A DNA stretch of 62,108 nucleotides from Clostridia bacterium. GTDB lineage: Bacteria > Bacillota > Clostridia > Oscillospirales > CAG-272. The DNA is taken from assembly GCA_017387685.1 (NCBI GenBank), contig JAFOEU010000112.1:1-62108 (forward strand), given 5' to 3'. Positions 1-62,108 of this stretch are shown one piece after another; positions within the stretch are counted from its first letter, which is position 1, and every line of letters starts with the position of its first letter. The translations under genes and the position numbers were made by a program. Under the pieces are notes generated by a model that searched no databases, was not told the origin of the DNA, and saw only the letters and a list, made by a program, of their open reading frames with translations.

Positions 1-53
1 CGTCGTCCTCCGCACCCAAAATCACCTAAAAATTAAGGCTCTCGGGTCGGAGA

Positions 54-160
54 TTTTTTGGCTGACAAATATTCGTCAGCAGCAGGAAAACGCCGATGAT
101 AGTATATTAATACATTCGAGGCGTTTGACGAACTGATGGCGGATATTTGTCGCCAAAAAA
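54..160. repeat. Long imperfect inverted repeat (large hairpin)
   Basis: The outer arms at 54-80 and 135-160 are near-complementary: both read TTTTTTGGC, a one-base bulge, then ACAAATAT from their outer ends. An inner stem pairs AAACGCC (88-94) with GGCGTTT (120-126), so the roughly 107-base unit can fold into one long hairpin. It lies just past the stop of the minus-strand gene at 185-721. The T-run is on the 5' side and the A-run on the 3' side of either strand, so it does not look like an ordinary terminator. A MITE-like relic or structured RNA is possible. The rest of 1-184 shows nothing else. Confidence 0.6.
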
Positions 161-184
161 CTAGTTCGTATTATTCTTGTCACT

Positions 185-721
185 CTATATCTGCCCTACC
201 TCGCCGTCGCAAGCTCTGACGGCAACGTAAAATTCGTCGCCTGCGATAGAAATATTCTTGAGTCCGCCGGGGCTCATATAATATTTACGGCTCCACCCGA
301 AGCCTTTAAAAAAGCACAGACGGAATCTGCAGTTATCAAAGCAGAAGTAGGTCACGCGCTTGTAACGTGTCATCTTCTTGCTTCTGCTGAGACCGCCGAG
401 ATGCGGCTCAACGATGCTTTCGTCCGATATGTGGCTGAAAAAATCGGTGTCAACGGTAAAACCGCCGCGACGAAGCGATGCCATATTGCTTTCGTGCTCC
501 TTGATCTTCCCGGCGAGCACTACTGCGTGGTAAACCGAGCCGAGCGATATCAAAAGCCCGATCCACAAAGTCTTTGAAAGTATCCCGATGACGACAGCGT
601 ACATAAGAAACGAACCGATCCTGTATTTGTTGCCCTCGGTAGCCTTTTTGTGTCGCAGTATCTCCGCCTCAAGCAGATCGCTCAGGATATTGCCGTCCGT
701 GAGCATTTCCCTATCTTGCAT
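185..721 (-). CDS. Small membrane protein of unknown function
   Basis: A protein of 178 residues that I do not recognise. Two adjacent hydrophobic stretches (about residues 36-70) suggest a membrane hairpin, followed by a soluble C-terminal half of about 105 residues rich in aromatic residues. The chosen ATG at 721 shares one base with the TGA of the upstream esterase (TGATG), which implies translational coupling and one operon; a TTG one codon earlier is less likely. It ends in TAG, the only terminal TAG among the genes whose ends I checked in this window. No catalytic motif is visible. A role linked to the esterase is inferred only from the operon. Confidence 0.7.
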   Translation of the reverse strand: MQDREMLTDGNILSDLLEAEILRHKKATEGNKYRIGSFLMYAVVIGILSKTLWIGLLISLGSVYHAVVLAGKIKEHESNMASLRRGGFTVDTDFFSHISDESIVEPHLGGLSRSKKMTRYKRVTYFCFDNCRFRLCFFKGFGWSRKYYMSPGGLKNISIAGDEFYVAVRACDGEVGQI

Positions 722-1473
722 CAATTACATCCCTCAAGCATCCACTTGATCGCCTTTTTGACCCATTCATCCCAGAATGCCCAATTGTGGACGCCGGGAC
801 CCTCATCGTAGGTATAATCAAAGTCGGTCTTCTGCATAAAGTCGCGGAAGGTGATATTGTTCGCGTAGAGGCTGTCCTCCGTGCCGCAGCAGGAGAAGAT
901 CCTCGGCTTTATCTTATCATTCGGAAAGTTTTCGGCAAGCCACATAATATCTGCTTCGCAATTCTTGACGTTTTCACGGAAATCGTCGCCCCAGACCATC
1001 CGTGCCTCGTGCGTCCACGCGCAGACCTGAAGGCGGGCAACTATATCGACGACACCCGAAAGGCTCGCCGCCGCGGAATACTGATCGGGGCACATCAGCG
1101 CGGTATGAAGCGCACCGTAGCCGCCCATCGAAAGACCGCAGATGAAATTATCCTCGCGCCTCTCGCTGAAGCGGAAGGTCTTGCGGATGAATTTCACAAG
1201 CTCATCCGTAACGAAGTCGAAATATCTCTTTCCATACGTCATATTAGTATAATAGCTGTTTTCTCCGTCGGGGCAGACTACCGCAATTTTGAAGTCGGCA
1301 GCGTATCGCTCAATATTCGTCTTTCGACACCAGCCCGAGTGATTATCGTGCATACCGTGAAGCAACCAAAGCACGGGGATCTTTTCCTGATCGCAGCCAT
1401 CCGGAATAATGATGTTTACAGACGTATCGTGATTAAGACATTTTGATCTGAACGTAACGTGAAAAAGTGCCAT
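721..1473 (-). CDS. Alpha/beta-hydrolase, EstA/tributyrin-esterase (esterase D) family
   Basis: A 250-residue alpha/beta hydrolase of the tributyrin esterase/esterase D type, predicted to cleave short acyl or acetyl esters in the cytoplasm. Visible landmarks are the oxyanion-region WLLHGMHDN (residues 36-44), the nucleophile elbow GLSMGGYG with Ser115, a likely acid Asp200 in GTEDSLY, and His229 in GVHNW. The ATG at 1473 is preceded by GAGGAGG at good spacing; an upstream in-frame ATG at 1488 lies inside that ribosome site and is rejected. It is first in an operon with the membrane protein at 185-721. The promoter is at 1498-1527. The natural substrate is unknown. Confidence 0.88.
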   Translation of the reverse strand: MALFHVTFRSKCLNHDTSVNIIIPDGCDQEKIPVLWLLHGMHDNHSGWCRKTNIERYAADFKIAVVCPDGENSYYTNMTYGKRYFDFVTDELVKFIRKTFRFSERREDNFICGLSMGGYGALHTALMCPDQYSAAASLSGVVDIVARLQVCAWTHEARMVWGDDFRENVKNCEADIMWLAENFPNDKIKPRIFSCCGTEDSLYANNITFRDFMQKTDFDYTYDEGPGVHNWAFWDEWVKKAIKWMLEGCN

Positions 1474-1497
1474 AGTAAGCCTCCTCATTTTTCTTTA

Positions 1498-1527
1498 ATT
1501 ATAGCATAATCGCAATATAAATGTCAA
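1498..1527 (-). promoter_or_regulatory. Sigma-A promoter of the esterase operon
   Basis: On the minus strand a consensus TTGACA (1527-1522) and TATAAT (1503-1498) are separated by 18 bases. They lie about 25 bases upstream of the esterase start. Confidence 0.65.
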
Positions 1528-1546
1528 TAGAGAGCAATATCGCGCA

Positions 1547-1575
1547 TTGAATTTTGCACGAAAATATGGTATAAT
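1547..1575 (+). promoter_or_regulatory. Sigma-A promoter of GDPD gene
   Basis: TTGAAT (1547-1552), a 17-base spacer and TATAAT (1570-1575) precede the gene starting at 1604. The promoter is back to back with the esterase promoter. Confidence 0.65.
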
Positions 1576-1603
1576 ATATTCACTAACCGAAAGGAGTCAT
1601 CCT

Positions 1604-2323
1604 ATGTCCGACTACAAAAAATACGATAAAGGATTTATAAATTACGCCCACCGCGGCGCGTCCGAGTATCTGCCCGAGAATACCCTGCTCTCCTTCTACA
1701 CGGGCGTTTATATGAAGGCAAACGGCATCGAGACCGACGTGCGTCACACCAAGGACGGCGTGCTCGTCCTCTTCCACGATAACACTCTCGAGCGTGTGAC
1801 GGGTGATCCGCGTTCCGTTGAGGAATGCACTCTCGCCGAGCTTATGGAGCTTGACGTAAAAAAGGACGGCTACACCGACAAGATCGTTGTTTTTGAAGAC
1901 TTTCTCGCTAAATTCGCCTTCCGCGACATTCTTTTCGCCATCGAGCTCAAGGGTGAGGGCGTTGAAAAGGACACCGCCGACCTGCTTCGCAAGTACGGTC
2001 TTGAGAAAAAGGCTATCATTACGTCTTTTCAGCTCGAATACCTCAAGAATTTCATCGCCTACGCGCCCGAATTCGAATTCGGACTTCTGACTAAGGAGGT
2101 CACCCCCGAGCTTGAAGCCGAGCTTCTCTCAATGGGTGCGACCGAGATCTGTCCCCGCGCCACGCTGATGACCGCCGAGGACGTTGAAAGATGGCACAAG
2201 ATGGGCTTCCGCGTCCGCGCTTGGGGCATCAAGGACGAGGAAATTATGAAATTCGCCTACGATGCGGGCGTTGACGGAATGACCTGCAATTTCCCCGATA
2301 AGCTTGAGGAATACAGAAAGTGA
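1604..2323 (+). CDS. Glycerophosphodiester phosphodiesterase, cytoplasmic
   Basis: A 239-residue GDPD-family TIM barrel that hydrolyses glycerophosphodiesters to glycerol-3-phosphate and an alcohol. Family residues are visible: AHRG with His16 and Arg17, PENT (24-27), Glu43 and Asp45 in GIETDV for metal binding, and the second histidine in LFHDNT (His58). No signal peptide is present. The ATG at 1604 follows AAAGGAG at proper spacing; the upstream in-frame reading from 1547 covers the promoter and is not coding. The gene is monocistronic, between its own promoter and the bidirectional terminator at 2324-2366. It is one of four GDPD genes in the first 23 kb. Confidence 0.93.
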   Translation: MSDYKKYDKGFINYAHRGASEYLPENTLLSFYTGVYMKANGIETDVRHTKDGVLVLFHDNTLERVTGDPRSVEECTLAELMELDVKKDGYTDKIVVFEDFLAKFAFRDILFAIELKGEGVEKDTADLLRKYGLEKKAIITSFQLEYLKNFIAYAPEFEFGLLTKEVTPELEAELLSMGATEICPRATLMTAEDVERWHKMGFRVRAWGIKDEEIMKFAYDAGVDGMTCNFPDKLEEYRK

Positions 2324-2366
2324 AAATGAAAAAGAGTTCGGTGAATCACCGAACTCTTTTTCATTT
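2324..2366. terminator. Bidirectional intrinsic terminator
   Basis: A perfect 20-bp inverted repeat (2324-2343 with 2347-2366) with a GC-rich core GAGTTCGGTG and A/T runs on both sides. It can stop transcription of both the GDPD gene and the convergent yccF-like gene. Confidence 0.9.
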
Positions 2367-2721
2367 ATTTTACCTCTGCTCCAAAAGGGCAGAAGGCGAG
2401 TGTCATAAGCTTGAAGCCCTGAAGACCGAAGGGAATTCCGACTATAGTCACACAGCAAAGCAAGCTTGCGAATAAATATCCCGTCGCAAGCTCCCAGCCG
2501 GCAAATATCACCCAGATGATATTTGCGATAGGATGCTTATCAAAATGTGTGACAACCGTCTTTCCAAACGGCGCAAGCGTAAGCCGTGCCGCCTTAAAGC
2601 ATTGTTTTCCGAGGGGAATTCCGATTATGGTTATCGACAGCAATATACCGGCAAAGAACCAATAGAGTGCCGTAAAAATTCCTCCGAACAGTATCCAGAT
2701 AAGATTACCGAGACAAGACAT
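2365..2721 (-). CDS. YccF-family inner membrane protein
   Basis: A 118-residue YccF-domain protein. The two family repeats are visible: NLIWILFGG followed by a hydrophobic stretch and IIGIPLGKQCFK, then NIIWVIFAGWE followed by a hydrophobic stretch and IVGIPFGLQGFK. This gives two repeated membrane hairpins with the IxGIPxGxQxFK motif. The function of the family is not established. It follows the thioredoxin gene by 14 bases on the same strand, so it is probably the last gene of the GDPD-ftrB-trx operon. Confidence 0.9.
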   Translation of the reverse strand: MSCLGNLIWILFGGIFTALYWFFAGILLSITIIGIPLGKQCFKAARLTLAPFGKTVVTHFDKHPIANIIWVIFAGWELATGYLFASLLCCVTIVGIPFGLQGFKLMTLAFCPFGAEVK

Positions 2722-2735
2722 AATGATCCGCCTTT

Positions 2736-3047
2736 TTACGCCAAAAGCGAAAGGATCTTATCCCGCTTGCAATATCCCACGTACTTCGCCGCTTCCTGTC
2801 CGTTTTTGAAAACGATGAGCGCGGGGATTGCGTTGATCGAGAAAGCGTTTGCAAGCTCGCCCTGCTCGTCAACGTTGATCTTGCCGATCTTGACCTTTCC
2901 GTCAAGCTCTGCGGCAACCGCTTCAAGCTCGGGCGCGAGCATCTTGCAGGGGCCGCACCAATCGGCGTAGAAATCGACGATTACGGGAATATCCGAATGA
3001 AGAACTTCCTCGTCGAAGTTTTCAAGTGTGATCTTAACTTCCATCAT
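2736..3047 (-). CDS. trx: Thioredoxin
   Basis: A thioredoxin of about 103 residues with the active site WCGPC (Cys31, Cys34), the cis-proline region AIPALIVF and normal family length. Two adjacent ATG codons (3047 and 3044) follow AAAGGAT; either may be used. The start is one base after the TAA of the ferredoxin:thioredoxin reductase gene (TAAGATG), so the two are translationally coupled and likely partners: reduced ferredoxin passes electrons through FtrB to this thioredoxin. It is probably cytoplasmic because no signal is seen. Confidence 0.95.
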   Translation of the reverse strand: MMEVKITLENFDEEVLHSDIPVIVDFYADWCGPCKMLAPELEAVAAELDGKVKIGKINVDEQGELANAFSINAIPALIVFKNGQEAAKYVGYCKRDKILSLLA

Positions 3048-3048
3048 C

Positions 3049-3255
3049 TTATCCTTTCGGCTTGTAATAGAGCATACAGTGGCAGAATCCCTCAAACTCG
3101 GGATCCTCCATCTGCTCGCGGAACTCGCGGCAGATACACTTGGTATCCTCGCTCTGCTCGCGTCGGCAGGGGCAGTAGCCGCCCCTCTGTTTCAAACCCT
3201 CGCGGACGATCTTTACCATCTCCGCGTCGGGATTAAGCTGAATCTTTGCGGGCAT
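3049..3255 (-). CDS. ftrB: Ferredoxin:thioredoxin reductase catalytic chain, standalone
   Basis: A 68-residue FtrB-type iron-sulfur protein. Six cysteines occur in three CxC pairs, CPC (28, 30), CIC (40, 42) and CHC (58, 60). This matches the CPC/CxC/CHC signature of the ferredoxin:thioredoxin reductase catalytic subunit, which couples a 4Fe-4S cluster to a redox disulfide. No variable chain (FtrA) is nearby, as is known for anaerobe homologues. The ATG at 3255 shares its A with the TAA of the upstream GDPD gene (TAATG). A longer in-frame reading from 3297 overlaps that gene and is rejected. It sits directly before thioredoxin, its likely substrate. Confidence 0.88.
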   Translation of the reverse strand: MPAKIQLNPDAEMVKIVREGLKQRGGYCPCRREQSEDTKCICREFREQMEDPEFEGFCHCMLYYKPKG

Positions 3256-4106
3256 TACTTCTTGAATCTCTTTCCGGTCTCGTTGAGGTAGGTGCACATT
3301 GCGAGAGTCCAGTCGGTCTGAATGATATCGTAACCGCGGTCAGCAAGCCAGCCCCAGCCGTATTCGGGAGAGATGGTGAAGGAGGTATCGTCGGAATGTC
3401 CTGCTGCGAGCTGGGACTTATAGTTATAAATGATAGCGTTTGCCCAAACGAGCTTGTTATCAGCGTGGAGCTTGTCGATAAATTCGGTAGAGCCAACGCC
3501 CTCGTTTTCATCGGTGAATACGACCTCACATCCAACGTAGTTGATATTGCGGCGCATCATTTCCTCGTGGATACCGTCGTCCTTTCTTACGATGGGAAGA
3601 TAGTAAACCTCGGGAGCGTACTCCTCAACGATATCGAGGATCTCGGTCTTGGGAGAGGACTTAACAACGATCTGATCGAGCATACCGTGTGCGCGGATAG
3701 CGTCGGAGATCTCCTTGGGATGCTCCCAGAACTTGTCGACGTTTATGTAGCATCTGTCCTTGAAGGTGTCGAGAACCTCGTCAAAGGTGCAAAGACCGAA
3801 CTGAGTGTAGTCGCGGTCATAGTTAACGTAACGAAGCTTGCGGATCTCCTCGTCGGTGAGCTGAGGGAGGGAAACCTTGCCCTCGGTGCCGAGGTAGTTG
3901 AGATGGCGATACTCCATCTTGGGGTGGAGGATCCAGAGAGTGCCGTCAGCGGACTTGTTGAGGTCGACCTCGATCATATCCGCGCCGTGGCGAACTGCGA
4001 TCTCGTAAGCAGCCATAGTGTTGCAGGGGATATTACCTCCGCACTCGCCGCGGTGTGCGGCAACGATGATGCGCTCGGAAGCGTCTTTCATAAGATTAAA
4101 AGCCAT
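3255..4106 (-). CDS. Glycerophosphodiester phosphodiesterase family protein
   Basis: A 283-residue GDPD-family protein without signal peptide. Catalytic landmarks are AAHRG (His18, Arg19), Glu46 and Asp48 in MIEVDLN, and His61 in ILHPKM. The C-terminal IIQTDW is typical of the barrel end. It is only distantly similar to the GDPD at 1604. The start is supported by AAAGGAG. It is first in an operon whose next genes, ftrB and thioredoxin, are translationally coupled to it, an odd pairing of lipid-headgroup hydrolysis with a redox relay. The promoter is at 4147-4175. Confidence 0.9.
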   Translation of the reverse strand: MAFNLMKDASERIIVAAHRGECGGNIPCNTMAAYEIAVRHGADMIEVDLNKSADGTLWILHPKMEYRHLNYLGTEGKVSLPQLTDEEIRKLRYVNYDRDYTQFGLCTFDEVLDTFKDRCYINVDKFWEHPKEISDAIRAHGMLDQIVVKSSPKTEILDIVEEYAPEVYYLPIVRKDDGIHEEMMRRNINYVGCEVVFTDENEGVGSTEFIDKLHADNKLVWANAIIYNYKSQLAAGHSDDTSFTISPEYGWGWLADRGYDIIQTDWTLAMCTYLNETGKRFKK

Positions 4107-4146
4107 TTTAATTTCTCCTTTTGGTCAGGAATTTTGTTATGACTAT

Positions 4147-4175
4147 ATTGTACCACAAAATTGCCCGCTTGTCAC
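4147..4175 (-). promoter_or_regulatory. Promoter of the GDPD-ftrB-trx operon
   Basis: On the minus strand GTGACA (4175-4170), 17 bases, then TACAAT (4152-4147). Beyond it, 4183-4218 is an inverted repeat of the form TTGAAAA...GATCAA / TTGATC...TTTTCAA that could be an operator or a weak hairpin. Confidence 0.5.
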
Positions 4176-4277
4176 CACTTTTTTGAAAAAAGATCAAGGT
4201 TTTGATCAAACTTTTCAAGGATTCTCGCCGACACACTTCAAAAACAAAAAATCTGCCAACGGAAATTCTTCTTTTTA

Positions 4278-4306
4278 TTGACCTTTTCTCATTTTTATGA
4301 TAAAAT
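4278..4306 (+). promoter_or_regulatory. Promoter of the lipoprotein gene at 4380
   Basis: TTGACC (4278-4283), a 17-base spacer and TAAAAT (4301-4306), about 75 bases before the start codon. Confidence 0.55.
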
Positions 4307-4379
4307 ATATTATAGTTCCAAAAAGTAAGAATGTTTTACGCAGTTTTACAATCGACAATTCTTTTATAGGAGACTCAAA

Positions 4380-6236
4380 ATGAAATTCAATTTTAAGCTT
4401 ATCGCGCTTTTACTTGCGCTGATGCTCGCGTTTGCCGCATTCGTCGGATGCACTCCCGATGAAGCTCCCGACGAGACCACCGCCGCGATCATCGAAGAAA
4501 CTAACGCACCCGAAACCGAGCCCGCCGCTCCGAGCGTCTTCACTCTCGTTTCAGGCGGCGCTTCAAACGTGCGCATCGTCCGTCCCGCCGATCTAAAGAC
4601 CGACGATATGACCGTCAAAGCGGCTATCGAGATCAGAAAGATCATCAATAACGTAACTGACGTCAATCCCGAGCTTGTCGACGACTGGCTCAAGGACGGT
4701 GCAACCCACGACAGCTCCACACTCGAGATCCTTTTCGGTGCAACCAATTATCCCGAAAGCGCAGAGGTAGTGAACAGCCTTTCCTATGGTGAATACGCTA
4801 TCAAGGCGATCGGAAACAAGATCGTAGTATTCTCATATACCGACGCGGGGTATTCCAAGGCGATAACCTCGCTGATCTCGATCATCCGCGCCTCTGTAAC
4901 CGACGAGGCTGACGGCACCAAGACTCTCTCCATCCCGATTGAAGAGCTGAATATCGTCAAGCAGAGCGATGCTATGACGGCAAGCCTGCCCTCCTTTGAC
5001 GGCGGTAAGTTCTCATCCGTCACTGATATGGGCGACGGATGCTACGGCGTTATCATTAAGGATACCACCCCCGAGCTTTACTCCGCTTACCTCACAAAGC
5101 TTGCGGCAGTAGGATATCAGACCTATTCGACAAACGAGATCGTCGGAAACAAGTTTGCAGTTCTCTATTCCGATAAATACACCGTTAACACCTCTTATTT
5201 CAGCAGCAATAAGGAAGTACGCGTGATCATCGAGCCCTTCGGTGAGCATACGCTCCCCACAAAGAAGAGCGATGCCGCGCCCGTTACCACCTCGCAGATC
5301 TCCATGATCGGCGTTGAGGGCATTTACAACGGCGACTATCAGCAGAACGGTATGTGTATCATCTACCGACTCTCGGACGGCAGCTTCGTCATCGTTGACG
5401 GCGGACACCACGGAAACTCCGGCATCTACGCCGCAAACATCATCAAGGCACTCCGCGAGCAGTCGAAGGACTACGCCAAGACCGACAAGGATATCACCAT
5501 CGCGGCTTGGATCATCTCGCACCCCCACACCGACCACTTCGGAACTCTGATGAACGAATACAAGCAGTTCACCAAGTTCAATTTCGAGCGCATTATGGTC
5601 AACTTCTGGCCCGAGGCGGCGTTTACTACCGCACAGAACAAAACCGCAAGCTTTGCAACGGGTAAATACACAAACTACAACAAGACCGTAAGCGTTGCGC
5701 GCGAGATCGGCGTTGACTACGTCACGCCCCACATCGGTCAGGTATGGTGGTTCGGCGACACCGCATTCGAGATCCTCTACACCCTCGACGCATACCTTCC
5801 CACAGTTGCAAACGCATTCAACACCTCCTCGATCGTATTCCGCTCGATAACCAAGGATGCATCCGGCAAGGAGACCATCGCAATCATCACGGGCGACGCA
5901 ACGGGTCACGCGTTCAACATCTGCAACACCTTGTATAGAAACGAGCTTGCTTGCGATATCCTTCAGGTCGCTCACCACGGCGGAGGCACGGGCGGAGCAA
6001 ACAACGGAACTCAGTCGGCATACTCGCTGATGAAGCCCTCGGTCATCCTCTGGCCCGTCGGTGCAAACCACTTCGCTACCGTAAAAGCAAACACCTACAA
6101 CCACGTCCTCCTCGAGGGCAAGAACCCCAACTACGCCGAGCTCTACGTAGCCGGCTGGCAGGGCAATACGGTTACGATTCCGTTGCCCTATACACTTGGT
6201 ACAGCGATTACTAACAACATAGTTGAACCTAAATAA
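4380..6236 (+). CDS. Lipoprotein with metallo-beta-lactamase-fold hydrolase domain
   Basis: A 618-residue predicted surface lipoprotein. The signal peptide ends in a lipobox (AAFVGC, Cys23), followed by a Thr/Glu/Pro-rich linker. Residues about 55-200 form a module also seen in the lipoproteins at 19704, 21618 and 25434. From about residue 300 a ComEC-like metallo-beta-lactamase fold is visible: VDGGHHG, HPHTDH (381-386), ITGDATGH and VAHHGGG. That fold binds two metals and hydrolyses phosphodiester or ester bonds; the substrate is unknown. The gene is followed after 41 bases by a second lipoprotein, probably in the same operon. Confidence 0.82.
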   Translation: MKFNFKLIALLLALMLAFAAFVGCTPDEAPDETTAAIIEETNAPETEPAAPSVFTLVSGGASNVRIVRPADLKTDDMTVKAAIEIRKIINNVTDVNPELVDDWLKDGATHDSSTLEILFGATNYPESAEVVNSLSYGEYAIKAIGNKIVVFSYTDAGYSKAITSLISIIRASVTDEADGTKTLSIPIEELNIVKQSDAMTASLPSFDGGKFSSVTDMGDGCYGVIIKDTTPELYSAYLTKLAAVGYQTYSTNEIVGNKFAVLYSDKYTVNTSYFSSNKEVRVIIEPFGEHTLPTKKSDAAPVTTSQISMIGVEGIYNGDYQQNGMCIIYRLSDGSFVIVDGGHHGNSGIYAANIIKALREQSKDYAKTDKDITIAAWIISHPHTDHFGTLMNEYKQFTKFNFERIMVNFWPEAAFTTAQNKTASFATGKYTNYNKTVSVAREIGVDYVTPHIGQVWWFGDTAFEILYTLDAYLPTVANAFNTSSIVFRSITKDASGKETIAIITGDATGHAFNICNTLYRNELACDILQVAHHGGGTGGANNGTQSAYSLMKPSVILWPVGANHFATVKANTYNHVLLEGKNPNYAELYVAGWQGNTVTIPLPYTLGTAITNNIVEPK

Positions 6237-6277
6237 ATCAAGCATAACCATCAAATATAAAAATCAGGAGGTAAATT

Positions 6278-7243
6278 ATGAAAAGACTGTTTCTGTTATT
6301 TGTGTGTATATCCACCATCTTTTCTTGCATTTCTTGCATGGGCGGCACTGCAGATGACACCGCGGCGCATATCAATGAAGTAACGCGTTATGACATTACT
6401 ACACAATTTATCCCCGATACTACCCAACCAACAGATAGCGAACCTATCGACGTTGCTCAGTTTATCCTCGATTGGGAAAAATCAATAGATGACTATCTTA
6501 GTCAGGAAAGCAATAAACACCCGGACAAGCTTTATTTAAACGAACCTGACGATGAGCCATTCATTATCTGCTATTACACATTGGCGGAAAAGAACATCGC
6601 AGATTCCGTCATAGCAAAGCACGATATGCAAGCCCTCTTCCCCGAAGCCGTTATCAACCCGCTCACTTACATCAAAATGATAATGATCAAATTTGCCATG
6701 GAGGATTTTACGCAAGAGAGCTACGATAAAATGCTTGAGATCAAAAACAAAGATTCTTTGATAGAAAGGCTGAGCGTTGGCGTTGAAGGCGGCGTTCGCA
6801 TCGCCTATCTCCCTAATATCGATTATTACTGCAAGGATGCCCAAGCAATAGAGCACACCGTACTCTCGCCGATACTCGTTGCCGAGGACAGCGCGGATCT
6901 TATAATCAGATCGAGGGAAGAATACGATAGATATATTGATCTGATGAAAAAAACTAATAGCTCCGATTATTACGCTGAAATGCTTGAAAAGCAAAGAGCG
7001 CTCTATGACGAAGCTTTCTTTGCCGAGAATGCACTGATCATCACACGGATAATCGCACGCAGTTCAGGATCGATACAGCTGAGCGTAAATAACGTATATA
7101 CTTCGGGAGACAAGGCTTACGTTGTTGTAAAAACATTAGAGCCCGGAGGCATGGGAACTGCAGATATGAAGTACCAAAGCTTTTCAATAAGCGTCAAGCA
7201 AAGCGACATCGCCAATGTCAAAGAGCTGATAACTCTTGATTAA
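6278..7243 (+). CDS. Hypothetical lipoprotein
   Basis: A 321-residue protein with a signal peptide and lipobox FSCISC, so it is probably anchored outside the membrane. The mature part is acidic and has no motif I recognise; the C-terminal part has alternating beta-type sequence. It has a very good ribosome site (AGGAGGTAAATT before ATG). It is 41 bases downstream of the metallo-hydrolase lipoprotein and ends at the strong terminator at 7271-7303, so the pair is probably one operon. Confidence 0.75.
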   Translation: MKRLFLLFVCISTIFSCISCMGGTADDTAAHINEVTRYDITTQFIPDTTQPTDSEPIDVAQFILDWEKSIDDYLSQESNKHPDKLYLNEPDDEPFIICYYTLAEKNIADSVIAKHDMQALFPEAVINPLTYIKMIMIKFAMEDFTQESYDKMLEIKNKDSLIERLSVGVEGGVRIAYLPNIDYYCKDAQAIEHTVLSPILVAEDSADLIIRSREEYDRYIDLMKKTNSSDYYAEMLEKQRALYDEAFFAENALIITRIIARSSGSIQLSVNNVYTSGDKAYVVVKTLEPGGMGTADMKYQSFSISVKQSDIANVKELITLD

Positions 7244-7270
7244 CTGTCAAAACGCCAATCTTTTAAAATG

Positions 7271-7303
7271 AAAAAATCCGCGCAAATTTTGCGCGGATTT
7301 TTA
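7271..7303. terminator. Intrinsic terminator
   Basis: An inverted repeat AAAAATCCGCGC / GCGCGGATTTTT with a 7-base loop; it can act in both directions. It ends the plus-strand lipoprotein operon and faces recR. Confidence 0.88.
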
Positions 7304-7310
7304 CCTTTAC

Positions 7311-7392
7311 TTTGCCGAAGGCAAATTATCACTCTCGCGAAGCGAGATTATCACTCTGCCGAAGGCAGATTATCACTCGAGCGAAGCGAGAT
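7311..7392. repeat. Mini-hairpin array H0
   Basis: Four short hairpins with GAA loops follow each other: TTTGCCGAAGGCAAA, CTCGCGAAGCGAG, CTGCCGAAGGCAG and CGAGCGAAGCGAG. They are separated by the linker ATTATCACT. The stems differ but the linker and loop are conserved. The layout resembles the arrays at 44278-44455 and 45782-45949. It lies between the terminator and the end of recR. Confidence 0.75.
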
Positions 7393-7991
7393 CAATATTC
7401 CTTTCGTCCGTCAAACGCACACGCCAGCGTATGCGCATCCGCAAACTCCAGCTCACCTCCGACGGGGATGCCGTTGGCGATCCTCGTCACCTTGATTCCC
7501 GCGGGTTTCAGAAGGCGCGAAATATACATCGCGGTCGCCTCGCCCTCGGTGGTCGGGTTGGTGGCTATGATGACCTCTTTTATGTCCTCGGATGCCACAC
7601 GCTCGATAAGCTCGCGGAGCTTGATATCGTCGGGCGTGATATTCTGCATCGGCGAGAGCATTCCGTGAAGCACGTGGTATACGCCGTTATACTCGCGCAC
7701 CTTCTCGATCGCGATCAGCGATTTCGTGTCCGCAACCACGCAGACGGTGGTGCGGTCGCGCGAGAGGTCGGAGCAGATCGGGCAGACCTCGAGGTCGGTC
7801 AGATTCTGACAGACGGGACAGCAATGGATGTTGCGCTTGGCTTCAAGTATCGCCTCGGCGAATCTCTCTGCCTCCGCCTCGGTCATATCAACGACCGAAA
7901 AGGCAAGACGCATCGCCGTGCGCTTGCCGACACCGCCGAGCTTGCCGAACTGTTCGGCAAGAAGCTCGAGCGACTTTATACTTTCGGACAT
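7392..7991 (-). CDS. recR: Recombination mediator protein RecR
   Basis: A 199-residue RecR of normal length, part of the RecFOR pathway that loads RecA at gaps. Features: N-terminal helix-hairpin-helix (LGGVGKRTAMRLAF), a four-cysteine zinc finger (CCPVCQNLTDLEVCPIC), and a Toprim domain with VVADTKSLIAIE and a C-terminal ATNPTTEGEATAMYI. It starts two bases after the ybaB stop codon and belongs to the conserved dnaX-ybaB-recR cluster. Confidence 0.97.
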   Translation of the reverse strand: MSESIKSLELLAEQFGKLGGVGKRTAMRLAFSVVDMTEAEAERFAEAILEAKRNIHCCPVCQNLTDLEVCPICSDLSRDRTTVCVVADTKSLIAIEKVREYNGVYHVLHGMLSPMQNITPDDIKLRELIERVASEDIKEVIIATNPTTEGEATAMYISRLLKPAGIKVTRIANGIPVGGELEFADAHTLACAFDGRKEY

Positions 7992-7993
7992 GA

Positions 7994-8344
7994 TCAGAAC
8001 GCTCCGTCGGGAATGCCGAATTTAGCGGCAAGTGCCGACATCTCTGTTGCGGATGCATCCTGAACGCGCGCAATACCCTCGTTGACAGCCGCAACGATGA
8101 TATCCTCAAGTGTCTCGGGATCGTCGGGATCGATGATCTCGGGCGCGATCTTGATCTCGGTCACGCGGAGAGTACCGTCGATCTTGAGATTGACCGCACC
8201 GCCTCCTGCCGCAACGTCGTATTCGCGGGATTCAAGGTCAGCCGCAAGAGCCTCTCTCTCCTCCTGGAACTTCTGTACCTGACGCATCATAGCGTCCATA
8301 TTCTGGGGTCCGCCCCCAACTCCCTTGGGAAGTCTGACTTTCAT
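7994..8344 (-). CDS. ybaB: YbaB/EbfC nucleoid-associated protein
   Basis: A 116-residue YbaB/EbfC-family DNA-binding protein. The N-terminal part is glycine-rich and is followed by the expected MMRQVQKFQEE helix. The conserved AGGGAVNLKIDGTLRVTEIKI segment forms the beta sheet, and DDPETLEDIIVAAVNEGI forms the C-terminal helix. AAGGAAGG precedes the ATG. It sits between dnaX and recR, the classic order in Bacillota. Confidence 0.95.
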   Translation of the reverse strand: MKVRLPKGVGGGPQNMDAMMRQVQKFQEEREALAADLESREYDVAAGGGAVNLKIDGTLRVTEIKIAPEIIDPDDPETLEDIIVAAVNEGIARVQDASATEMSALAAKFGIPDGAF

Positions 8345-8377
8345 TGTATATTTACCTTCCTTAATAAATAATATGTC

Positions 8378-10153
8378 TTAATCGTTGTTGCCTTGTGCGA
8401 GCTCATTAAGCTCATCGGCAAGTATTTTAGCATCACTCGGAGCTTCGCCCTTCTTGACGAGCTCAAATATTATATCTTTCTCGGTTATCGGTCTATCGAG
8501 CGCGACGGATGCCGCAGAGCAGAATGCTTTGAATTTATCGGGCAGGGAGAGCATAGTCTTGGTGAGCGACTGCGAATAACAAATAATTATTCTGCCTTCC
8601 TCGTCGAAATAAGCATTTTCGGTATTCAGCAGAGCCACGATCATTGGCGCGGTCGACTGATATGCATCCAAAATCTCCGCCCACTGACGGATAGGACGAA
8701 GCGTGCGCGATTTTGCCGCCGCGGGCGTGGACACGGGTGTCGGTGCGGAAATCGGCTTCGCCTCTTCCCTCTTTACGGGCGCAGGCGCGGGTGCGGGAGC
8801 AGCGGCGGGGGCAGGCTTCGGTGTTGCCTTCGGTGCACTTTTCTTGACGGGCTTGACGTCCTCGGGAACGTAGGGAACGAAATCGTCGTCCGCGGGGGGG
8901 ATATCGTATTCGTCAAATGGAGGCGGCTCGCCGAAATCGTCGAATGCGGGAGCATCGTTCTTCGGTGCGGGAGTCGGCGCGGGTGCGAGCGCGGTGGGGA
9001 TGCCCATCGCGATCTTCGCCTCGAGTGCCGCGATTCTCGCAAGAAGTGCCTCGGGGGTCGCTCCGAGCTTTTCGTCCGAAAGGCGGACGAGCGCGAGCTC
9101 GGCAACCGTTCTGCGCGATGCACCGGGGCGTTGCATTGCGGAATATGCATCGTCAAGCAGACGGCAATGATATGAAAGCAGCTCGCGAGTGAAAGCCGCC
9201 GCATCTGCGGCAAGGCGCTCGCTTTCGCTGTCGGTAAGATCAAGGTATTTGGATGCAGACGCACGCGCGGTCTTCATAACGAGCATATCGCGGTAATATT
9301 CGATAAGCTCCTGCCAGAAGACTCCGAGGTCGGACGCCGAGGCATCGATCTCTGCGATGATCTCAAAAAGGCGGGCGCAATTCTTCTGCGTAATGGCGCG
9401 GACGGTCTCGCTCATCGCCTCGCGTCCGCGTACACCGACGGTCTCGCTGACGGTCGCGGCTGTAACCTCGCGTCCCGCGGCGGCGCAAAGCTCAAAAAGG
9501 CTGATCGCGTCGCGCATTCCTCCCGTTGCAAGTCGCGCAAGCATCAACGCGGCATCGTCGGTGAGGGTGATATTTTCTTCTTTCGCTATATATTTAAGTC
9601 TCGAAACGAGGACGGGTGTGGCAATTCTTCTGAAATCAAATCGCTGACAGCGCGAAATGACGGTTGCGGGAAGCTTTTGCATCTCGGTGGTCGCGAGGAT
9701 GAACACAACGTGCTCGGGCGGTTCTTCAAGAGTTTTGAGGAGTGCGTTAAACGCCGAGGTCGTGAGCATATGAACCTCGTCAATGATGTAAACGCGCTTT
9801 TTTACGTTTGAGGGACTGTAAACAACCTCGTCGAGGATATTTCGGATATCGTCGACCTTGTTGTTCGACGCCGCGTCCATCTCGAGGACGTCTGTCGTTG
9901 TGCCTTCAAGAATGGCACGGCAGGATGGGCACTCGCCGCAGGGATTGCCGTTTCGCGGACTTTCGCAGTTGACGGCACGCGAAAGTATCTTCGCGCAGGT
10001 CGTCTTACCCGTTCCGCGCGATCCGCAGAAAAGATAAGCATGGCAAAAAAGACCGCGCTCGGTCTCGTATTTTAAAATATCGGTAATATGCTCCTGACCG
10101 CAGACGGAGTCGAAGTCTACAGGTCGCCATTTGCGATATAAGGCTTGATGCAT
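8378..10153 (-). CDS. dnaX: DNA polymerase III subunits gamma and tau
   Basis: A 591-residue clamp-loader ATPase. Residues 1-370 hold the AAA+ core: Walker A CGSRGTGKTT (43-52), the zinc module Cys63-Cys72-Cys75-Cys78, Walker B IIDEVHML and sensor ATTEMQKLP. A long linker rich in Ala, Pro and Lys follows, then a C-terminal tau-like domain from about residue 480. The ATG at 10153 is preceded by AAAGGAT; a longer in-frame reading from 10192 enters repeat sequence and is not used. It heads the dnaX-ybaB-recR operon, with the SRP RNA gene just upstream on the same strand. Confidence 0.96.
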   Translation of the reverse strand: MHQALYRKWRPVDFDSVCGQEHITDILKYETERGLFCHAYLFCGSRGTGKTTCAKILSRAVNCESPRNGNPCGECPSCRAILEGTTTDVLEMDAASNNKVDDIRNILDEVVYSPSNVKKRVYIIDEVHMLTTSAFNALLKTLEEPPEHVVFILATTEMQKLPATVISRCQRFDFRRIATPVLVSRLKYIAKEENITLTDDAALMLARLATGGMRDAISLFELCAAAGREVTAATVSETVGVRGREAMSETVRAITQKNCARLFEIIAEIDASASDLGVFWQELIEYYRDMLVMKTARASASKYLDLTDSESERLAADAAAFTRELLSYHCRLLDDAYSAMQRPGASRRTVAELALVRLSDEKLGATPEALLARIAALEAKIAMGIPTALAPAPTPAPKNDAPAFDDFGEPPPFDEYDIPPADDDFVPYVPEDVKPVKKSAPKATPKPAPAAAPAPAPAPVKREEAKPISAPTPVSTPAAAKSRTLRPIRQWAEILDAYQSTAPMIVALLNTENAYFDEEGRIIICYSQSLTKTMLSLPDKFKAFCSAASVALDRPITEKDIIFELVKKGEAPSDAKILADELNELAQGNND

Positions 10154-10170
10154 ACGCTTATCCTTTCTTT

Positions 10171-10327
10171 GAATGCATAATGCAAAATGCAAAATGCAAA
10201 ATTATCCAATCAAGGTAGATTTCCGCGCAAGCGCGAAAATCAATATTAAAAAACTAATCTTTACTTTGCAAACAGCCAAATAGAATTATCAATTCATTTT
10301 GCATTTTGCATTTAGCATTTTGCATTT
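10171..10327. repeat. Inverted TGCAAAA heptamer array
   Basis: Between dnaX and the SRP RNA, 10171-10204 repeats ATGCAAA several times and 10290-10327 carries the same heptamers in reverse complement (TTTTGCAT...). The arms can form a hairpin of about 33 bp with a loop of about 85 bases. The loop contains a small hairpin, CCGCGCAAGCGCG. Such short AT-rich heptamer repeats are typical intergenic repeats of clostridia; the function is unknown. Confidence 0.7.
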
Positions 10328-10373
10328 CTTATTTTGCCGCCAATTTTCTACGAAAAATTGGCTGCAAAATAAG
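10328..10373 (-). terminator. Hairpin at the 3' end of the SRP RNA
   Basis: The stem CTTATTTTGCCGCCAATTTT pairs with AAAATTGGCTGCAAAATAAG. It begins where the SRP RNA ends on the minus strand and probably acts as its terminator or processing signal. No clear U-run follows. Confidence 0.6.
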
Positions 10374-10642
10374 ACCATACACCCCAAAATCGAACTTCAC
10401 TTTTGCGCGTTAGTCCCTTTCTCTGCTCGGGGCAGGCGACCTCGCGGCACATCGAGCTAACCGCTTAATGCTGCTTGGTTCCCCACCTGACATGGTTCAC
10501 AGCGCACGATTGCGCAAGACCCACCCTTCAACACAGAAAAAGAGTCGCAGACCGCATCGGATCCGCCCTCAAAAGAGGAATGAACCCCCGCTATAGCGGA
10601 TTTCGGGTACAGGACACCGCTAACTCCCCGGCTGGTATGGCC
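10373..10642 (-). ncRNA. ffs: Signal recognition particle RNA, large bacterial type
   Basis: About 270 bases. On the minus strand the 5' Alu domain is recognisable (GGGGAGTTAGCGGTG, CCTGTACCC), close to the Bacillus subtilis scRNA. The S domain with the Ffh-binding helix 8 follows (GAACCATGTCAGGTGGGGAA, then CCAAGCAGCATTAAGCGG). The 5' end GGCCATACC pairs with the 3' GTATGGTC, which sets the boundaries. The RNA forms the scaffold of SRP for co-translational membrane targeting. Its position upstream of dnaX is conserved in Bacillota. Confidence 0.95.
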
Positions 10643-10685
10643 TTATTTCACAGCCAACGCCGTAAAATAATCAATTTACCTTACT

Positions 10686-10714
10686 ATTATATCAAATTTC
10701 ATTCGAAAATGCAA
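10686..10714 (-). promoter_or_regulatory. Promoter of the SRP RNA
   Basis: On the minus strand TTGCAT (10714-10709), 17 bases, TATAAT (10691-10686). It lies about 40 bases before the mature 5' end, so a short leader is probably trimmed. It may also serve dnaX. Confidence 0.65.
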
Positions 10715-10784
10715 TAGGTTATAAAGATTTTAACGAAAAGTTTATAAACAGCTCCCCACTTTTCTGAAATTCCTATCGCAAAAG

Positions 10785-10824
10785 GCACCGACAGCAGCCA
10801 GAGGGCTGCTGTCGGTGATTTTTT
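10785..10824. terminator. Intrinsic terminator
   Basis: A 14-bp GC-rich stem (CACCGACAGCAGCC / GGCTGCTGTCGGTG) followed by ATTTTTT on the plus strand. It lies directly at the end of the minus-strand transglutaminase gene, whose operon it probably terminates. Confidence 0.8.
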
Positions 10825-13800
10825 AATTTTCTTTCTTAAAGAGATAGATCCAAGCGCGGCGCCAGAGAGTTACCTTTCTGCGGTATGCGGTCACGCGAAG
10901 TCTGTAATAAAGCTTTGCCATAGAGGACATATCACGGACGGGCGCGCCGTTACCGAATTCCTCGGCGGCGATCGCCTCGAAGATCCTGATAGCCTCTGCC
11001 TCGCGGATGGGATGGCGGTGCGCCTCGAATTCGCTCATACCCTCCTCGGGAGCTGCAACACAAAGCTCACGCTCGAGCTCGGATGCGATACGGCGGGCAA
11101 AGTCTGCGCTGAATTCTCCGTCTGCGGGGATAAAGCCGCATTCGCGGAGCATACTCATTATCATCTCGCCCACAAGTCGGACGTCCTCGCGCTCGGGGAT
11201 GATACCCTGTTCTTCGTCTGCTTTAAAGACAGCCTCAATGCGGCGTTCGCGCACCTCTGCACGCTTATTTGCGCGCTTGATGACGATCGCGAAGAATATG
11301 ATAACGATTGCGGCGAAAGCAAGAACCGAAGCCGCGATGATCGAGATCTTGATGATGAGCTGACGGATCTCCTCACGTCTCTGCTCCTCGAGCATCTGCT
11401 GGATCTCGTATTCGGTAAGTCCCTCGTAAGGATCCTCTTCCTCCTCGGGCTCTTCTGTGGAGTCACTCGGACGGGTAGTGCCTGTGGAGGGGCGGGAGGA
11501 AACGTACATAGCATCGTAGTATTCGGGAGTTGTCTCGTACTGTACCCAGCCTATTCCGTCGTACCAAACCTCGACCCAAGCGTGTGCGCTCGAATCGCGG
11601 ACGGAGGTCTTGTAGCGGCTTACCGCATCTTCACCTCTGTGGTTATAGAAGCCTGTCGCGATATAACCCTCAACGTATCTTGCGGGGATACCCGCTTCAC
11701 GGAGAAGGAGCGCGAGAGAGGATGCAAACTGCACGCAATATCCCTCCTTGGTCTTGGTAAGGAAGGTCTCAACGCCGTCGAGCGTATTTTCCTCGCCGAG
11801 AACCTGAGGATAGAGCGTGTACTTGTATCTCTCATCCCGGCAGAGATAGTTGATGATCTCCATGACGAGCTCGTGACGCTGGATGTAAACGTTTCTGTCG
11901 GTAACCAGCGAGGTGAGAGTGTAGGTATCCTTGTTTTTGTTATACTTATAAACCGACTGCTCACCCGCAAGCGAGAAGTCTGCGGGAACGGGATCCTGAT
12001 AATTCTCCTTCACAACGGCTTCGCTGACGATCTGATCATAGAGGTCGCTGATGATCTTCGAGCCCGATTTCTTCGTGTAGGTTTCGTATACGAAGGGAGT
12101 GTACTTATCAAGAAGCTCGCCCTGACGGCGGAACTGCCACTGCGCTGTTGCGTCCATATACTCAAAGTAGAGAACTGCCTTGATAAGCTTCGGCGCGTAG
12201 TATTCGATAACCTCGCCGTATTCGTCGAGCTCAAGCGGTACGTCGATCATTTCGCGTTTTACTTCGCCGTTGGGCGCGATAGTGTAAATCGCGGTGCCCT
12301 TGGGCTGAACTACGCTTATGACCTTGGTGCCGTCCTCTGCGATCGACTGGACGGTGTATTCGAACACACTTCCGTCGTGGAGAGTCAGCGAGAACGTGCC
12401 GAGGCGCTCGTCCTCGGTGTTCACAAGAACCTTGTTTTTACCGTTGTTGACCGCAAGACGGGTCTGGTTGAACTCGGTGATGAGGGTTGCGAGATTGTAG
12501 TGGAAGGAGTCGCTGCGCATATTGGTGATCATCGAAACGGCAGCATAGCCCTCGGTGCCGTTCTGTGCGGCGCGGTAGCTTGTGTAAAGTCCGTCGAAGA
12601 AGTTTGCGTAGCTGATCTGGCTTGCCTCGGCAGAGCCGTACTTGCGCAGGAAGTTGGTCGCGTTGCCCGTCGAGCTGACTCCGCTCGGCGAGTATGCGCG
12701 GATGTGGAATGAGGGCATATAGAGGATGTTGTCGTCAAATTCCTCGGTACGCTTCATATTGACCTGCGCGATGGTGTAGCCGTATTTATCAAGACGCTTG
12801 ACGCTTTCGGTGACGTCACGATCAGGATCGAAGTAGCCGTCATCGGTCATTATCTTGAAGAAGTTGTAGTAAATGGATTCACTTGAGTCATCGTTGATCG
12901 CATAGAGCGAGCGGTAACGCTCAAGGAGCTCGCTGTTCGGCTTTGCGGTCATCCACAAGCCGTCCTCATAGTCGGTTCCGATCCAACCGCGGAGATAGAT
13001 GTTCGAGGTGTAGTTCGACTCTACGTCCATAAGGATCTCGTGGGTGTAGTATCGGGGAGTAGCCATTGTGTTGTGGGGCGAGAAATTGTTCGCATCGCCC
13101 TCAAAGGCAAGAATATCGAGCGCGGGATCGTCGCCCATAAGGTATGCGGTGACGTATTCGCGGTAGTATTCAAGCTTTTCATCAATGGCGGGGATCGTTT
13201 CAAAGCTGCCCTTTGTCGCCATCGCGGGGAGCGCGACAACGATCAGAGCGAGAGCAAGCATTCCCGCACCCGCAAAGCCGCCGATAGCGGCGCGGCGTGT
13301 GAGGATGTTATCGTGGTATGCGCGAACCTTGGCGAAAGCGGCACGGTCCTCGCGGCGCTCTGCCTTTTTCTGCGCCTTGGCTTCTGCCTTTGCCTTCTTA
13401 GCCTCTCGCTTTTCGGCGGGAGTGAGGTGGACCTTTTCCTTTTTCGGCTTCCCTGCAGAGTCTGCGAAATATTCGCTGATCTCCTGATCGACCGTGATCT
13501 TTTTGCCGCGCTTGCGAGCCTTGCGCTCGGCTTTCGCGGCAAGCTTGCGCTCCTTGGCTGATGCCTTGAGCTCTGCCTTTTTCAGAAGTCGCTCGGGAAG
13601 CTCGGGAGCACCGGTCTCACCGAAGATGTTTCCGGTTTCATCTGTCTCGTCGGGCTTCGGGGGGACTATAAAGATGCGGTCGTAAACGTACATAACGATG
13701 ATCGAGCTGAAGCCCATGATGATGAACGCGAGTGCCCAGTTCGAGCGGGAAAGGTTATATACGAAGAGGAATACCAGAATTCCCGCGGAGTAAATGGCGG

Positions 13801-14524
13801 GGAGAACGATGCGCGCACGCTTGATGAATGCGGGGACGAATACCGCCGCCGTGATAAGCGCGAAGAGCATAACTGCCGTTCTGACGAGCTCGGTGGGCGT
13901 TCCCATTGTCTGCGATACGGATACCTGCTTGAGATCCATCGCGTAGAAGCCCATAAATTTCATATGTCCGAGCGCGCCGTTATAGACGGTCAGCGCGAGC
14001 TCGTAAAGATACTGTACGGGGTTGGGGAGCGTTGAAACAACTGCAATTGCGCATATTGCGGGGATCGATACGAGCGCGCCGTATTTCCACAGCGCCATCA
14101 GCGCGATCAGCGCGACGAATACTGCCGACCACATCGCAACGTAGCCAAAGTCTGCGCCCGCGGCAACGCCCGCGTACTCCCGGACGTCCTTTGACGCAAG
14201 GTATTCGGGAGTCATATCAAATCCGAACGCCTCGGTGACGAACATCGTCAAGCCCGCGACGGCGATGAAGAGCACGAATACACGGAGGATCATACCGAAT
14301 ATAACGTGCTTGTTTGACGAATCCGAGCAGTCGGGCGGACAGATTATCGGACGCTTTGCGGCGGGAAGGATGGCGGCACGGCGCTCGTGCTCCTTCTTGA
14401 GCCGCTTGAGCTCCTTCTTTTCAAACTTTTTGCGCTTTTTAGCCGCCTTTTTTGCGGCTTTTTTCTCTGCGAGAGTAACGTCGGTCTTCGCGGAGGTCTG
14501 TTCTTTTTTCTTTTCTTCTGTCAT
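10823..14524 (-). CDS. Multipass membrane transglutaminase-like protein (TgpA-like)
   Basis: A 1233-residue protein. The N-terminus is Lys/Ala-rich, then several membrane segments follow (about residues 70-280). A second very basic loop of about 90 residues (roughly 310-400) is followed by another membrane segment and a large extracytoplasmic region. The transglutaminase core carries Cys930 (GYCVQFASS) and His981 (SSAHAWVEVW); the third position has Glu (YETTP) where Asp is more usual. A C-terminal membrane segment precedes a cytoplasmic tail. It is the last gene of the moxR-DUF58-transglutaminase operon, a widespread set thought to act on extracytoplasmic proteins. Confidence 0.88.
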   Translation of the reverse strand: MTEEKKKEQTSAKTDVTLAEKKAAKKAAKKRKKFEKKELKRLKKEHERRAAILPAAKRPIICPPDCSDSSNKHVIFGMILRVFVLFIAVAGLTMFVTEAFGFDMTPEYLASKDVREYAGVAAGADFGYVAMWSAVFVALIALMALWKYGALVSIPAICAIAVVSTLPNPVQYLYELALTVYNGALGHMKFMGFYAMDLKQVSVSQTMGTPTELVRTAVMLFALITAAVFVPAFIKRARIVLPAIYSAGILVFLFVYNLSRSNWALAFIIMGFSSIIVMYVYDRIFIVPPKPDETDETGNIFGETGAPELPERLLKKAELKASAKERKLAAKAERKARKRGKKITVDQEISEYFADSAGKPKKEKVHLTPAEKREAKKAKAEAKAQKKAERREDRAAFAKVRAYHDNILTRRAAIGGFAGAGMLALALIVVALPAMATKGSFETIPAIDEKLEYYREYVTAYLMGDDPALDILAFEGDANNFSPHNTMATPRYYTHEILMDVESNYTSNIYLRGWIGTDYEDGLWMTAKPNSELLERYRSLYAINDDSSESIYYNFFKIMTDDGYFDPDRDVTESVKRLDKYGYTIAQVNMKRTEEFDDNILYMPSFHIRAYSPSGVSSTGNATNFLRKYGSAEASQISYANFFDGLYTSYRAAQNGTEGYAAVSMITNMRSDSFHYNLATLITEFNQTRLAVNNGKNKVLVNTEDERLGTFSLTLHDGSVFEYTVQSIAEDGTKVISVVQPKGTAIYTIAPNGEVKREMIDVPLELDEYGEVIEYYAPKLIKAVLYFEYMDATAQWQFRRQGELLDKYTPFVYETYTKKSGSKIISDLYDQIVSEAVVKENYQDPVPADFSLAGEQSVYKYNKNKDTYTLTSLVTDRNVYIQRHELVMEIINYLCRDERYKYTLYPQVLGEENTLDGVETFLTKTKEGYCVQFASSLALLLREAGIPARYVEGYIATGFYNHRGEDAVSRYKTSVRDSSAHAWVEVWYDGIGWVQYETTPEYYDAMYVSSRPSTGTTRPSDSTEEPEEEEDPYEGLTEYEIQQMLEEQRREEIRQLIIKISIIAASVLAFAAIVIIFFAIVIKRANKRAEVRERRIEAVFKADEEQGIIPEREDVRLVGEMIMSMLRECGFIPADGEFSADFARRIASELERELCVAAPEEGMSEFEAHRHPIREAEAIRIFEAIAAEEFGNGAPVRDMSSMAKLYYRLRVTAYRRKVTLWRRAWIYLFKKEN

Positions 14525-14536
14525 AACAATACCTCC

Positions 14537-16120
14537 TTAAATATTTCCGAGTCCGACGGTACCGCCGACCTCTTCCTCGCCGTCCTTGAGGGCGCTTTCG
14601 GAGGAAACGATCGTTCTTTCATCGAGCTTGCCGTCGATGAGCTTTATGCCTCGTGCATCGAACTGCTCGCGGCATTGGTCAATGAACGCGCGGCGAAGCT
14701 CGGGATAGAGATAACGCTCCTCGGCGGAGTAAGCGATGACCTCGGTGATTCGGGGGATCTCGGCAACGTCGTCGATGATATTATCGTCGAGGACGGGGAG
14801 AACTACCATAACCTTCGCATCCTGCGTGTCACCAACGGTTGCGGCGAGGCGGGATATCTTTTTATCCGAGGGCACGGTGGGTGCGGACGAGAAGAGACGG
14901 TAAACTACGTCGAAGTCGTCCATTGAATGAATATCGTAGCAGAACGCGCCCATCTCGGAGCGGGTGTCGTACCACATAAGGGTAACGTCGCGTCCCGAAC
15001 GGAGCTCGCGGAGAATTACCGCGATGGTGAGCTCGACTGCGCCGTCCGCGCAATACTCGTTCATATCCTCGTAAGCCTCGTCGTTGATAAGGGCGTGGAT
15101 ATCGGGCTTTGCGGGCTCGGCGGCGGACTTCTTCTTTTTCTTCTTTGATTTCTTTGTCTTTGCTTCCTCGGTGGGAGCTTCCTCGGGAGCGGTCTCCTCG
15201 ATGGGTGCTTCCTCGGCGGGTGCTTCCGCCTCTTCGGCTTTTTCAACCTCGGGGGCAACCTCTGCCGCCTCATCCTTTACCTCAAAGGGATTAACGAAGG
15301 GCTTATCGGGCGCGTACTCGGGGAAGTGAGCCGACATATCGCAGAAGATATAGGAAACGTCGGCAGAGCCGGTGTTGTAATCGTTGACGATGAATTCCTC
15401 GGATTTGGAGGAAAGCTTCCAATGTATGCTCTTGAGCGAGTCACCGGGCTGATAGTCACGGATATCCGAGACCTCGAGCTTATCGAAGGCATAGGGTGCC
15501 TTGACGGTGCGCTGAGCGGAGTCGGATACCGAAAATGCATCGCCTGCGTCGAGGGTGAGCTTACGGGGAAGAACGTAAACGGTGGTAAAGGTGTTGATGG
15601 GGGAGCGAACGCGGAAGATGCGGAAGAAATCGTAAACGTAGAAGGACGTTACACCGATCTCGTAGGTTCCGCGGAATCGGAATTGCACCGTTCCCTTAAC
15701 GGTGTAGTTCGACATGGGTGGCATGCCGATCCGCACGCAGCGTTCTGTGGTTCGGACACTGCTGCGGCGGGGGAGCTTTATATAGGCGTCAATGAAGGGA
15801 TAGGGCAGAAAAGCCTCATTGATAAGTCGGAATTCATACGAAAACGGCTTGTTTTTCTCGGTAACGGTCGTGTCGGAGAGCATATAGATCTTCAGCGAAT
15901 TTCTTGCGATGAGCGCGTAGATCATAGATGCCCAGGGCGCGATCGAAACGAATCCGAAAAGGATCGCGGACGCGGGCGCGCGGAGAGCCTGCGTAAATAT
16001 CAGGCTGGCGATCCAAATTCCGCACCAGATCCAGAAGCGGAAGGTGAAGGATATCGGAAAACGGTCTTTTTCGTGTGTATTCTCAACCTGCTTTGCCTTT
16101 TTGTTCTTGTTTTTAGACAT
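14537..16120 (-). CDS. DUF58 family protein with low-complexity insert
   Basis: About 527 residues. Two membrane segments near residues 25-65 are followed by a beta-rich domain and the DUF58 signature (SDIRDYQPGDSLKSIHWKLS). The von Willebrand A-like part that follows (IFCDMSAHF) is interrupted by about 70 residues of Glu/Ala/Pro and a run of six lysines before the fold resumes (AVELTIAVILREL). The MIDAS motif is incomplete (DMSAH). I use the ATG at 16120; an in-frame TTG at 16129 is possible and the ribosome site is weak. It is the middle gene of the operon; DUF58 proteins commonly pair with MoxR ATPases. Confidence 0.85.
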   Translation of the reverse strand: MSKNKNKKAKQVENTHEKDRFPISFTFRFWIWCGIWIASLIFTQALRAPASAILFGFVSIAPWASMIYALIARNSLKIYMLSDTTVTEKNKPFSYEFRLINEAFLPYPFIDAYIKLPRRSSVRTTERCVRIGMPPMSNYTVKGTVQFRFRGTYEIGVTSFYVYDFFRIFRVRSPINTFTTVYVLPRKLTLDAGDAFSVSDSAQRTVKAPYAFDKLEVSDIRDYQPGDSLKSIHWKLSSKSEEFIVNDYNTGSADVSYIFCDMSAHFPEYAPDKPFVNPFEVKDEAAEVAPEVEKAEEAEAPAEEAPIEETAPEEAPTEEAKTKKSKKKKKKSAAEPAKPDIHALINDEAYEDMNEYCADGAVELTIAVILRELRSGRDVTLMWYDTRSEMGAFCYDIHSMDDFDVVYRLFSSAPTVPSDKKISRLAATVGDTQDAKVMVVLPVLDDNIIDDVAEIPRITEVIAYSAEERYLYPELRRAFIDQCREQFDARGIKLIDGKLDERTIVSSESALKDGEEEVGGTVGLGNI

Positions 16121-16141
16121 TTTTGGCAAAGGTGGGTGTGA

Positions 16142-17149
16142 TTATTTTCTCTTTCCCTTGTAGGGAACGGGGGTGGTACGGAGAATCTCGCCGAGGATCT
16201 CGTCGGGCGAGGTGCCTTTGAGCTTCGCATCCTGACGGAGCATAAGTCTGTGTCCGATAGCGGGACGGAAAACTGCCGCGATATCGTCGGGGAGAACGTA
16301 ATCTCTGCCGCGGACGAACGCGTAAGCCTGCGCAAGACGCATAAGAGCGACGGATGCACGGGGAGATGCGCCGAGTGCGAGCGCGGAGTGGCGGCGGGTC
16401 GCGCCGATGAGCATTACTATGTAGCGGTAAATTTCCTCATCGATGGTGATGGTGGAAACGCCTGCGCGGAGCTCGCGGAGCTCGTCGCGGGTGATAACGG
16501 CGTTGACCTGATCGAGCGGGTTCTTGCCGCGGCGCGCGAGAAGGATGTTAAGCTCTTCCTCGGGAGAAGGATAACCCATACGGATCTTGAGCGCGAAACG
16601 GTCGAGCTGTGCCTCGGGGAGGGGATATGTTCCGACGTAGCCCGTGGGGTTCTGGGTTGCGATAACGGTGAAGGGATCGGGAACAGCATAGGTCGTGCCG
16701 TCAACGGTGACCTTGGATTCTTCCATTGCCTCGAGAAGCGCGGACTGAGTCTTCGGGGAGGCACGGTTGATTTCGTCTGCAAGGAGAAGGTTACACATAA
16801 CGAGACCCTGACGGAACTCGAATTCCTCGGTACGGCGGTTGTAGATATTGAAGCCTGTGATGTCGGATGCCATAATGTCGGGGGTGAACTGTGCGCGCTT
16901 GAAGTCAAGACCCGTTACCTTTGCAAGGGTAGCTGCGAGGGTGGTCTTACCCGTTCCGGGAACGTCCTCGATGAGGATATGGGAGCCCGAGAGCATCGCG
17001 GTAAGCAGAAGCACGATCTCGGAACGCTTGCCGACTATGACCTTTTCAATCTCGGTCATAATAGCCTGCACCTTAGCGTGATTTTCCTTAACGTCGAAGG
17101 CGGGAGCGGTGACTTCGGTAGTCATCTCGGTTACTTTTTCAGAGTTCAT
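16142..17149 (-). CDS. MoxR-family AAA+ ATPase
   Basis: A 335-residue MoxR-type AAA+ ATPase with Walker A GVPGTGKTTLA, Walker B LLLADEINRASPKTQ, the sensor region IATQNPTGYVGTYPLPEAQ, and a C-terminal lid ending near PVPYKGKRK. These ATPases act as chaperones that load metals or assemble partner von Willebrand A proteins; here the partner is probably the DUF58 protein immediately downstream. AAAGGAAC precedes the ATG. It is the first gene of the operon, with its promoter at 17262-17290. Confidence 0.94.
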   Translation of the reverse strand: MNSEKVTEMTTEVTAPAFDVKENHAKVQAIMTEIEKVIVGKRSEIVLLLTAMLSGSHILIEDVPGTGKTTLAATLAKVTGLDFKRAQFTPDIMASDITGFNIYNRRTEEFEFRQGLVMCNLLLADEINRASPKTQSALLEAMEESKVTVDGTTYAVPDPFTVIATQNPTGYVGTYPLPEAQLDRFALKIRMGYPSPEEELNILLARRGKNPLDQVNAVITRDELRELRAGVSTITIDEEIYRYIVMLIGATRRHSALALGASPRASVALMRLAQAYAFVRGRDYVLPDDIAAVFRPAIGHRLMLRQDAKLKGTSPDEILGEILRTTPVPYKGKRK

Positions 17150-17261
17150 TTTTGTGTTCCTTTCTCTGTATTGGAATAAAATAGTTTCAAGATACGGGAA
17201 AAAGAGTCATTCCCACACATTTTTTGCGGCAAATGACCTCAAAATATACCTTTTCGAGTCT

Positions 17262-17290
17262 ATTATACCACAAATTTGTGCGAAATGCAA
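17262..17290 (-). promoter_or_regulatory. Promoter of the moxR operon
   Basis: On the minus strand TTGCAT (17290-17285), 17 bases, TATAAT (17267-17262). The leader before moxR is about 110 bases. Confidence 0.6.
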
Positions 17291-17351
17291 TATCTTTTTG
17301 AGTTGAGTACAATATTTTTTAGCAAAATGGCAATAGCGGCGGTTGTTTATA

Positions 17352-17380
17352 TTGACAAATGAGATTTGAAATGGTATTAT
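17352..17380 (+). promoter_or_regulatory. Promoter of the sigma factor operon
   Basis: TTGACA (17352-17357), 17-base spacer, TATTAT (17375-17380). It is divergent from the moxR promoter. The 315-base intergenic region 17150-17464 holds only these two promoters and their leaders. Confidence 0.65.
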
Positions 17381-17464
17381 AATAATGGAAAGTAAATTTT
17401 TTACGTTTCGACGCGACCGATCGGGTGCATTTTGCGATATATAGGGTGAAAGGAGGTCTTGCCT

Positions 17465-18022
17465 ATGAACGACAAAAGGATTATCGAGCTTTTCTTCGCG
17501 CGCGACGAAGAAGCTATAAAGGAAACGGAAAAGAAATACGGCAAGCTCTGCCGCTATATAGCGCAAAATTTTCTCGCCTCGCGAGAGGATGCGGAGGAGT
17601 GCGTCAATGATACTTGGCTCGCACTCTGGAACTCGATACCGCCCGACGAGCCCGATCCGCTTTCTGCATACATATCGGCGCGGACGAAAAATATCGCGAT
17701 CAGCAAATCGCGGGCAAACAACGCGTGGAAGCGCGGAGGCAACGTGCAGACCGTCAGCGACGAGATACTCTCACTGCTCTCCGACGGTCAGACGCTATCC
17801 GAATATTACGAATCGCGCCTTGCGGGCAAGGTGATCAACGATTTTATTGAAAAGCTGAGCAAAAGCGAGCGAAAAGTCTTCGTCCTGCGCTATTGGTACC
17901 GCGCGAGCGACAAAAGCATAATGGAGGAAACGGGATTTTCGCAGAGCAAGATCAAATCAATGCTCGCCCGCCTGCGCGCGCGGCTGGCAAAAGAACTCGA
18001 AAAGGAGGGGATCATAGTATGA
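17465..18022 (+). CDS. ECF-like sigma-70 family RNA polymerase sigma factor
   Basis: A 185-residue sigma factor. Region 2 is visible (REDAEECVNDTWLALWNSIP, then SAYISARTKNIAI). Region 4 at the C-terminus has SKSERKVFVLRYWY and the helix-turn-helix SQSKIKSMLARLRARL. The ATG at 17465 follows AAAGGAGG. The stop overlaps the start of the next gene by four bases (ATGA), a membrane protein with an anti-sigma-like N-terminus, so the two probably form a sigma/anti-sigma pair. Confidence 0.92.
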   Translation: MNDKRIIELFFARDEEAIKETEKKYGKLCRYIAQNFLASREDAEECVNDTWLALWNSIPPDEPDPLSAYISARTKNIAISKSRANNAWKRGGNVQTVSDEILSLLSDGQTLSEYYESRLAGKVINDFIEKLSKSERKVFVLRYWYRASDKSIMEETGFSQSKIKSMLARLRARLAKELEKEGIIV

Positions 18023-19578
18023 ACGGCAATTTCAAGGATTTAAGGCTGATCGAAGCCTTTGACTATATCGACCCGAAATACATCGCCGAGGTCGGCGAGA
18101 GTCTGAAACTGCGGTCGGTCGCCGAGCCGCAGAGCGCAACTTATACGAAACCCTCGCCATTTAAGTATTGGAAACAGTATGCCGCCCTCGTTGCTTGCGT
18201 GCTTCTGCTTTCAATGGCTTTTCCTGTCTTCGGCTATATCGCAGAGGTGATCAATTCCTATGCTTCGTCGGGAACGACCGTGGAAATCACCGAAGCCGAG
18301 ACCGAGCCGTATGACAGTTACGTTCTGACCGAGGGAGACCTCGCGCAGATCAACGAGGCATACCGAAAAGAAATTGATCTGCCCGCAACCGCAACTTATA
18401 AATTATTCGATTCGGTTGAAAGCGCGATGCGAAAAGAAAAATACCGCAACTATTACTTTGGAAAATACGGTGATACGATTGTTTTGTGGAACTCTGTCAG
18501 CATAGACGGACTTTGCTGCTTTGAGCTTGGCGGATATTCGTTTGATTTCTATACGGGAACGATGCTCTTTTTCAATAACGGTGTGCTTTATAAACAATCG
18601 GAAATTGAAGAAGCGGATATTCTCACCTCCGATGAGATAGATTATTTCTATGGGCTGTATGTTGACTATTATGTACCGTTCGCTTACGATCCTCATATTT
18701 GTCCCGAATTTACCGAAGGTATCGAGCTTCTTTCGGAGGCTGAAATGCGGAATATAAATAAGGCGTATGACACTTGGAAATTTGACATGTTATATCCCGG
18801 ACTTCTCGAGGAATTCAAAAAAGCTGCTGTAAAGAACACTGCGATAAATCCCGAAAAAGAAGCGGAAAAACAAGTGCGCGCAAGTATAGGATGTGATCCT
18901 CACAGATTTTTCCGAGAAAAGAATCTTGAAGAATACCGTTACTACGGAAAATTCGGAAATAAATACGTTCTTTTTGTCACGGATGAAAGAGAATTTTTGA
19001 CAACGCTGAGCGTTGCGGGACAGGAGATGATCTTCACAACGCTTATAAAGGATTTCGTTGTATATGCGGACGGCGAATTTACCGGTTTTGCGGAGGCTTA
19101 CGAGCGCGGAATGCTCACAGCAGATGACGTTGCGCTTGTATATCAAAGGCATCTTGCGTACAATGATTATCTGGATGATCTGAAAATAAAAGCCGACGAT
19201 TCTCTGCGCGACAAGCTGATTATTCACACTCCTACTTATAAGCCATCTCCCATTATTCTCCCCGAAGATGAAATACGCAGGGTAGTTTGGGATTATATAC
19301 AGCTAAAAGAGGTAAAAAATCCTTTGGAAGCTTCATGGAGTGTTCGGTGCTATGCCGCACGCTATTCAACGTATGCCGTTATGGTCGGCGGTCCGTTTAT
19401 GTATGCACAGATGGTTCGTACCGAAAGTGTTGCGGGATATACCTTCACTTTCTCCGACTGTCAGGTGATGTATATCTATAAAGACGGAGCTTTTTACCGC
19501 TTGGAAGAAGCGTACTCGCTCGGAATCGTTGACGAGGAGTTCATAGGCTCTATTATATGGGATCAAACCAAGTCTTAA
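18019..19578 (+). CDS. Membrane-anchored anti-sigma-like protein with three extracytoplasmic repeats
   Basis: A 519-residue single-pass membrane protein. Residues 1-53 are cytoplasmic and resemble clostridial anti-sigma N-termini (LIEAFDYIDPKYIAE). A membrane helix spans about 54-76. Outside the membrane I see three related repeats (about 136-212, 282-380 and 417-515), each with a GKYG/GKFG-type start, a G-x-x-F-x-F strand, an aromatic strand ending in a DG/NG turn, and an acidic (L/I)T(A/S)D-type end. The start overlaps the sigma gene by ATGA. It may sense an external cue and hold the sigma factor; this role is inferred from context. Confidence 0.78.
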   Translation: MNGNFKDLRLIEAFDYIDPKYIAEVGESLKLRSVAEPQSATYTKPSPFKYWKQYAALVACVLLLSMAFPVFGYIAEVINSYASSGTTVEITEAETEPYDSYVLTEGDLAQINEAYRKEIDLPATATYKLFDSVESAMRKEKYRNYYFGKYGDTIVLWNSVSIDGLCCFELGGYSFDFYTGTMLFFNNGVLYKQSEIEEADILTSDEIDYFYGLYVDYYVPFAYDPHICPEFTEGIELLSEAEMRNINKAYDTWKFDMLYPGLLEEFKKAAVKNTAINPEKEAEKQVRASIGCDPHRFFREKNLEEYRYYGKFGNKYVLFVTDEREFLTTLSVAGQEMIFTTLIKDFVVYADGEFTGFAEAYERGMLTADDVALVYQRHLAYNDYLDDLKIKADDSLRDKLIIHTPTYKPSPIILPEDEIRRVVWDYIQLKEVKNPLEASWSVRCYAARYSTYAVMVGGPFMYAQMVRTESVAGYTFTFSDCQVMYIYKDGAFYRLEEAYSLGIVDEEFIGSIIWDQTKS

Positions 19579-19584
19579 TTGTTT

Positions 19585-19620
19585 CGCCCCTCGGCGCTCC
19601 GCGCCGAGGGGCGGTTTTCT
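19585..19620 (+). terminator. Intrinsic terminator
   Basis: CGCCCCTCGGCGC / GCGCCGAGGGGCG with a 3-base loop, followed by GTTTTCTT, at the end of the sigma/anti-sigma operon. Confidence 0.92.
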
Positions 19621-19642
19621 TATTAAAATTTACAAACAAAGA

Positions 19643-19671
19643 TTGATTTTTTTCGTCTTTTATGCTACTAT
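19643..19671 (+). promoter_or_regulatory. Promoter of the GDPD lipoprotein pair
   Basis: TTGATT (19643-19648), 17-base spacer, TACTAT (19666-19671), 33 bases before the start codon. Confidence 0.5.
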
Positions 19672-19703
19672 ATAAGAAATTATCTTTTCGCGAGGAAAAT
19701 TCT

Positions 19704-21608
19704 ATGAAAAAAGTTACGCTTCTTCTCTCGCTTCTGCTTGCCGCGCTGATGATCCTCTCATCCTGCGACGGCGGTGAAAGCGACGTTACTACAACCCCGG
19801 AGGTAGTCGAAACCACCACTCCCGACGCGCCTCCCGTTGCCATCACCTCAGGCGGCACGACCGAATATAAGCTCATTCGCTCCGAGAAGTCTTCGAGCGT
19901 CGTCACAGATGCCTTTGTCCGTCTGCGAAACGTTTTCAGCGAAAAATACGGCGTAAAGATCGAGGTCAGCGACGACTTCATTATGCCTAATAAGGAAGCG
20001 CATCCTTACGAGATCGCGGTCGGAAAGGTCAACCGTGAGGAATCCGCTCAGGCGCTCGAGGGCGTCGGATATAACGATGCCGTTATCGCCTATATAGGCA
20101 ACCGTCTTATGATCACGGGACACAGCGACGAGGCGATAGTCCGCGCCGTTGATCTCTTTATCGAAAAATACCTCACCGAGGGCGAGCTTACCGTAAACTC
20201 CACCCTCCGCGCGGTTGAGGCGGCAGAATACGAAAAGCCCGGCGTTACCATCGGCGGCGTTCCGCTGACCGATTACGTCATCGTTTACGGCTCGAGCTAT
20301 AAGGATGCGGCTGCTGAGGTTGCAAACCGTCTCGGCGTTCTGACGGGTGCGGTCATTCGCACGCAGGGTGAAAAGGACACCCCCGCCGCACACGAGATCG
20401 CTATCGGTGCCGCTTCGCGCTTTGCTTCGAAGATCCCCGCCGAGCGTATCGACGATTTCTATATCTCCGAGGGCGGTGCGGGTGCGCATCTCTATATCAG
20501 CGCAAACAACAAGACCGCTGTCGAAATGGCTTGCTCGCGCCTCTGCAAGATGATCGCGGAGGGCGACAAGACCGAATACGCGATCTCCGATCTCATCCTT
20601 CACTACGAGCTCCCCGCATCGCGCGATTACGTAAACGATATCGAATCCCTCCCCCTCCATTGGGAGCTTGAATTCAATACCCCCGAATGGATGCTCGATT
20701 ACGATGAAAAATACGCCGCAAGTATGGATCCCGCGGGCAGACTTATGTCCTGCGCGCACCGCGGAGATATGGTCTACTACCCCGAAAACTCGATCGAGGG
20801 CATTATCAGCTCGATCATGATGGGCGCGGATATGGTCGAGATCGACCCCCGACTCACCAAGGACGGCGTTTTCATCCTTCTTCACGATGCAACCCTCACC
20901 CGCACCACCAACTTTGAGGAGATGGCGGGCAAAAACGGTCTTCCCAAGTCCGCTAACGTAGCCGATTGGACCTACGAGCAGCTTATGCAGCTCAATCTCA
21001 AAACGGGCACGGGCGGCGCAAGCGCAAAGCTGACCCCCTACAAGATTCCCACTCTCGACGAGGCTTTCAAGGTCTGCGCAAACCGCATCTTCATCCGTCT
21101 TGACGTAAAGGGTCCGACCGATGATACTCCCTTCTGGAATTTCGAAAAGGACATCTGGCCTCTTATGCAGAAGTATGAGAGCTATTCCAACGTCATCTAC
21201 ACCTGGCACAGCTGGTTCAAATCGAGCAACTACAGCCTGACCGACACATACCGCGCAAAGGCGCAGGAGCTTTCGGGCAAGCCCGGCATCGTCTTCATGG
21301 GTGATGCAAACAGCCTCTCCTCAAACAACAAGGTCATCAAGGCGCACGATTTTAACCCCGGAATTCGTCTTTTCGTCAACTTCGGCGACGTTGATTACAA
21401 GGAATATCTTAAAAACAACAAGGTGAAGCTCGATTCCTACAAGGGCAAGCTACGCACCTACGCCGACGTTCATAACGGCAACAACGAATCCCATGCGTTC
21501 TACGCCGAGCTCTACGAAGCAGGCATCAACTACCATCTCGTAAACAAGGCACTTTCGCTCTGTCAGTACATCGCCGCGAACTTCGAGGCAACAGAATACA
21601 CCAAATAA
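19704..21608 (+). CDS. GDPD-domain lipoprotein with two N-terminal modules
   Basis: A 634-residue predicted surface lipoprotein. Signal peptide and lipobox end at MILSSC, followed by a Thr/Pro linker. Two copies of a module precede the catalytic domain: about residues 45-130 and 180-280, each with a long helix and an (E/H)EIA(V/I)G strand. The C-terminal GDPD barrel carries SCAHRGDM (His352), MVEIDPR, and LLHDATLT. It should hydrolyse glycerophosphodiesters, perhaps from phospholipid or teichoic acid, outside the cell. The ATG at 19704 follows CGAGGAAAA. The gene is nine bases upstream of a close paralogue at 21618. Confidence 0.88.
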   Translation: MKKVTLLLSLLLAALMILSSCDGGESDVTTTPEVVETTTPDAPPVAITSGGTTEYKLIRSEKSSSVVTDAFVRLRNVFSEKYGVKIEVSDDFIMPNKEAHPYEIAVGKVNREESAQALEGVGYNDAVIAYIGNRLMITGHSDEAIVRAVDLFIEKYLTEGELTVNSTLRAVEAAEYEKPGVTIGGVPLTDYVIVYGSSYKDAAAEVANRLGVLTGAVIRTQGEKDTPAAHEIAIGAASRFASKIPAERIDDFYISEGGAGAHLYISANNKTAVEMACSRLCKMIAEGDKTEYAISDLILHYELPASRDYVNDIESLPLHWELEFNTPEWMLDYDEKYAASMDPAGRLMSCAHRGDMVYYPENSIEGIISSIMMGADMVEIDPRLTKDGVFILLHDATLTRTTNFEEMAGKNGLPKSANVADWTYEQLMQLNLKTGTGGASAKLTPYKIPTLDEAFKVCANRIFIRLDVKGPTDDTPFWNFEKDIWPLMQKYESYSNVIYTWHSWFKSSNYSLTDTYRAKAQELSGKPGIVFMGDANSLSSNNKVIKAHDFNPGIRLFVNFGDVDYKEYLKNNKVKLDSYKGKLRTYADVHNGNNESHAFYAELYEAGINYHLVNKALSLCQYIAANFEATEYTK

Positions 21609-21617
21609 GGACAAGCC

Positions 21618-23153
21618 ATGAAAAGAATCACTTCACTCATCCTCGCACTCATTATGCTCGCAGGTGCTCTTGCATCCTGCAATACTACCGAACCTACTGA
21701 AACCACCGAAGTCATCACCACCGAAGCACCCGCAACCGATGCGGCAACCGAGCCCGAAACCGAGCCCGACACCACCGTTCGTATCGGTGAAACGCCTCTC
21801 GCAGAATACACAGTTATTTACTTCGAGGGCTACGAAGTGACTGCGAAAGAGCTTGCGGCACGTCTTGGCGCTGTTTGCGGCGCAGAGCTTTCGGTCAAGC
21901 CCGCCGCTGAATCGACGGGCGATCACGAAATAACGATCGGTTGGAGCAAGCTCTCGTCAACTACCGCGGGATACGGCTTTGACGATTTCGGCGCCGTCAA
22001 ATCCGAGAACACCGACTTGATCTCGATCAACGGCGGTAGCACCTATGCAATCGACACTGCTTGCGCAAGATTCGCAAAGCTCTTCACAGCCGACAAGTAT
22101 CATTACGAATTCAGCGACGTTACCTTTACCTATACCCTCCCCGATCGTCAGGAATACATAAACGACTTCTCCAAGCTTGCGCTCCATTGGTCCTTCTACC
22201 ACGAAACTCCCGAATGGATGCTTGATTTTGACGAAAAATATGCAGCCTACAATACCCCGGACGGCAGACTTATGTCCTGCCTGCACCGCGGCGAGATGGT
22301 CTATTATCCCGAAAACTCCGCAGAGGGACTTATCAGCGCGATAATGCTCGGTGCGGATATGGTCGAGATCGACCCCCGCGTGACCAAGGACGGAGTTTTC
22401 GTTCTTCTCCACGACTCAACTCTCACAAGAACAACCGACTTCGCCGAAAAGGCGGGAAAAAACGGTCTTCCCGAGTCCCCCTACCTTACCGATTGGACCT
22501 ACGAGCAGCTTCAACAGCTCAACCTCAAGATGGGCACGGGCGGCGACGGCGCAGCTGTAACTCCCTACAAGATCCCCACCCTTGACGAGGCGATCAAGAT
22601 CTGCGCAAACCGCACCTTTATCCGTCTTGACGTTAAAGAGGATGCAAACGGCAAGATATTCTGGGAATTTGACCGCGACATCTGGCCTTTGCTTGAGAAA
22701 TACAAGGCTTACACCACAGTTATCGCAACCTGGCACGCTGCATTCAACAAGAGCGGATACGCATTCACCCGCGAGCTCCGCGAAAGAACCACCGCTCTCT
22801 GCGGCAAGCCAATCCTCAACTTTATGAAGAACGAGGCAAAGGCTGACCTCCTGACACGTACCATCAAGAGCTACGATCTCTCTTATATGATGCGTCTGAC
22901 CTGCAACTTCTCCGAGTACAGCTACAAGGACTTCCTCGCGGAGAACAAGACGAGATTTGAAGGCTTCGAGGGCAAGATCAGAATCTACGCCGACGTTCAT
23001 AACACCAACCCCGCCTACCCCGAAAACTGCGAATCCACCGCATTCTATGGGGAGCTTTACGACGTGGGAATCAACGTCCAGCTCGTTAACAAGGGCTTTA
23101 TGATGTGCAAGTATATCGCAGAGAATTTCTCTGCGACGGAGTATACCAAATAA
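21618..23153 (+). CDS. GDPD-domain lipoprotein, paralogue of the upstream gene
   Basis: A 511-residue lipoprotein with lipobox ALASC and a Thr/Glu/Pro linker, one N-terminal module (about residues 55-160, ending EITIGWSKLS), and a GDPD barrel with SCLHRGEM (His223), MVEIDPR and LLHDSTLT. From the sequence TPEWMLD(Y/F)DEKYAA onward it is closely similar to the preceding gene, so the pair arose by tandem duplication, with loss or gain of one N-terminal module. AAGGACAAGCC precedes the ATG. Transcription probably ends at 23163-23198. Confidence 0.88.
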   Translation: MKRITSLILALIMLAGALASCNTTEPTETTEVITTEAPATDAATEPETEPDTTVRIGETPLAEYTVIYFEGYEVTAKELAARLGAVCGAELSVKPAAESTGDHEITIGWSKLSSTTAGYGFDDFGAVKSENTDLISINGGSTYAIDTACARFAKLFTADKYHYEFSDVTFTYTLPDRQEYINDFSKLALHWSFYHETPEWMLDFDEKYAAYNTPDGRLMSCLHRGEMVYYPENSAEGLISAIMLGADMVEIDPRVTKDGVFVLLHDSTLTRTTDFAEKAGKNGLPESPYLTDWTYEQLQQLNLKMGTGGDGAAVTPYKIPTLDEAIKICANRTFIRLDVKEDANGKIFWEFDRDIWPLLEKYKAYTTVIATWHAAFNKSGYAFTRELRERTTALCGKPILNFMKNEAKADLLTRTIKSYDLSYMMRLTCNFSEYSYKDFLAENKTRFEGFEGKIRIYADVHNTNPAYPENCESTAFYGELYDVGINVQLVNKGFMMCKYIAENFSATEYTK

Positions 23154-23162
23154 ACAAAAAAC

Positions 23163-23198
23163 AATGCTTGGGGATTTCAGCTCCAAGCATCGTTTTTT
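23163..23198 (+). terminator. Intrinsic terminator
   Basis: The stem ATGCTTGGGG / CTCCAAGCAT is followed by CGTTTTTT, just after the second GDPD lipoprotein. Confidence 0.85.
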
Positions 23199-23208
23199 AG
23201 GAAAAGTA

Positions 23209-23237
23209 TTGACAAAACAGAAAAAAAGATGTATAAT
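23209..23237 (+). promoter_or_regulatory. Consensus promoter of the antitoxin RNA
   Basis: Perfect TTGACA (23209-23214), 17 bases, perfect TATAAT (23232-23237). It drives a short plus-strand RNA that opposes the toxin gene. Confidence 0.85.
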
Positions 23238-23243
23238 ATTAAC

Positions 23244-23327
23244 GTAGGAGCACCGATACGGTTGCTTCCTCGCTAAGTTAAAAAGATAACCGCACGATTT
23301 GGAAGTTTGGGCGGTTATCTTTTTTTA
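23244..23327 (+). ncRNA. Candidate antisense antitoxin RNA (RNA II-like)
   Basis: About 80 bases from the start expected for the promoter at 23209-23237 to the U-run after the hairpin AGATAACCGC / GCGGTTATCT. It is complementary to the 3' end of the toxin mRNA, including its stop codon and shared terminator. It carries the same elements GTAGGAG and GGTTGCTTCCT that appear in the 5' leader of the convergent toxin RNA. This is the layout of the par/Fst type I toxin-antitoxin locus, where RNA II pairs with RNA I at such repeats and blocks translation. Confidence 0.78.
23281..23327. terminator. Shared bidirectional terminator of the toxin-antitoxin locus
   Basis: The stem AAAAGATAACCGC / GCGGTTATCTTTT has a 17-base loop. 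It has U-runs in both directions and ends both the plus-strand antitoxin RNA and the minus-strand toxin RNA. Confidence 0.85.
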
Positions 23328-23407
23328 TTATAGATATCAATTACAAGACTGATGATTGCAACTAAAAGTGTGCAAAAAAGGAAAAGAGCTTCCCAAGTAA
23401 TGTACAT
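23315..23407 (-). CDS. Small hydrophobic type I toxin (holin-like/Fst-like)
   Basis: A 30-residue peptide starting MYITWEALFLF, with one membrane segment (about residues 8-25) and a basic end IYNKKR. It resembles the short holin-like toxins of Bacillota, which damage the membrane when expressed. The ATG at 23407 follows GGGAGGTGATGCCA; an alternative ATG two codons earlier overlaps this ribosome site. Its mRNA has a 5' leader of about 100 bases with an internal hairpin (GGAAGCC...GGCTTCC type) that could hide the ribosome site. The convergent antitoxin RNA overlaps its 3' end. The function is inferred from this architecture. Confidence 0.8.
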   Translation of the reverse strand: MYITWEALFLFCTLLVAIISLVIDIYNKKR

Positions 23408-23515
23408 TGGCATCACCTCCCTCTTTGTCGAGGAAGGCAAAAAGATTTCGGCTTCCTCTGAAACAAAGGAAGCAACCGCACCGTTATGGTACTCCTACGG
23501 GCTTGCGCCATCTAT

Positions 23516-23544
23516 ATTATATCACAGTCAAGAAAAATTGTCAA
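23516..23544 (-). promoter_or_regulatory. Consensus promoter of the toxin mRNA
   Basis: On the minus strand perfect TTGACA (23544-23539), 17 bases, perfect TATAAT (23521-23516). It gives an RNA of about 230 bases. Confidence 0.85.
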
Positions 23545-23567
23545 TTATAATTAATATAGAAAAAAGA

Positions 23568-23596
23568 TTGATTTTCAACCCCATCTGTGCTATAAT
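23568..23596 (+). promoter_or_regulatory. Promoter of the GH127 gene
   Basis: TTGATT (23568-23573), 17 bases, TATAAT (23591-23596), 33 bases before the start. Confidence 0.6.
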
Positions 23597-23628
23597 TAAC
23601 TCATATAAAAATTACGGAGGAATATGCC

Positions 23629-25437
23629 GTGACGAAATGGAATTTTTACACAACAAATGAAATAAAGCCCGAGGGATGGCTTCGCCGTCAGCTCGAGATT
23701 CAGGCAGAGTCCCTGGCGGGTAATCTTGATAAGGTCTGGCGCGACGTTCGCGACAGCGCGTGGATCGGCGGCGATGCTGAAGGTTGGGAGCGCGTGCCCT
23801 ATTGGCTCGATGGCTTCATCCCGCTTGCATATCTGCTCGAGGACGAGGACAAGATCGCCCGCGCGAAGAAGTACATTGATGCGATCCTTTCCTATCAGAA
23901 AGAAAGCGGATGGATCTGCCCCTGCGCCGAGGAAAACATTCCTACCTACGATTCGTGGGCGGTTCAGCTGATCTCAAAGGTTCTCGTCGTTTACTACGAA
24001 TGCTCGCGCGACGAGCGCATCCCCGATGCGCTCTACCGCGTTATGAAGAACTACCACGAACTGCTCTCCTCGGGTACGATCTCGCTCTTCAAGTGGGGAA
24101 AGGCGCGTTGGTTTGAGGCGTTTGTCGCAATAGATTTCCTCAAAAAACGCTATAATGAGGAATGGCTCTCCGACCTTGCGCGCATTCTGAAGGATCAGGG
24201 CACCGATTATCCCTCCCTCACAGATCGTTGGAAACGTCCGCTTGACAAGTGGACTTATGAAACTCACATCGTCAACCTCGCTATGATGCTGAAATACGAG
24301 GCTGTCAGCCACACACACCTCGGTGAGGAATATATCGATTCGGCAGAAAAGCTCTCAGAGGTTCTCCGCACCTACAACGGCACGCCCGTCGGACTTTTCA
24401 CGGGCGACGAATGCCTTTCGGGGCTTTCCCCGATTCAGGGCACGGAGCTCTGCGCCGTTGCCGAGCAGATGTACTCCTACGAGCATCTTTTCGCCGCAAC
24501 CGGCGACTTCAAGTGGGCTGAACGCCTCGAGGTACTTGCATTCAACGCCCTCCCCGCGACCATCAGCGACGATATGTGGACGCATCAGTACGATCAGCAG
24601 AGCAACCAGATCGCCTGCATCCGCTTCCCCGGCAAGGCGATATTCGGCACGAACAAGCGCGAGGCTCATCTTTTCGGACTCGAGCCCGAATACGGCTGCT
24701 GCACAGCAAACTTCGGTCAGGCTTGGCCGAAATTCGCCCTCTCCGCGTTTATGCGCTCGGGCGACGAGGTCATTTCGGTCGTTCCCGTGCCGTCATCTGT
24801 CAAAACCGACGCTTATTCTGTCGAGCTGAAAACGAATTATCCCTTCGAAAACTCTTTTGAATATACCGTCGAGGCGAAGGAAGACTTCAAGCTTCTCGTC
24901 CGCATCCCCTCCTTCGCGAAGGATCTCAAAGTAAACGGCAACGCCGCCTATGGCTCTATGCTCCTACTCCCCGTCAAAGCGGGCGAAAAGAAGATCTTTA
25001 ACATCGAATTTACCGCAAATCCCGAATTTTTCAACCGTCCGCATAATCTCGCAAGCGTCCGTTGCGGCTCGCTCGTCTTCTCGCTCCCCATCAAGTACGA
25101 AAAGAAGATGTACGAATACGAGAGAAACGGCGTTGAGCGCAAGTTCCCCTACTGCGATTACGAATACATCCCGAAGTCGGATTGGAACTACGCATTCTCC
25201 TCGCTTGAATTGAAGCTCAACAAAAAAGCCCTCTCCGATATTCCCTTCTCCTCCGAGCATCCGCCCGTAACGCTGACGGCAAAGATGAAGCAGATTCCTT
25301 GGGGACTTGCCGAACGTCACGAAAACGTCTGCGCCAAGGTGCCCGAATCACGTATTCCGATCTCGGATGAAACGGCGATCGAGCTCTATCCCTACGGCTG
25401 TGCAAAGCTCCGTATGACCGAAATGCCGATAATATGA
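23629..25437 (+). CDS. Beta-L-arabinofuranosidase, GH127 family
   Basis: A 602-residue glycoside hydrolase of the GH127 type, which removes beta-L-arabinofuranose from plant glycans. The (alpha/alpha)6 barrel fills the first two thirds. The zinc and nucleophile residues known in this family are present: Glu273 and Cys275 in TELCAVAEQ, and Cys357-Cys358 in YGCCTAN. A beta-sandwich follows. There is no signal peptide, so it acts inside the cell on imported oligosaccharides. Translation starts at GTG (23629), eight bases after GGAGG. Its stop overlaps the next start by ATGA. Confidence 0.9.
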   Translation: MTKWNFYTTNEIKPEGWLRRQLEIQAESLAGNLDKVWRDVRDSAWIGGDAEGWERVPYWLDGFIPLAYLLEDEDKIARAKKYIDAILSYQKESGWICPCAEENIPTYDSWAVQLISKVLVVYYECSRDERIPDALYRVMKNYHELLSSGTISLFKWGKARWFEAFVAIDFLKKRYNEEWLSDLARILKDQGTDYPSLTDRWKRPLDKWTYETHIVNLAMMLKYEAVSHTHLGEEYIDSAEKLSEVLRTYNGTPVGLFTGDECLSGLSPIQGTELCAVAEQMYSYEHLFAATGDFKWAERLEVLAFNALPATISDDMWTHQYDQQSNQIACIRFPGKAIFGTNKREAHLFGLEPEYGCCTANFGQAWPKFALSAFMRSGDEVISVVPVPSSVKTDAYSVELKTNYPFENSFEYTVEAKEDFKLLVRIPSFAKDLKVNGNAAYGSMLLLPVKAGEKKIFNIEFTANPEFFNRPHNLASVRCGSLVFSLPIKYEKKMYEYERNGVERKFPYCDYEYIPKSDWNYAFSSLELKLNKKALSDIPFSSEHPPVTLTAKMKQIPWGLAERHENVCAKVPESRIPISDETAIELYPYGCAKLRMTEMPII

Positions 25438-26873
25438 AAAGATTCATTTTAATACTTGTCCTTCTGCCCCTTATCCTCATCTCCTGCAATCCCGCAGAGA
25501 TTCCGGCAGAAACCACGTTGCCCGAAACTACTTTGCCCGCCGAAACCACCGAAGCAATCCCCGAGGTGCTCTCGATCTCGATCGCGGGTGCTGATATTTC
25601 GGAATACACCATAATCCACAACGGCTCAAAATCCTCAATAGCTTGCGCAAACGAGCTGAAAGCGGCGATCACCGAGGCGGTCGGATGCCGTCTTCCCGTA
25701 AAAAGCCACACCGCAAAGGAAGGCGAGCGTGAAATTCTCGTCGGCAAAACGAACCGCGCAGAAAGCGCCGAGGTCAGAGGTAAGTTTGACCGCCCGAACG
25801 TGTACTATTCGGTAGAGGTAGTCGGTGAAAAGCTCGTCGTTATGGGCGAGGGCAGAGCGACTCTTGAAAAGCTTTCAAAGGTTCTGACCGAATACTTCTC
25901 CTCCCTCTCCCCCGCACCGACCGCGCTTGAAGGCACCGTCATCAGCGGCGACATTCTTGACACGGTCAACAAGAACAAAAACAGTATGTGGGAGCGCGCC
26001 GAGGGCACCGATCTTCGCGTATTTCATTGGAATATGGCGGCACCGTATCTTGATCCCAACGTCACAACGCCTCCCGTGGTTTACACCGACAACGTAACGC
26101 GCGGCGAGGATATCGCGGACATGATACTGCAATTCCTGCCCGATATCATCACGACCAACGAGTTTTACGCCAGCCACAACGGCAATACCGTCTTTTTCGA
26201 TGCCGTTATGGGCGAGCTCGGCGAATACTACGTCTGTCTCGATTCACCCTACGATAAGGGCAAGCCCGAGGCGGGCGCGGATGCGATCAGCGGCAAGACG
26301 ATCAATTCAAACATCATCTACCGCAAGGATATCGGTCTTGAGGTCATCTCGTCCGCTTGGCGTTATTCAACGCAGAAGACCAATACCTCGTCAAAAAATC
26401 CGATGGGCTTTATCTACTACCACGGCTCGCATACTGCGGTATTCTCCTATAAGGGACAAAGTTTCATCCTCTCGACCGCGCACTACGCCGACAGCCGTTC
26501 GTCAAGCCAGTGGGCGAAGGAGCAGCTTGCCGCCATTGCGGATGCGCAGTCTGCGTTTTCATCCCCGCTCCACGTTATTCTCACGGGCGACCTGTATACC
26601 GGACGCACACAATCCTCCCCCGACAGCGCGTATAAGTACCTCGTTGCAAACGGCTACGTCGACTCTCAGCAAAGTGCACCGCTCAACGGAAATCAGAACA
26701 GATCCCACGGCACCTTCCATAAGATCGGAACAAGGGAAACCAACCGTATTTCCGAGGATTTCGTATGGTGCAAGGGCGAGCTTCAACCACTCGCCTTTAA
26801 GGTGCTCGTCAACAAGATAAGCGACGATGCGAGCGACCACTATCCCGTTATGGCGGATATTAAGTTCAATTAA
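25434..26873 (+). CDS. Lipoprotein with endonuclease/exonuclease/phosphatase domain
   Basis: A 479-residue lipoprotein (lipobox LILISC), with a Thr/Glu/Pro linker, then the N-terminal module seen in the GDPD and metallo-hydrolase lipoproteins (about residues 45-165, with REILVGKTNRAES). The C-terminal EEP fold has HWNM (from His198), TTNEFY, NSNIIYRK, STAHY, LTGDLY and DHYPVMADI. This superfamily hydrolyses phosphodiesters in nucleic acids, lipids or inositol phosphates; the substrate is not predictable here. The start overlaps the GH127 stop by ATGA, so the two are translationally coupled although one is cytoplasmic and one exported. Confidence 0.85.
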   Translation: MKRFILILVLLPLILISCNPAEIPAETTLPETTLPAETTEAIPEVLSISIAGADISEYTIIHNGSKSSIACANELKAAITEAVGCRLPVKSHTAKEGEREILVGKTNRAESAEVRGKFDRPNVYYSVEVVGEKLVVMGEGRATLEKLSKVLTEYFSSLSPAPTALEGTVISGDILDTVNKNKNSMWERAEGTDLRVFHWNMAAPYLDPNVTTPPVVYTDNVTRGEDIADMILQFLPDIITTNEFYASHNGNTVFFDAVMGELGEYYVCLDSPYDKGKPEAGADAISGKTINSNIIYRKDIGLEVISSAWRYSTQKTNTSSKNPMGFIYYHGSHTAVFSYKGQSFILSTAHYADSRSSSQWAKEQLAAIADAQSAFSSPLHVILTGDLYTGRTQSSPDSAYKYLVANGYVDSQQSAPLNGNQNRSHGTFHKIGTRETNRISEDFVWCKGELQPLAFKVLVNKISDDASDHYPVMADIKFN

Positions 26874-26887
26874 CAGAAAGAAAAATT

Positions 26888-28279
26888 ATGGACACAAAAA
26901 AACCGCTCTTTTCAAGGAGCGATCTCATTAAAATCGCGCTGCCGCTGATAATTCAGCAGATCCTCGCCGTCACGATCGGTATGGTCGACACGCTGATGGT
27001 GGCAAAGGCGGGTGAAGCCGCGGTTTCGGGCGTTTCGCTCGTCAACTCGCTCGATACGATGCTCGTCATCGCGTTCGGTGCACTCGTTTCGGGCGGATCG
27101 GTAGTTGTAGCGCAATTTCTCGGACAAAAGAACCGTGAGGGCGCACTCTCTGCGGCAAAACAGCTCACCTATGCCACAACCGCAGTCGCTCTGTTTATCT
27201 CGGTCACCGTCATAATCCTTGAGGACTTCCTTATGGGACTCCTTTTTGGCGAAGTTGAGCCCGACGTTATGCATGCGGCAAAGGATTACTTCGTCTTCGT
27301 TGCGCTCTCCTTCCCCTTTCTCGCGATCAACAATGCGGGCGGCGCACTCTACCGCGTTATGGGCAACTCGACAATGTCGATGCTGATCTCGCTCGGTATG
27401 AACGTCATCAATGTCTGCGGAAATGCTATTCTTATCTATGGCTACGGAATGGGTGCGATGGGCGCGGCAATTTCCACGCTCGTATCGCGTATCATCGGTA
27501 CGGTCATCACGCTCTATCTCTTGCGAAACCGCAAAAATACGGTCTACGTTGACCGATACCTCGACTACCGCCCCGATCTCCCGATCATCAAGGAAATCCT
27601 CCGAATCGGCGTACCGAACGGAATCGAGAGCAGTATGTTCCAGTTCGGTAAGCTGATAACCCAGAGCCTTATTTCCTCTATGGGTACTGCCGCCATCGCG
27701 GCAAACGCCGTTGCCGCAACGCTCGCGAACTATCAGTATATGCCCGGAACGGCATTTTCAAACACGATGGTAACCGTTGTCGGCAGATGTGTCGGCGCTG
27801 AGGAAAAGGAGCAAGCCAAGCGATACTCAAAAATCCTTATCAGCGCGACCTATATCTGCCTCTGGGTGGTCGTTATCCTTACCTTCTTTATTGCCAAGCC
27901 CGTCATCGGATTCTACGAGCTTTCCGCAGAGGGTGCGGATATCGCATATCAGCTCATCATCTACCACGCGATCTGCGCGGCGGTGATCTGGCCCGCGGCA
28001 TTTACTCTTCCCTCCGCCTTCCGCGCGGCAAGTGACGTAAAATTCCCGCTCGTCATTTCGATGATCTCGATGTGGACCTTCCGCGTCGGACTTTGCTACA
28101 TCTTCTCGCTTCCGAGCGTTGAGCTCTTCGGCCTCACCCTCGCGGGATTCGGTATGGGTCCGCTCGGCGTATGGGTGGCAATGACCGTCGACTGGGTATT
28201 CAGAACCGTCCTCTTCGCTTGGCGCTATTTCAGCGGCAAGTGGCTAAACGTTTATAAAACAATCGGTAAGAAAGCATAA
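26888..28279 (+). CDS. MATE family efflux transporter
   Basis: A 463-residue integral membrane protein with the 12-helix MATE pattern: the N-terminal LIKIALPLIIQQIL, the typical MVDTLMV of helix 1, GGALYRVMGNSTMSML in the first half, and the pseudo-repeat LRIGVPNGIESSMFQFG in the second half. It should export cationic drugs or metabolites using an Na+ or H+ gradient. It starts 14 bases after the EEP lipoprotein and is followed after 14 bases by the CPBP protease, so the four genes from 23629 likely form one operon. Confidence 0.93.
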   Translation: MDTKKPLFSRSDLIKIALPLIIQQILAVTIGMVDTLMVAKAGEAAVSGVSLVNSLDTMLVIAFGALVSGGSVVVAQFLGQKNREGALSAAKQLTYATTAVALFISVTVIILEDFLMGLLFGEVEPDVMHAAKDYFVFVALSFPFLAINNAGGALYRVMGNSTMSMLISLGMNVINVCGNAILIYGYGMGAMGAAISTLVSRIIGTVITLYLLRNRKNTVYVDRYLDYRPDLPIIKEILRIGVPNGIESSMFQFGKLITQSLISSMGTAAIAANAVAATLANYQYMPGTAFSNTMVTVVGRCVGAEEKEQAKRYSKILISATYICLWVVVILTFFIAKPVIGFYELSAEGADIAYQLIIYHAICAAVIWPAAFTLPSAFRAASDVKFPLVISMISMWTFRVGLCYIFSLPSVELFGLTLAGFGMGPLGVWVAMTVDWVFRTVLFAWRYFSGKWLNVYKTIGKKA

Positions 28280-28293
28280 GAAAGGAGACCATT

Positions 28294-29373
28294 ATGTCAG
28301 AAGAAATCATTCACACACCCGAAAACGATATCGTTTCCGTATTTTCCGAAGAAAAGGATGCGAAATTAAAAGGTATGCGCCGCGCGTACTCGCGTTGCGG
28401 ATGGGCACTTTTCGCAGTATCCTCCATCGTTTTCCTGCTCTCGATCCTGCTCGGAGCATTTCTCAAAGGCGCCGACGAGGCAGTAAAGGAATTATACAAC
28501 AAATACCTTCTTTACATCAACGAGATTCTGATCGCCCTCTCGATTGCAGCGGGACTTTGCATTCTCATCGGAACTAAAAAAAGCGCGCCCATGGGCGAGC
28601 GCATCAGCGGAGGAAAATTTATCAAGCTGATGTGCATCTGCTTCGCCACCGGTTGGATCGGCAACCTGATCGGCACGGCAATACTCCTCGTTTGGAATAT
28701 ATTCACGGGCAATCAGGTTGAAAATCAGCTTGTTGGCGTTATCGTCAACACCGCTCCGTTTCAGATGTTCCTATGCACGGGAATAATCGCTCCGATCCTT
28801 GAGGAATTCTTCTTCCGTAAGATTCTGATCGACCGCACGCATAAATACGGCGAGCTGACGGCTATCCTCATCTCCGCCGCGTTCTTCGGGCTTTTCCATC
28901 AGAATTTCAGCCAGTTCTTCTACGCCTTCGGGCTCGGAATCATATTCGGCTACGTTTACTGCAAGACGGGAAGCTACCTCACCGTAACGCTGATGCATAT
29001 GGTATTCAACACGGTAATGGGCGTTATCCCCGGCTTGATGTTGCCAAAGGTTCTTGAATTTCTCGAGAAGATCAGTGAGATCGCCACCGATGATCTCACC
29101 GCCATTACCGCCGAGCAGATCGACACGATCATCCCGATGCTCACCGAATACGGTCTGCCGCTTGCGCTCTATATGCTCTACGCGTTTATAATAGGCGCGA
29201 TCAATATCTCGGGCGGAATAATTCTGCTCTTGAGCTTCAAGAAATCGAAGATCGAAAACAACTGTCCCGAGCTTACCGCCAACGAAAAACGCCGCGCGTC
29301 GATGCTCAACGTCGGCACTATCGCATCCGCCACACTCCTCATCGCACTCACGGTTGCTACCTTGTTTATGTGA
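28294..29373 (+). CDS. CPBP family intramembrane glutamic endopeptidase
   Basis: A 359-residue membrane protein with about eight hydrophobic segments. The CPBP (CAAX protease and bacteriocin-processing) motifs are present: EEFFFR (170-175), FGLFHQNFSQF, and LMHMVFNTVMG. The family cleaves peptides within the membrane and is often linked to bacteriocin processing or immunity. AAAGGAG precedes the ATG. It is last in the operon, ended by the hairpin at 29417-29455. Confidence 0.9.
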   Translation: MSEEIIHTPENDIVSVFSEEKDAKLKGMRRAYSRCGWALFAVSSIVFLLSILLGAFLKGADEAVKELYNKYLLYINEILIALSIAAGLCILIGTKKSAPMGERISGGKFIKLMCICFATGWIGNLIGTAILLVWNIFTGNQVENQLVGVIVNTAPFQMFLCTGIIAPILEEFFFRKILIDRTHKYGELTAILISAAFFGLFHQNFSQFFYAFGLGIIFGYVYCKTGSYLTVTLMHMVFNTVMGVIPGLMLPKVLEFLEKISEIATDDLTAITAEQIDTIIPMLTEYGLPLALYMLYAFIIGAINISGGIILLLSFKKSKIENNCPELTANEKRRASMLNVGTIASATLLIALTVATLFM

Positions 29374-29416
29374 CGATCCATCTGTGAACGCGCAATATCA
29401 TATATTACGAACACCA

Positions 29417-29460
29417 AAATAACCAAGGTCTGTTGAATCAGCCCTTGGTTATTATTTTAT
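29417..29460. terminator. Intrinsic terminator
   Basis: AAATAACCAAGG / CCTTGGTTATTAT with a loop of about 14 bases, followed by TTTTATT. It lies 45 bases after the CPBP gene. Confidence 0.8.
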
Positions 29461-29471
29461 TCATTTATTAG

Positions 29472-29816
29472 TACGCTTGTCTCTTATGCAGTACAGACTC
29501 CGATCTCCTCATCCACCGGCGTTCGCCGGTCCCCCTTCCCCGCTGGGGAAGGCTGAATTAGAGTATCGCTCAACTTTTCTGAACATCGTGCGTTGCTTAT
29601 CGTAAAAAGCAAGCAATATGTGTTGCAAAATTACAATAATTCAGATAATACCTATATATCACCGTCGAGAAATTTTATTGCTGTACCACTATAATCTATG
29701 TTCGCACTAACTAAACAAGCCTTCCCCATGCGGGCGTATTTGCAAGCAAATGGTGGCAGCCCTTGGGGCTGACGGATGAGGAGATCGGAGTCTGTACTGC
29801 CTAAATGACAAGCGTA
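29472..29816. mobile_element. MITE-like element without coding capacity
   Basis: Terminal inverted repeats of about 35-40 bases: the left end CGCTTGTC...GCAGTACAGACTCCG continues to CTCCTCATC, and the same sequence in reverse complement is at 29775-29814. Both ends are flanked by TA, a possible target duplication as in IS630/Tc1-type elements. Inside are paired CCTTCCCC/GGGGAAGG segments. The interior of about 270 bases encodes nothing. Related GATCTCCTCATC repeats are common in clostridial genomes. It fills most of the 546-base gap 29374-29919. Confidence 0.7.
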
Positions 29817-29878
29817 TACGTTTTTTTAATAAAATCCCGAATTTTCGCCGAAGGCGAAAATTTTCCTTATTAACGCAA

Positions 29879-29915
29879 AGGGCTGAAGCCGCCAAAATAA
29901 GCGGTTCAGCCCCTG
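29879..29915. terminator. Intrinsic terminator
   Basis: AGGGCTGAA / TTCAGCCCC-type stem around a GCCGCC...GCGG inner stem, followed by TTTTT; it ends the minus-strand operon from 32761. A second small hairpin, ATTTTCGCC GAA GGCGAAAAT, lies at 29840-29863. Confidence 0.75.
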
Positions 29916-29919
29916 ATTT

Positions 29920-31230
29920 TTATTTGATCGGCTTGTCGTCGATCACTACGGTGACAAGACCTCTGTCGATATGGTAGGTCTTGTGTAGCATTCGATCGTC
30001 GCCCGGATAGTATAGGTGATGATCGTATATTTCAAAATACAGCAAAGCGGAGTTATCGTGCGTACCGAATGCGTGTCCGAAACTGCCGTTCTCATCGAGC
30101 TCGGTAAATGGACAGTATGCGTAAGCTGCAAACTCCCACTTACCCTCGGCATTTCGGTATTTGCCGCCGATGACTATGCCGTCCTCGACCGTGGCAATAA
30201 CGGTCCGCTCTGTCTGCACACCGTTTACCTTGAATGGCAATATCTCGACGATCTCTACGCCGTCGTAATGTGCCTCGAGAAGCTCGCAAGTTCTCTGCTC
30301 CTCCACATCGTCAAACCAACTGCGGATCGAATTCGGAAGAAAGATCACCAAAATTACAACCCAAATCACAAGCCAGATGCGGTTGGTCTTTTTTCTCCGC
30401 TTGACGGCTTCGATGTGATTTTTGATCAAACTGTCGGCATCGGTGGGTTCAGCCTCGATCAGCACGGCGTCTTTATACTCACCGCCGTTTTGGACCGCGC
30501 GCTTTGAGATCATACCGAAAACGGTATTTTCAGCAGACAAGGAAAGCGCGGAAAAGATCGCTATTGCAGTCCCCGTATCTCCCTTTTTCAGCGCAACTCG
30601 AGCCTCGTTGAAGGATTTCACAAGTGGATAAAACGCGCCCCTTTGATTCGGAGAGATCGGCTTGATAAAGAATTCGTAGTCACCCGCGAGATAATATTCG
30701 TATTTTGCGATCACATTTTCGGTGTTTTTCCAAGGCTTACCTCGGCGCGGGTACTCGCTCTCACGAAATCGGCGGCAGACGGAAGCAAGCCCCTCGTCAT
30801 CGCCCAATACGTAATAATATTGCGCGAGAAATGCAAGAGAGGTAATTCTCGTCTTTTTCGAAACAGAACTGTTTCCGTAAGCAGCTTCTCCGATCGCGAT
30901 CGCGCCCGAAATATTGCCGACGAAAAATTCGCTTTCCATTCTGAACAGGATATTTTGTTCCCCAAGTCCCGACGAAATGATAACATCACGGTAAAGCGGC
31001 GCGTCAAGGTCGTCAAGGATGATCCCCGTAATATGCCTGCGGAACTTAAAAAGCGTCAACTTTCGCACGATCACCGCCACCACGACGGCGAGTGGGATCA
31101 CAATAGGAAATAAACCGATAAAATTCAGTACAGCGGCTAACACAAAATACAAGAACAATGCCGATAAACGGATCATTGCCACGGTTCCCGTGTATTTCTT
31201 ATAAATCTGCTGCGCTTTGTCCATACACAT
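29920..31230 (-). CDS. Hypothetical membrane protein with helical-repeat region
   Basis: A 436-residue protein. Two membrane segments lie near residues 20-60; a central helical part (about 90-270) with TPR-like alternation (SKKTRITSLAFLAQYYYVLG) follows; another membrane segment is near residue 290; and the C-terminus is a beta-rich soluble domain. No family is recognised. The ATG at 31230 shares its A with the TAA of the SGNH hydrolase gene, so it is co-translated. Topology suggests a membrane sensor or assembly factor, but this is only inference. Confidence 0.7.
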   Translation of the reverse strand: MCMDKAQQIYKKYTGTVAMIRLSALFLYFVLAAVLNFIGLFPIVIPLAVVVAVIVRKLTLFKFRRHITGIILDDLDAPLYRDVIISSGLGEQNILFRMESEFFVGNISGAIAIGEAAYGNSSVSKKTRITSLAFLAQYYYVLGDDEGLASVCRRFRESEYPRRGKPWKNTENVIAKYEYYLAGDYEFFIKPISPNQRGAFYPLVKSFNEARVALKKGDTGTAIAIFSALSLSAENTVFGMISKRAVQNGGEYKDAVLIEAEPTDADSLIKNHIEAVKRRKKTNRIWLVIWVVILVIFLPNSIRSWFDDVEEQRTCELLEAHYDGVEIVEILPFKVNGVQTERTVIATVEDGIVIGGKYRNAEGKWEFAAYAYCPFTELDENGSFGHAFGTHDNSALLYFEIYDHHLYYPGDDRMLHKTYHIDRGLVTVVIDDKPIK

Positions 31231-31865
31231 TAACCTCCCAAAACTATTCTGTCGGCTATCTCCTGCAATACTTTCGCTTCTCTGACTCCATTTTCTCCGA
31301 GCAGGGTTGCCGATTTGCCGTAAATCGTTGCAAAATGCACGCAGACGGCAAGGTACGCGCCCTCGTCGCTCGTGTGGGCGTTATCGTCGCCCCAGAGGCG
31401 GATGTCGGTATTCTCGATCGCGTACTCAAACGCGCGGTTGACGTATGCGCAGACCGCGCTCTCACGATCGGCAATTTCGGTGAAAAATCGGTCAAACTCA
31501 CGGCATTGCTCTACGGGCGAGCGTCCGAACGCCTCGTAGCCGTAGGGTGGACGGACGTAAAAATACACCTTCGCGCCGCTCTCGCGTGCCGCTTTGCAGA
31601 GAATTTCGGATGCCGCAACCGATGCCGCGCGGCGTTCGTCATTTTCAATGCAGTTGCCGTTATCCTGAAGCACGACAAGATCGTATCCCTTTTCTATCTC
31701 CGTCAGGGCGCGGCTTCCCGCCTCGGCGTGCTGTGAAAGACGCCAACCGCCCTTGACTACGCGAACCGATTCCGTCGGAAATCCCGCCTCACTCGCAAGC
31801 CTTGCAAGCGTTTCGGGAATATCGTGAACGTAGGTCGCGCTGTTGCCTATGAAAAGTATTCTCAT
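31230..31865 (-). CDS. SGNH/GDSL-type hydrolase
   Basis: A 211-residue SGNH-type protein. The N-terminus ILFIGNSATY has the nucleophile serine in a GNS (instead of GDS) block (Ser9); the block III-like VVLQDNGN provides the Asn; the C-terminal WGDDNAHTSD supplies the DxxH catalytic pair. Such enzymes deacylate or deacetylate esters, often on carbohydrates. There is no signal peptide. It overlaps the upstream sugar isomerase by ATGA and the downstream membrane protein by TAATG. Confidence 0.8.
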   Translation of the reverse strand: MRILFIGNSATYVHDIPETLARLASEAGFPTESVRVVKGGWRLSQHAEAGSRALTEIEKGYDLVVLQDNGNCIENDERRAASVAASEILCKAARESGAKVYFYVRPPYGYEAFGRSPVEQCREFDRFFTEIADRESAVCAYVNRAFEYAIENTDIRLWGDDNAHTSDEGAYLAVCVHFATIYGKSATLLGENGVREAKVLQEIADRIVLGG

Positions 31866-32761
31866 TCCTCATAAACTCCGTAAGCTTCAAGAACAACGCG
31901 GCCAAGATCGTAAAGATAACGCTCAAAAGCATCCTTGAGCGCAAGCGGTGCGCCCGCAAGACGGGTTTCGCGCGCGTACTGACGGCGCTTTGCGGCGGGA
32001 GTGAAGAATCCGCCGACCTCAAAGGTAAAGTATCCGTCGTAGCCGATGTCAAGCAGACCGTTCATCACGGCGTCGAGGTTCATAGTGCCGAGGAAAGGTA
32101 CGAGATGGGTGTCCGACTCCTGCATATTGTCCTGAATATGGAGCGCGCGAACGTGGCTGCCGAGCAGACGAAGCTCATCGTCCTGCGGCATTTCCTGCAT
32201 ATTCGCGTGTCCCGCATCCCAGACAGCGTGGAAAAGCGGATGATCGACCACTTCGATCTGACGGAGCAGATCGGTGGCGTTATCGATCCAATAAAGTCCC
32301 TCGTGGTGCATCTTGTTGAAGTTTTCGACGAGGATGTTGACGCCCCACTTCTCTGCCTCGCGAAGGATGGGCATAAAGAAGAGCTTATTCTGCGCAAAGG
32401 TCTCCTCGGGAGTCAGACCGGGAATGTAGCCCGAATGGACAACAAGATTGGGAATTCCCCAAGCTCCGCACGCTTCAACGCAACGGATAGTGTCGGCAAT
32501 AAACACGCCGCCGTCATCAACGAGGGGCTTGCCCATCGGCGAATGAGCCTGAACGAGCTTGATGCCGATCTTCTCAGCCGCCTCGGCAACCTCGCCGAAA
32601 TAATGCTTATAATCTTCCGAAAAAGCTCCCGCGCGCTCGCGGTATTCTGCACCGAAGCTGTAGTCCGCATACTTGAATCCCGCCGCACGAATGTGCTCGA
32701 GCGACTTGATCTGTGAACGTGTGTAGCCGTAAAAATCGCCTGTGGTAGTTGCAAGTTTCAT
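31862..32761 (-). CDS. Sugar phosphate isomerase/epimerase (xylose isomerase-like TIM barrel)
   Basis: A 299-residue TIM-barrel protein of the xylose-isomerase-like superfamily. Metal-site segments are visible: VVHSGYIPG, ILVENFNKMHHEGLYW, AVWDAGHANMQ, ALHIQDNMQ and FTFEVGGFF. This pattern fits sugar or inositol isomerases/epimerases acting with a divalent metal in the cytoplasm. TTGGAGGTACAACT precedes the ATG. It is first in a three-gene operon with the SGNH hydrolase and a membrane protein. Confidence 0.88.
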   Translation of the reverse strand: MKLATTTGDFYGYTRSQIKSLEHIRAAGFKYADYSFGAEYRERAGAFSEDYKHYFGEVAEAAEKIGIKLVQAHSPMGKPLVDDGGVFIADTIRCVEACGAWGIPNLVVHSGYIPGLTPEETFAQNKLFFMPILREAEKWGVNILVENFNKMHHEGLYWIDNATDLLRQIEVVDHPLFHAVWDAGHANMQEMPQDDELRLLGSHVRALHIQDNMQESDTHLVPFLGTMNLDAVMNGLLDIGYDGYFTFEVGGFFTPAAKRRQYARETRLAGAPLALKDAFERYLYDLGRVVLEAYGVYEE

Positions 32762-32794
32762 AGTTGTACCTCCAAGGAGTTTTTGTTTGATTTT

Positions 32795-32823
32795 ATTATA
32801 TCATTTTTCGGGAGGGATTGCAA
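32795..32823 (-). promoter_or_regulatory. Promoter of the sugar isomerase operon
   Basis: On the minus strand TTGCAA (32823-32818), 17 bases, TATAAT (32800-32795). Confidence 0.55.
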
Positions 32824-32872
32824 GTATAATTGCAAAAAAGCCAATTATTTTGAAATAATAAAAAATTCCAAT

Positions 32873-32940
32873 AAAATTTGGAAAATCTCTTGACAAAGAA
32901 AACTTGGAATGGTATAATATAAGTACCATAAAACTTGGAA
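32873..32940 (+). promoter_or_regulatory. Promoter with three direct operator-like repeats
   Basis: Perfect TTGACA (32890-32895), 17 bases, TATAAT (32913-32918). Three copies of AAA(C/T)TTGGAA lie at about 32873-32882, 32900-32909 and 32931-32940: upstream of -35, in the spacer and downstream of -10. They are probable binding sites for the XRE regulator encoded two genes downstream, suggesting self-repression. Confidence 0.7.
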
Positions 32941-32951
32941 CGGAGATTACC

Positions 32952-33266
32952 ATGAAAAACGATGATATTTTGAAAGCCGCGCAACGTAATAAAATACGCG
33001 GCAAAGAATTTGAAAACCGTGAAGAAACACTATCGACTATGATCAGCTACATAACTTCAATAATTGTGGGAACAATTCTATTTGTTGTTGAGTATTACAG
33101 TAAAGGTCATCTTAACATAAGCCTTATTATTGTAGCCATCACCGCTATAGGCTCGGATACACTATACAAAGGAATAAGATTGAAGAAAAAATTGAGCATT
33201 GTTATGGGTATCATACTTTCAACAATTGCTTTGCTTGCTCTTGTAGCTTATTTGGTGATAAAATGA
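32952..33266 (+). CDS. DUF6442-like small membrane protein
   Basis: A 104-residue protein with a charged N-terminus (ILKAAQRNKIRGKEFENRE) and three hydrophobic segments. It resembles the DUF6442 type, which commonly precedes a small XRE regulator in Bacillota. The ATG at 32952 follows CGGAGATTACC; the in-frame reading from 32904 starts within the promoter. The stop overlaps the start of the XRE gene by ATGA. Confidence 0.75.
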   Translation: MKNDDILKAAQRNKIRGKEFENREETLSTMISYITSIIVGTILFVVEYYSKGHLNISLIIVAITAIGSDTLYKGIRLKKKLSIVMGIILSTIALLALVAYLVIK

Positions 33267-33478
33267 ATTCGCATCTGAAATTAAAAAATAGATTAAAGGA
33301 TTTTAGACAGAAAGCCGGTCTTACACAAACACAGCTCGCCGAGCGTGTCGGTTCTTCCAAAAACACAATAAGTTCTATAGAAACAGGGCAATTTTGCCCC
33401 ACTGCATATCTTGCCGCATTACTTTGCATAGCGCTTGATTGTAAATTTGAAGAAATGTTCTATTTCGAAGAAGAATAA
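33263..33478 (+). CDS. XRE-family helix-turn-helix regulator
   Basis: A 71-residue Cro/CI-type regulator: FRQKAGLTQTQLAERVGSSKNTISSIETGQ is the helix-turn-helix, followed by the usual C-terminal LDCKFEEMFYFEEE. It is a stand-alone DNA-binding domain and probably binds the AACTTGGAA repeats around its own promoter. It is translationally coupled to the membrane protein before it. Confidence 0.93.
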   Translation: MNSHLKLKNRLKDFRQKAGLTQTQLAERVGSSKNTISSIETGQFCPTAYLAALLCIALDCKFEEMFYFEEE

Positions 33479-33514
33479 ATTTCATTAAGCTTAATAAGAA
33501 TTAGGTAATTAGTT

Positions 33515-34624
33515 ATGAAAAGCGCACTTTTATTCAGAGAAAATCAAACACCAATTTTGGTATCAGCCAATGAAGTTTTAGAAGGCAAATATGATCCACA
33601 TGATGAATTTGTTGACCTCGACTATGAATTTAGAGTACAGTTTGTAAGAGCTGCAAAAAATGGCGGTGGACCTTATTTTAGATTGTATTATTCTTACGAA
33701 GATTACAAAAAATTATATCCCGAAAAAGCGGATAGATACCAAATCGTATGCAATATGCGACATTATCAAGAAAGTCAATGGCATGAAACTTGGAAACAAC
33801 ATTTTTCATCTTTTTGTAAAATTGAAAAATGTATAAAAAACTATTTAACAATGAAGTGGAAATTTGCTGATGCATATTACGAAGAAACCAAAACTTGTAT
33901 CGAGTTTCAACATTCGTATATTTCTTTTGACTTTGAAGAGCGTAACAAACACTATTCAGATCTTAACATCAAAACAATTTGGTTGTACGATCTTTCAAAA
34001 GCAAATGTTCGTAATGATGGAAAAGGGAATCTTGAAATCCTTGAAAATAACGCAAAAGGTTTTTTCCGAATTTCCGAAGTTCCGGAAAATCTGAGCAACT
34101 ATTTTGTGTATATTCAAGTTAAATCAGGAAAAATATATAGAGTACGTAAATTGTTTCGCCGAGAAAGCTCCGGAGAGCGAAAATCTACAATAAGATATTT
34201 TTTACCGGAAGAAGAATATACCAAAAGCGAATTTATCGAGGCGGTTCAAACCAATAATATAGGTAATAACATAAATAAAGCAAACACAACACCCGTAACC
34301 AATAATCAAGTCCAAAGAACCATAACCGTAGCACCGATAGCAGTACATCATACCAAAACTGAATTTTATCATAACGAAAAACCACGTAAATTACGCCAAC
34401 TGTGGAAGCCGTATTATTCATCAATGATAGTCGAAAATGTTATAGATAAATATACCATTCGAATTAATCGCGACTCCGAAAACAATATGTTTCGTGATTA
34501 TAGCAATGGTTGCATACAGTACGTTTATACCGATGGTAGAAACGAAAAACAATACCCTTTAAGTCATGATAAAGAAAATCGTGCTATTTGGCAGCTTGTT
34601 AAAGCAAATCTCAAAAAGCAATAA
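33515..34624 (+). CDS. CoiA-like nuclease-domain protein
   Basis: A 369-residue protein that is AT-rich compared with its flanks. Residues about 85-150 resemble the CoiA competence nuclease core: WHETWKQHF, then Ala-Asp119 in FADAYYEE and IEFQHSYISF (Glu130, Gln132) with EERNKHY, i.e. a likely PD-(D/E)XK-type site. The C-terminal 130 residues are unknown. CoiA acts in DNA uptake, but related domains also occur in defence loci. It lies 36 bases after the XRE gene and ends at a strong terminator; the three genes 32952-34624 look like a small transferred cassette. Confidence 0.62.
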   Translation: MKSALLFRENQTPILVSANEVLEGKYDPHDEFVDLDYEFRVQFVRAAKNGGGPYFRLYYSYEDYKKLYPEKADRYQIVCNMRHYQESQWHETWKQHFSSFCKIEKCIKNYLTMKWKFADAYYEETKTCIEFQHSYISFDFEERNKHYSDLNIKTIWLYDLSKANVRNDGKGNLEILENNAKGFFRISEVPENLSNYFVYIQVKSGKIYRVRKLFRRESSGERKSTIRYFLPEEEYTKSEFIEAVQTNNIGNNINKANTTPVTNNQVQRTITVAPIAVHHTKTEFYHNEKPRKLRQLWKPYYSSMIVENVIDKYTIRINRDSENNMFRDYSNGCIQYVYTDGRNEKQYPLSHDKENRAIWQLVKANLKKQ

Positions 34625-34653
34625 AAAATCGGCTCTCATCGAGCCGATTTTTT
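34623..34653. terminator. Bidirectional intrinsic terminator
   Basis: AAAAAATCGGCTC / GAGCCGATTTTTT with a 5-base loop between convergent genes. Confidence 0.92.
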
Positions 34654-35078
34654 CATTTATTGAGTATTCGCAAGGTATAGCCGTCCTGTTTTCCGCCGAA
34701 GAATTTATCGAGAACGGCGAGAAAGACCGCGTTATCCTCTGCCACGTGCGCAAACAAGGTCATCGACGAGCGAAGCTTTATATCGTCGGGGCTTCCCATA
34801 ACCGCGTAAGGATCGTTTTGCTCCAAACCGAGCAGGATCTCGCAAAGCTCGCGCAATCTCGCGCCGAGAACAGGATGCTCAAGGTACGCCCGCGCTTCAT
34901 TGATGTCGGCAATGCCGTAATATTGCGAATTATAGCTTCTGCCGAGTCCCCTCAGCTGCGGAAAGATGTACCACATCCAATGCGTTTGCTTTCTGCCCCT
35001 CTGAATTTCCCGAAGTGCGTGAGCATAGCTGAAGCTCTGCGCTTCAAGAAACCGCTCGAGATCGTAGTCCCTGTTCAT
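34653..35078 (-). CDS. DUF1810 family protein
   Basis: A 141-residue protein of the DUF1810 family. The family core is clear: the N-terminal DLERFLEAQ, then YAHALREIQRGRKQTHWMWYIFPQLRGLGRS and AYLEHPVLGARLRE, and the typical LRSSMTLFAHV. The function is unknown in the family. The ATG at 35078 lies one base after the TAA of the PHP gene, so the two are coupled; a longer reading from 35117 overlaps the PHP gene and is rejected. Confidence 0.9.
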   Translation of the reverse strand: MNRDYDLERFLEAQSFSYAHALREIQRGRKQTHWMWYIFPQLRGLGRSYNSQYYGIADINEARAYLEHPVLGARLRELCEILLGLEQNDPYAVMGSPDDIKLRSSMTLFAHVAEDNAVFLAVLDKFFGGKQDGYTLRILNK

Positions 35079-35079
35079 A

Positions 35080-35916
35080 TTACCAAAGATCCTTTTCCGC
35101 GATCTCGGAGAAATCACCCTCGGTGAATCCCGCCTCGCGAAGCCAAACCTCGACCTTTTCGCGCGCGTCGGGGTAGTTTTTGTGCGAATCCGAGCCGTAG
35201 GTCACGGGAATGCCCATTTCGAACATTTCGCGCAGATACTCTGCATACTGACGGCGGAATTTATCGGTTGCCTTGGGGGTGAGGAAGAAGTGCGAGTTGC
35301 ACTCGACGTATTTGCCGCTACGCTTGAGCTCATTTGCGATATCAAGCTTCATCGAGCGCGGAATGACGTAGAAATCCTCGTACCAAATGCCCTTTCCGTT
35401 ATACCAAGGATGACCGAGGATGGTGACTCTCTCGTCAGCGGCGAGGAACATCTGCTGACGGTACCACTCCTTGATGCAAGCGTCGAGATCGGGCTCGAGC
35501 TTTTTCGCGTTCGGGGAGTCAACTCTCCAATGCGACGCGCCGATGGCGTAGCGCACGCCGAGCTTGACGAGTTCCTCCTTCGAGCAAGCAAGCTCAATGT
35601 CGTAGGGCTTATCGCTCGCGGGCGGCTCATAGCCTTCACGCGTGCCGGTGATGGCAATATGGTCAAATTCGGGACGCTCGATAGGTGTCAGCTCAACGCC
35701 GAGCACCATAAAGGGATACTTTTTCTGCATCTCCTTAACACCCTTGACGGATGCGTGAAGGTCGCCGAGGAATTTTTCGTCATTGAAATTAGCGTGATCG
35801 GTAATACCAATGCGGCAAAGTCCCTGCTCCGTCGCCCTCTCTGCGATCAGCTCAAGCGGATTTTCCGCATCGTATGAATATTCACTGTGAATGTGCCAGT
35901 CGGATTTGATGATCAT
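35080..35916 (-). CDS. PHP-domain phosphoesterase (histidinol-phosphatase-like)
   Basis: A 278-residue PHP protein. Motifs: DWHIHSEYS at the N-terminus, IGITDHANF, VLGVELTP, IGASHW, ILGHPWY and YGSDSHK near the end, which together form the trinuclear metal site. It resembles histidinol-phosphatase HisJ, but no his genes are near, so another phosphate ester or nucleotide is as likely. Promoter at 35949-35977; the DUF1810 gene follows in the same operon. Confidence 0.9.
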   Translation of the reverse strand: MIIKSDWHIHSEYSYDAENPLELIAERATEQGLCRIGITDHANFNDEKFLGDLHASVKGVKEMQKKYPFMVLGVELTPIERPEFDHIAITGTREGYEPPASDKPYDIELACSKEELVKLGVRYAIGASHWRVDSPNAKKLEPDLDACIKEWYRQQMFLAADERVTILGHPWYNGKGIWYEDFYVIPRSMKLDIANELKRSGKYVECNSHFFLTPKATDKFRRQYAEYLREMFEMGIPVTYGSDSHKNYPDAREKVEVWLREAGFTEGDFSEIAEKDLW

Positions 35917-35948
35917 TATTGTGTACCGCCTTTCGGTGTTATATAAAA

Positions 35949-35977
35949 ATTATATCATAAAAATATATGGATTTCAA
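35949..35977 (-). promoter_or_regulatory. Promoter of the PHP-DUF1810 operon
   Basis: On the minus strand TTGAAA (35977-35972), 17 bases, TATAAT (35954-35949). Confidence 0.65.
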
Positions 35978-35995
35978 CGGTTTCTGAGAATTCTA

Positions 35996-36784
35996 TCATT
36001 TCAAGAAGCCGTAATCAGCCGCGCAACGTTTCAGTCCGTCCTCGACACTGCTGAATATCACGCCGCCTTTTCTCGCCTTATCGCAATTCATCCACAAATT
36101 GTGCCTCGGAGGCTGATCCTCGACGGTCAAGCTTTTGCCGATAGCCGACAGAAATCCCTCGGTTATCTCATACATAGATTTCGCCGTTTCGCTTCCGAAG
36201 TTATACGAACCGCCGGGGAGGCGAATGACGCTCGGCATATTTTCGGCCACCTCTTTGACGTACGTGATGCCTCTGTACTGCCGTGAGCTGAAGCAGACTG
36301 ATCCCTCGGCGTTGATGATATTCATAAAATAATTGGATTTTTTCAAATAATAATCGTACATCCACTCCGCGCGGAGCATAACGGCATCGGGATCGATTTC
36401 AAGCACGCGCCCCTCCATTTCGAGCTTATGCTCGGCATAGAGATTGCCCGGCTTCACTCGTTCTTCAAGGTAAGGGCCGTCCTCTTCCATTCCGCTGTAA
36501 ACCTGATCCGAGCTGAAGCATACGAGCTTGATGCCCCTTGATGCGCGGGCAAGATAGATGGGGATCTGCACGTTTGCAATATATGATGCCTCGGGATCCT
36601 TTTGACACGTACCAATATCCGAAATTGCGGCGGTATGCACGATCGTATCCGCGCCGCTTTCGGCAACTATACGCTTGACATCGTCCTTGGACGCCCCGCG
36701 CAAAGAAGGGCACGCAACAACGTCACGGCATATCTGCATTATCTTACTTCCGACAAATCCGCTCGCGCCCGTAACAAGTATCAT
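35996..36784 (-). CDS. NAD(P)-dependent epimerase/dTDP-4-dehydrorhamnose reductase-like
   Basis: A 262-residue short-chain (extended SDR) oxidoreductase. The nucleotide motif TGASGFVG is at residues 5-12, VHTAAISD follows, the catalytic Ser is in FSSDQVYSG, and YAEHK supplies the Tyr/Lys pair. It is closest in layout to RfbD/RmlD-type dehydrorhamnose reductases. The ATG at 36784 follows AAGGAGACGGATC. It is the last of three genes in an operon with a ferredoxin-type aldo/keto reductase and a PHP protein. The substrate is uncertain. Confidence 0.85.
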   Translation of the reverse strand: MILVTGASGFVGSKIMQICRDVVACPSLRGASKDDVKRIVAESGADTIVHTAAISDIGTCQKDPEASYIANVQIPIYLARASRGIKLVCFSSDQVYSGMEEDGPYLEERVKPGNLYAEHKLEMEGRVLEIDPDAVMLRAEWMYDYYLKKSNYFMNIINAEGSVCFSSRQYRGITYVKEVAENMPSVIRLPGGSYNFGSETAKSMYEITEGFLSAIGKSLTVEDQPPRHNLWMNCDKARKGGVIFSSVEDGLKRCAADYGFLK

Positions 36785-36795
36785 GATCCGTCTCC

Positions 36796-37803
36796 TTATT
36801 TGCCCATAACCTCTGCGGCTCTCTTCAGCATATCGCGGATCGGGAGATTGTAAGGACAGCGGGTTTCGCAAACGCCGCAATCGATGCAGTCGGATGCCGT
36901 TTTCGGCATACTTGAATAGCGGCTGAGCGCCCAATCCTTAAGATCGTAGCGGCTGTAATATCCCTCAAAGAGGAAAACGCCCGAGATATTGATACCCGCA
37001 GTGCAAGGCTGACAGTAATTGCATCTGCGGCAGAAATTCGTGCCGAGAGATTCCTTGATATCTGCAATCTTTTTCTGTTCCTCTGCATTCAGCGGTGACG
37101 TATTTGACGTTGCCGATACGTTCTGCGCGATCTCGGCAGCATCTGCCATTCCGGGTATGACCACGGTAACTGCGGGATTGCTGACGATAAATCTGATCGC
37201 GATCTCTGCATCCTCAATCGCGCCGCCCGCGAGGGGCTTCATACAGATAAATCCGATATTCTTTTCGGCACAGAGCGCGATCAGCTCCTCGCCCTGAGTT
37301 TCGACGATGTTGTAGGGGAACATAATAGTTTCCACCCACGGAAGATCAAGTGCATTTTTGAAAAGCTCGACCGAATGGAGCGTGATTCCGATATGCCCGA
37401 TCTTGCCCGCTGCCTTTGCCTCAAGAAGCGCCTCCAGCGCACCGCCCTCAGCTATTACCTTCTCAAGGTCTGCGGCACCGGGATTATGTACCTGATAAAG
37501 ATCGATGTAATTCGTGCGGAGATTATTAAGGCTTATATCAATATCCTTTGCCATCGCCTCCTTAGTGCGCGCCATACTCTTTGTAGCGAGAACGAAACGG
37601 TCGCGCACGCCCTCGAGCGCGTATCCGAGATATTCCTCGCTGACGGTATATCCGCGCGCGGTGTCGATGAAATTGACTCCCTCGTTTATCAGGTCGCCGA
37701 TCAGCCGCTTTGTGCCCTCGGCATCAATTTTCTGGATCGGTATGCCGCCAAAGCCGAGGCGCGATATTTTAAGTCCTGTTTTTCCTAAAATTTTATATTC
37801 CAT
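36796..37803 (-). CDS. Aldo/keto reductase with C-terminal 4Fe-4S domain
   Basis: A 335-residue aldo/keto reductase fused to an iron-sulfur domain. The AKR barrel shows LGFGGIPIQ, NFIDTARGYTVSEEYLG (catalytic Asp, Tyr), ATKSMARTK (Lys) and LYQVHNP (His). The C-terminus has CRRCNYCQPC and CIDCGVCETRCPYNLPI, i.e. two cysteine clusters for at least one 4Fe-4S centre, which suggests ferredoxin-linked rather than purely NADPH-linked reduction. It is common in anaerobic clostridia. It starts 15 bases after the PHP gene in the same operon. Confidence 0.93.
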   Translation of the reverse strand: MEYKILGKTGLKISRLGFGGIPIQKIDAEGTKRLIGDLINEGVNFIDTARGYTVSEEYLGYALEGVRDRFVLATKSMARTKEAMAKDIDISLNNLRTNYIDLYQVHNPGAADLEKVIAEGGALEALLEAKAAGKIGHIGITLHSVELFKNALDLPWVETIMFPYNIVETQGEELIALCAEKNIGFICMKPLAGGAIEDAEIAIRFIVSNPAVTVVIPGMADAAEIAQNVSATSNTSPLNAEEQKKIADIKESLGTNFCRRCNYCQPCTAGINISGVFLFEGYYSRYDLKDWALSRYSSMPKTASDCIDCGVCETRCPYNLPIRDMLKRAAEVMGK

Positions 37804-37818
37804 CTTATAACTCCCGAA

Positions 37819-38508
37819 TTATTCGTTTATAAAAACCGTATATTCATTGTTCTTCAATATTCTGACAAGATCGTCGTTGCAAGCAATTCGCTCCCTCGTT
37901 GCAATTCCCGCGCGACCCGCCGTGCCGACCTTGTGTCCGTCCGAGGCCGCAATGCAGGCTATTCCCCGCTCTTCCGCAAAAATACGCGCGCTCTCGTTCC
38001 ACTCGGGCTCGTTGCCCGCATTGTAAACCTCGATTCCATCGAGCAGATCAATGCATTCAAGGGGGAAGGGGTTTCTGATATAATCTCTGGCGCGGTACGG
38101 ATGCGCCTGATATACGAGTCCGCCCGCCGCGTGAACGACCTCGGCATATTTTTCCGCCGACGCCCTCTTAAGCTCGGGATGCAACTCTATAAGCTCGGGA
38201 GTGATGCCGTAGATCAATATCTCCCGCCCGTATCCGACATTCTCCTCAAGTCCGAAAAGCAGGTCGAAATCAACCGTTTGAGCGTATTCAAGACCGTAGA
38301 GATAGTCCTGACGGTAAGCGTCAACGAACTCCGCCCACGGGAGTTCTCTGTCGATTCGGTTATCGCCCGCGTAAAAATGGTTGGTGACCACCATTCCGCT
38401 GTACCCCTTCGCGATCAGATCGTCAATATGCTCGCGGATGTCCTTACCGCCGCCGCTGCAAGGGCAGGTGTGAACGTGCATTTCGTATTTATATATGTAG
38501 TCATTCAT
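37819..38508 (-). CDS. PHP-domain metal-dependent phosphoesterase
   Basis: A 229-residue PHP protein with YEMHVHTCPCSGG, VVTNHFY, LFGLEENV, YQAHPYRARD and AASDGHKVG as metal-binding motifs. It is distinct from the PHP at 35080. The ATG at 38508 is chosen because GTGAGG lies just upstream; a GTG 15 bases earlier would start inside that site. It is first in the operon with the aldo/keto reductase and the epimerase. Confidence 0.88.
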   Translation of the reverse strand: MNDYIYKYEMHVHTCPCSGGGKDIREHIDDLIAKGYSGMVVTNHFYAGDNRIDRELPWAEFVDAYRQDYLYGLEYAQTVDFDLLFGLEENVGYGREILIYGITPELIELHPELKRASAEKYAEVVHAAGGLVYQAHPYRARDYIRNPFPLECIDLLDGIEVYNAGNEPEWNESARIFAEERGIACIAASDGHKVGTAGRAGIATRERIACNDDLVRILKNNEYTVFINE

Positions 38509-38534
38509 ATCAGTGTACCTCACTTTACGGTATG

Positions 38535-38563
38535 ATTATACCACAATTTTGCTCCATAGTCAA
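38535..38563 (-). promoter_or_regulatory. Promoter of the PHP-AKR-epimerase operon
   Basis: On the minus strand TTGACT (38563-38558), 17 bases, TATAAT (38540-38535). Confidence 0.7.
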
Positions 38564-38577
38564 TGCTTTTAGAAGCA

Positions 38578-38612
38578 AAAACAAGGAGTGACGCGCGGTC
38601 GCTCCTTGTTTT
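38578..38612. terminator. Intrinsic terminator of gldA
   Basis: AAACAAGGAG / CTCCTTGTTT with an imperfect inner stem GACGCGCGGTC; on the minus strand the T-run follows. It lies just after the glycerol dehydrogenase stop. Confidence 0.75.
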
Positions 38613-38623
38613 ATCAATATAAA

Positions 38624-39724
38624 TTATACAACGTAAAGAAGATATCTTCCGTAAGCGTCGGCTGCCTTCATTGCGGCAACGACCTTCTCCGCGGTAACCT
38701 CGAAGGGCATATTGTGAATGGTCTCGCCCTCAACGGTTGCAGCCTTTGCAACTGCAAGAAGCTTCTCGTCGGTTACCTCGGTAACGCCGAGCTCGCCGAG
38801 TGTTACGGGAAGTCCTACCTCGATACAGAAGCTTACGATCTCGTCAAGCTCCTCAGTGGGTACGTTTTCGAGCATAAGCTGAGTGAGAACGCCGAAAGCA
38901 ACCTTTTCGCCGTGGTACATATGGTGGCACTCGGGAAGAACGGTCAGACCGTTGTGGATAGCGTGAGCCGCCGCAAGTCCGCCCGACTCAAATCCGATAC
39001 CCGAAAGGAGGGTGTTAGCCTCGATAACCTTCTCGACAGCCTCGGTGCAAGCGCCCGCCTCGAGAGCAAGCTTCGCCTTTACACCCTCTTCAAGAAGAGT
39101 GTTGAGGCAGAGCTCGGCAAGAGCCATAGCCGCACAGGTAACCTTACCGCCCGCGCAGGTGCCCGCGTCCTTCGCCTTGGTCGCGCGAGCCTCGTAGTAG
39201 GTTGCGAGAGCGTCGCCGATACCCGAAACGGTAAGACGTGCGGGAGAAGCCGCGATAATGGAGGTGTCCATAAGAACCATATTGGGGTTTGCGGGAAGCC
39301 AATGATATTCCTCGAAAACGCCCTCATCGGTGTAAATTACCGAAAGAGCCGAGCAGGGCGCATCGGTGGAAGCGATGGTGGGGCAGATAATAACGGGAGT
39401 CTTGCAAGCGTGCGCAACCGCCTTGGAGGTATCAAGGATCTTACCGCCGCCGATACCGATAACCATATCGCATCCGTTCGCCTTCATAACCTCGATAAGT
39501 CTGTTGATCTCGTTCCAGGAGCATTCGCCGTTAAAGTAGTCGTAAACCGCGCCGACCGCGCTCGCACCGAAGCTTGCCTCGAGGATCGCGCCGATTCTCT
39601 TGTAGCCCGAAGCGGTGATGACCACGAGAGCCTTTTTGCCGTAAGCCTTTGCGTAATCGGCGATCTTCGCCATCTCGCCCGCGCCCTGAACGTATTTGTT
39701 GGGACAAATAAGAATTTTTGCCAT
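38624..39724 (-). CDS. gldA: Glycerol dehydrogenase
   Basis: A 366-residue iron-type NAD-dependent alcohol dehydrogenase of the GldA family. Visible: KYVQGAGEM near the N-terminus, GIGGGKILDTSK for NAD binding, TIASTDAPCS, the metal ligand Asp in GIGDALATYYEARA, and histidines in AAHAIHNG and HGEKVAFG. It oxidises glycerol to dihydroxyacetone or the reverse. Glycerol could come from the GDPD products of this organism, but that link is inference. Monocistronic, with a consensus promoter at 39765-39793. Confidence 0.95.
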   Translation of the reverse strand: MAKILICPNKYVQGAGEMAKIADYAKAYGKKALVVITASGYKRIGAILEASFGASAVGAVYDYFNGECSWNEINRLIEVMKANGCDMVIGIGGGKILDTSKAVAHACKTPVIICPTIASTDAPCSALSVIYTDEGVFEEYHWLPANPNMVLMDTSIIAASPARLTVSGIGDALATYYEARATKAKDAGTCAGGKVTCAAMALAELCLNTLLEEGVKAKLALEAGACTEAVEKVIEANTLLSGIGFESGGLAAAHAIHNGLTVLPECHHMYHGEKVAFGVLTQLMLENVPTEELDEIVSFCIEVGLPVTLGELGVTEVTDEKLLAVAKAATVEGETIHNMPFEVTAEKVVAAMKAADAYGRYLLYVV

Positions 39725-39764
39725 TTTGATTTCTCCTTATTGTTTTATTAGATTTATTACGTTA

Positions 39765-39793
39765 ATTATATAACAGTTCCCGCCGCTTGTCAA
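39765..39793 (-). promoter_or_regulatory. Promoter of gldA
   Basis: On the minus strand perfect TTGACA (39793-39788), 17 bases, TATAAT (39770-39765). Confidence 0.75.
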
Positions 39794-39801
39794 GATATTT
39801 A

Positions 39802-42012
39802 TCACAAGGCGACGAAAATCTCATTTTCGCCCTCGGTGAGCGGGTAGTCGTTATCCTGCACGCGAAGGATCGCGGACGAGCCGCGCGGGATCGTGATCTT
39901 GAATCGCACGCCGCCCTCTTCCCTTTCGTATCCGACCGCTACCTTGCCGTTCGGTGTTTCCATACTTCCCGACATTCTGCCGAATTTCGATATCGCTACG
40001 GGGCTGATGATCATTTCCTTATATCCCGCCGACTCATTTGTCTGCCTGATGCCGAGGAGGTATTCAAAGAAGTACGCCACGGGCGCGCCGAACATCGGAT
40101 GGCAATGCGAACGGCTTCGGTTGCTGTCCCAATATTCGTGGAAGGTGGTCGCGCCGTTGCGGCGCCAATGCTCGTATCCCTGCGTGCCGTTATTGGTCAG
40201 GATATCGACCGCAAGCTCCGCGTCGCCGCGCTCAAACATCGTGCGGATAAGCACGTCGGTGGCAAAAATGCCCGTGTCAAAATATCCGAGCTTCTTGTAG
40301 TAGGAAAGCATATTGGTGTAGGTAGCCGAATTGCCGAGACCGAGATCGACCGCAAAGGAATTCGCACCCTGAACGTTCATAACGAAATTTCCGTCAAAGG
40401 TATTGAAATACGCGGCTTGGATAGCTTTCTTTCTCGTCGCGATCTTCTCGTCGTATTCCGCGACGTCGCTCTCCTTGCCGATTATCAGCGCGATCTCGCG
40501 CATCGTCTGCAAGGATTTCACCATAAAATAGGTGTTGACGTAGGGCGCGGGAATGATGACCTGCTGATTGTGCGAGGTGATATCGCGGTCGGAATAGAGG
40601 ATATTCGGGCCGCACCAATCGCCGAGGCACCACTCGCCCGCCTTGTCACTCGTAACAAGACCGAACTCGGAATGAGCCTCGAGGTAGTCGATATAGCGGC
40701 GCATATTGCCGTAATATTTGCGAAGAACGCCCTCGTCGCCGTAGTGCTTATAGAGCTGATAGGGCACCTCAACGATAGCACAGCCCCAACCGCCGGGACC
40801 GCCGCCGCTCCTGATATACGGCGCGGTGTACTGAATGTGACCGCTGAGCGTATCCTGACAGTCGCCAATGTCGCAGAGCCATTTTTCATAAAAGCTTCCG
40901 GCATCAAGCACCGAAAGCGCGGCGTGGCAGTTGAGCTGACCGTCGCCGGTATAGCCTCGGCGTTCAAGATGCGGACAATCGGACGGGTGACCCGTGTGCA
41001 TATTGCAAAGCATCGTATGGATGAAGGTCTTATAAGTCCAATTCAGCGTTTCGTTGTCGCACTCAAAGGTAGAGGACGCGGGCACGTCGGCATAGACGAC
41101 CTTGACACAACTCGGCACGGCATCGCCCTCAACCTCAAAATAACGGAAGCAGAACCAGGTGAAATCGGGCTGAACTGCGCGCTCCGAGCCGTCCGAGACC
41201 ACGGAAAAGCTCTGATTGTGGATATGCCTCGGATCAAGCCCGCCGTCAGCGTGCAGATCCTCCGCAAATCGTACCGTGACCGTCTCACCGCGCTTCGCGC
41301 GCAGACCGAGAACGGGATAGCCCGTCGTATTTTCTCCGCAATCGTAAATAATACCACGCTCGCCCTTGCCGACAACGGTTACGGGCAGCTCGCAAATAAG
41401 CTTATCGGCGGGGCAATCGGTGGATAAATACTCCGTGTCGAGATCCTCGGTCAGCGTAGCGTTTGCCCAACCGCTGTCGTCAACGTCAACACCGAACAGA
41501 TCGGCTTTTGCGGAATAATCGTGATTCTCGTATTTTGTGAAATCGTATTCCGAAACGTAGCTCTCCGAAATCCGGCAGTTTTCGTCCGAAATGAAGCACT
41601 TCTCCGTACCGTCCGCGCACTCCAAAGTGATGCAATATATCGCCTTCGGAAGTCCGAAAACGCGCGAACGGTGCGTGTACCATCCACCGCCGAAGTGAAT
41701 CGCGATGACGTTCTCTCCGGGGGTGGTGAACGATGTTATATCAAAGCTCGGAACGTAAACTCTGTGTCCCGCAAGCACCTCGCCCTTGGGATCGGCGGAA
41801 GCCTCAAAATCCGAGGAAAGCGGCAAGAAGGTATCGGGATTGATGCACTTGCCGTTTATATAGCACTTGAAAAAGCCAAGACCGAGCACGTTCAAAGTGA
41901 TCCTCTTGAAGTCCTCCGCGAAAAAATGACCGCGAAGAACCGAAAAGCTCTTCGGCTCTCTTTCAGCCTGCCCAACCCAAGCCGCATTTTTAAAAAAATA
42001 AGATCTGTCCAT
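39802..42012 (-). CDS. Alpha-L-rhamnosidase, GH78 family
   Basis: A 736-residue GH78-type enzyme. An N-terminal beta-sandwich (jelly-roll, LGLGFFKCYINGK, SFDITSF, NVIAIHFGGGWY) is followed by the (alpha/alpha)6 barrel with the family signature SDCPHLERRGYTGDGQ and GWGCAIVEVPYQLY, GEWCLGDWCGP, then the C-terminal HCHPMFGAPVAYFFEYLLG and a beta domain. It cleaves terminal alpha-L-rhamnose from glycans; without a signal peptide it acts on imported sugars. With GH127 it points to use of plant cell-wall side chains. The promoter is at 42046-42074. Confidence 0.92.
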   Translation of the reverse strand: MDRSYFFKNAAWVGQAEREPKSFSVLRGHFFAEDFKRITLNVLGLGFFKCYINGKCINPDTFLPLSSDFEASADPKGEVLAGHRVYVPSFDITSFTTPGENVIAIHFGGGWYTHRSRVFGLPKAIYCITLECADGTEKCFISDENCRISESYVSEYDFTKYENHDYSAKADLFGVDVDDSGWANATLTEDLDTEYLSTDCPADKLICELPVTVVGKGERGIIYDCGENTTGYPVLGLRAKRGETVTVRFAEDLHADGGLDPRHIHNQSFSVVSDGSERAVQPDFTWFCFRYFEVEGDAVPSCVKVVYADVPASSTFECDNETLNWTYKTFIHTMLCNMHTGHPSDCPHLERRGYTGDGQLNCHAALSVLDAGSFYEKWLCDIGDCQDTLSGHIQYTAPYIRSGGGPGGWGCAIVEVPYQLYKHYGDEGVLRKYYGNMRRYIDYLEAHSEFGLVTSDKAGEWCLGDWCGPNILYSDRDITSHNQQVIIPAPYVNTYFMVKSLQTMREIALIIGKESDVAEYDEKIATRKKAIQAAYFNTFDGNFVMNVQGANSFAVDLGLGNSATYTNMLSYYKKLGYFDTGIFATDVLIRTMFERGDAELAVDILTNNGTQGYEHWRRNGATTFHEYWDSNRSRSHCHPMFGAPVAYFFEYLLGIRQTNESAGYKEMIISPVAISKFGRMSGSMETPNGKVAVGYEREEGGVRFKITIPRGSSAILRVQDNDYPLTEGENEIFVAL

Positions 42013-42045
42013 TTATTTTCTCCCGCCTTTTGTGTCGTTATGATT

Positions 42046-42074
42046 ATTATAACATAATTGATATCGTTTTTCAA
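42046..42074 (-). promoter_or_regulatory. Promoter of the GH78 gene
   Basis: On the minus strand TTGAAA (42074-42069), 17 bases, TATAAT (42051-42046). Confidence 0.65.
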
Positions 42075-42117
42075 TCGTAATTTGCTAAAAAATCGGTTTT
42101 ACACCCAATGCAAAACA

Positions 42118-42148
42118 CAAAAGGAGTGGGACGGTCCCACTCCTTTTT
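42118..42148. terminator. Intrinsic terminator
   Basis: AAAAGGAGTGGGAC / GTCCCACTCCTTTT directly joined, flanked by A and T runs; it ends the D-aminoacylase transcript. Confidence 0.85.
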
Positions 42149-42177
42149 GAAACGGTATTAAATTCACGGTTCTGTTG

Positions 42178-43797
42178 TCACGCAAAAATCGATCTTCCGC
42201 TTGTTTTGATCAGAGTATCGTCAAGCTCGTCGCCATCGAGCACCGCCTTGCCGTTGATCCAAACCTTGCGTATACCAAAGGACTTTTTCTGATCAGGAAT
42301 TGCGTTTTTCAATTCTTCCTCGGAAAAGACGGTAAGGTCAGCGTAACATCCGGGGAGGATATAACCGCGCTCACGGATATTGAATCTCTGTGCCGTCGCG
42401 CCTGTCATACGCTCGATAGTTTTCTCCATCGAATCTCCGCGACCGAGCAAAGCGTCCTGCAAGAATTTTGGGAAGCAATCGTATATCGCGGGATTCTGAA
42501 CACCGCAGTCCTCGACCCAGGCATCCGTCATATACAAGCAGTTAGAATTTTTCTCAAAATCGCTGATGATCTCTGCGGTCGTATACGGCCCCATATTGAC
42601 GCGTCCTTGGAAATTGCTCTTTTCGCAAAGCATAAGATATGCCTCAAGGTCGCTCATGCCCTCTTCCTTTGCAATCTGATGAACGGTCTTTCCCTCGTAT
42701 TTTTCATACCCCTCGCCGATGTACGCTATTTCGATATCCTTGAATCCAAATCCGAGGAGCAGGCTTGAAGCAAACACAAGTACGCTGAGCTTCGCGCGCA
42801 CCAAGGGCTTTTTGCGCTCCTCGGGCGTCATCGCCTGATACCACGCGGGCAAAATAACGGTGATAACCGACACTCCGAGAGTTTCGTTGTATATGTCAAA
42901 CATCATATCGACGCCCTGATTGCGCAGCTTGTCGACTATTGCGAGAAATTCATCCTTATCCTTGAACGATCGCCTTCCAACAAAGATCGCGTGTGAATAG
43001 TGAAGCTTCGTTTTCGTTCCGCTGACCACGTCCGCAAGCTCGTCAAGCGCGCGGAGCAAATGTGACCTTCCCAAAAGCTCGGGATACGACATAGATACCG
43101 CAGAGCTTGCCCTTGGATGTACAGTCAAGGGGCGATCGTATTTTTCGCAAAGGCGAGCGATCTTTTTGAGCTCATCAGTATCGGCATAGAGTCCGGGATC
43201 GTACATAAGACCGAGCGAGATTCCCGCAGCGCCCTGCTTGAGCGCATCCTCGAGAATAGCAAGCATCTCTTTTTCTTCATCTTCCGTAAGCTTACGGTTT
43301 GCGCTGCCGGAAACGCTTGCGCGGGCAGTACAATGACCCGCCAATACGGCAAGATTGCAAGGCATATTCCCGTCCGCCGCATCCAAAAAGTCCTTTACAC
43401 TACCCTTTGCCTCGGCGTCCTTATAAAAAAACAATCCGCCGCCGATCTTATCCTTATGTGCCGTATCATCGGAAAATCCCGTTGCGGCAAGTCCGCAGTT
43501 ACCTGAGACAAAGGTCGTGATCCCCTGCTTGATAAAAGGCTCAAAGTATTTCTTATGATCCTTGCGCAGAGCAAACCAATCGTTATGCGAGTGGGCATCA
43601 ATGAAGCCGGGAGCGAGAGAAAGCCCCTTAATATCCACTACCTCAAAATCAGTTTCAGCAGCAATGGATTCCGCAACCCGAAGAATTCTATCACCTTCAA
43701 TAAGTACGTCTCCCAAAAAAGCGGGCGCGCCGCTTCCATCATAGATTTTCGCGTTTTTAATTAGTGTTTTATTGCCGGAAAACAAAGTTTGTCCCAT
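42178..43797 (-). CDS. N-acyl-D-amino-acid deacylase (D-aminoacylase) family amidohydrolase
   Basis: A 539-residue amidohydrolase of the D-aminoacylase type, which frees D-amino acids from N-acylated forms. Motifs: the N-terminal LIKNAKIYDGSGAPAFLGDV, the zinc site FIDAHSHNDW, LTVHPRAS, LHYSHAIFVG and the C-terminal AQRFNIRERGYILPGCYADL typical of urease-type amidohydrolases. It might act on D-amino acid peptides from cell walls, but amidohydrolase substrate calls from sequence are weak. It is monocistronic. A minus-strand promoter TTGTTT-17-TATAAT lies near 43876-43904. Confidence 0.87.
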   Translation of the reverse strand: MGQTLFSGNKTLIKNAKIYDGSGAPAFLGDVLIEGDRILRVAESIAAETDFEVVDIKGLSLAPGFIDAHSHNDWFALRKDHKKYFEPFIKQGITTFVSGNCGLAATGFSDDTAHKDKIGGGLFFYKDAEAKGSVKDFLDAADGNMPCNLAVLAGHCTARASVSGSANRKLTEDEEKEMLAILEDALKQGAAGISLGLMYDPGLYADTDELKKIARLCEKYDRPLTVHPRASSAVSMSYPELLGRSHLLRALDELADVVSGTKTKLHYSHAIFVGRRSFKDKDEFLAIVDKLRNQGVDMMFDIYNETLGVSVITVILPAWYQAMTPEERKKPLVRAKLSVLVFASSLLLGFGFKDIEIAYIGEGYEKYEGKTVHQIAKEEGMSDLEAYLMLCEKSNFQGRVNMGPYTTAEIISDFEKNSNCLYMTDAWVEDCGVQNPAIYDCFPKFLQDALLGRGDSMEKTIERMTGATAQRFNIRERGYILPGCYADLTVFSEEELKNAIPDQKKSFGIRKVWINGKAVLDGDELDDTLIKTSGRSIFA

Positions 43798-44044
43798 TAT
43801 CGATTCTCCCTTTTATCATGTAACGGTTGATAAAAACCCTTGTACGAAAAAGCACTCTTGCCTAAAGCGTTAATTTATTATATCATATTGGCAACGATTA
43901 AACAATATATTTTTGTAAATTCTATTTTTTTACGATTGAATTTTCAAACGTACAAAATCCGCGGCTTCTGCCTAACCGAGGCAGAGGACGGCGGATTTGT
44001 CGGTTATAAAAGGGAACCTCCATAGCCGAAATTGTAGCTTATAA

Positions 44045-44150
44045 GTGGGACTTGTAACCACGCATTCGCGAGGCGAATGACAAGGTGGTTTGACGTCGAC
44101 TTCAGAAACAAAAAAGGAAAGGAATGACCAAGGTCATTCCTTTCCTTTTT
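44045..44150. repeat. Degenerate tRNA-end/terminator repeat unit R1
   Basis: It contains GTGGGACTTGTAACCACGC, a hairpin CATTCGC/GCGAATG, GACAAGGTGGTT and the terminator-like stem AAAGGAAAGGAATGACC / GGTCATTCCTTTCCTTT. It is a shortened copy of the 174-base units at 45993-46340. It marks the left side of a two-gene cassette. Upstream, 43955-43998 holds another imperfect hairpin (AAATCCGC...GCGGATTT). The wider gap 43798-44590 is otherwise repeats only. Confidence 0.7.
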
Positions 44151-44153
44151 GCC

Positions 44154-44200
44154 TAAGAACGACTAAAAGGTGCATAAAATGGGGTAAGAACGACTAAAAG
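44154..44200 (+). repeat. Direct repeat pair
   Basis: TAAGAACGACTAAAAG occurs at 44154-44169 and 44185-44200, 31 bases apart (three helical turns). It resembles integrase arm-site or iteron spacing; the function is unknown. Confidence 0.75.
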
Positions 44201-44277
44201 TACACCAGAAAGCTGCTCGATAAATTGGGATTTGCTTATTTGGTTAATTCGCATTTGCTATTGACAAATAGATTTAA

Positions 44278-44455
44278 ATGATGCATCGCCTGCGGCGATA
44301 TGATGCATTTGCTTCGCAAATATGATGTTGCTCCACTGCGTTTCGCAATGATGCGATGTTTGCACCAAAATGTGGCGAAGCCACGCATCATTAGGCGAAG
44401 CCGTCATCACGCACTAAGTGCGCATCACGTTCCGCACAAGCGGAACACATCGTTC
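44278..44455. repeat. Mini-hairpin array H1
   Basis: A chain of short hairpins with differing stems: ATCGCCTGCGGCGAT, ATTTGCTTCGCAAAT, GTGGCGAAGCCAC, GGCGAAGCC, CGCACTAAGTGCG and TTCCGCACAAGCGGAA. Linkers read ATGATG in the left half and CATCA(T/C) in the right half, so the whole array is itself an inverted repeat. It lies left of the genes at 44591-45726; the matching array H2 lies on the right. Confidence 0.8.
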
Positions 44456-44456
44456 C

Positions 44457-44497
44457 AAAAACGAAAAAGCAGTCCTATGGACTGCTTTTTCGTTTTT
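44457..44497. terminator. Intrinsic terminator
   Basis: AAAAACGAAAAAGCAGTCC / GGACTGCTTTTTCGTTTTT with a 3-base loop; bidirectional. It is placed after the cassette genes on the minus strand. Just beyond, 44529-44562 resembles a worn tRNA T-arm (GGGATTTGAACCT). Confidence 0.85.
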
Positions 44498-44590
44498 GTG
44501 CAAGGGCTATAAAAAAGATATTTTTGACAAACTGCTTACGGGATTTGAACCTCACGAGCTTGACCGTTCATTTATATTCAAATTATATTA

Positions 44591-45151
44591 TCAATCACGC
44601 ATTTGCCATAGCAAGAAATCAAGTTTTTTGGTTTGACTAAACCAACTGTATTGAGGAAATACTTCATCAAATTCAAGAATTTTTTGATTAATTTCAAATG
44701 TAGATAATGCTTGTTCATACCATTGTATAATTTCACTATAGATACAAATAGCATTCTGAAGTTTCTTTTCTCCGCTGCAGATAGGCATTTTCAAATTTAA
44801 ATTTTGCAAGACAAATTGATCCCATATAGGCATATTTTGGTTTAAGGTATGTATTAATTTGCTTGAAAAAGATGCTTCAACTCTTCCTGTTTTGTTGTAA
44901 ATTTGTTGAAGAACGCCTTCGAAGGTCAAATCCTCGGTTTTACCGTTTTCCATGATATCGTAAAATACATTTTGCCATTCAGAATTGCGTCGAACTCGAT
45001 AAAAACCATTGAATTTTCTTTGAAAGTCTTTATCTGTTGTAACATTTACAAGAGAAAAAGACTTTATAATTTCTGCGTACTTTTCAACTCCGCGTTTCTT
45101 TTTGGAGTCAGCAAAAATTGTTGCTATATTTACAGAGACAATGTTATTCAT
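44591..45151 (-). CDS. Hypothetical protein, cassette gene 2
   Basis: A 186-residue soluble protein without recognised family. It is helix-rich, with RVEASFSSKLIHTLNQNMPIWD in the middle, a pattern that reminds me of helix-hairpin-helix-type DNA glycosylase relatives, but not enough to call. TAAGGAGGCGCATA precedes the ATG. It is AT-rich compared with the core genes and lies 11 bases after its partner at 45163. The pair is flanked on both sides by mini-hairpin arrays and tRNA-derived repeats, which suggests a mobile cassette, perhaps with a defence role. Confidence 0.7.
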   Translation of the reverse strand: MNNIVSVNIATIFADSKKKRGVEKYAEIIKSFSLVNVTTDKDFQRKFNGFYRVRRNSEWQNVFYDIMENGKTEDLTFEGVLQQIYNKTGRVEASFSSKLIHTLNQNMPIWDQFVLQNLNLKMPICSGEKKLQNAICIYSEIIQWYEQALSTFEINQKILEFDEVFPQYSWFSQTKKLDFLLWQMRD

Positions 45152-45162
45152 TATGCGCCTCC

Positions 45163-45726
45163 TTATTTTTTATTAAAAATAGAGTTTGTGGTTAATATTG
45201 TTCGTATTTCTTGCAAATCATTGTTTCCTACAAAATTTTTTTGTTCAAAAATGAACTCATATTTATCTGTGTGTTCAGCTAATGGAAACGGTGTCAAATC
45301 TTCACCTCGAAAAAGTATTCTCTCTCCTCGGACATATTCTATACCTGTAGATTTGTCTCGAATATAATCAGCAGCTATATCGGTATAAACCTCTAAACCG
45401 TCAATTTTCCAAAGCCCCCAAAGACCTATGTATTCTTTTCCTAACATGTTTTTACTAAAATATACTCGTCTAGTCTTTCCGAAAATGCCTTTCTTTTCAA
45501 TGTAATCATATTCGACATCGCCACCACCATAAAAACCATAGCGCAACTTTTCCTCGAAAAACTCATTAATATTTTCAATAATATTTTGAGGATAATCTTT
45601 CTTTAGAAAAAATTGACCGTCCCCTATTTCATAGGTTACATTTGTTTTTCGGTCAACAATCTTGGAATAAGCACTTGTTGTATAAAAATCATTTTCCATA
45701 CCCAATACTTTCCAAAACATTTTCAT
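45163..45726 (-). CDS. Hypothetical protein, cassette gene 1
   Basis: A 187-residue soluble protein I do not recognise. It has mixed beta content, with aromatic and acidic residues, and the segment YGFYGGGDVEYDYIEKKG. The ATG at 45726 follows AGAGGTGCTATCAT; a longer start would lie in the promoter leader. Its promoter (TTTACA-17-TATAAT) is at 45752-45780. It forms a two-gene operon with 44591-45151. Confidence 0.7.
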   Translation of the reverse strand: MKMFWKVLGMENDFYTTSAYSKIVDRKTNVTYEIGDGQFFLKKDYPQNIIENINEFFEEKLRYGFYGGGDVEYDYIEKKGIFGKTRRVYFSKNMLGKEYIGLWGLWKIDGLEVYTDIAADYIRDKSTGIEYVRGERILFRGEDLTPFPLAEHTDKYEFIFEQKNFVGNNDLQEIRTILTTNSIFNKK

Positions 45727-45751
45727 ATGATAGCACCTCTCTTTCACCCAT

Positions 45752-45780
45752 ATTATAGCATAAATTTGGGAGTTTGTAAA
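45752..45780 (-). promoter_or_regulatory. Promoter of the two-gene cassette
   Basis: On the minus strand TTTACA (45780-45775), 17 bases, TATAAT (45757-45752), directly next to array H2. Confidence 0.65.
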
Positions 45781-45781
45781 G

Positions 45782-45949
45782 AGTGATGTTGCGGCGTTGC
45801 CGCAGTGATGTTATGCTTCGCATAGTGATGTAGCTCCCTCTGGTCGCAGTGATGTGATGTGTTCCTTTACACGCCCGAAGGGCACATCACAAGGCGAAGC
45901 CGTCATCATTGGCGAAGCCAACATCATTTGCCGAAGGCAAACATCATTC
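45782..45949. repeat. Mini-hairpin array H2
   Basis: In order: four or five GTGATGT linkers alternating with TGCGGCGTTGCCGCA, TATGCTTCGCATA and others, then ACATCA(C/T) linkers alternating with GGCGAAGCC, TGGCGAAGCCA and TTGCCGAAGGCAA. Left linkers are the reverse complement of right linkers, so the array can fold as one long stem studded with small hairpins. Stem sequences differ while linkers and TTC/GAA loops are conserved. Confidence 0.85.
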
Positions 45950-45989
45950 AAAAAACGCACCTTTGTCGGTAGACAAAAGTGCGTTTTTT
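45950..45989. terminator. Intrinsic terminator
   Basis: AAAAAACGCAC / GTGCGTTTTTT around an inner stem TTTGTC/GACAAA. On the minus strand it follows directly after a tRNA-like end, as in the other units. Confidence 0.85.
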
Positions 45990-45992
45990 GTT

Positions 45993-46340
45993 GGTTGCGG
46001 AGGTGGGACTTGTAACCACGCATTTGCGCGCTTTATGCGGTGCGATAATTCAATTCGGTAGTTGCGCGCAAATTGTTGTCATTCGCGGAGCGAATGACAA
46101 GGTGGTTTGGCGTCATTTCAACAAACGAAAAATAAAAGCAACCCGATTGGGTTGCTTTTATTTTTGGTTGCGGAGGTGGGACGTGTAACCACGCATTTGC
46201 GCGCTTTATTCGGTGCGATAATTCTATTCGGCGGTTGCGCGCAAATTGTTGTCATTCGCGGAGCGAATGACAAGGTGGTTCGGCGTCGACTTCTGAAACG
46301 AAAAAGGAAAGGAATGACCAAGGTCATTCCTTTCCTTTTT
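45993..46340 (-). repeat. Two tandem 173-175 base units derived from a tRNA-Met 3' end (R2, R3)
   Basis: Units start at 45993 and 46166, and the next tRNA-derived end at 46341. Each begins (plus strand) GGTTGCGGAGGTGGGAC, the reverse complement of a tRNA 3' end with CCA, followed by TGTAACCACGCATTTGCG, hairpins GCGCGC...GCGCGC and GTCATTCGC/GCGAATGAC, GACAAGGTGGTT, then a terminator. About 115 bases are almost identical between the units; the terminators differ (GCAACCCGATTGGGTTGC versus GGAATGACCAAGGTCATTCC). The pattern fits repeated integration events, each duplicating the tRNA end. Confidence 0.78.
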
Positions 46341-46386
46341 GGTTGCGGAGGTGGGACTTGAACCACACGGCCTCCGGGTTATGAGA
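46341..46386 (-). pseudogene. 3' half of a tRNA-Met (CAU), probable attachment-site remnant
   Basis: On the minus strand the segment reads from the anticodon loop CTCATAA through CCCGGAGGCC, a T-arm GGTTCAAGTCCCAC and the acceptor end CCTCCGCAACCA. The 5' half is absent; beyond the anticodon the sequence is unrelated. One G seems to be missing from the T-stem. The CCGCAACCA end fits an initiator-type tRNA-Met. Such a half tRNA is typical of an attL/attR end left by a tyrosine integrase. Confidence 0.75.
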
Positions 46387-46441
46387 TACTTAAAAACACT
46401 CTAAGAGAGCATCGCTAGCCTCGACAGAATGGGTATAGCTA

Positions 46442-46486
46442 CTCAAAAACCGTCGAATGCACCGTAAAGCCCTCTAAAAAACCGTC
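46442..46486 (+). repeat. Candidate integrase arm-type direct repeats
   Basis: CTCAAAAACCGTC (46442-46454) and CTCTAAAAAACCGTC (46472-46486) are 30 bases apart, between the tRNA half and the integrase remnant. Their position and spacing resemble integrase arm-binding sites. Confidence 0.4.
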
Positions 46487-46500
46487 ATTCTAATTTTAGT

Positions 46501-46533
46501 TTACGCTTTTTTGAGTATGATGCAATCAAGCTT
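46501..46533 (-). pseudogene. C-terminal remnant of a tyrosine integrase
   Basis: On the minus strand the codons give LDCIILKKA then TAA. This is nearly the same as the end of the intact integrase at 56040 (IDCIILKKA), and the nucleotides match closely over about 27 bases. An in-frame stop lies five codons upstream. It sits next to the tRNA half, where an integrase end is expected, so an older element once occupied this site. Confidence 0.7.
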
Positions 46534-46675
46534 TTTCTTTTTTCAGCGCTTCTTCCTTTTTCGGAACACATCCCGAATTTCTTACTGCTGAACAATCGTT
46601 TTATTAACTCTCCTTACCCCTATCAACTGCAATCTCACCTGGTGTGATACTGTTCAAGGAGTTTTGTAACCGCAG

Positions 46676-47881
46676 TTATACCAAAAAATGTTTCTGCAAA
46701 TCTTTTTCCATTTTTAGAACTTTGTCAAGCATCTTATCAAGTGCTGAGAAAATATCATTGCCATTTTCAAAGTCTTCCGGCAGAATCTCGTCACTTTTTA
46801 CGATGGCTGTAGGACACTTAAATGCAGTTCTCCATTGCCAGTTATCCTTTACAGGCTTTTGGGGTTGTAAATAATTTATGATTTCTTCTATTTGAGTCCT
46901 ATTTGCGGTTTCGAGATTGGTTGAGTTAAAGGATAACTGAATAGCATATTTTACGTCATCATTTTTGTCGCAATAAGAACTGATTTCGTAGTAATAGTGA
47001 TTGTGAGTGTTCCACCCGCTCATACCTGCACTTTTTTTAATCAGACCATCCATAAACGGTGTTCTGAATCTAATGTATGATTTGGAGCTTTTTTCTTCAT
47101 CCCAATCAATAATCTTATCTTCGACTTTCTTTTGGCACCAAGCTTTGAAAATTTCAGATACATTTAACTGCCTGTCGGGACGATTCTCAAATATCAGATC
47201 AAGAGCAACTTTATGCTCTTTATATATTTCTTGACACAGCTTTACTATTTCGTGATTATCCATAGTTTCTCTCCTTAACATCTCTAAGTATGATCTTATA
47301 AACTTCGTTGCATCGGAATCAAGAGGAATTTTATCCAGCGTCATTTCTATGATACTGACTATAGTTTCATATTTGATGCAACCCCATACCGAATGGCTAT
47401 CCTCGAGCGGTGCAATTCCATCGGGCGTAAGATACAGGAATATCTTTGTATAATCTTGATATCTATCCTCTACAATTTTGTAGTATCTATCCAATTGACC
47501 GCTATGGTCTTGGGAATCCACTTTGTTTTCAATACAAAGAACATACTTTGCCTCCTTGGACTCTATCAGAATGTCTATATTTTGCCATTCTCTCAATACC
47601 ACAATATCAGAGTACTTCATTGTTAATAGCTTAAATACATCTTTTTCCGAAACAAACCCTTCTCGCGCTAAATACGAATTTAGACGAGCAAGAAAATTAT
47701 GCGAGTATCCGTGATTTTCATTGGGATTTAAAATCCAAGCAAGTATATTACTATGTCGGATTTCAGCCCTGGAAATTTTTAAGACATCGAATATACTAAA
47801 CGAATTGGTCTCGAGCATACTCAAACAATCGATATCCAATAAGAATTTTTTTAACTCTTTAGCTGCACAATCGTTAGTCAT
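46676..47881 (-). CDS. PD-(D/E)XK nuclease family protein
   Basis: A 401-residue protein of the PDDEXK_4 type. The nuclease motif is visible: Glu40 in AEIRHSNILAWIL, Asp103 in NIDILIES and Glu118-x-Lys120 in CIENKVDSQDHSGQL. The C-terminal half (from about residue 230) is a separate domain with HNHYYYEISSYC. Such nucleases occur in defence islands, often as solitary genes; the target is unknown. The start at 47881 follows AAAGGAAGG at long spacing; promoter TTGAAT-17-TATAAT at 47924-47952. It lies directly inside the probable attachment site. Confidence 0.85.
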   Translation of the reverse strand: MTNDCAAKELKKFLLDIDCLSMLETNSFSIFDVLKISRAEIRHSNILAWILNPNENHGYSHNFLARLNSYLAREGFVSEKDVFKLLTMKYSDIVVLREWQNIDILIESKEAKYVLCIENKVDSQDHSGQLDRYYKIVEDRYQDYTKIFLYLTPDGIAPLEDSHSVWGCIKYETIVSIIEMTLDKIPLDSDATKFIRSYLEMLRRETMDNHEIVKLCQEIYKEHKVALDLIFENRPDRQLNVSEIFKAWCQKKVEDKIIDWDEEKSSKSYIRFRTPFMDGLIKKSAGMSGWNTHNHYYYEISSYCDKNDDVKYAIQLSFNSTNLETANRTQIEEIINYLQPQKPVKDNWQWRTAFKCPTAIVKSDEILPEDFENGNDIFSALDKMLDKVLKMEKDLQKHFLV

Positions 47882-47923
47882 TTATCGTGTACACCTTCCT
47901 TTATTAGCGATATCTTCTGTTTT

Positions 47924-47952
47924 ATTATACTACAAAATCTGCTAAAATTCAA
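47924..47952 (-). promoter_or_regulatory. Promoter of the PD-(D/E)XK nuclease gene
   Basis: On the minus strand TTGAAT (47952-47947), 17 bases, TATAAT (47929-47924). Confidence 0.65.
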
Positions 47953-48058
47953 CAGATTTTTGGTTTTAGCATTCCATTTGCTCAAACCAACCCGCGCAAT
48001 TACAGAAACGAAATAGGGTAATATGTCTGCTACCGCCGATCAGCCAGAGCTCAGGAAT

Positions 48059-49405
48059 TTATGATTCACAATCTCCATATTTTTCTCGCATTTTTGCCGA
48101 CACTCCCGGGACAAGTCGTTCGGATTCGGAAAGCACAGCGGCAAATTGCTCATAATCGGGATATTGATCGTTTTTCACATGCTGAAGATCCCAATAAAGC
48201 CTGTCGGCAACTTCATCAACACTGCAATCTTGGAATCTCACGGGAAGCAAACCGATCGCTTTATCAAAATTTTTGTGCTTTGTTACAAACACCTTATCGG
48301 CATCATCAAAGAAATCGTCGCCTATGTGATACCAGCCAAGCAGGTAGATGTGAAAAAGGTGATCCATACCTTTGGGGTGATCCTTGGTCTTGCGGTAATA
48401 ATCCTTTGCCACCTCACGGAAAAACCTTGCACATTTATGATCCAGTGCCCAAAGGTCTCTGACGAAGCTGTTTGCCATGGGAATATCTCCATCCAACGCC
48501 AAGTGAAAGCTCATTTCGCCAAGGTCAAACGGATCCAAGACACAAATCTCATCCTGCGCATCCGCGATTTCAAACATGTCTTTGCAATAAACACTTGTAA
48601 GGTCAGGAAAATACTTTTTCAATCTTCTACCGTCAATTACAAAATGTTCATCTTCGACAAATCTGCTCATTTTGAGAATCAGGCATTCCACCCGTTCGTG
48701 AAAATCGGGAAGATTGTTTTCAAGATAGGTATGAATGATATCTGTACGGTCGCTTGCCGTATAGTATCTGATCGGGCGTCTGAGTCTGTGTATACCGAAA
48801 GCATTTCCAACGTCAAAGCAAAGCGTTGCTTCATCTTCTGAAACAAAATAAACTGGCTTGTTCACTCTCGACATAACGGGATGCATCTTGCTGCTCATAA
48901 GGCTGAATTTTGTGTTTGTCCACAGCCGTTTCGTATCATCCCCATGGATAACGTCAAAGAGTTCATACTCGTCTTGTCGCCATTTCATGTCGGAAAGATC
49001 ATTGATTACAACGGCAAACAAAAGATTGGGCAGCTCGTCTGAAGGAACAAAGTCGTTTCCGCAACCATAGTGACGGTTCATAACTATGTCGCGGAGAAAG
49101 TTGCGAGGCGTATTTTCGTCAAAGCTATGAAAGCGTTCGGTGGCATAGTTTTTGATCATCAGTAAGGTATTCGGCTGATTCAGCTTGAAAAACAAATCAC
49201 GGGACTGAATTTCGGAAATCCATGCTGACTCCTTCTCGTCGATTTCAACAAGGTTAAAGCCGTTATCGACACACCAACAGCGAAGCTGATAGAGTGCTTC
49301 GTCAAGAAAATCTTCGTCATTATCCGTAATCAGAAGGTTTCTCACCTCGCCTCCTTTGTTCGCGGCGAGGACGGTTTCAAATGCAGTTACAAATTTTTCT
49401 TTCAT
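48059..49405 (-). CDS. Hypothetical protein with possible P-loop-less AAA-like N-terminus
   Basis: A 448-residue protein, family not recognised. The first 180 residues alternate strands and helices in a way that resembles an ATPase core: NLLITDNDEDFLDEALYQL, a Walker B-like NTLLMIKNYA and a sensor-like LLFAVVINDLSD, but no GxxxxGK[S/T] is present. The C-terminal 150 residues look helical (RDLWALDHKCARFFREVAKDYY). GGAAGGTATAGGGGCT precedes the ATG. It is the last gene of a minus-strand run of eight beginning at 52683. Confidence 0.65.
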   Translation of the reverse strand: MKEKFVTAFETVLAANKGGEVRNLLITDNDEDFLDEALYQLRCWCVDNGFNLVEIDEKESAWISEIQSRDLFFKLNQPNTLLMIKNYATERFHSFDENTPRNFLRDIVMNRHYGCGNDFVPSDELPNLLFAVVINDLSDMKWRQDEYELFDVIHGDDTKRLWTNTKFSLMSSKMHPVMSRVNKPVYFVSEDEATLCFDVGNAFGIHRLRRPIRYYTASDRTDIIHTYLENNLPDFHERVECLILKMSRFVEDEHFVIDGRRLKKYFPDLTSVYCKDMFEIADAQDEICVLDPFDLGEMSFHLALDGDIPMANSFVRDLWALDHKCARFFREVAKDYYRKTKDHPKGMDHLFHIYLLGWYHIGDDFFDDADKVFVTKHKNFDKAIGLLPVRFQDCSVDEVADRLYWDLQHVKNDQYPDYEQFAAVLSESERLVPGVSAKMREKYGDCES

Positions 49406-49424
49406 AGCCCCTATACCTTCCGTT

Positions 49425-50015
49425 TTATATTTCCAAATGACGAACCCACTTTATCAGCAGCTCTGTTGCTTCTTTTTTGCACTCATCGCGATACACATCG
49501 AGTGCCCTTTCTTCGTCATAATATCGATTTTCGAGTTCATCCAATCCGGGAATTTCTACCCCGTTTTTACGATCATCGCGAGCGCGGTAGAACTCCTCTT
49601 CATAAGGATTGGTTTTTGTACATTGCCACTCAACCGACTCTCGGAACAAAAACGATATGCGAGTGAGAATATCGTTCCATCTTCTTTCTGCATCAGCTTC
49701 TACACGCTGACAGTATTTTTCATATAAGTCGCTCTCACAATAAGCCCAGTATCCCACCGGATCGAGTCCCAATGACACTACTGCCTCATCATAAAATACT
49801 ATCGGTATATTTCCTTTTTCTTTTTTGATTTCATCGACTACCTCGGGAAGCATTTCAAGCATCCAATTTTCTACACCGAAAATCAGATCTCTGTCGCAAT
49901 ATCCCTTTTTGACTCGCTGATATGCCCACTTCAGGCTGATAAAGAAGCATTTTATGCTTTCGATAGGATGACGATAGAACGGTTTGCAATACGGATGATA
50001 AAAAATTGATGTCAT
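49425..50015 (-). CDS. Hypothetical protein, large partner of duplicated pair (copy 2)
   Basis: A 196-residue soluble acidic protein of unknown family. Near the N-terminus it has FFISLKWAYQRVKKGYCDRD, which corresponds to the RAKRGYSDYD block of the protein at 50978; both continue with a helix ending in Pro and a DEI/EDI segment. GGGAGGACATC precedes the ATG. It follows the small gene at 50034 by 18 bases. Such KRGYSDxD proteins seem typical of Bacillota mobile elements, but no function is assigned. Confidence 0.68.
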   Translation of the reverse strand: MTSIFYHPYCKPFYRHPIESIKCFFISLKWAYQRVKKGYCDRDLIFGVENWMLEMLPEVVDEIKKEKGNIPIVFYDEAVVSLGLDPVGYWAYCESDLYEKYCQRVEADAERRWNDILTRISFLFRESVEWQCTKTNPYEEEFYRARDDRKNGVEIPGLDELENRYYDEERALDVYRDECKKEATELLIKWVRHLEI

Positions 50016-50033
50016 GATGTCCTCCCGATATAC

Positions 50034-50228
50034 TTATTTGCCGCCGAGAAGCTTTTCACAAGACACGATAGTGAAAAACTGTCCTCGATACTGTTCTTGA
50101 AAAACGCTGATCGCGTGCGATCGATCTCCCGCCTCAACAAGCGCGACACCCTTGGCGAAGTTGTTCTGCTTCTCGGGAGGCAGGTTATATACCACCTTGT
50201 ACGTCTCCCACTTTCCGTAAAATCCCAT
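50034..50228 (-). CDS. Small hypothetical protein, small partner of duplicated pair (copy 2)
   Basis: A 64-residue protein: TYKVVYNLPP, then a helix with AISVFQEQYRGQFFTIVSCE. It is similar to the 57-residue protein at 51528 (TFKIVYYDN...AIYKFQQEYG...VVRDCEEF). A beta-beta-alpha-beta fold is plausible. AGGGAGAAGAAAC precedes the ATG. It lies between 50241 and 49425 in the same operon. Confidence 0.68.
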   Translation of the reverse strand: MGFYGKWETYKVVYNLPPEKQNNFAKGVALVEAGDRSHAISVFQEQYRGQFFTIVSCEKLLGGK

Positions 50229-50240
50229 GTTTCTTCTCCC

Positions 50241-50861
50241 TTATATGTTTAATATGTTTGAAACTATTTCTTTTGTGCAAAAACGGTAAAGGATCATTTC
50301 CTCGGCAATACGGCGCCCTTCTTCGTCGATCACCGATTTCGGAGCATTGCAGCTTATCAGATATTCGTATCTCTGTACTCTGTTCATGAGAAGCATCGGA
50401 GAATAATCCTTTTTGGGCAAACGCTTCAAGCACTGTTCTTCAAACCACTCGTGATGTCGTTCGAGAACCTCATATTCCTCGTCAGTCAGGTCTGCCCACA
50501 TCTCTCTCATTTGATAAAGATCGTCAAGATTATATTCGCCCGCGTCAAAGACTTCGTCGAAGTCGCGAACGTATGTGTTCCAGACGTCAAGGTGCGTGGG
50601 TGTAAGAATATCCTCCGGATTCTCACCGTTATCAAATCTCGCGTGTGCCTTTCCGATTGTCTCCAGCGCCTGCACAAATGCCTCGTATTCCGCAACAATC
50701 GCATCCGCATCCGCCGCAGCGCAGGATACCTCATATGTTTTGGTAAAAGACGGCTCAATCGGATCGTAATACGTAATGGTCAGCTTTCCATCATTGATGC
50801 TCTCAAAGAGGTTGCGGATGTGCTGAATAGGGGGTGTTTCAAGTCTCTTTTCGTCGATCAT
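50241..50861 (-). CDS. Hypothetical acidic protein of the accessory operon
   Basis: A 206-residue, strongly acidic, mostly helical protein without recognised motif. It has a segment EYEVLERHHEWFEEQ and a C-terminal RRIAEEMILYRF. The ATG at 50861 follows AAAAAGGAGATTCGCC; a longer reading from 50894 starts ahead of this ribosome site. It is preceded by a gap of 117 bases, where an additional promoter could lie, and followed by the small gene at 50034. Confidence 0.68.
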   Translation of the reverse strand: MIDEKRLETPPIQHIRNLFESINDGKLTITYYDPIEPSFTKTYEVSCAAADADAIVAEYEAFVQALETIGKAHARFDNGENPEDILTPTHLDVWNTYVRDFDEVFDAGEYNLDDLYQMREMWADLTDEEYEVLERHHEWFEEQCLKRLPKKDYSPMLLMNRVQRYEYLISCNAPKSVIDEEGRRIAEEMILYRFCTKEIVSNILNI

Positions 50862-50977
50862 GGCGAATCTCCTTTTTATTTTTGGTATATTCAAATTATA
50901 ACGTTCTTTAAAAGATAAAATTGTTCTGAAATTTATCGACTAATATACCGTTTTTTTAATCGACGGCATACTTATGA

Positions 50978-51496
50978 TCAATAAGTTAAATCCCAAAACC
51001 ATTTTGCGAACAACGCTGAAAAACTAATTCGCGCCATTTGACGTTTTGATTCACTCAAATTGCAGGTATCAACACCAAAATCATCCGTATTAATGCCAAA
51101 ATGTTCTCGAACAAAATTCTCATCATCCCAGTCCATAATCTTTAAGGAAGTAATCATTTCCTCAAGTATCGCCTTCCATTCTTCAAAAGTAAGGGTGTCT
51201 GGATGCGTGTGTAGCTTGGAAAGGATGTCCTCAATCATAGGTCTCAGCGTACGTACCAACCACATCTGAATATCCAAAACATCGTAATCACTATAACCTC
51301 GTTTCGCGCGCTGACGGCGGTAGCGGTGCTCATCGCGTTTGTCGAGAAGACCGTACCAAAAAAGCTTAAGTCTTACCTTTAAACGCGTTTTTCCGTTCTT
51401 ATACGTCAGATCCTCTCCAAAAAGCTCGGCTACGCTGAACTCACCTGTAATAACAGTGTCCTGCTCGTCGTCGAGAATACTTTTTCTTCTTCGCAT
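50978..51496 (-). CDS. Hypothetical protein, large partner of duplicated pair (copy 1)
   Basis: A 172-residue protein. It has the block RRQRAKRGYSDYDVLDIQMW shared in outline with the protein at 49425, then a helical acidic part (PMIEDILSKL, WDDENFVREHFGI). The ATG at 51496 follows CGGAGGCACAA; a GTG at 51526 would overlap the upstream gene's end and has no site. The small partner gene 51528 lies just upstream, mirroring the order 50034-49425. Confidence 0.68.
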   Translation of the reverse strand: MRRRKSILDDEQDTVITGEFSVAELFGEDLTYKNGKTRLKVRLKLFWYGLLDKRDEHRYRRQRAKRGYSDYDVLDIQMWLVRTLRPMIEDILSKLHTHPDTLTFEEWKAILEEMITSLKIMDWDDENFVREHFGINTDDFGVDTCNLSESKRQMARISFSALFAKWFWDLTY

Positions 51497-51527
51497 TTGT
51501 GCCTCCGTTTTGTGATCAAAGTTCACC

Positions 51528-51701
51528 TTATTTAAACTCTTCGCAATCTCTTACGACCGTGCTGCTTCCGTATTCCTGCTGAAACTTATATATAGCTTCG
51601 CCGCGGGTGTATGCCTCGACAAACGTTGATCTGCGCTTGTCACCGTACTTTACGGTGTTATCGTAGTAAACAATCTTAAACGTCTTTGTGGGTCCAAACA
51701 T
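51528..51701 (-). CDS. Small hypothetical protein, small partner of duplicated pair (copy 1)
   Basis: A 57-residue protein: TFKIVYYDNTVKYG, a basic stretch, AYTRGEAIYKFQQEYG and VVRDCEEFK. It is a paralogue of the protein at 50034. The ATG at 51701 is chosen because GGGAGGATTATGAA precedes it at proper spacing; an in-frame ATA/ATG further up would begin before that site. Confidence 0.68.
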   Translation of the reverse strand: MFGPTKTFKIVYYDNTVKYGDKRRSTFVEAYTRGEAIYKFQQEYGSSTVVRDCEEFK

Positions 51702-51744
51702 TTCATAATCCTCCCATGTTATCAATTATTGATATAAATTTTAA

Positions 51745-52038
51745 TTAATCTCTTCTCATATAATAACCGTAATTTTCCCAATATGCGTCTTTGGTGCGAC
51801 AGTAAGCACTATAGGCTCTCTTAAAGGGCTCTGTCAGCGATTCATCCTCAAATACCAAATCGCCGTTAGAAATAGGATCGCCGTTGATTGTTTCCCAGCA
51901 ATAATGTGAATAATATCCGTTTTCATTCGTCTTCTCGGTTCTCGCTGCAATTTCAGGAGCCGTAATTTCCGTAATTATGAACCTGGTTTTAGTGTAGGTA
52001 GAAACAACGACCTTGCCGATAAAATTATTAAGTGTCAT
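51745..52038 (-). CDS. Hypothetical protein of the accessory operon
   Basis: A 97-residue protein with a beta-rich N-terminus (IGKVVVSTYTKTRFIITEI) and a tyrosine-rich C-terminus (KDAYWENYGYYMRRD). No family is recognised. AAGGAGATATC precedes the ATG. It lies between the interrupted gene 52099-52683 and the small gene at 51528. Confidence 0.68.
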   Translation of the reverse strand: MTLNNFIGKVVVSTYTKTRFIITEITAPEIAARTEKTNENGYYSHYCWETINGDPISNGDLVFEDESLTEPFKRAYSAYCRTKDAYWENYGYYMRRD

Positions 52039-52098
52039 GATATCTCCTTCCGAGGATGGACGGATAACCGCCCATCCTTGTTAGTTATAAGTGTAAAC

Positions 52099-52683
52099 TT
52101 AGGCGTTGACGAATTCGCGGAAACGACGGAGGGCGTTGATGACGGTATAGTTGCCTTGGGCTCCAATGTGGAACTTCGAACCACCGATATCGTAGACATG
52201 TACGATATTATCAATGCAACTCTTCAGTGTGTGCCAGGAAAGTCCTTCTTCCTTGAGAACCTTCTTAATCGCATGACTGTAGGAAAATACAGTGCTGGGA
52301 TTTCCGGAAGCCTAAAATTCACGATAGCCGGCGTTTGCCAGATATTCTTCGAACTCGGTCTCAATATTCCCCTTGGAAGCCACAGATGCGGCAGGTCTTC
52401 TTCCACGTCCAACAGACGGCGTGGTTGCGCGAGCCAATGCCAACTCCGCGGCTGCTCTCGCCAAACGCTCATGCTCGTTTGCCCGCTTTTCAGCAATAGC
52501 CGCATCAACCTCGTCCTTGAGACTGCCCTCAGCAACCACGACGTCAACCATGAAGGATTCGGGAATCGCCAATCTAAGCTCTTTTCCGTTATTAAACTTA
52601 ACGGTAACGAACGTACCATTTTCCTTAGTCTCTCTGCCGATAACCTCACCGATACCGAAAATCTTGTGCTTAACTGTCTGCAT
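52099..52683 (-). CDS. Hypothetical protein interrupted by an in-frame TAG codon
   Basis: Reading from the ATG at 52683 (GGAGGGCATGTAAA upstream), 123 codons lead to TAG at 52314-52312. The same frame then continues for 70 sense codons to TAA at 52101-52099. The N-terminal part begins with a small beta-barrel-like segment (HKIFGIGEVIGRE, VTVKFNNGKELRLAIPESF), then a charged helix. The part after TAG is a credible domain (YSHAIKKVLKEEGLSWHTLK, GAQGNYTVINALRRFREFVNA). No start codon with a ribosome site lies after the TAG. It is either a nonsense mutation or a readthrough product; the function is unknown. Confidence 0.6.
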
Positions 52684-52788
52684 TTTACATGCCCTCCTGT
52701 AATATATTATTTCTTTTTACCTTTGCCGTTCTCACCATTATCGCAGCCCCACATATACAATTATGATTCACTTGTAATTACGCTTTGT

Positions 52789-52817
52789 ATTATATCACAT
52801 TTTCCCGTTTTTGTCAA
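52789..52817 (-). promoter_or_regulatory. Promoter of the accessory operon 52683-48059
   Basis: On the minus strand perfect TTGACA (52817-52812), 17 bases, TATAAT (52794-52789). Downstream, 52758-52776 holds ACAAGTGA and ATAATTG elements also found at the promoter at 55876-55904. The remaining 52684-52980 has CTTGTAATT repeats only. Confidence 0.7.
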
Positions 52818-52980
52818 GAAGTTTTTTAAAAATATTTTTGTAATATCAAAAATTTATCAATCTACATATAAATGCGCCTCTTTACAACGCAATCGAAGCG
52901 TTTTTGCTTGTAATTGTAAATTTGCAACAATACAAAGAACGCGCAAAGGTTAAACACCGCTGCGCGTCATGTATTTAATT

Positions 52981-54717
52981 TTACTTAGTAATTTGGTTTA
53001 TTAAATTCTGATAACGTATATTTAGAGAATCATCAGTAAACAAACATCCACAATCATTATCTGCTTCACCTCGATAACGATAATTATAAGTGCCAATATG
53101 GCCATGTACTGTTAAAATTGATGTGTTGGATGTTTCAAATGCGTTGATTTTTATAGCTTCATCTAATATTGAAAAAAGTTCTTCCATATCTTTTGGAGAT
53201 ATTTTTTTCGTCTTCGTTTTTCCTGAACCAAACCCAACATCATAGAAAACTGTAATTGTATCGTTATCAATTCTGTAGCCCGAAATGTGTTCGCCCATCG
53301 GCCTAAAAGAAGACCAGCCTTTTTTATAACTAATGTATAGGTTGTAAGCTACAGCTCCTTTTTCATTTGGTGCCTCATCAATCCCTACTTGGCTGACAAT
53401 ATTATTCGAACATTTGTCTAAATACTTTTTATATTTTTTTAGTATTGAACGATAATCAGAATACTTTTTTGCCACCTTTTGGTTTGCCGCTTTTCGTAAT
53501 TCCTTTACTTTTTTATCACAAAAATTGATTGCCACATCAATTGATTTATCAAGTTCTAAAACACTTTTGATGTTCAGTTCTTTCATAATTGCCCGAATTT
53601 TGGAACTATAACCAGATGGGTTCTTGACACCATTATGACGTGCAAACACTTCAAAATCAACAAATTCATTCCCCGAGGAAAAGCTGTTTTTTAAAGATCT
53701 AACTTTCACTCCTTTTGAAGCCTCTCCTGTTGAAGTTGAAATACTTTCGGAATCAACATCCAGGCCATAAGCAATATCAATCTCTTGATCCCCTGCTTTG
53801 TCGCTACCACAAAAATCACCATACCACATAATTCTGCTGATGTATTCTTTGAATTCGTCAGGATACTCCTTTTGCAAATACCACCTCATATAACATATCA
53901 TTTGAGGATCTTCGCCTATGTCTTTTTTGTAAACCTTTTGTCCGCACACATGATGCTTTTTGGTCGGAGTAAGAAAATAATTAAATGGATGAGCAAAACG
54001 CAAGAATTTAGCAACAATTACTCTTTTGGAAGTCTCGTCAATCTCCATTTTTCTAATTTTATCCGACTCTTTGAGAAAATCGTCGCTGTGACCAATTGGA
54101 TAGAATTTTTCCGAAAGTATCGCGTCACCCATTTCTACACCATCAACATTAAAATGCTCTCCTGCATCAAAAATATGTGACAATTTATAATTACCTAAAA
54201 AGCCTGGATTGAGCCCCTTATCAATTTTCACTCCTCTATATTCGCTGATTTTGTTATCAATAAAGAAGCCGAAACTGTAAGGAAATTTATGTTCATAAAA
54301 TACCGCTCTCAGTTCTTCATCATCAAAAGGAACAAACTTATCCAATGCCATTTTATACACAAAGGCCGGGAAAGCGTTGTCAGCAAAAAAATATTCGAAT
54401 TCATCGTATGTATTTTGAGTTAGCCATCCTCTTCTAAGTTTATAATAGCCTTTTTCTCCCCATGTTGATATGCGCTTGCCACCATTATTTCCAAACCTAA
54501 CGCAGCAGCTCAATTTATCCCAATTCTCTTCCCTTGTGTATTCCATCAACACTCGGTGCCAAGCCTTAATAACGTCAGGACCGGGAAGTCGATCTTTAAC
54601 AAACTTATTAAAAAATTCTCCTATAGTTTTGGCTTTATCTGTAGGCAATAATCCTATACCAGTTGTACCGTTAATAGATGGTTCTTGAATTTTTGAAATT
54701 TTCTCTTCGAGTGTCAT
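52981..54717 (-). CDS. HNH-like nuclease candidate, large partner of a two-gene system
   Basis: A 578-residue protein, family not recognised. A possible HNH (beta-beta-alpha metal) site is formed by His181 in YKLSHIFDAG, Asn246 in HPFNYFLTP and His255 in TPTKKHH, with the usual eight residues between Asn and the last His. The C-terminal third is basic then beta-rich (VFYDVGFGSGKTKTKK). The ATG at 54717 follows GGAGGATAATAAA; a TTG at 54732 is rejected. It follows the gene at 54736 by 18 bases in the same operon, next to the integrase, a usual slot for restriction or other defence systems. Confidence 0.6.
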   Translation of the reverse strand: MTLEEKISKIQEPSINGTTGIGLLPTDKAKTIGEFFNKFVKDRLPGPDVIKAWHRVLMEYTREENWDKLSCCVRFGNNGGKRISTWGEKGYYKLRRGWLTQNTYDEFEYFFADNAFPAFVYKMALDKFVPFDDEELRAVFYEHKFPYSFGFFIDNKISEYRGVKIDKGLNPGFLGNYKLSHIFDAGEHFNVDGVEMGDAILSEKFYPIGHSDDFLKESDKIRKMEIDETSKRVIVAKFLRFAHPFNYFLTPTKKHHVCGQKVYKKDIGEDPQMICYMRWYLQKEYPDEFKEYISRIMWYGDFCGSDKAGDQEIDIAYGLDVDSESISTSTGEASKGVKVRSLKNSFSSGNEFVDFEVFARHNGVKNPSGYSSKIRAIMKELNIKSVLELDKSIDVAINFCDKKVKELRKAANQKVAKKYSDYRSILKKYKKYLDKCSNNIVSQVGIDEAPNEKGAVAYNLYISYKKGWSSFRPMGEHISGYRIDNDTITVFYDVGFGSGKTKTKKISPKDMEELFSILDEAIKINAFETSNTSILTVHGHIGTYNYRYRGEADNDCGCLFTDDSLNIRYQNLINQITK

Positions 54718-54735
54718 TTTATTATCCTCCAACTA

Positions 54736-55824
54736 TTACAACTTGATTTTTTCAATTTGATGTCCAAGCTCTAATATTGCATATTCGATAAATTTTTCTA
54801 AATTTGAGGCTCCCCATTGCGTACAAACTATAACCTGTTCTCCGGAGCTTAAGTAAATTATTTCATCCTCTTTAATGAAATAACGTTTCACGCCGCCGTT
54901 GCCTTTGTATTTATCCGGCACATCTTCGATGCGTTTCACCGTTCCAAGACTACCTTGCAGGGAACCCGGAAAAGCTTCTTCAAGTTCTTCAAATGTGGCG
55001 GGGTGATAATCTTCAACATACTTTTGAACCACGGCAAGAACAAGCCTGCTCTTACCGTAAGTCTTTCCTTCAAATAAGTATTTCGAAAAATCTTTGCCTT
55101 GACTCGCGGTTTGCTGCGGTTTAACCTTTTCGTACTTATCTTTGTATAAGGCCTTGCCGAAAGTATTTAACGCGGCCCTGACGTTAGTCCAGTTGCGTTT
55201 CTCACCCGCGGACGCGATTTTCATGCTGACGTAGACATTCAATTCTTCAATATAATTGTAGGCGTTAAGCAAAGGGGATTCCTGACGGATTTCTTCTCGT
55301 ATTATCGACTCTGCCAACTCATTCGGCAAATTACCGGCTTCAAAGTCAGCGTAAAAGATGCTCCATAGATTTCTTATCCTCAATATATAATCATTGGCAG
55401 TAAAGCTTGATCTTTTTTTCTCTGTTCCATTAACCATAAAGTTGATAAATACAGACTTGATCTGCTCGTCATTGGTAAAACCCTCAGCCGGAACCGCATA
55501 CGAAGATACATAATTATGCTGAACGGGAACGCATATCTGTTGGTTTTCCATCTCCCACTCCAACTCTTGAATTACCTCGCGTTCAGTATTGATAATATCA
55601 AAAAAAGTATCCGCCATCTTTTTTATGAACATTATCTCATTGGAATCTTCAATATTTTCCGCGAGGTTCTTGATCAATTTAAGATTCGCCTTAATGTAAT
55701 CATCTTCCATGCGCGACGAGTTGTTTTCATACCAATCAATTTGCTCGTCAATCATTCTTATCAACTGGGCACCATATGTTTGCGACTGATATGTTGGTTT
55801 AACAGTGACGAAATGTGATTTCAT
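54736..55824 (-). CDS. Hypothetical protein, first gene of the candidate two-gene defence system
   Basis: A 362-residue protein. The N-terminal 230 residues are helical. The C-terminal 120 residues form a distinct module (FEGKTYGKSRLVLAVVQKYV, FEELEEAFPGSLQGSLGTV, RYFIKEDEIIYL, VCTQWGASNLEKFIEYA) that I know from assorted uncharacterised proteins near restriction-type genes. It probably recognises DNA or protein; this is inference. AAAAAGGAGATTTTAT precedes the ATG; promoter at 55876-55904. It is coupled to the HNH-like gene. Confidence 0.65.
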   Translation of the reverse strand: MKSHFVTVKPTYQSQTYGAQLIRMIDEQIDWYENNSSRMEDDYIKANLKLIKNLAENIEDSNEIMFIKKMADTFFDIINTEREVIQELEWEMENQQICVPVQHNYVSSYAVPAEGFTNDEQIKSVFINFMVNGTEKKRSSFTANDYILRIRNLWSIFYADFEAGNLPNELAESIIREEIRQESPLLNAYNYIEELNVYVSMKIASAGEKRNWTNVRAALNTFGKALYKDKYEKVKPQQTASQGKDFSKYLFEGKTYGKSRLVLAVVQKYVEDYHPATFEELEEAFPGSLQGSLGTVKRIEDVPDKYKGNGGVKRYFIKEDEIIYLSSGEQVIVCTQWGASNLEKFIEYAILELGHQIEKIKL

Positions 55825-55875
55825 ATAAAATCTCCTTTTTATAAATTACTATGCTACAATCAATTATCACTTGTT

Positions 55876-55904
55876 ATTATATCACTAACGCAATCCATTG
55901 TCAA
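55876..55904 (-). promoter_or_regulatory. Promoter of the two-gene candidate defence operon
   Basis: On the minus strand perfect TTGACA (55904-55899), 17 bases, TATAAT (55881-55876). It is followed at once by ACAAGTGATAATTG (55875-55861), a likely operator shared with the promoter at 52789. Confidence 0.72.
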
Positions 55905-55966
55905 GCACATTTGAGTATTTTTCAAGTGATTGTACGATTTTATTGAAAACAAAATCTCTAAATAAA

Positions 55967-56020
55967 GAAAACCGGTTACTCACAACCGCAAAGGTGTTGA
56001 GTAACCGGTTTTGTTTTTAG
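55967..56020. terminator. Intrinsic terminator of the integrase gene
   Basis: AAAACCGGTTACTCA / TGAGTAACCGGTTTT with a loop of about 16 bases, then TTTTT on the plus strand and a T-rich tract on the other; it lies after the integrase stop. Confidence 0.85.
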
Positions 56021-56039
56021 AATCTACGACTAAGAAAAC

Positions 56040-57179
56040 TCAAGCTTTTTTGAGTATAATGCAGTCAATCTTTTCTGCTGCTTCTGCATCCATCTCGGGA
56101 AGGACGTGTGTGTACGTATTGAGTGTGATCTGCACATCGGAATGCCCTAGTCTCTGCTGTACTACTCTCGGATTGACACCTGCTTGTATCAATGCGGTAG
56201 CGTTACTGTGTCGCAGATCGTGAAAGCGTATCGGAGGTAGTGAGTTAGCTTCAAGAAATCTTCTCCATTTTCTTGACATCGAATCGGGGCGGATAGGAGA
56301 GCCGTCTTCCTGACGAATAACGAATCCGAGATCCTGAAAGCCTCTGCCGTATGCCATCATATCGGTCATATATCGGATCTTTTCCTTGTTGAGATAGGCA
56401 ATCACTTCATCACCGACACATATGTCACGGATACCTGCTTCACTCTTGGGTGCTTTAATGATATAATCATCTTCGCCTCTGACCATATTTCTGCGTATTT
56501 TCAGAAGCTTCTTATGAAAATCAATGTCTTCCCAACGGAGAGCAAGTAATTCACCGCGCCTAAGACCTGCGGTAGTACACAGAAGAAGAGGAAGATACAT
56601 ATCGGTATCTTTGGCTATATCAAGAATATGGTGCATCATATTCACATTATATACATTAGCTTTGTACTTTTTGAGCTTTGGAAGTACGACTCCCTCACAA
56701 GGATTGTAAGAAATCATACGAAGCACAAGCGCCTTCTTCATAGCGGCATTGATGTTGTTGTATGTATCTCTGATATTCTTAGGAGAGAGCCCTCTCGCAA
56801 TCATATCATTAATCATCTTCTGCACATGCTGAGTGCGGAGCGATTGAACATATATATTACCTAAAGCCGGTTTGATATAGTTCTTAATCTTCGTCTTATA
56901 TCCGACTCTCGTCGTTTCTTCTATGTTAGGAAGGTATAGTTCAAGCCACTCATCGAGCCAATCGGAAACCTTCTTGTCGCTCTTACGTATAGCCATGCCG
57001 TTATCCATGTCTACCATCATCTTGCGCATGATAGCGGTAGCCTCTTTTTTCGTGCCTTTAACGGTCTTGTATACACGGTTGCGCTTTCCGGTAAACGCAT
57101 CACGCTCGCCTTCAACGGTTATTTCATAACTGACCGTACCATTACTTCTCTTTCTTTCAACGATATTACCTGTTGCCAT
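56040..57179 (-). CDS. int: Tyrosine-type site-specific integrase
   Basis: A 379-residue phage/ICE-type tyrosine recombinase. N-terminal arm-binding beta-sheet region (residues 1-60), SAM-like core-binding domain (about 70-160), and the catalytic domain with Arg207 (AGLRRGELLALRWEDI), His320 and Arg323 (HDLRHSNAT), His346 (LGHSD) and nucleophile Tyr356 (LNTYTH). All catalytic residues are intact. AAAGGAAATAACACT precedes the ATG. The excisionase gene ends only four bases upstream. A near-identical C-terminal tail occurs as a remnant at 46501. Confidence 0.95.
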   Translation of the reverse strand: MATGNIVERKRSNGTVSYEITVEGERDAFTGKRNRVYKTVKGTKKEATAIMRKMMVDMDNGMAIRKSDKKVSDWLDEWLELYLPNIEETTRVGYKTKIKNYIKPALGNIYVQSLRTQHVQKMINDMIARGLSPKNIRDTYNNINAAMKKALVLRMISYNPCEGVVLPKLKKYKANVYNVNMMHHILDIAKDTDMYLPLLLCTTAGLRRGELLALRWEDIDFHKKLLKIRRNMVRGEDDYIIKAPKSEAGIRDICVGDEVIAYLNKEKIRYMTDMMAYGRGFQDLGFVIRQEDGSPIRPDSMSRKWRRFLEANSLPPIRFHDLRHSNATALIQAGVNPRVVQQRLGHSDVQITLNTYTHVLPEMDAEAAEKIDCIILKKA

Positions 57180-57183
57180 AGTG

Positions 57184-57405
57184 TTATTTCCTTTCTACTA
57201 TCTGATATATAGGTCTGCTTCTCAGCGGTTTCTTCTTGGGCTGAGGCGGATTAAGCAAGGCATGAAGCTTGCTTTCAAGAACACGATACTGTCTGCCGAT
57301 CTGTACGTATTCTACCCCCGAATACTTTACAACATCAAGCGCAGAATCGTATGATATTTTGAGTAGTTCTGCGATCTCTTTTACTGTTAAGTATGTATCT
57401 TTCAT
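57184..57405 (-). CDS. xis: Excisionase-like helix-turn-helix protein
   Basis: A 73-residue MerR/excisionase-type DNA-binding protein: YLTVKEIAELLKISYDSALDVVK and VEYVQIGRQYRVLESKLH form the winged helix-turn-helix, followed by a basic Pro-rich tail. Proteins of this kind steer the integrase toward excision. AGAAGGAGAAAAGAAA precedes the ATG. It is upstream of int in the same transcript. Confidence 0.88.
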   Translation of the reverse strand: MKDTYLTVKEIAELLKISYDSALDVVKYSGVEYVQIGRQYRVLESKLHALLNPPQPKKKPLRSRPIYQIVERK

Positions 57406-57466
57406 TTTCTTTTCTCCTTCTTCTTAGGTATGATATATAGATTAATAATTGAATAATTCGGGTGCC

Positions 57467-57526
57467 GCCTGTCACCAACAGAAGATTTACCTTGAGTTAC
57501 AAGGGTAAACGACCGTTGATGACAGG
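57467..57526. repeat. Nested hairpin between rep and xis
   Basis: Outer stem CCTGTCACCAAC / GTTGATGACAGG (11 of 12 plus a G-T pair) and inner stem TTTACCTTG / CAAGGGTAAA around a 5-base loop. It could be a transcription stop, an RNA structure or part of a replication origin close to the initiator gene. Confidence 0.5.
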
Positions 57527-57550
57527 TAGCATATAAAACATATAATTAGA

Positions 57551-58405
57551 TTATGCTGCGGGGAGATATCTATCCAACTGTGCCAATACCCTACCGTATA
57601 TTTTGGATGATATCGACACCTGACATATGTAATATGTCATAAGCATCTCCATTTTAGCGCGAGTTTTTCTGCCAAGCTCGTTTATTGTTCCATGACCTTG
57701 TAAAAGAGCGTTAAGAATAAATCGCTCAGTATCGGTCATCTTGATATTATCGTTGTTAGTACACGTGGACTTCAAGTAATACACTGTAGGAAAATTTGTT
57801 TTTTCGTAAGGTATTCCCGGATCAAGTGTCAATTCCAAGCGTGTCAATGGATAGTCAAGCTTAGCCTCTGCAGTCTTGTTGTATAACTTAACTCTGCCAA
57901 CAGAAGCCGATTTCGAACCCAAATACTGCGTGTACTCGACTCCGTGCCTTCGTTCAATATACAAACGCCTATCCTTAACGAGAAAGCATCTTGATCTGTC
58001 GACGGGTATGTCAATAGCTAAATCAAAACGCGCTATGTGACTAAGAGATTTTCTACAGTATTGAAGTAGCAATTTGTGTATGATCTTAAATATTTCATTG
58101 TCCGATACCTTGTTAGGATTAAATTCCAACCTATAACGGTCGATCATGATAGATGTTGTTATTAATCCAATACCAAGCCAAAATGAACAATCATTTGTCA
58201 GCTTAAAAAGGTACTGATTACGAAAAGTACCAGGTTTGTTACCTTCCCAAGAGATAATCTCGACACCATCATTAGCAGTTAAACTATAGATAGTTGCATC
58301 TATTATCTCTTTGGCATTCTGATTTGATATCCATATATCAAGCACTATGTTATCGATAGACAAAGTATACGAACCAACAGATAAAGGATTGTGATAATAA
58401 ATCAT
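57551..58405 (-). CDS. Replication initiator-like protein (Rep_trans-like)
   Basis: A 284-residue protein resembling rolling-circle replication initiators of Bacillota plasmids and ICEs. The pattern HIARFDLAIDIPVD, the segment EYTQYLGSKSASVGRVKLYNK and the acidic LTRLELTLD are typical of that group, while the last 70 residues form a helical tail. It would nick at an origin so that the excised element can replicate. I cannot assign the catalytic Tyr. The ATG has no good ribosome site. It lies upstream of xis-int on the same strand; no relaxase or conjugation gene is seen. Confidence 0.65.
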   Translation of the reverse strand: MIYYHNPLSVGSYTLSIDNIVLDIWISNQNAKEIIDATIYSLTANDGVEIISWEGNKPGTFRNQYLFKLTNDCSFWLGIGLITTSIMIDRYRLEFNPNKVSDNEIFKIIHKLLLQYCRKSLSHIARFDLAIDIPVDRSRCFLVKDRRLYIERRHGVEYTQYLGSKSASVGRVKLYNKTAEAKLDYPLTRLELTLDPGIPYEKTNFPTVYYLKSTCTNNDNIKMTDTERFILNALLQGHGTINELGRKTRAKMEMLMTYYICQVSISSKIYGRVLAQLDRYLPAA

Positions 58406-58576
58406 AAACTATGTTTGCGCTACGCGCCTAAAGAGCGATAAACTCCCTCATCTTGATTAGCACTCAATCACAGCGATTCTTCATAAATCATGATTTTACC
58501 TAGTTCTTCAGGCGCACTTTTTCTCCTTCCTTTAATTATTTTGCTCCAAGCCTATCTCTTTTGAAAGTTTAATGTA

Positions 58577-58603
58577 GGTCACAGAGGCGTTCCCCCTGTG
58601 ACC
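58577..58603. repeat. Hairpin in the rep leader
   Basis: GGTCACAG / CTGTGACC with a GC-rich loop region, between 58610 and rep. The 204-base gap 58406-58609 has no other feature I can support. Confidence 0.5.
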
Positions 58604-58609
58604 GTAATA

Positions 58610-59059
58610 TTAATCTTCCATATCCTCCTTTTCTTGTTCATTCAGATAATTTTCTTTGTAGGATTGCGGCAGATCAATAAACCAACGACGAGCTACAACA
58701 GGATAAGCATATCCTCCAAGCACATCCCAGTTAATTTCCACCTTTTCGCGCAATCCGATTATCGCTTCGTCTTCGTCATAATGGACACTAAAATGCTTGC
58801 AAAGATAGGAAAAAAATTTAACACTGCGCGGATTGCTACGATAAGGGTAGTATGTTTCTTTAAATATGTACTCTTCGAGTGTGCTTACATTCACAAGCTT
58901 GTACTCTACTACTAAGCACGTGTCTTCGTTCCCGTAGAAAGGGTGGATAATTGCCGTATAAGCATCCGTTACTACAGAATGATAAAGTCCAGGTGCAGGA
59001 AGACTATAGCATAGCTGGACGATGGGATTGCTAGTAAAACGGTCAAAAACTTGAATCAT
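58610..59059 (-). CDS. Hypothetical protein of the integrative element
   Basis: A 149-residue soluble protein without recognised family. It has HSVVTDAYTAIIHPFY in the middle, LVVEYKLVNVSTLEEYIF, and an acidic C-terminal tail (NEQEKEDMED). The ATG at 59059 follows GCAGAAAGGATTTTT; a longer reading enters the upstream inverted repeat. A perfect 13-bp inverted repeat (59073-59113) lies just upstream and may control it. Confidence 0.65.
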   Translation of the reverse strand: MIQVFDRFTSNPIVQLCYSLPAPGLYHSVVTDAYTAIIHPFYGNEDTCLVVEYKLVNVSTLEEYIFKETYYPYRSNPRSVKFFSYLCKHFSVHYDEDEAIIGLREKVEINWDVLGGYAYPVVARRWFIDLPQSYKENYLNEQEKEDMED

Positions 59060-59072
59060 AAAAATCCTTTCT

Positions 59073-59113
59073 GCAATGTCGCGATATTCGGTTTTCAAGG
59101 ATCGCGACATTGC
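59073..59113. promoter_or_regulatory. Perfect 13-bp inverted repeat in the leader
   Basis: GCAATGTCGCGAT (59073-59085) and ATCGCGACATTGC (59101-59113) are perfect complements, 15 bases apart, just upstream of the ribosome site of the gene at 58610. It may be an attenuator, a protein-binding operator or a replication site. Confidence 0.7.
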
Positions 59114-59223
59114 TGTCGTAATTTTAGTCTTCAAAAACTCAGCTTCCTATCATGTAAAAATTATGAGCAAATGAGCTCTCGGCGCCGTCCACATGATTTC
59201 TGCTCGTTCTTCGTGACACCACA

Positions 59224-59252
59224 ATTATATCATTTAATACGCAATTTAGCAA
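59224..59252 (-). promoter_or_regulatory. Leftward promoter of the element
   Basis: On the minus strand TTGCTA (59252-59247), 17 bases, TATAAT (59229-59224); it should transcribe 58610, rep, xis and int. Confidence 0.55.
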
Positions 59253-59279
59253 TATCAACACAGAATTCGCACAAAAGTA

Positions 59280-59308
59280 TTGACACTGGGTACGAAACGA
59301 GGTATAAT
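59280..59308 (+). promoter_or_regulatory. Rightward promoter of the element
   Basis: Perfect TTGACA (59280-59285), 17 bases, TATAAT (59303-59308). Divergent from 59224-59252, a layout like a lysis/lysogeny-type control region. The 311-base gap 59060-59370 is thus regulatory. Confidence 0.72.
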
Positions 59309-59370
59309 AAAGGTAATGTGGCAAGTAAAGCCATCGTGCAAACGCACTGGAAATTTTTAGGAGGGGCATT

Positions 59371-60081
59371 ATGGGTAACAATGTCAATAGTTATAAAGAA
59401 GGAAATTACGAATTTTACATTTTGCAAGTAATGAACGAGGTTTGCAAGAAGCACAAATATCCGATTAAACAAAAGTACGCTGAGGCTATCGCTGAATATA
59501 GGAATGAACATGACCCATCCATGAATAGCAAAACGTTTAAATTTAAGGCTGAAGATGTACGACCTAATATGTCAAGAGCATTGGACCGCTTGTGCAAGAA
59601 AGAAAAGCCCCCAATAATATGCTTTAATGGAAAATACTACGTCCCTAATAATGCAATGTACTTATATGAGCGACTAAGCGAAGAATATTTGAACTTCTTG
59701 AAAGACAGGATTATCGTTGATAGCAAAGAAGTATTGCTGATGTCTTATAATGTCTGTGCTTTTTGGGCTCGAAAGAATCCGGATTTTCAAGACGGAACAG
59801 AAGACAGTGATGAAGTTGAGGAATTTGAAGAAAATGGTGTATTGAACAAAACGGCTCACAAATGCATAGCAGAATGTTTGGGAGAATATGGTTTCGGTGT
59901 ATTTGGTGAGAAAAGTTTTATTCAGGTAATGGTCAAGTGTACCACCGAGCTGGGTATAGTTCCAAACCAAAAAAGCGATGAATTTGTAGTGATACGAGCT
60001 CTTGAGAACGCCGTAAGTCGTATATACGAAAATCAACATAGAACCATTAAACTAGCAAAAACTCCAGATTTTCAATACTAA
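59371..60081 (+). CDS. Hypothetical protein, rightward gene of the element
   Basis: A 236-residue soluble protein. The N-terminal half looks like a small winged-helix-type segment (YEFYILQVMNEVCKKH, MSRALDRLCKKEKPPIICFNGKYY), and the C-terminal half is acidic and helical. I do not recognise it. AGGAGGGGCATT precedes the ATG. It is the only plus-strand gene of this region and has a strong divergent promoter, so a regulatory role is plausible but unproven. Confidence 0.65.
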   Translation: MGNNVNSYKEGNYEFYILQVMNEVCKKHKYPIKQKYAEAIAEYRNEHDPSMNSKTFKFKAEDVRPNMSRALDRLCKKEKPPIICFNGKYYVPNNAMYLYERLSEEYLNFLKDRIIVDSKEVLLMSYNVCAFWARKNPDFQDGTEDSDEVEEFEENGVLNKTAHKCIAECLGEYGFGVFGEKSFIQVMVKCTTELGIVPNQKSDEFVVIRALENAVSRIYENQHRTIKLAKTPDFQY

Positions 60082-60187
60082 CTATTGTAACAAAACGGTG
60101 AATAGTAAATTTTCTATTTTTCGAATTTTCGATTAAAAAAAGCAATATCATAAAGGATCATAGACTTTATTCGCTATGATTTTTGTA

Positions 60188-60222
60188 TGTCCCTGCCAAG
60201 GGTATGGCAGGGACATTTCTGT
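60188..60222. terminator. Intrinsic terminator between convergent genes
   Basis: TGTCCCTGCC / GGCAGGGACA with an 8-base loop followed by TTTCTGTTTTTT. A weaker hairpin CATAG/CTATG with ATTTTTG precedes it at 60160-60185. Confidence 0.85.
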
Positions 60223-60232
60223 TTTTTCGACA

Positions 60233-60835
60233 TCACGTATCAACATTTGATTTTTCTGTCGACTTCGCGGTAGCAGTATCTTCCTTGTTTGACAGTGGAG
60301 TTCTGCTGTCAAGCCATTCTTTCGCATCTACGAGAACCCATTTTGCTCTGACCGAAGGTGTTAATGGATGTAAGGCTACACGATTGCCGTCCGTGATTAC
60401 TCTAAACTTTTCTTGATGATTCTTGAGAAGTGCAATCACCTGATCAGCGCGATTATAGATCCTTACATTTGTATCACCTGCTCTACCCCAAGCAAGAATG
60501 ATGACAGAAGCCTCGTCAGCCGCCTTCTTGATGTAATTGTCATTGTCAAGGTCATTGATATCTATATCACGCGCGCGTTGCATATGTAGCTTCGGAGTAA
60601 GCAAGGAAAACAAATTTACAATACTCACTCCCCCGAACTCTCCAAGCTTAGCTATATTATTCACAACCAATGACGTTGTGGTATCGGTTACGATAGTATC
60701 CGACAGCGCAGGGTTCAAAGATATTACGCACGCTATCGGCTTATCTTTGTTCCATACTCTTTTCCATAAAAGGCGATGCACCTTGTCTTCGCTAAACACG
60801 GCTTCACATTTAATAGTGTCTTTTTCTGTAATCAT
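60233..60835 (-). CDS. DUF1643 domain-containing protein
   Basis: A 200-residue protein of the DUF1643 family: ACVISLNPALSDTIVTDTTTS, VNLFSLLTPK, IILAWGRAG and the C-terminal FRVITDGNRVALHPL are the conserved blocks. The family occurs in phages and mobile elements; its function is not established. The extra C-terminal 30 residues are hydrophilic. GGGGGAATAAAAA precedes the ATG. It is the last of three genes starting at 61587. Confidence 0.88.
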   Translation of the reverse strand: MITEKDTIKCEAVFSEDKVHRLLWKRVWNKDKPIACVISLNPALSDTIVTDTTTSLVVNNIAKLGEFGGVSIVNLFSLLTPKLHMQRARDIDINDLDNDNYIKKAADEASVIILAWGRAGDTNVRIYNRADQVIALLKNHQEKFRVITDGNRVALHPLTPSVRAKWVLVDAKEWLDSRTPLSNKEDTATAKSTEKSNVDT

Positions 60836-60850
60836 TTTTTATTCCCCCGA

Positions 60851-61195
60851 TTATTTATCAATTTCATTACGTATTTCCATAGGTGTATCATCTATCGACA
60901 TAACGATCACTACTGCGAAATCATTATTCAAAAGGTAGTATCCCTCGCAGAGGCTACCATAAGTATTTACATATTCTACGGTGTGCTTCGAGATGTCAAA
61001 GAATGCTTTAAGCTCATTTGTATTTGTTCCGGGCTCGGCATACAATATGAAGCCGCCGTCACTTTCATTAACGTTTCTATTCTCACCGTATTCTGCCGAC
61101 AGCATTCTTGCATGATGATACAATAGTTTCATCGTTGCATCATCCACCAAGGGAAGTTTTCTCAGATCAGCTAAGTTTCCAATCTTGTATACCAT
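60851..61195 (-). CDS. Hypothetical protein of the integrative element
   Basis: A 114-residue protein with a helical N-terminus (DDATMKLLYHHARMLSAEYG) and a beta-type C-terminus (YYLLNNDFAVVIVMSID). No family is recognised. The ATG at 61195 follows TTTGGAGGTTGACAAGC, where the ribosome site overlaps the stop of the DUF3846 gene; a start at 61204 is not preferred. Confidence 0.68.
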   Translation of the reverse strand: MVYKIGNLADLRKLPLVDDATMKLLYHHARMLSAEYGENRNVNESDGGFILYAEPGTNTNELKAFFDISKHTVEYVNTYGSLCEGYYLLNNDFAVVIVMSIDDTPMEIRNEIDK

Positions 61196-61200
61196 GCTTG

Positions 61201-61587
61201 TCAACCTCCAAAGAATATAGAAAATACGGTTCTCTCGATATCTGACTTGTCAATCACATCGGAATCCCAGAACATCTTAGAATAACGTTCTTGCTGTTCC
61301 TGTGTCAAAGACTTGAGATCACCATTGTTATTCTCTGCTACCACATAGAAAACACCGCATAGGATATCCTCACCCAAGCGTCTGTTAGGCTCGAGTCCTA
61401 TAAGCTTTCCTTCCTCGTTACATAGGATGCTTACATTATCTTCAATATAGACGAACTCAATGAGCCCTTGTTCCGGAGCTCCTATCGATACCGCCGTTTG
61501 CAGAGAATCGAGATCATTCTTTAATTCAACTACACACGGATGCTTTCCCGGCTCGACCATTAATGCTTTGATGCGCTTTTCTTTCAT
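61201..61587 (-). CDS. DUF3846 domain-containing protein
   Basis: A 128-residue DUF3846 protein: IKALMVEPGKHPCVVELKND, LDSLQTAV, the typical LCNEEGKLIGLEPNRRLGED and IERTVFSIFFGG at the end. It is found in phages and conjugative elements of gut bacteria; the function is unknown. GGAGGTTAATT precedes the ATG. It is first in the operon with 60851 and the DUF1643 gene. Confidence 0.9.
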   Translation of the reverse strand: MKEKRIKALMVEPGKHPCVVELKNDLDSLQTAVSIGAPEQGLIEFVYIEDNVSILCNEEGKLIGLEPNRRLGEDILCGVFYVVAENNNGDLKSLTQEQQERYSKMFWDSDVIDKSDIERTVFSIFFGG

Positions 61588-61610
61588 AATTAACCTCCAA
61601 AAACAGAAAT

Positions 61611-61640
61611 GACCTATAACAGCCTTCGCCGTTATAGGTC
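61611..61640. terminator. Hairpin copy A (terminator-like)
   Basis: GACCTATAAC / GTTATAGGTC with loop AGCCTTCGCC. On the minus strand it is followed by a T-rich stretch, so it can end transcription of the small gene at 61687. The same hairpin recurs at 61931. Confidence 0.75.
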
Positions 61641-61686
61641 AAGTTAATTATATATATTCATTGGTTAGTAATTTGCGAAAATATAG

Positions 61687-61839
61687 TTAATAATGGCTCT
61701 TAGTCCAAACATGTTTCCCGTTCGGTGCACTATGACAAGGTCCACCATATGTAGGAAGAGGTTTTAGTGAACTATCTGCCGTTCTTCCGCATTTTGAACA
61801 CCTCCAATGAATCGTTTGTTTTCCAGTGCTTTTAACCAT
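61687..61839 (-). CDS. Small zinc-ribbon-like protein
   Basis: A 50-residue reading frame starting MVKSTGKQTIHWRCSKCG, with CSKC and a downstream PCHS and GKHVW, giving a possible Cys2/Cys-His zinc site (Cys14, Cys17, Cys35, His36 or His43). No family is recognised. The ribosome site is weak (GGAAATGTTAAACT). It is framed by two near-identical hairpins (61611-61640 and 61931-61968) and lies between the DUF3846 operon and the CRISPR array. Confidence 0.5.
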   Translation of the reverse strand: MVKSTGKQTIHWRCSKCGRTADSSLKPLPTYGGPCHSAPNGKHVWTKSHY

Positions 61840-61930
61840 AGTTTAACATTTCCGAAGAAACAAGTAAAATCTAAATTTCCTTGTGTTTGTCCGAATAATA
61901 TTACCGCAATGGGATTTTTTCGTTTATTGA

Positions 61931-61968
61931 AAAAGACCTATAACAGCCTTCGCGGTTATAGGTCTTTT
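61931..61968. terminator. Hairpin copy B (terminator of the CRISPR transcript)
   Basis: A perfect 14-bp stem AAAAGACCTATAAC / GTTATAGGTCTTTT with loop AGCCTTCGCG. On the minus strand it lies about 40 bases past the end of the CRISPR array and ends in TTTT, so it probably stops array transcription. Confidence 0.8.
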
Positions 61969-62008
61969 ACGCTCAAATCAGCATCCCTTTGATAAAAAAG
62001 CAGATATC

Positions 62009-62108
62009 GCCTGAATCCCCTATTAAATTACACTACTCTCAAACTATCCACATCTCCTGAAGCTGTGTAGCCGCGTTTGAGTCCCTTATTAAATTACACT
62101 ACTCTCAA
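62009..62108 (-). CRISPR. Trailing end of a type II-style CRISPR array, cut by the window edge
   Basis: A 36-base repeat occurs at 62009-62044 and from 62075 to the window end (34 of 36 bases present). The spacer 62045-62074 is exactly 30 bases. On the minus strand the repeat starts GTTTGAGAGTAGTG and ends GACTCAAAC, with palindromic ends GTTTGAG/CTCAAAC typical of Cas9 (type II) arrays. The copy at 62009 has four changes at its far end, as expected for the terminal repeat, so leader and cas genes should lie to the right. Subtype cannot be told from this. Confidence 0.88.

What the first reader, a model, noticed from the sequence alone, without database searches (positions are those of the whole stretch)
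23209..23544. Complete par/Fst-like type I toxin-antitoxin locus with two consensus convergent promoters
The sequence shows a 30-codon hydrophobic peptide gene (minus, 23315-23407). Its RNA starts at a perfect TTGACA-17-TATAAT (23544-23516). An opposing promoter, also perfect (23209-23237), makes a short RNA that overlaps the toxin 3' end. Both RNAs share one bidirectional terminator (23281-23327). Both carry the same short elements near their 5' ends: GTAGGAG and GGTTGCTTCCT (plus 23244-23270; minus 23498-23467). Shared repeats plus a shared terminator with convergent transcripts is the hallmark of par of plasmid pAD1 (RNA I/RNA II). Here it is chromosomal, in a clostridial genome, between a GDPD lipoprotein and a GH127 gene, with a toxin that looks holin-like rather than Fst itself.
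Basis: partly seen in the sequence, partly recalled or inferred. Interest (0 to 1): 0.85.

Follow-up and report, generated by a model that had tools for sequence, protein, structure and literature searches.

The report
Twin-leader type I toxin-antitoxin module
A tiny membrane-peptide gene and a short RNA are read towards each other and begin with the same control sequence, a layout that recurs in many gut Clostridia and some phage contigs and looks like an RNA-controlled toxin-antitoxin family that we could not find described.

Summary
In detail: two perfect convergent promoters, a shared 14-bp terminator hairpin and a 30-residue peptide that passes Pfam Hol_Tox. The par/Fst reading fails on two defining points: the toxin is not Fst, and the repeats are inverted in the DNA, so both RNAs carry the SAME element (in par of pAD1 they are complementary). 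Comparison shows a clostridial family. In 68 nonredundant loci the toxin leader matches its own antitoxin's 5' end in the same sense (33.4 against 18.2 for non-cognates; 0 of 5000 permutations). An antitoxin model hits 96 of 245 genomes of the order (61 at E 1e-6; weak hits can be plain terminators), with 4 strong copies in this genome; 13 of 15 viral contigs with one element variant also have hits. Some of the toxins match no Pfam family. Leader/antitoxin differences favour G-U-keeping changes (182 to 39; further loci 133 to 30), as expected if the leader pairs with the complement of the antitoxin's 5' end. Best model: the leader locks the ribosome site, and the antitoxin re-locks it by freeing the leader from a 3' fold-back, or acts as a second anti-SD strand. 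Toxicity, transcripts and mechanism are untested.

The parts
23209..23237 (+). antitoxin promoter, perfect TTGACA-17-TATAAT
   Evidence: an antisense promoter of 11 or more of 12 in 70 of 103 related loci against 0.3 expected
23243..23327 (+). predicted antitoxin RNA, about 85 nt
   Evidence: -10 box plus 6-7 nt to the shared terminator; fold -31.8 kcal/mol, z -4.6; model R1 hit 23240-23328, 78.3 bits (this locus is in the model)
23243..23270 (+). twin element, antitoxin copy (E_A): P1 CGTAGGAG, small hairpin, S1 GGTTGCTTCCT
23280..23324 (.). shared terminator hairpin, 14-bp stem; terminator-like in both directions at this locus
   Evidence: I5
23315..23407 (-). 30-codon Hol_Tox peptide gene with stop; stop codon and C-terminal codons overlap the terminator
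23416..23423 (-). Shine-Dalgarno segment GAGGGAGG
   Evidence: predicted unpaired probability 0.001
23430..23438 (-). segment 3, anti-SD GCCTTCCTC
   Evidence: pairs with the SD in the predicted fold
23451..23459 (-). segment 2, AGAGGAAGC, pairs with S1 or alternatively with segment 3
   Evidence: predictions
23467..23499 (-). twin element, toxin-leader copy (E_T), same sense as E_A
23500..23509 (-). small hairpin at the predicted 5' end of the toxin mRNA (GGC-GCAA-GCC), absent from the antitoxin
   Evidence: predictions
23516..23544 (-). toxin promoter, perfect TTGACA-17-TATAAT
   Evidence: 11 or more of 12 in 47 of 103 related loci against 0.4 expected
23243..23270 (-). anti-E: complement of the twin element, present in a toxin transcript only if it runs past the shared terminator
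   Evidence: extended RNA 23510-23156 is predicted to fold with a long E:anti-E helix
23156..23198 (.). second inverted repeat with T tracts on both strands; possible end of a read-through toxin mRNA, also GDPD terminator
   Evidence: (I3)

Best explanation
The locus is a type I toxin-antitoxin module of an unnamed clostridial family. Shown from sequence: a Hol_Tox-like membrane peptide, two convergent promoters, a shared terminator, and an inverted duplication that gives toxin mRNA and antitoxin RNA the same 5' element. Inferred: the toxin mRNA silences itself, because its leader forms an S1:2 hairpin and a 3:SD hairpin that hides the ribosome site. The twin element exists because the toxin leader also pairs with the complement of the antitoxin's 5' end, which lies just past the shared terminator on the toxin strand. 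A toxin mRNA that reads through folds 5' to 3', its leader is captured, segments 2 and 3 pair with each other, and the 3:SD lock loosens. The antitoxin, antisense to that 3' end and presumably labile, displaces the leader, which then re-locks the SD, and the duplex can be cut. A contribution of direct antitoxin S1:SD pairing is likely. On loss of the module or of the antitoxin the toxin is made and damages the membrane.
For: Of 103 loci scanned, 47 have a toxin promoter and 70 a convergent antisense promoter of 11 or more of 12 (0.4 and 0.3 expected). Cognate same-sense match in 68 loci, 0 of 5000 permutations, and in 80 further loci below 85% antitoxin identity to these and to each other, 30.2 against 20.3, 0 of 5000. 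Leader/antitoxin transitions keep G-U pairing with the toxin strand's complement: 182 to 39, 56 of 66 loci leaning that way and 6 the other; at positions unpaired in both local folds 34 to 5; in 64 of the further loci 133 to 30. Predicted SD pairing with its own leader 0.82 against 0.52 with shuffled leaders, 66 loci. In an extended mRNA more than half of E pairs with anti-E in 56 of 61 loci and SD:leader pairing falls from 0.83 to 0.52. Terminator-like sites on the toxin strand beyond the antitoxin -35 in 22 of 66 loci against 4.2 in shuffles. B. subtilis bsrG/SR4 also has a same-sense match of toxin leader and antitoxin strand (score 34), there within the bsrG 3' region.
Against: At this locus the shared terminator looks good in toxin direction too, so the read-through that fold-back needs is unproven. 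The SD stays paired in the extended fold of this locus (free 0.00 to 0.03), because it pairs with early ORF codons. The 22 downstream sites could belong to neighbouring genes (11 of 66 on the other strand). The wobble bias counts related loci more than once, much of it lies in the middle of the element (99 to 7; P1 27 to 8, S1 47 to 23), and weaker local hairpins in the toxin RNA could cause part of it. Within seven genomes with several copies the cognate excess is clear in four, weak in this one and G477 and absent in G497. In the further loci the complementary score was raised as well (28.5 against 20.3), mostly but not wholly explained by tandem neighbours. No toxicity, transcript or binding data.
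Confidence: 0.5

Rival explanations
1. Trans anti-SD mimic: the toxin mRNA always ends at the shared terminator; the antitoxin docks there by its complementary terminator and its S1 copy then pairs with segment 2 or the SD of the toxin leader, doing in trans what the toxin's own S1 does in cis. This works like par (two contacts, terminator and ribosome site) without par's sequence logic.
For: Contiguous pairing of antitoxin S1 with the toxin leader downstream of S1 is better for cognates, z 5.2 (reversed control 1.7), and with the last 22 nt z 4.3 (1.8), 64 loci. For the window locus, removing the leader element lowers 3:SD from 0.99 to 0.29 and adding the antitoxin 5' part restores 0.99 (prediction).
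Against: Not general: truncation lowers SD:3 by more than 0.2 in 10 of 40 loci and raises it in 16. It does not explain why P1 of the toxin equals P1 of the antitoxin although toxin P1:S1 pairing shows no cognate excess (z 0.0); toxin P1 with antitoxin S1 does (z 3.2, control 1.2), which would be a hairpin-swap version of this model. A gapped-duplex version of the test did not separate signal from its control.
Confidence: 0.3
2. Ordinary antisense type I module of the TxpA/BsrG kind: pairing at the shared 3' region and RNase III cleavage do all the work; the twin element is a relic of an inverted duplication kept alike by repair between the two arms.
For: The two RNAs overlap over the terminator. 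In B. subtilis 3' pairing and RNase III suffice for txpA/RatA (PMC6562991, passages).
Against: The difference between the copies is directional, 182 to 39, which repair between arms would not obviously give; P1:S1 in the antitoxin and leader X with terminator arm X' co-vary (z 4.6 and 5.0).
Confidence: 0.13
3. True par/Fst-family locus.
For: Convergent promoters, bidirectional terminator, predicted SD-hiding leader hairpin.
Against: Hol_Tox, not Fst; repeats inverted, so the RNAs are not complementary there.
Confidence: 0.02
4. Not toxic: a small regulatory membrane peptide under RNA control (a question about the peptide, not exclusive with the RNA models above).
For: No function was tested; the Hol_Tox name is a putative annotation.
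Against: The architecture (antisense RNA, self-locked leader, tandem arrays, viral contigs) fits type I toxins.
Confidence: 0.1

Closest known systems
par of pAD1 (Fst / RNA I-RNA II)
   Same: convergent promoters, shared bidirectional terminator, tiny membrane peptide, toxin SD hidden by a leader hairpin (predicted here)
   Different: toxin family; par repeats are direct in DNA and make the RNAs complementary (PMC7472228, passages), here they are inverted and the RNAs carry the same element
bsrG/SR4 and txpA/RatA of Bacillus subtilis
   Same: small membrane toxin, convergent antisense RNA pairing at the toxin 3' end; bsrG leader and SR4 strand share a same-sense stretch; permissive Rfam scan gives a sub-threshold BsrG hit (12.1 bits, gathering 55)
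   Different: in B. subtilis the RNAs overlap by 100-140 bp (PMC6562991, passages); here 47 bp if both RNAs stop at the shared terminator, and the twin element lies at the antitoxin's 5' end beyond it; model R1 does not find the SPbeta stretch at E 0.001
hok/Sok and AapA/IsoA
   Same: toxin mRNA locked by anti-SD strands and by 5'-3' pairing (AapA3: PMC6733600, passages; hok mostly recalled)
   Different: unrelated peptides; no same-sense copy of the leader in the antitoxin is described in the passages read
Type I modules of Clostridioides difficile (CD2517.1-RCd8 and others)
   Same: Clostridia, convergent antisense antitoxins
   Different: toxins of 50-53 residues without homology to known type I toxins (PMC6563280, passages)

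Membership tests
par/Fst | Fst-family toxin | tested here: not met
   only Pfam hit is Hol_Tox PF16935; NCBIfam gives only a sub-threshold PepG1 hit
par/Fst | DNA direct repeats giving complementary RNAs | tested here: not met
   inverted repeats; same-sense 37, complement 18
par/Fst | convergent promoters and shared bidirectional terminator | tested here: met
   (sequence only)
par/Fst | leader hairpin hiding the toxin SD | tested here: met
   prediction only
TxpA/BsrG (Hol_Tox) type I modules | Hol_Tox peptide | tested here: met
   25.9 bits, cut-off 23.3
TxpA/BsrG (Hol_Tox) type I modules | antitoxin complementary to 100-140 bp at the toxin 3' end | tested here: inconclusive
   47 bp if the toxin mRNA stops at the shared terminator, about 85 if it reads through; 3' end unknown
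SprG/SprF (PepG1) | PepG1 equivalog | tested here: not met
   17.7 bits, cut-off 70
type I toxin-antitoxin (general) | toxic peptide neutralised by an antisense RNA | not testable with these tools
   needs expression and deletion experiments
any Rfam family | gathering score | tested here: not met
   no match at this locus (permissive only sub-threshold) nor in 13 related loci

The most novel reading that the evidence does not exclude
A class-wide family of type I modules defined by its RNA chassis rather than its toxin: very different tiny membrane peptides ride on one twin-leader layout, and the antitoxin represses by a leader exchange (freeing or replacing the toxin's own 5' lock) instead of simple antisense masking of the ribosome site.
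Probability: 0.4. Interest if true: 0.75.

Novelty: new variant of a known kind. Interest (0 to 1): 0.6.

Why it matters
If true, gut Clostridia carry a common RNA-controlled toxin family that the peptide alone largely misses: the antitoxin model hits 96 of 245 genomes of the order at E 0.001 and 61 at 1e-6, the window peptide 23 of 394 at E 0.01 (a different draw of genomes and another kind of score). It would show that one RNA switch can be reused with very different toxins, and the near-identical leaders of three of the four copies here pose a testable question of cross-talk between copies.

Tried and rejected
Par-type complementary repeats: rejected. Rfam membership: none. Gapped duplex energies as a test of antitoxin-leader pairing: uninformative, since the reverse-complement control was enriched as well; replaced by contiguous helices with a reversed control, in which some segment boundaries are misassigned (for example L045, L007, L102, L103) and were left in. 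RNAalifold on the toxin leader found only the SD hairpin, 4 pairs, because MAFFT does not align the other segments. Truncation-activates as a general rule: not general. Rows dropped: five spurious ORFs and eight loci with short flanks before (116 to 103); loci with an antisense promoter under 10 or too far away, then redundant ones, before (103 to 85 to 68); two loci with a weak twin match (L011, L028); two more without a pivot. Further loci: the complementary score was also raised (28.5 against 20.3, 0 of 5000). 63 loci without listed near-tandem copies but not screened for redundancy and partly overlapping the first set, gave same sense 31.2 against 21.4 and complement 22.8 against 19.1 (each 0 of 5000); 6 of its 7 complementary matches of 26 or more lie 227-318 nt upstream, where a neighbouring module's anti-E is expected; the seventh (L239) is unexplained. 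Model R1 at weak scores also hits plain terminators: in this genome L174 and L175 (E 3.9e-4 and 9.3e-4) show no toxin. Phage and plasmid records: no plasmid match for P0001 (E 10) or for the peptide of class-level locus L063 (E 0.01); no phage match for that of L065 (E 0.1); for P0001 18 phage records, one unverified faecal scaffold at E 8e-4 and 17 Streptomyces phages, the nine listed at E 0.9 or above in metallophosphatase or metallophosphoesterase genes. PADLOC: no match.

Papers: PMC7472228, PMC6562991, PMC6733600, PMC4147584, PMC8040213 and PMC10903887, passages; PMC6563280, abstract and passages; PMC11228461, abstract, opening text and outline; all others search listings only. That this family is not in print rests on eight searches of one open-access library; subscription papers and supplements were not seen (PMC8040213 reports 301 structured RNAs with an opposing-strand candidate, some of which might be these). 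Segment names (E, P1, S1, X, twin) are mine.

Full report
Observation. The reported parts are all present at the stated coordinates. Two perfect sigma-70 promoters face each other, their -10 boxes 278 bp apart, over a 14-bp terminator hairpin; the minus transcript encodes MYITWEALFLFCTLLVAIISLVIDIYNKKR behind a strong SD. Perfect promoters are common in this window (8 in 62 kb), so the layout, not the promoter quality, is the signal. The peptide passes Pfam Hol_Tox (25.9 bits, cut-off 23.3) and fails NCBIfam PepG1. No Rfam family reaches its gathering score.

The repeats are not par repeats. GTAGGAG..GGTTGCTTCCT at 23244-23270 (+) and 23498-23467 (-) are inverted in the DNA. Both RNAs therefore carry the same element. 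In par of pAD1 the repeats are direct and give complementarity (PMC7472228, passages).

A family. PF16935 was found in 47 of 395 genomes of the family at E 0.01 (24 above the cut-off) and 48 of 393 of the class at E 0.001 (46 above the cut-off); the window peptide in 23 of 394 of the order at E 0.01. From 132 loci 116 candidate peptides were drawn, some spurious. Of 103 kept with enough flank, 47 have a toxin promoter of 11 or more of 12 matches (0.4 expected) and 70 a convergent antisense promoter of that quality (0.3 expected).

Same-sense twins. Of 85 loci with an antisense promoter of 10 or more in range, 68 are nonredundant below 80% identity. Leader and antitoxin 5' end of the same locus score 33.4 on average, non-cognate pairs 18.2; the cognate leader is best among 68 for 40; 0 of 5000 permutations reach the mean. 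Complementary alignment: 17.2 against 16.4, 101 of 5000. Within seven genomes with several copies (58 listed copies, not all that exist), permutations reaching the cognate mean were 0 (G424), 10 (G495), 53 (G534), 111 (G487), 642 (G477), 826 (this genome, 4 copies) and 3709 (G497, near-identical copies) of 5000. In 80 further loci the same-sense score was 30.2 against 20.3 (0 of 5000; cognate best for 18 of 80); there the complementary score was raised too, 28.5 against 20.3. Without listed near-tandem copies (63 loci, not screened for redundancy) it was 31.2 against 21.4 in the same sense and 22.8 against 19.1 complementary; 6 of 7 strong complementary matches lie where a neighbouring module is expected.

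The RNA finds more than the peptide does. A covariance model of 46 antitoxins hit 96 of 245 genomes of the order at E 0.001, 61 of them at 1e-6, up to 17 copies in one. Weak hits can be plain terminators. This genome has four strong copies (E 2.3e-15 or better): C111 (window), C48, C37 and C85. The first three share the CGTAGGAG element, C85 carries CGGAGA on both sides. Of 30 loci from the 30 best-scoring genomes, 25 have a small hydrophobic ORF ending 12 nt from the model boundary by script, and three more by eye (L141, L147, L157); L156 has none and L166 only a remnant of the toxin's C-terminus. Ten peptides from RNA-led loci were scanned: none passes a Pfam cut-off, one has a sub-threshold Hol_Tox hit, one a sub-threshold DUF2953 hit, eight nothing at E 1. 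A pattern of the antitoxin element occurs in 29 stretches of named genome contigs: 28 are Clostridia or Oscillospiraceae MAGs, 25 of them with goat, sheep, deer or 'Lapin' (rabbit, as I read it) in the title, several from one MAG, and all 28 carry a model hit; the 29th, a Comamonadaceae MAG, does not. That pattern was absent from viral contigs; another variant was in 15, of which 13 carry a model hit, 13 of 14 hits with a small convergent ORF by script, four of them identical. An unverified faecal phage scaffold also carries the layout.

Structure. The window toxin mRNA folds to -72 kcal/mol (z -4.3) with S1:2 and 3:SD hairpins; the antitoxin to -31.8 (z -4.6). Over 66 loci the SD is paired with its own leader at 0.82, against 0.52 with dinucleotide-shuffled leaders. 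Co-variation by contiguous helices, 64 loci, z with reversed control in brackets: toxin S1 with downstream leader 8.0 (2.8); antitoxin S1 with toxin leader 5.2 (1.7); P1:S1 in the antitoxin 4.6 (1.0), in the toxin 0.0 (1.2); toxin P1 with antitoxin S1 3.2 (1.2), the reverse 1.7 (1.2); antitoxin P1 with toxin leader 1.0 (2.5); leader box X with terminator arm X' 5.0 (1.4).

Why twins? Where the two copies differ, transitions run one way: toxin G / antitoxin A or toxin T / antitoxin C 182 times, the reverse 39 times; 56 of 66 loci lean that way, 6 the other, 4 neither; outside the conserved GGCGG box 102 to 38. At positions unpaired in both local folds 34 to 5; by part, middle 99 to 7, P1 27 to 8, S1 47 to 23. 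In 64 further loci 133 to 30. This is the pattern expected if the toxin leader pairs, with G-U allowed, with the complement of the antitoxin's 5' end, which lies on the toxin strand past the shared terminator. An extended window toxin RNA folds with a long E:anti-E helix; in 56 of 61 loci more than half of E pairs with anti-E, and SD:leader pairing drops from 0.83 to 0.52 (26 loci drop by more than 0.3, one rises). In the terminator region a terminator-like site was seen in antitoxin direction in 64 of 66 loci and in toxin direction in 38, some of the 38 being other hairpins; such sites lie on the toxin strand beyond the antitoxin promoter in 22 of 66 (4.2 expected; 11 on the other strand). 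In bsrG/SR4 of SPbeta the bsrG leader matches, in the same sense, a stretch within 200 nt of the SR4 strand (score 34; 12 at its first 60 nt), so that the bsrG 3' region holds its complement; by my reading of that alignment its transitions are of the G-U-keeping kind. Loci are related, so none of these counts is a clean probability, and weaker local pairing in the toxin RNA could add to the bias.

Context. GH127 is present in 5 of 12 other genomes of the genus at E 1e-60. DNA similarity of the three closest begins at about 23548 to 23568, of the two others later; no GDPD or module similarity was found in the 1.2-1.5 kb upstream that was fetched. Module and left flank are thus variable at this site. 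The window peptide has no match in the other 12 genomes of the genus at E 0.01, though a Hol_Tox hit occurs in three of them (G003, G010 with a stop inside, G011), and that of G003 (L103) has the full layout.

Verdict. A real type I-like module of a large clostridial family with a same-sense twin leader; par-like in layout, not par. Function and mechanism are inferred.

Noticed in passing
window 10375-10640 (-): Bacterial large SRP RNA, 158 bits.
   Followed up: no
window 19662-21608 and 21618-23153 (+): Two adjacent GDPD paralogues; the ORF 25434-26873, which starts like a lipoprotein, has no Pfam hit at E 1e-5.
   Followed up: partly
G497:C1:290980-292416 (L179); also G424, G534, G495, G487: Head-to-tail arrays of the module, five copies 332-347 bp apart in G497.
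   Followed up: partly
L005, L023, L025, L093, L141, L147: A subgroup has an extra short ORF with its own SD before the toxin start, which suggests translational coupling to a leader peptide.
   Followed up: no
L103, L098, L045, in part L026: Hairpins with a T tract in toxin direction that contain the antitoxin -35 box.
   Followed up: no
toxin leaders of 45 loci: A hairpin starts within 4 nt of the predicted toxin 5' end in 26 of 45, in antitoxins in 9 of 45 (shuffles 16.6 and 17.5), consistent with a stable mRNA and a labile antitoxin.
   Followed up: partly
window 23315-23330: The C-terminal lysine codons of the toxins read on the other strand as the antitoxin's U tract, so the charged tail and the terminator share sequence.
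   Followed up: partly
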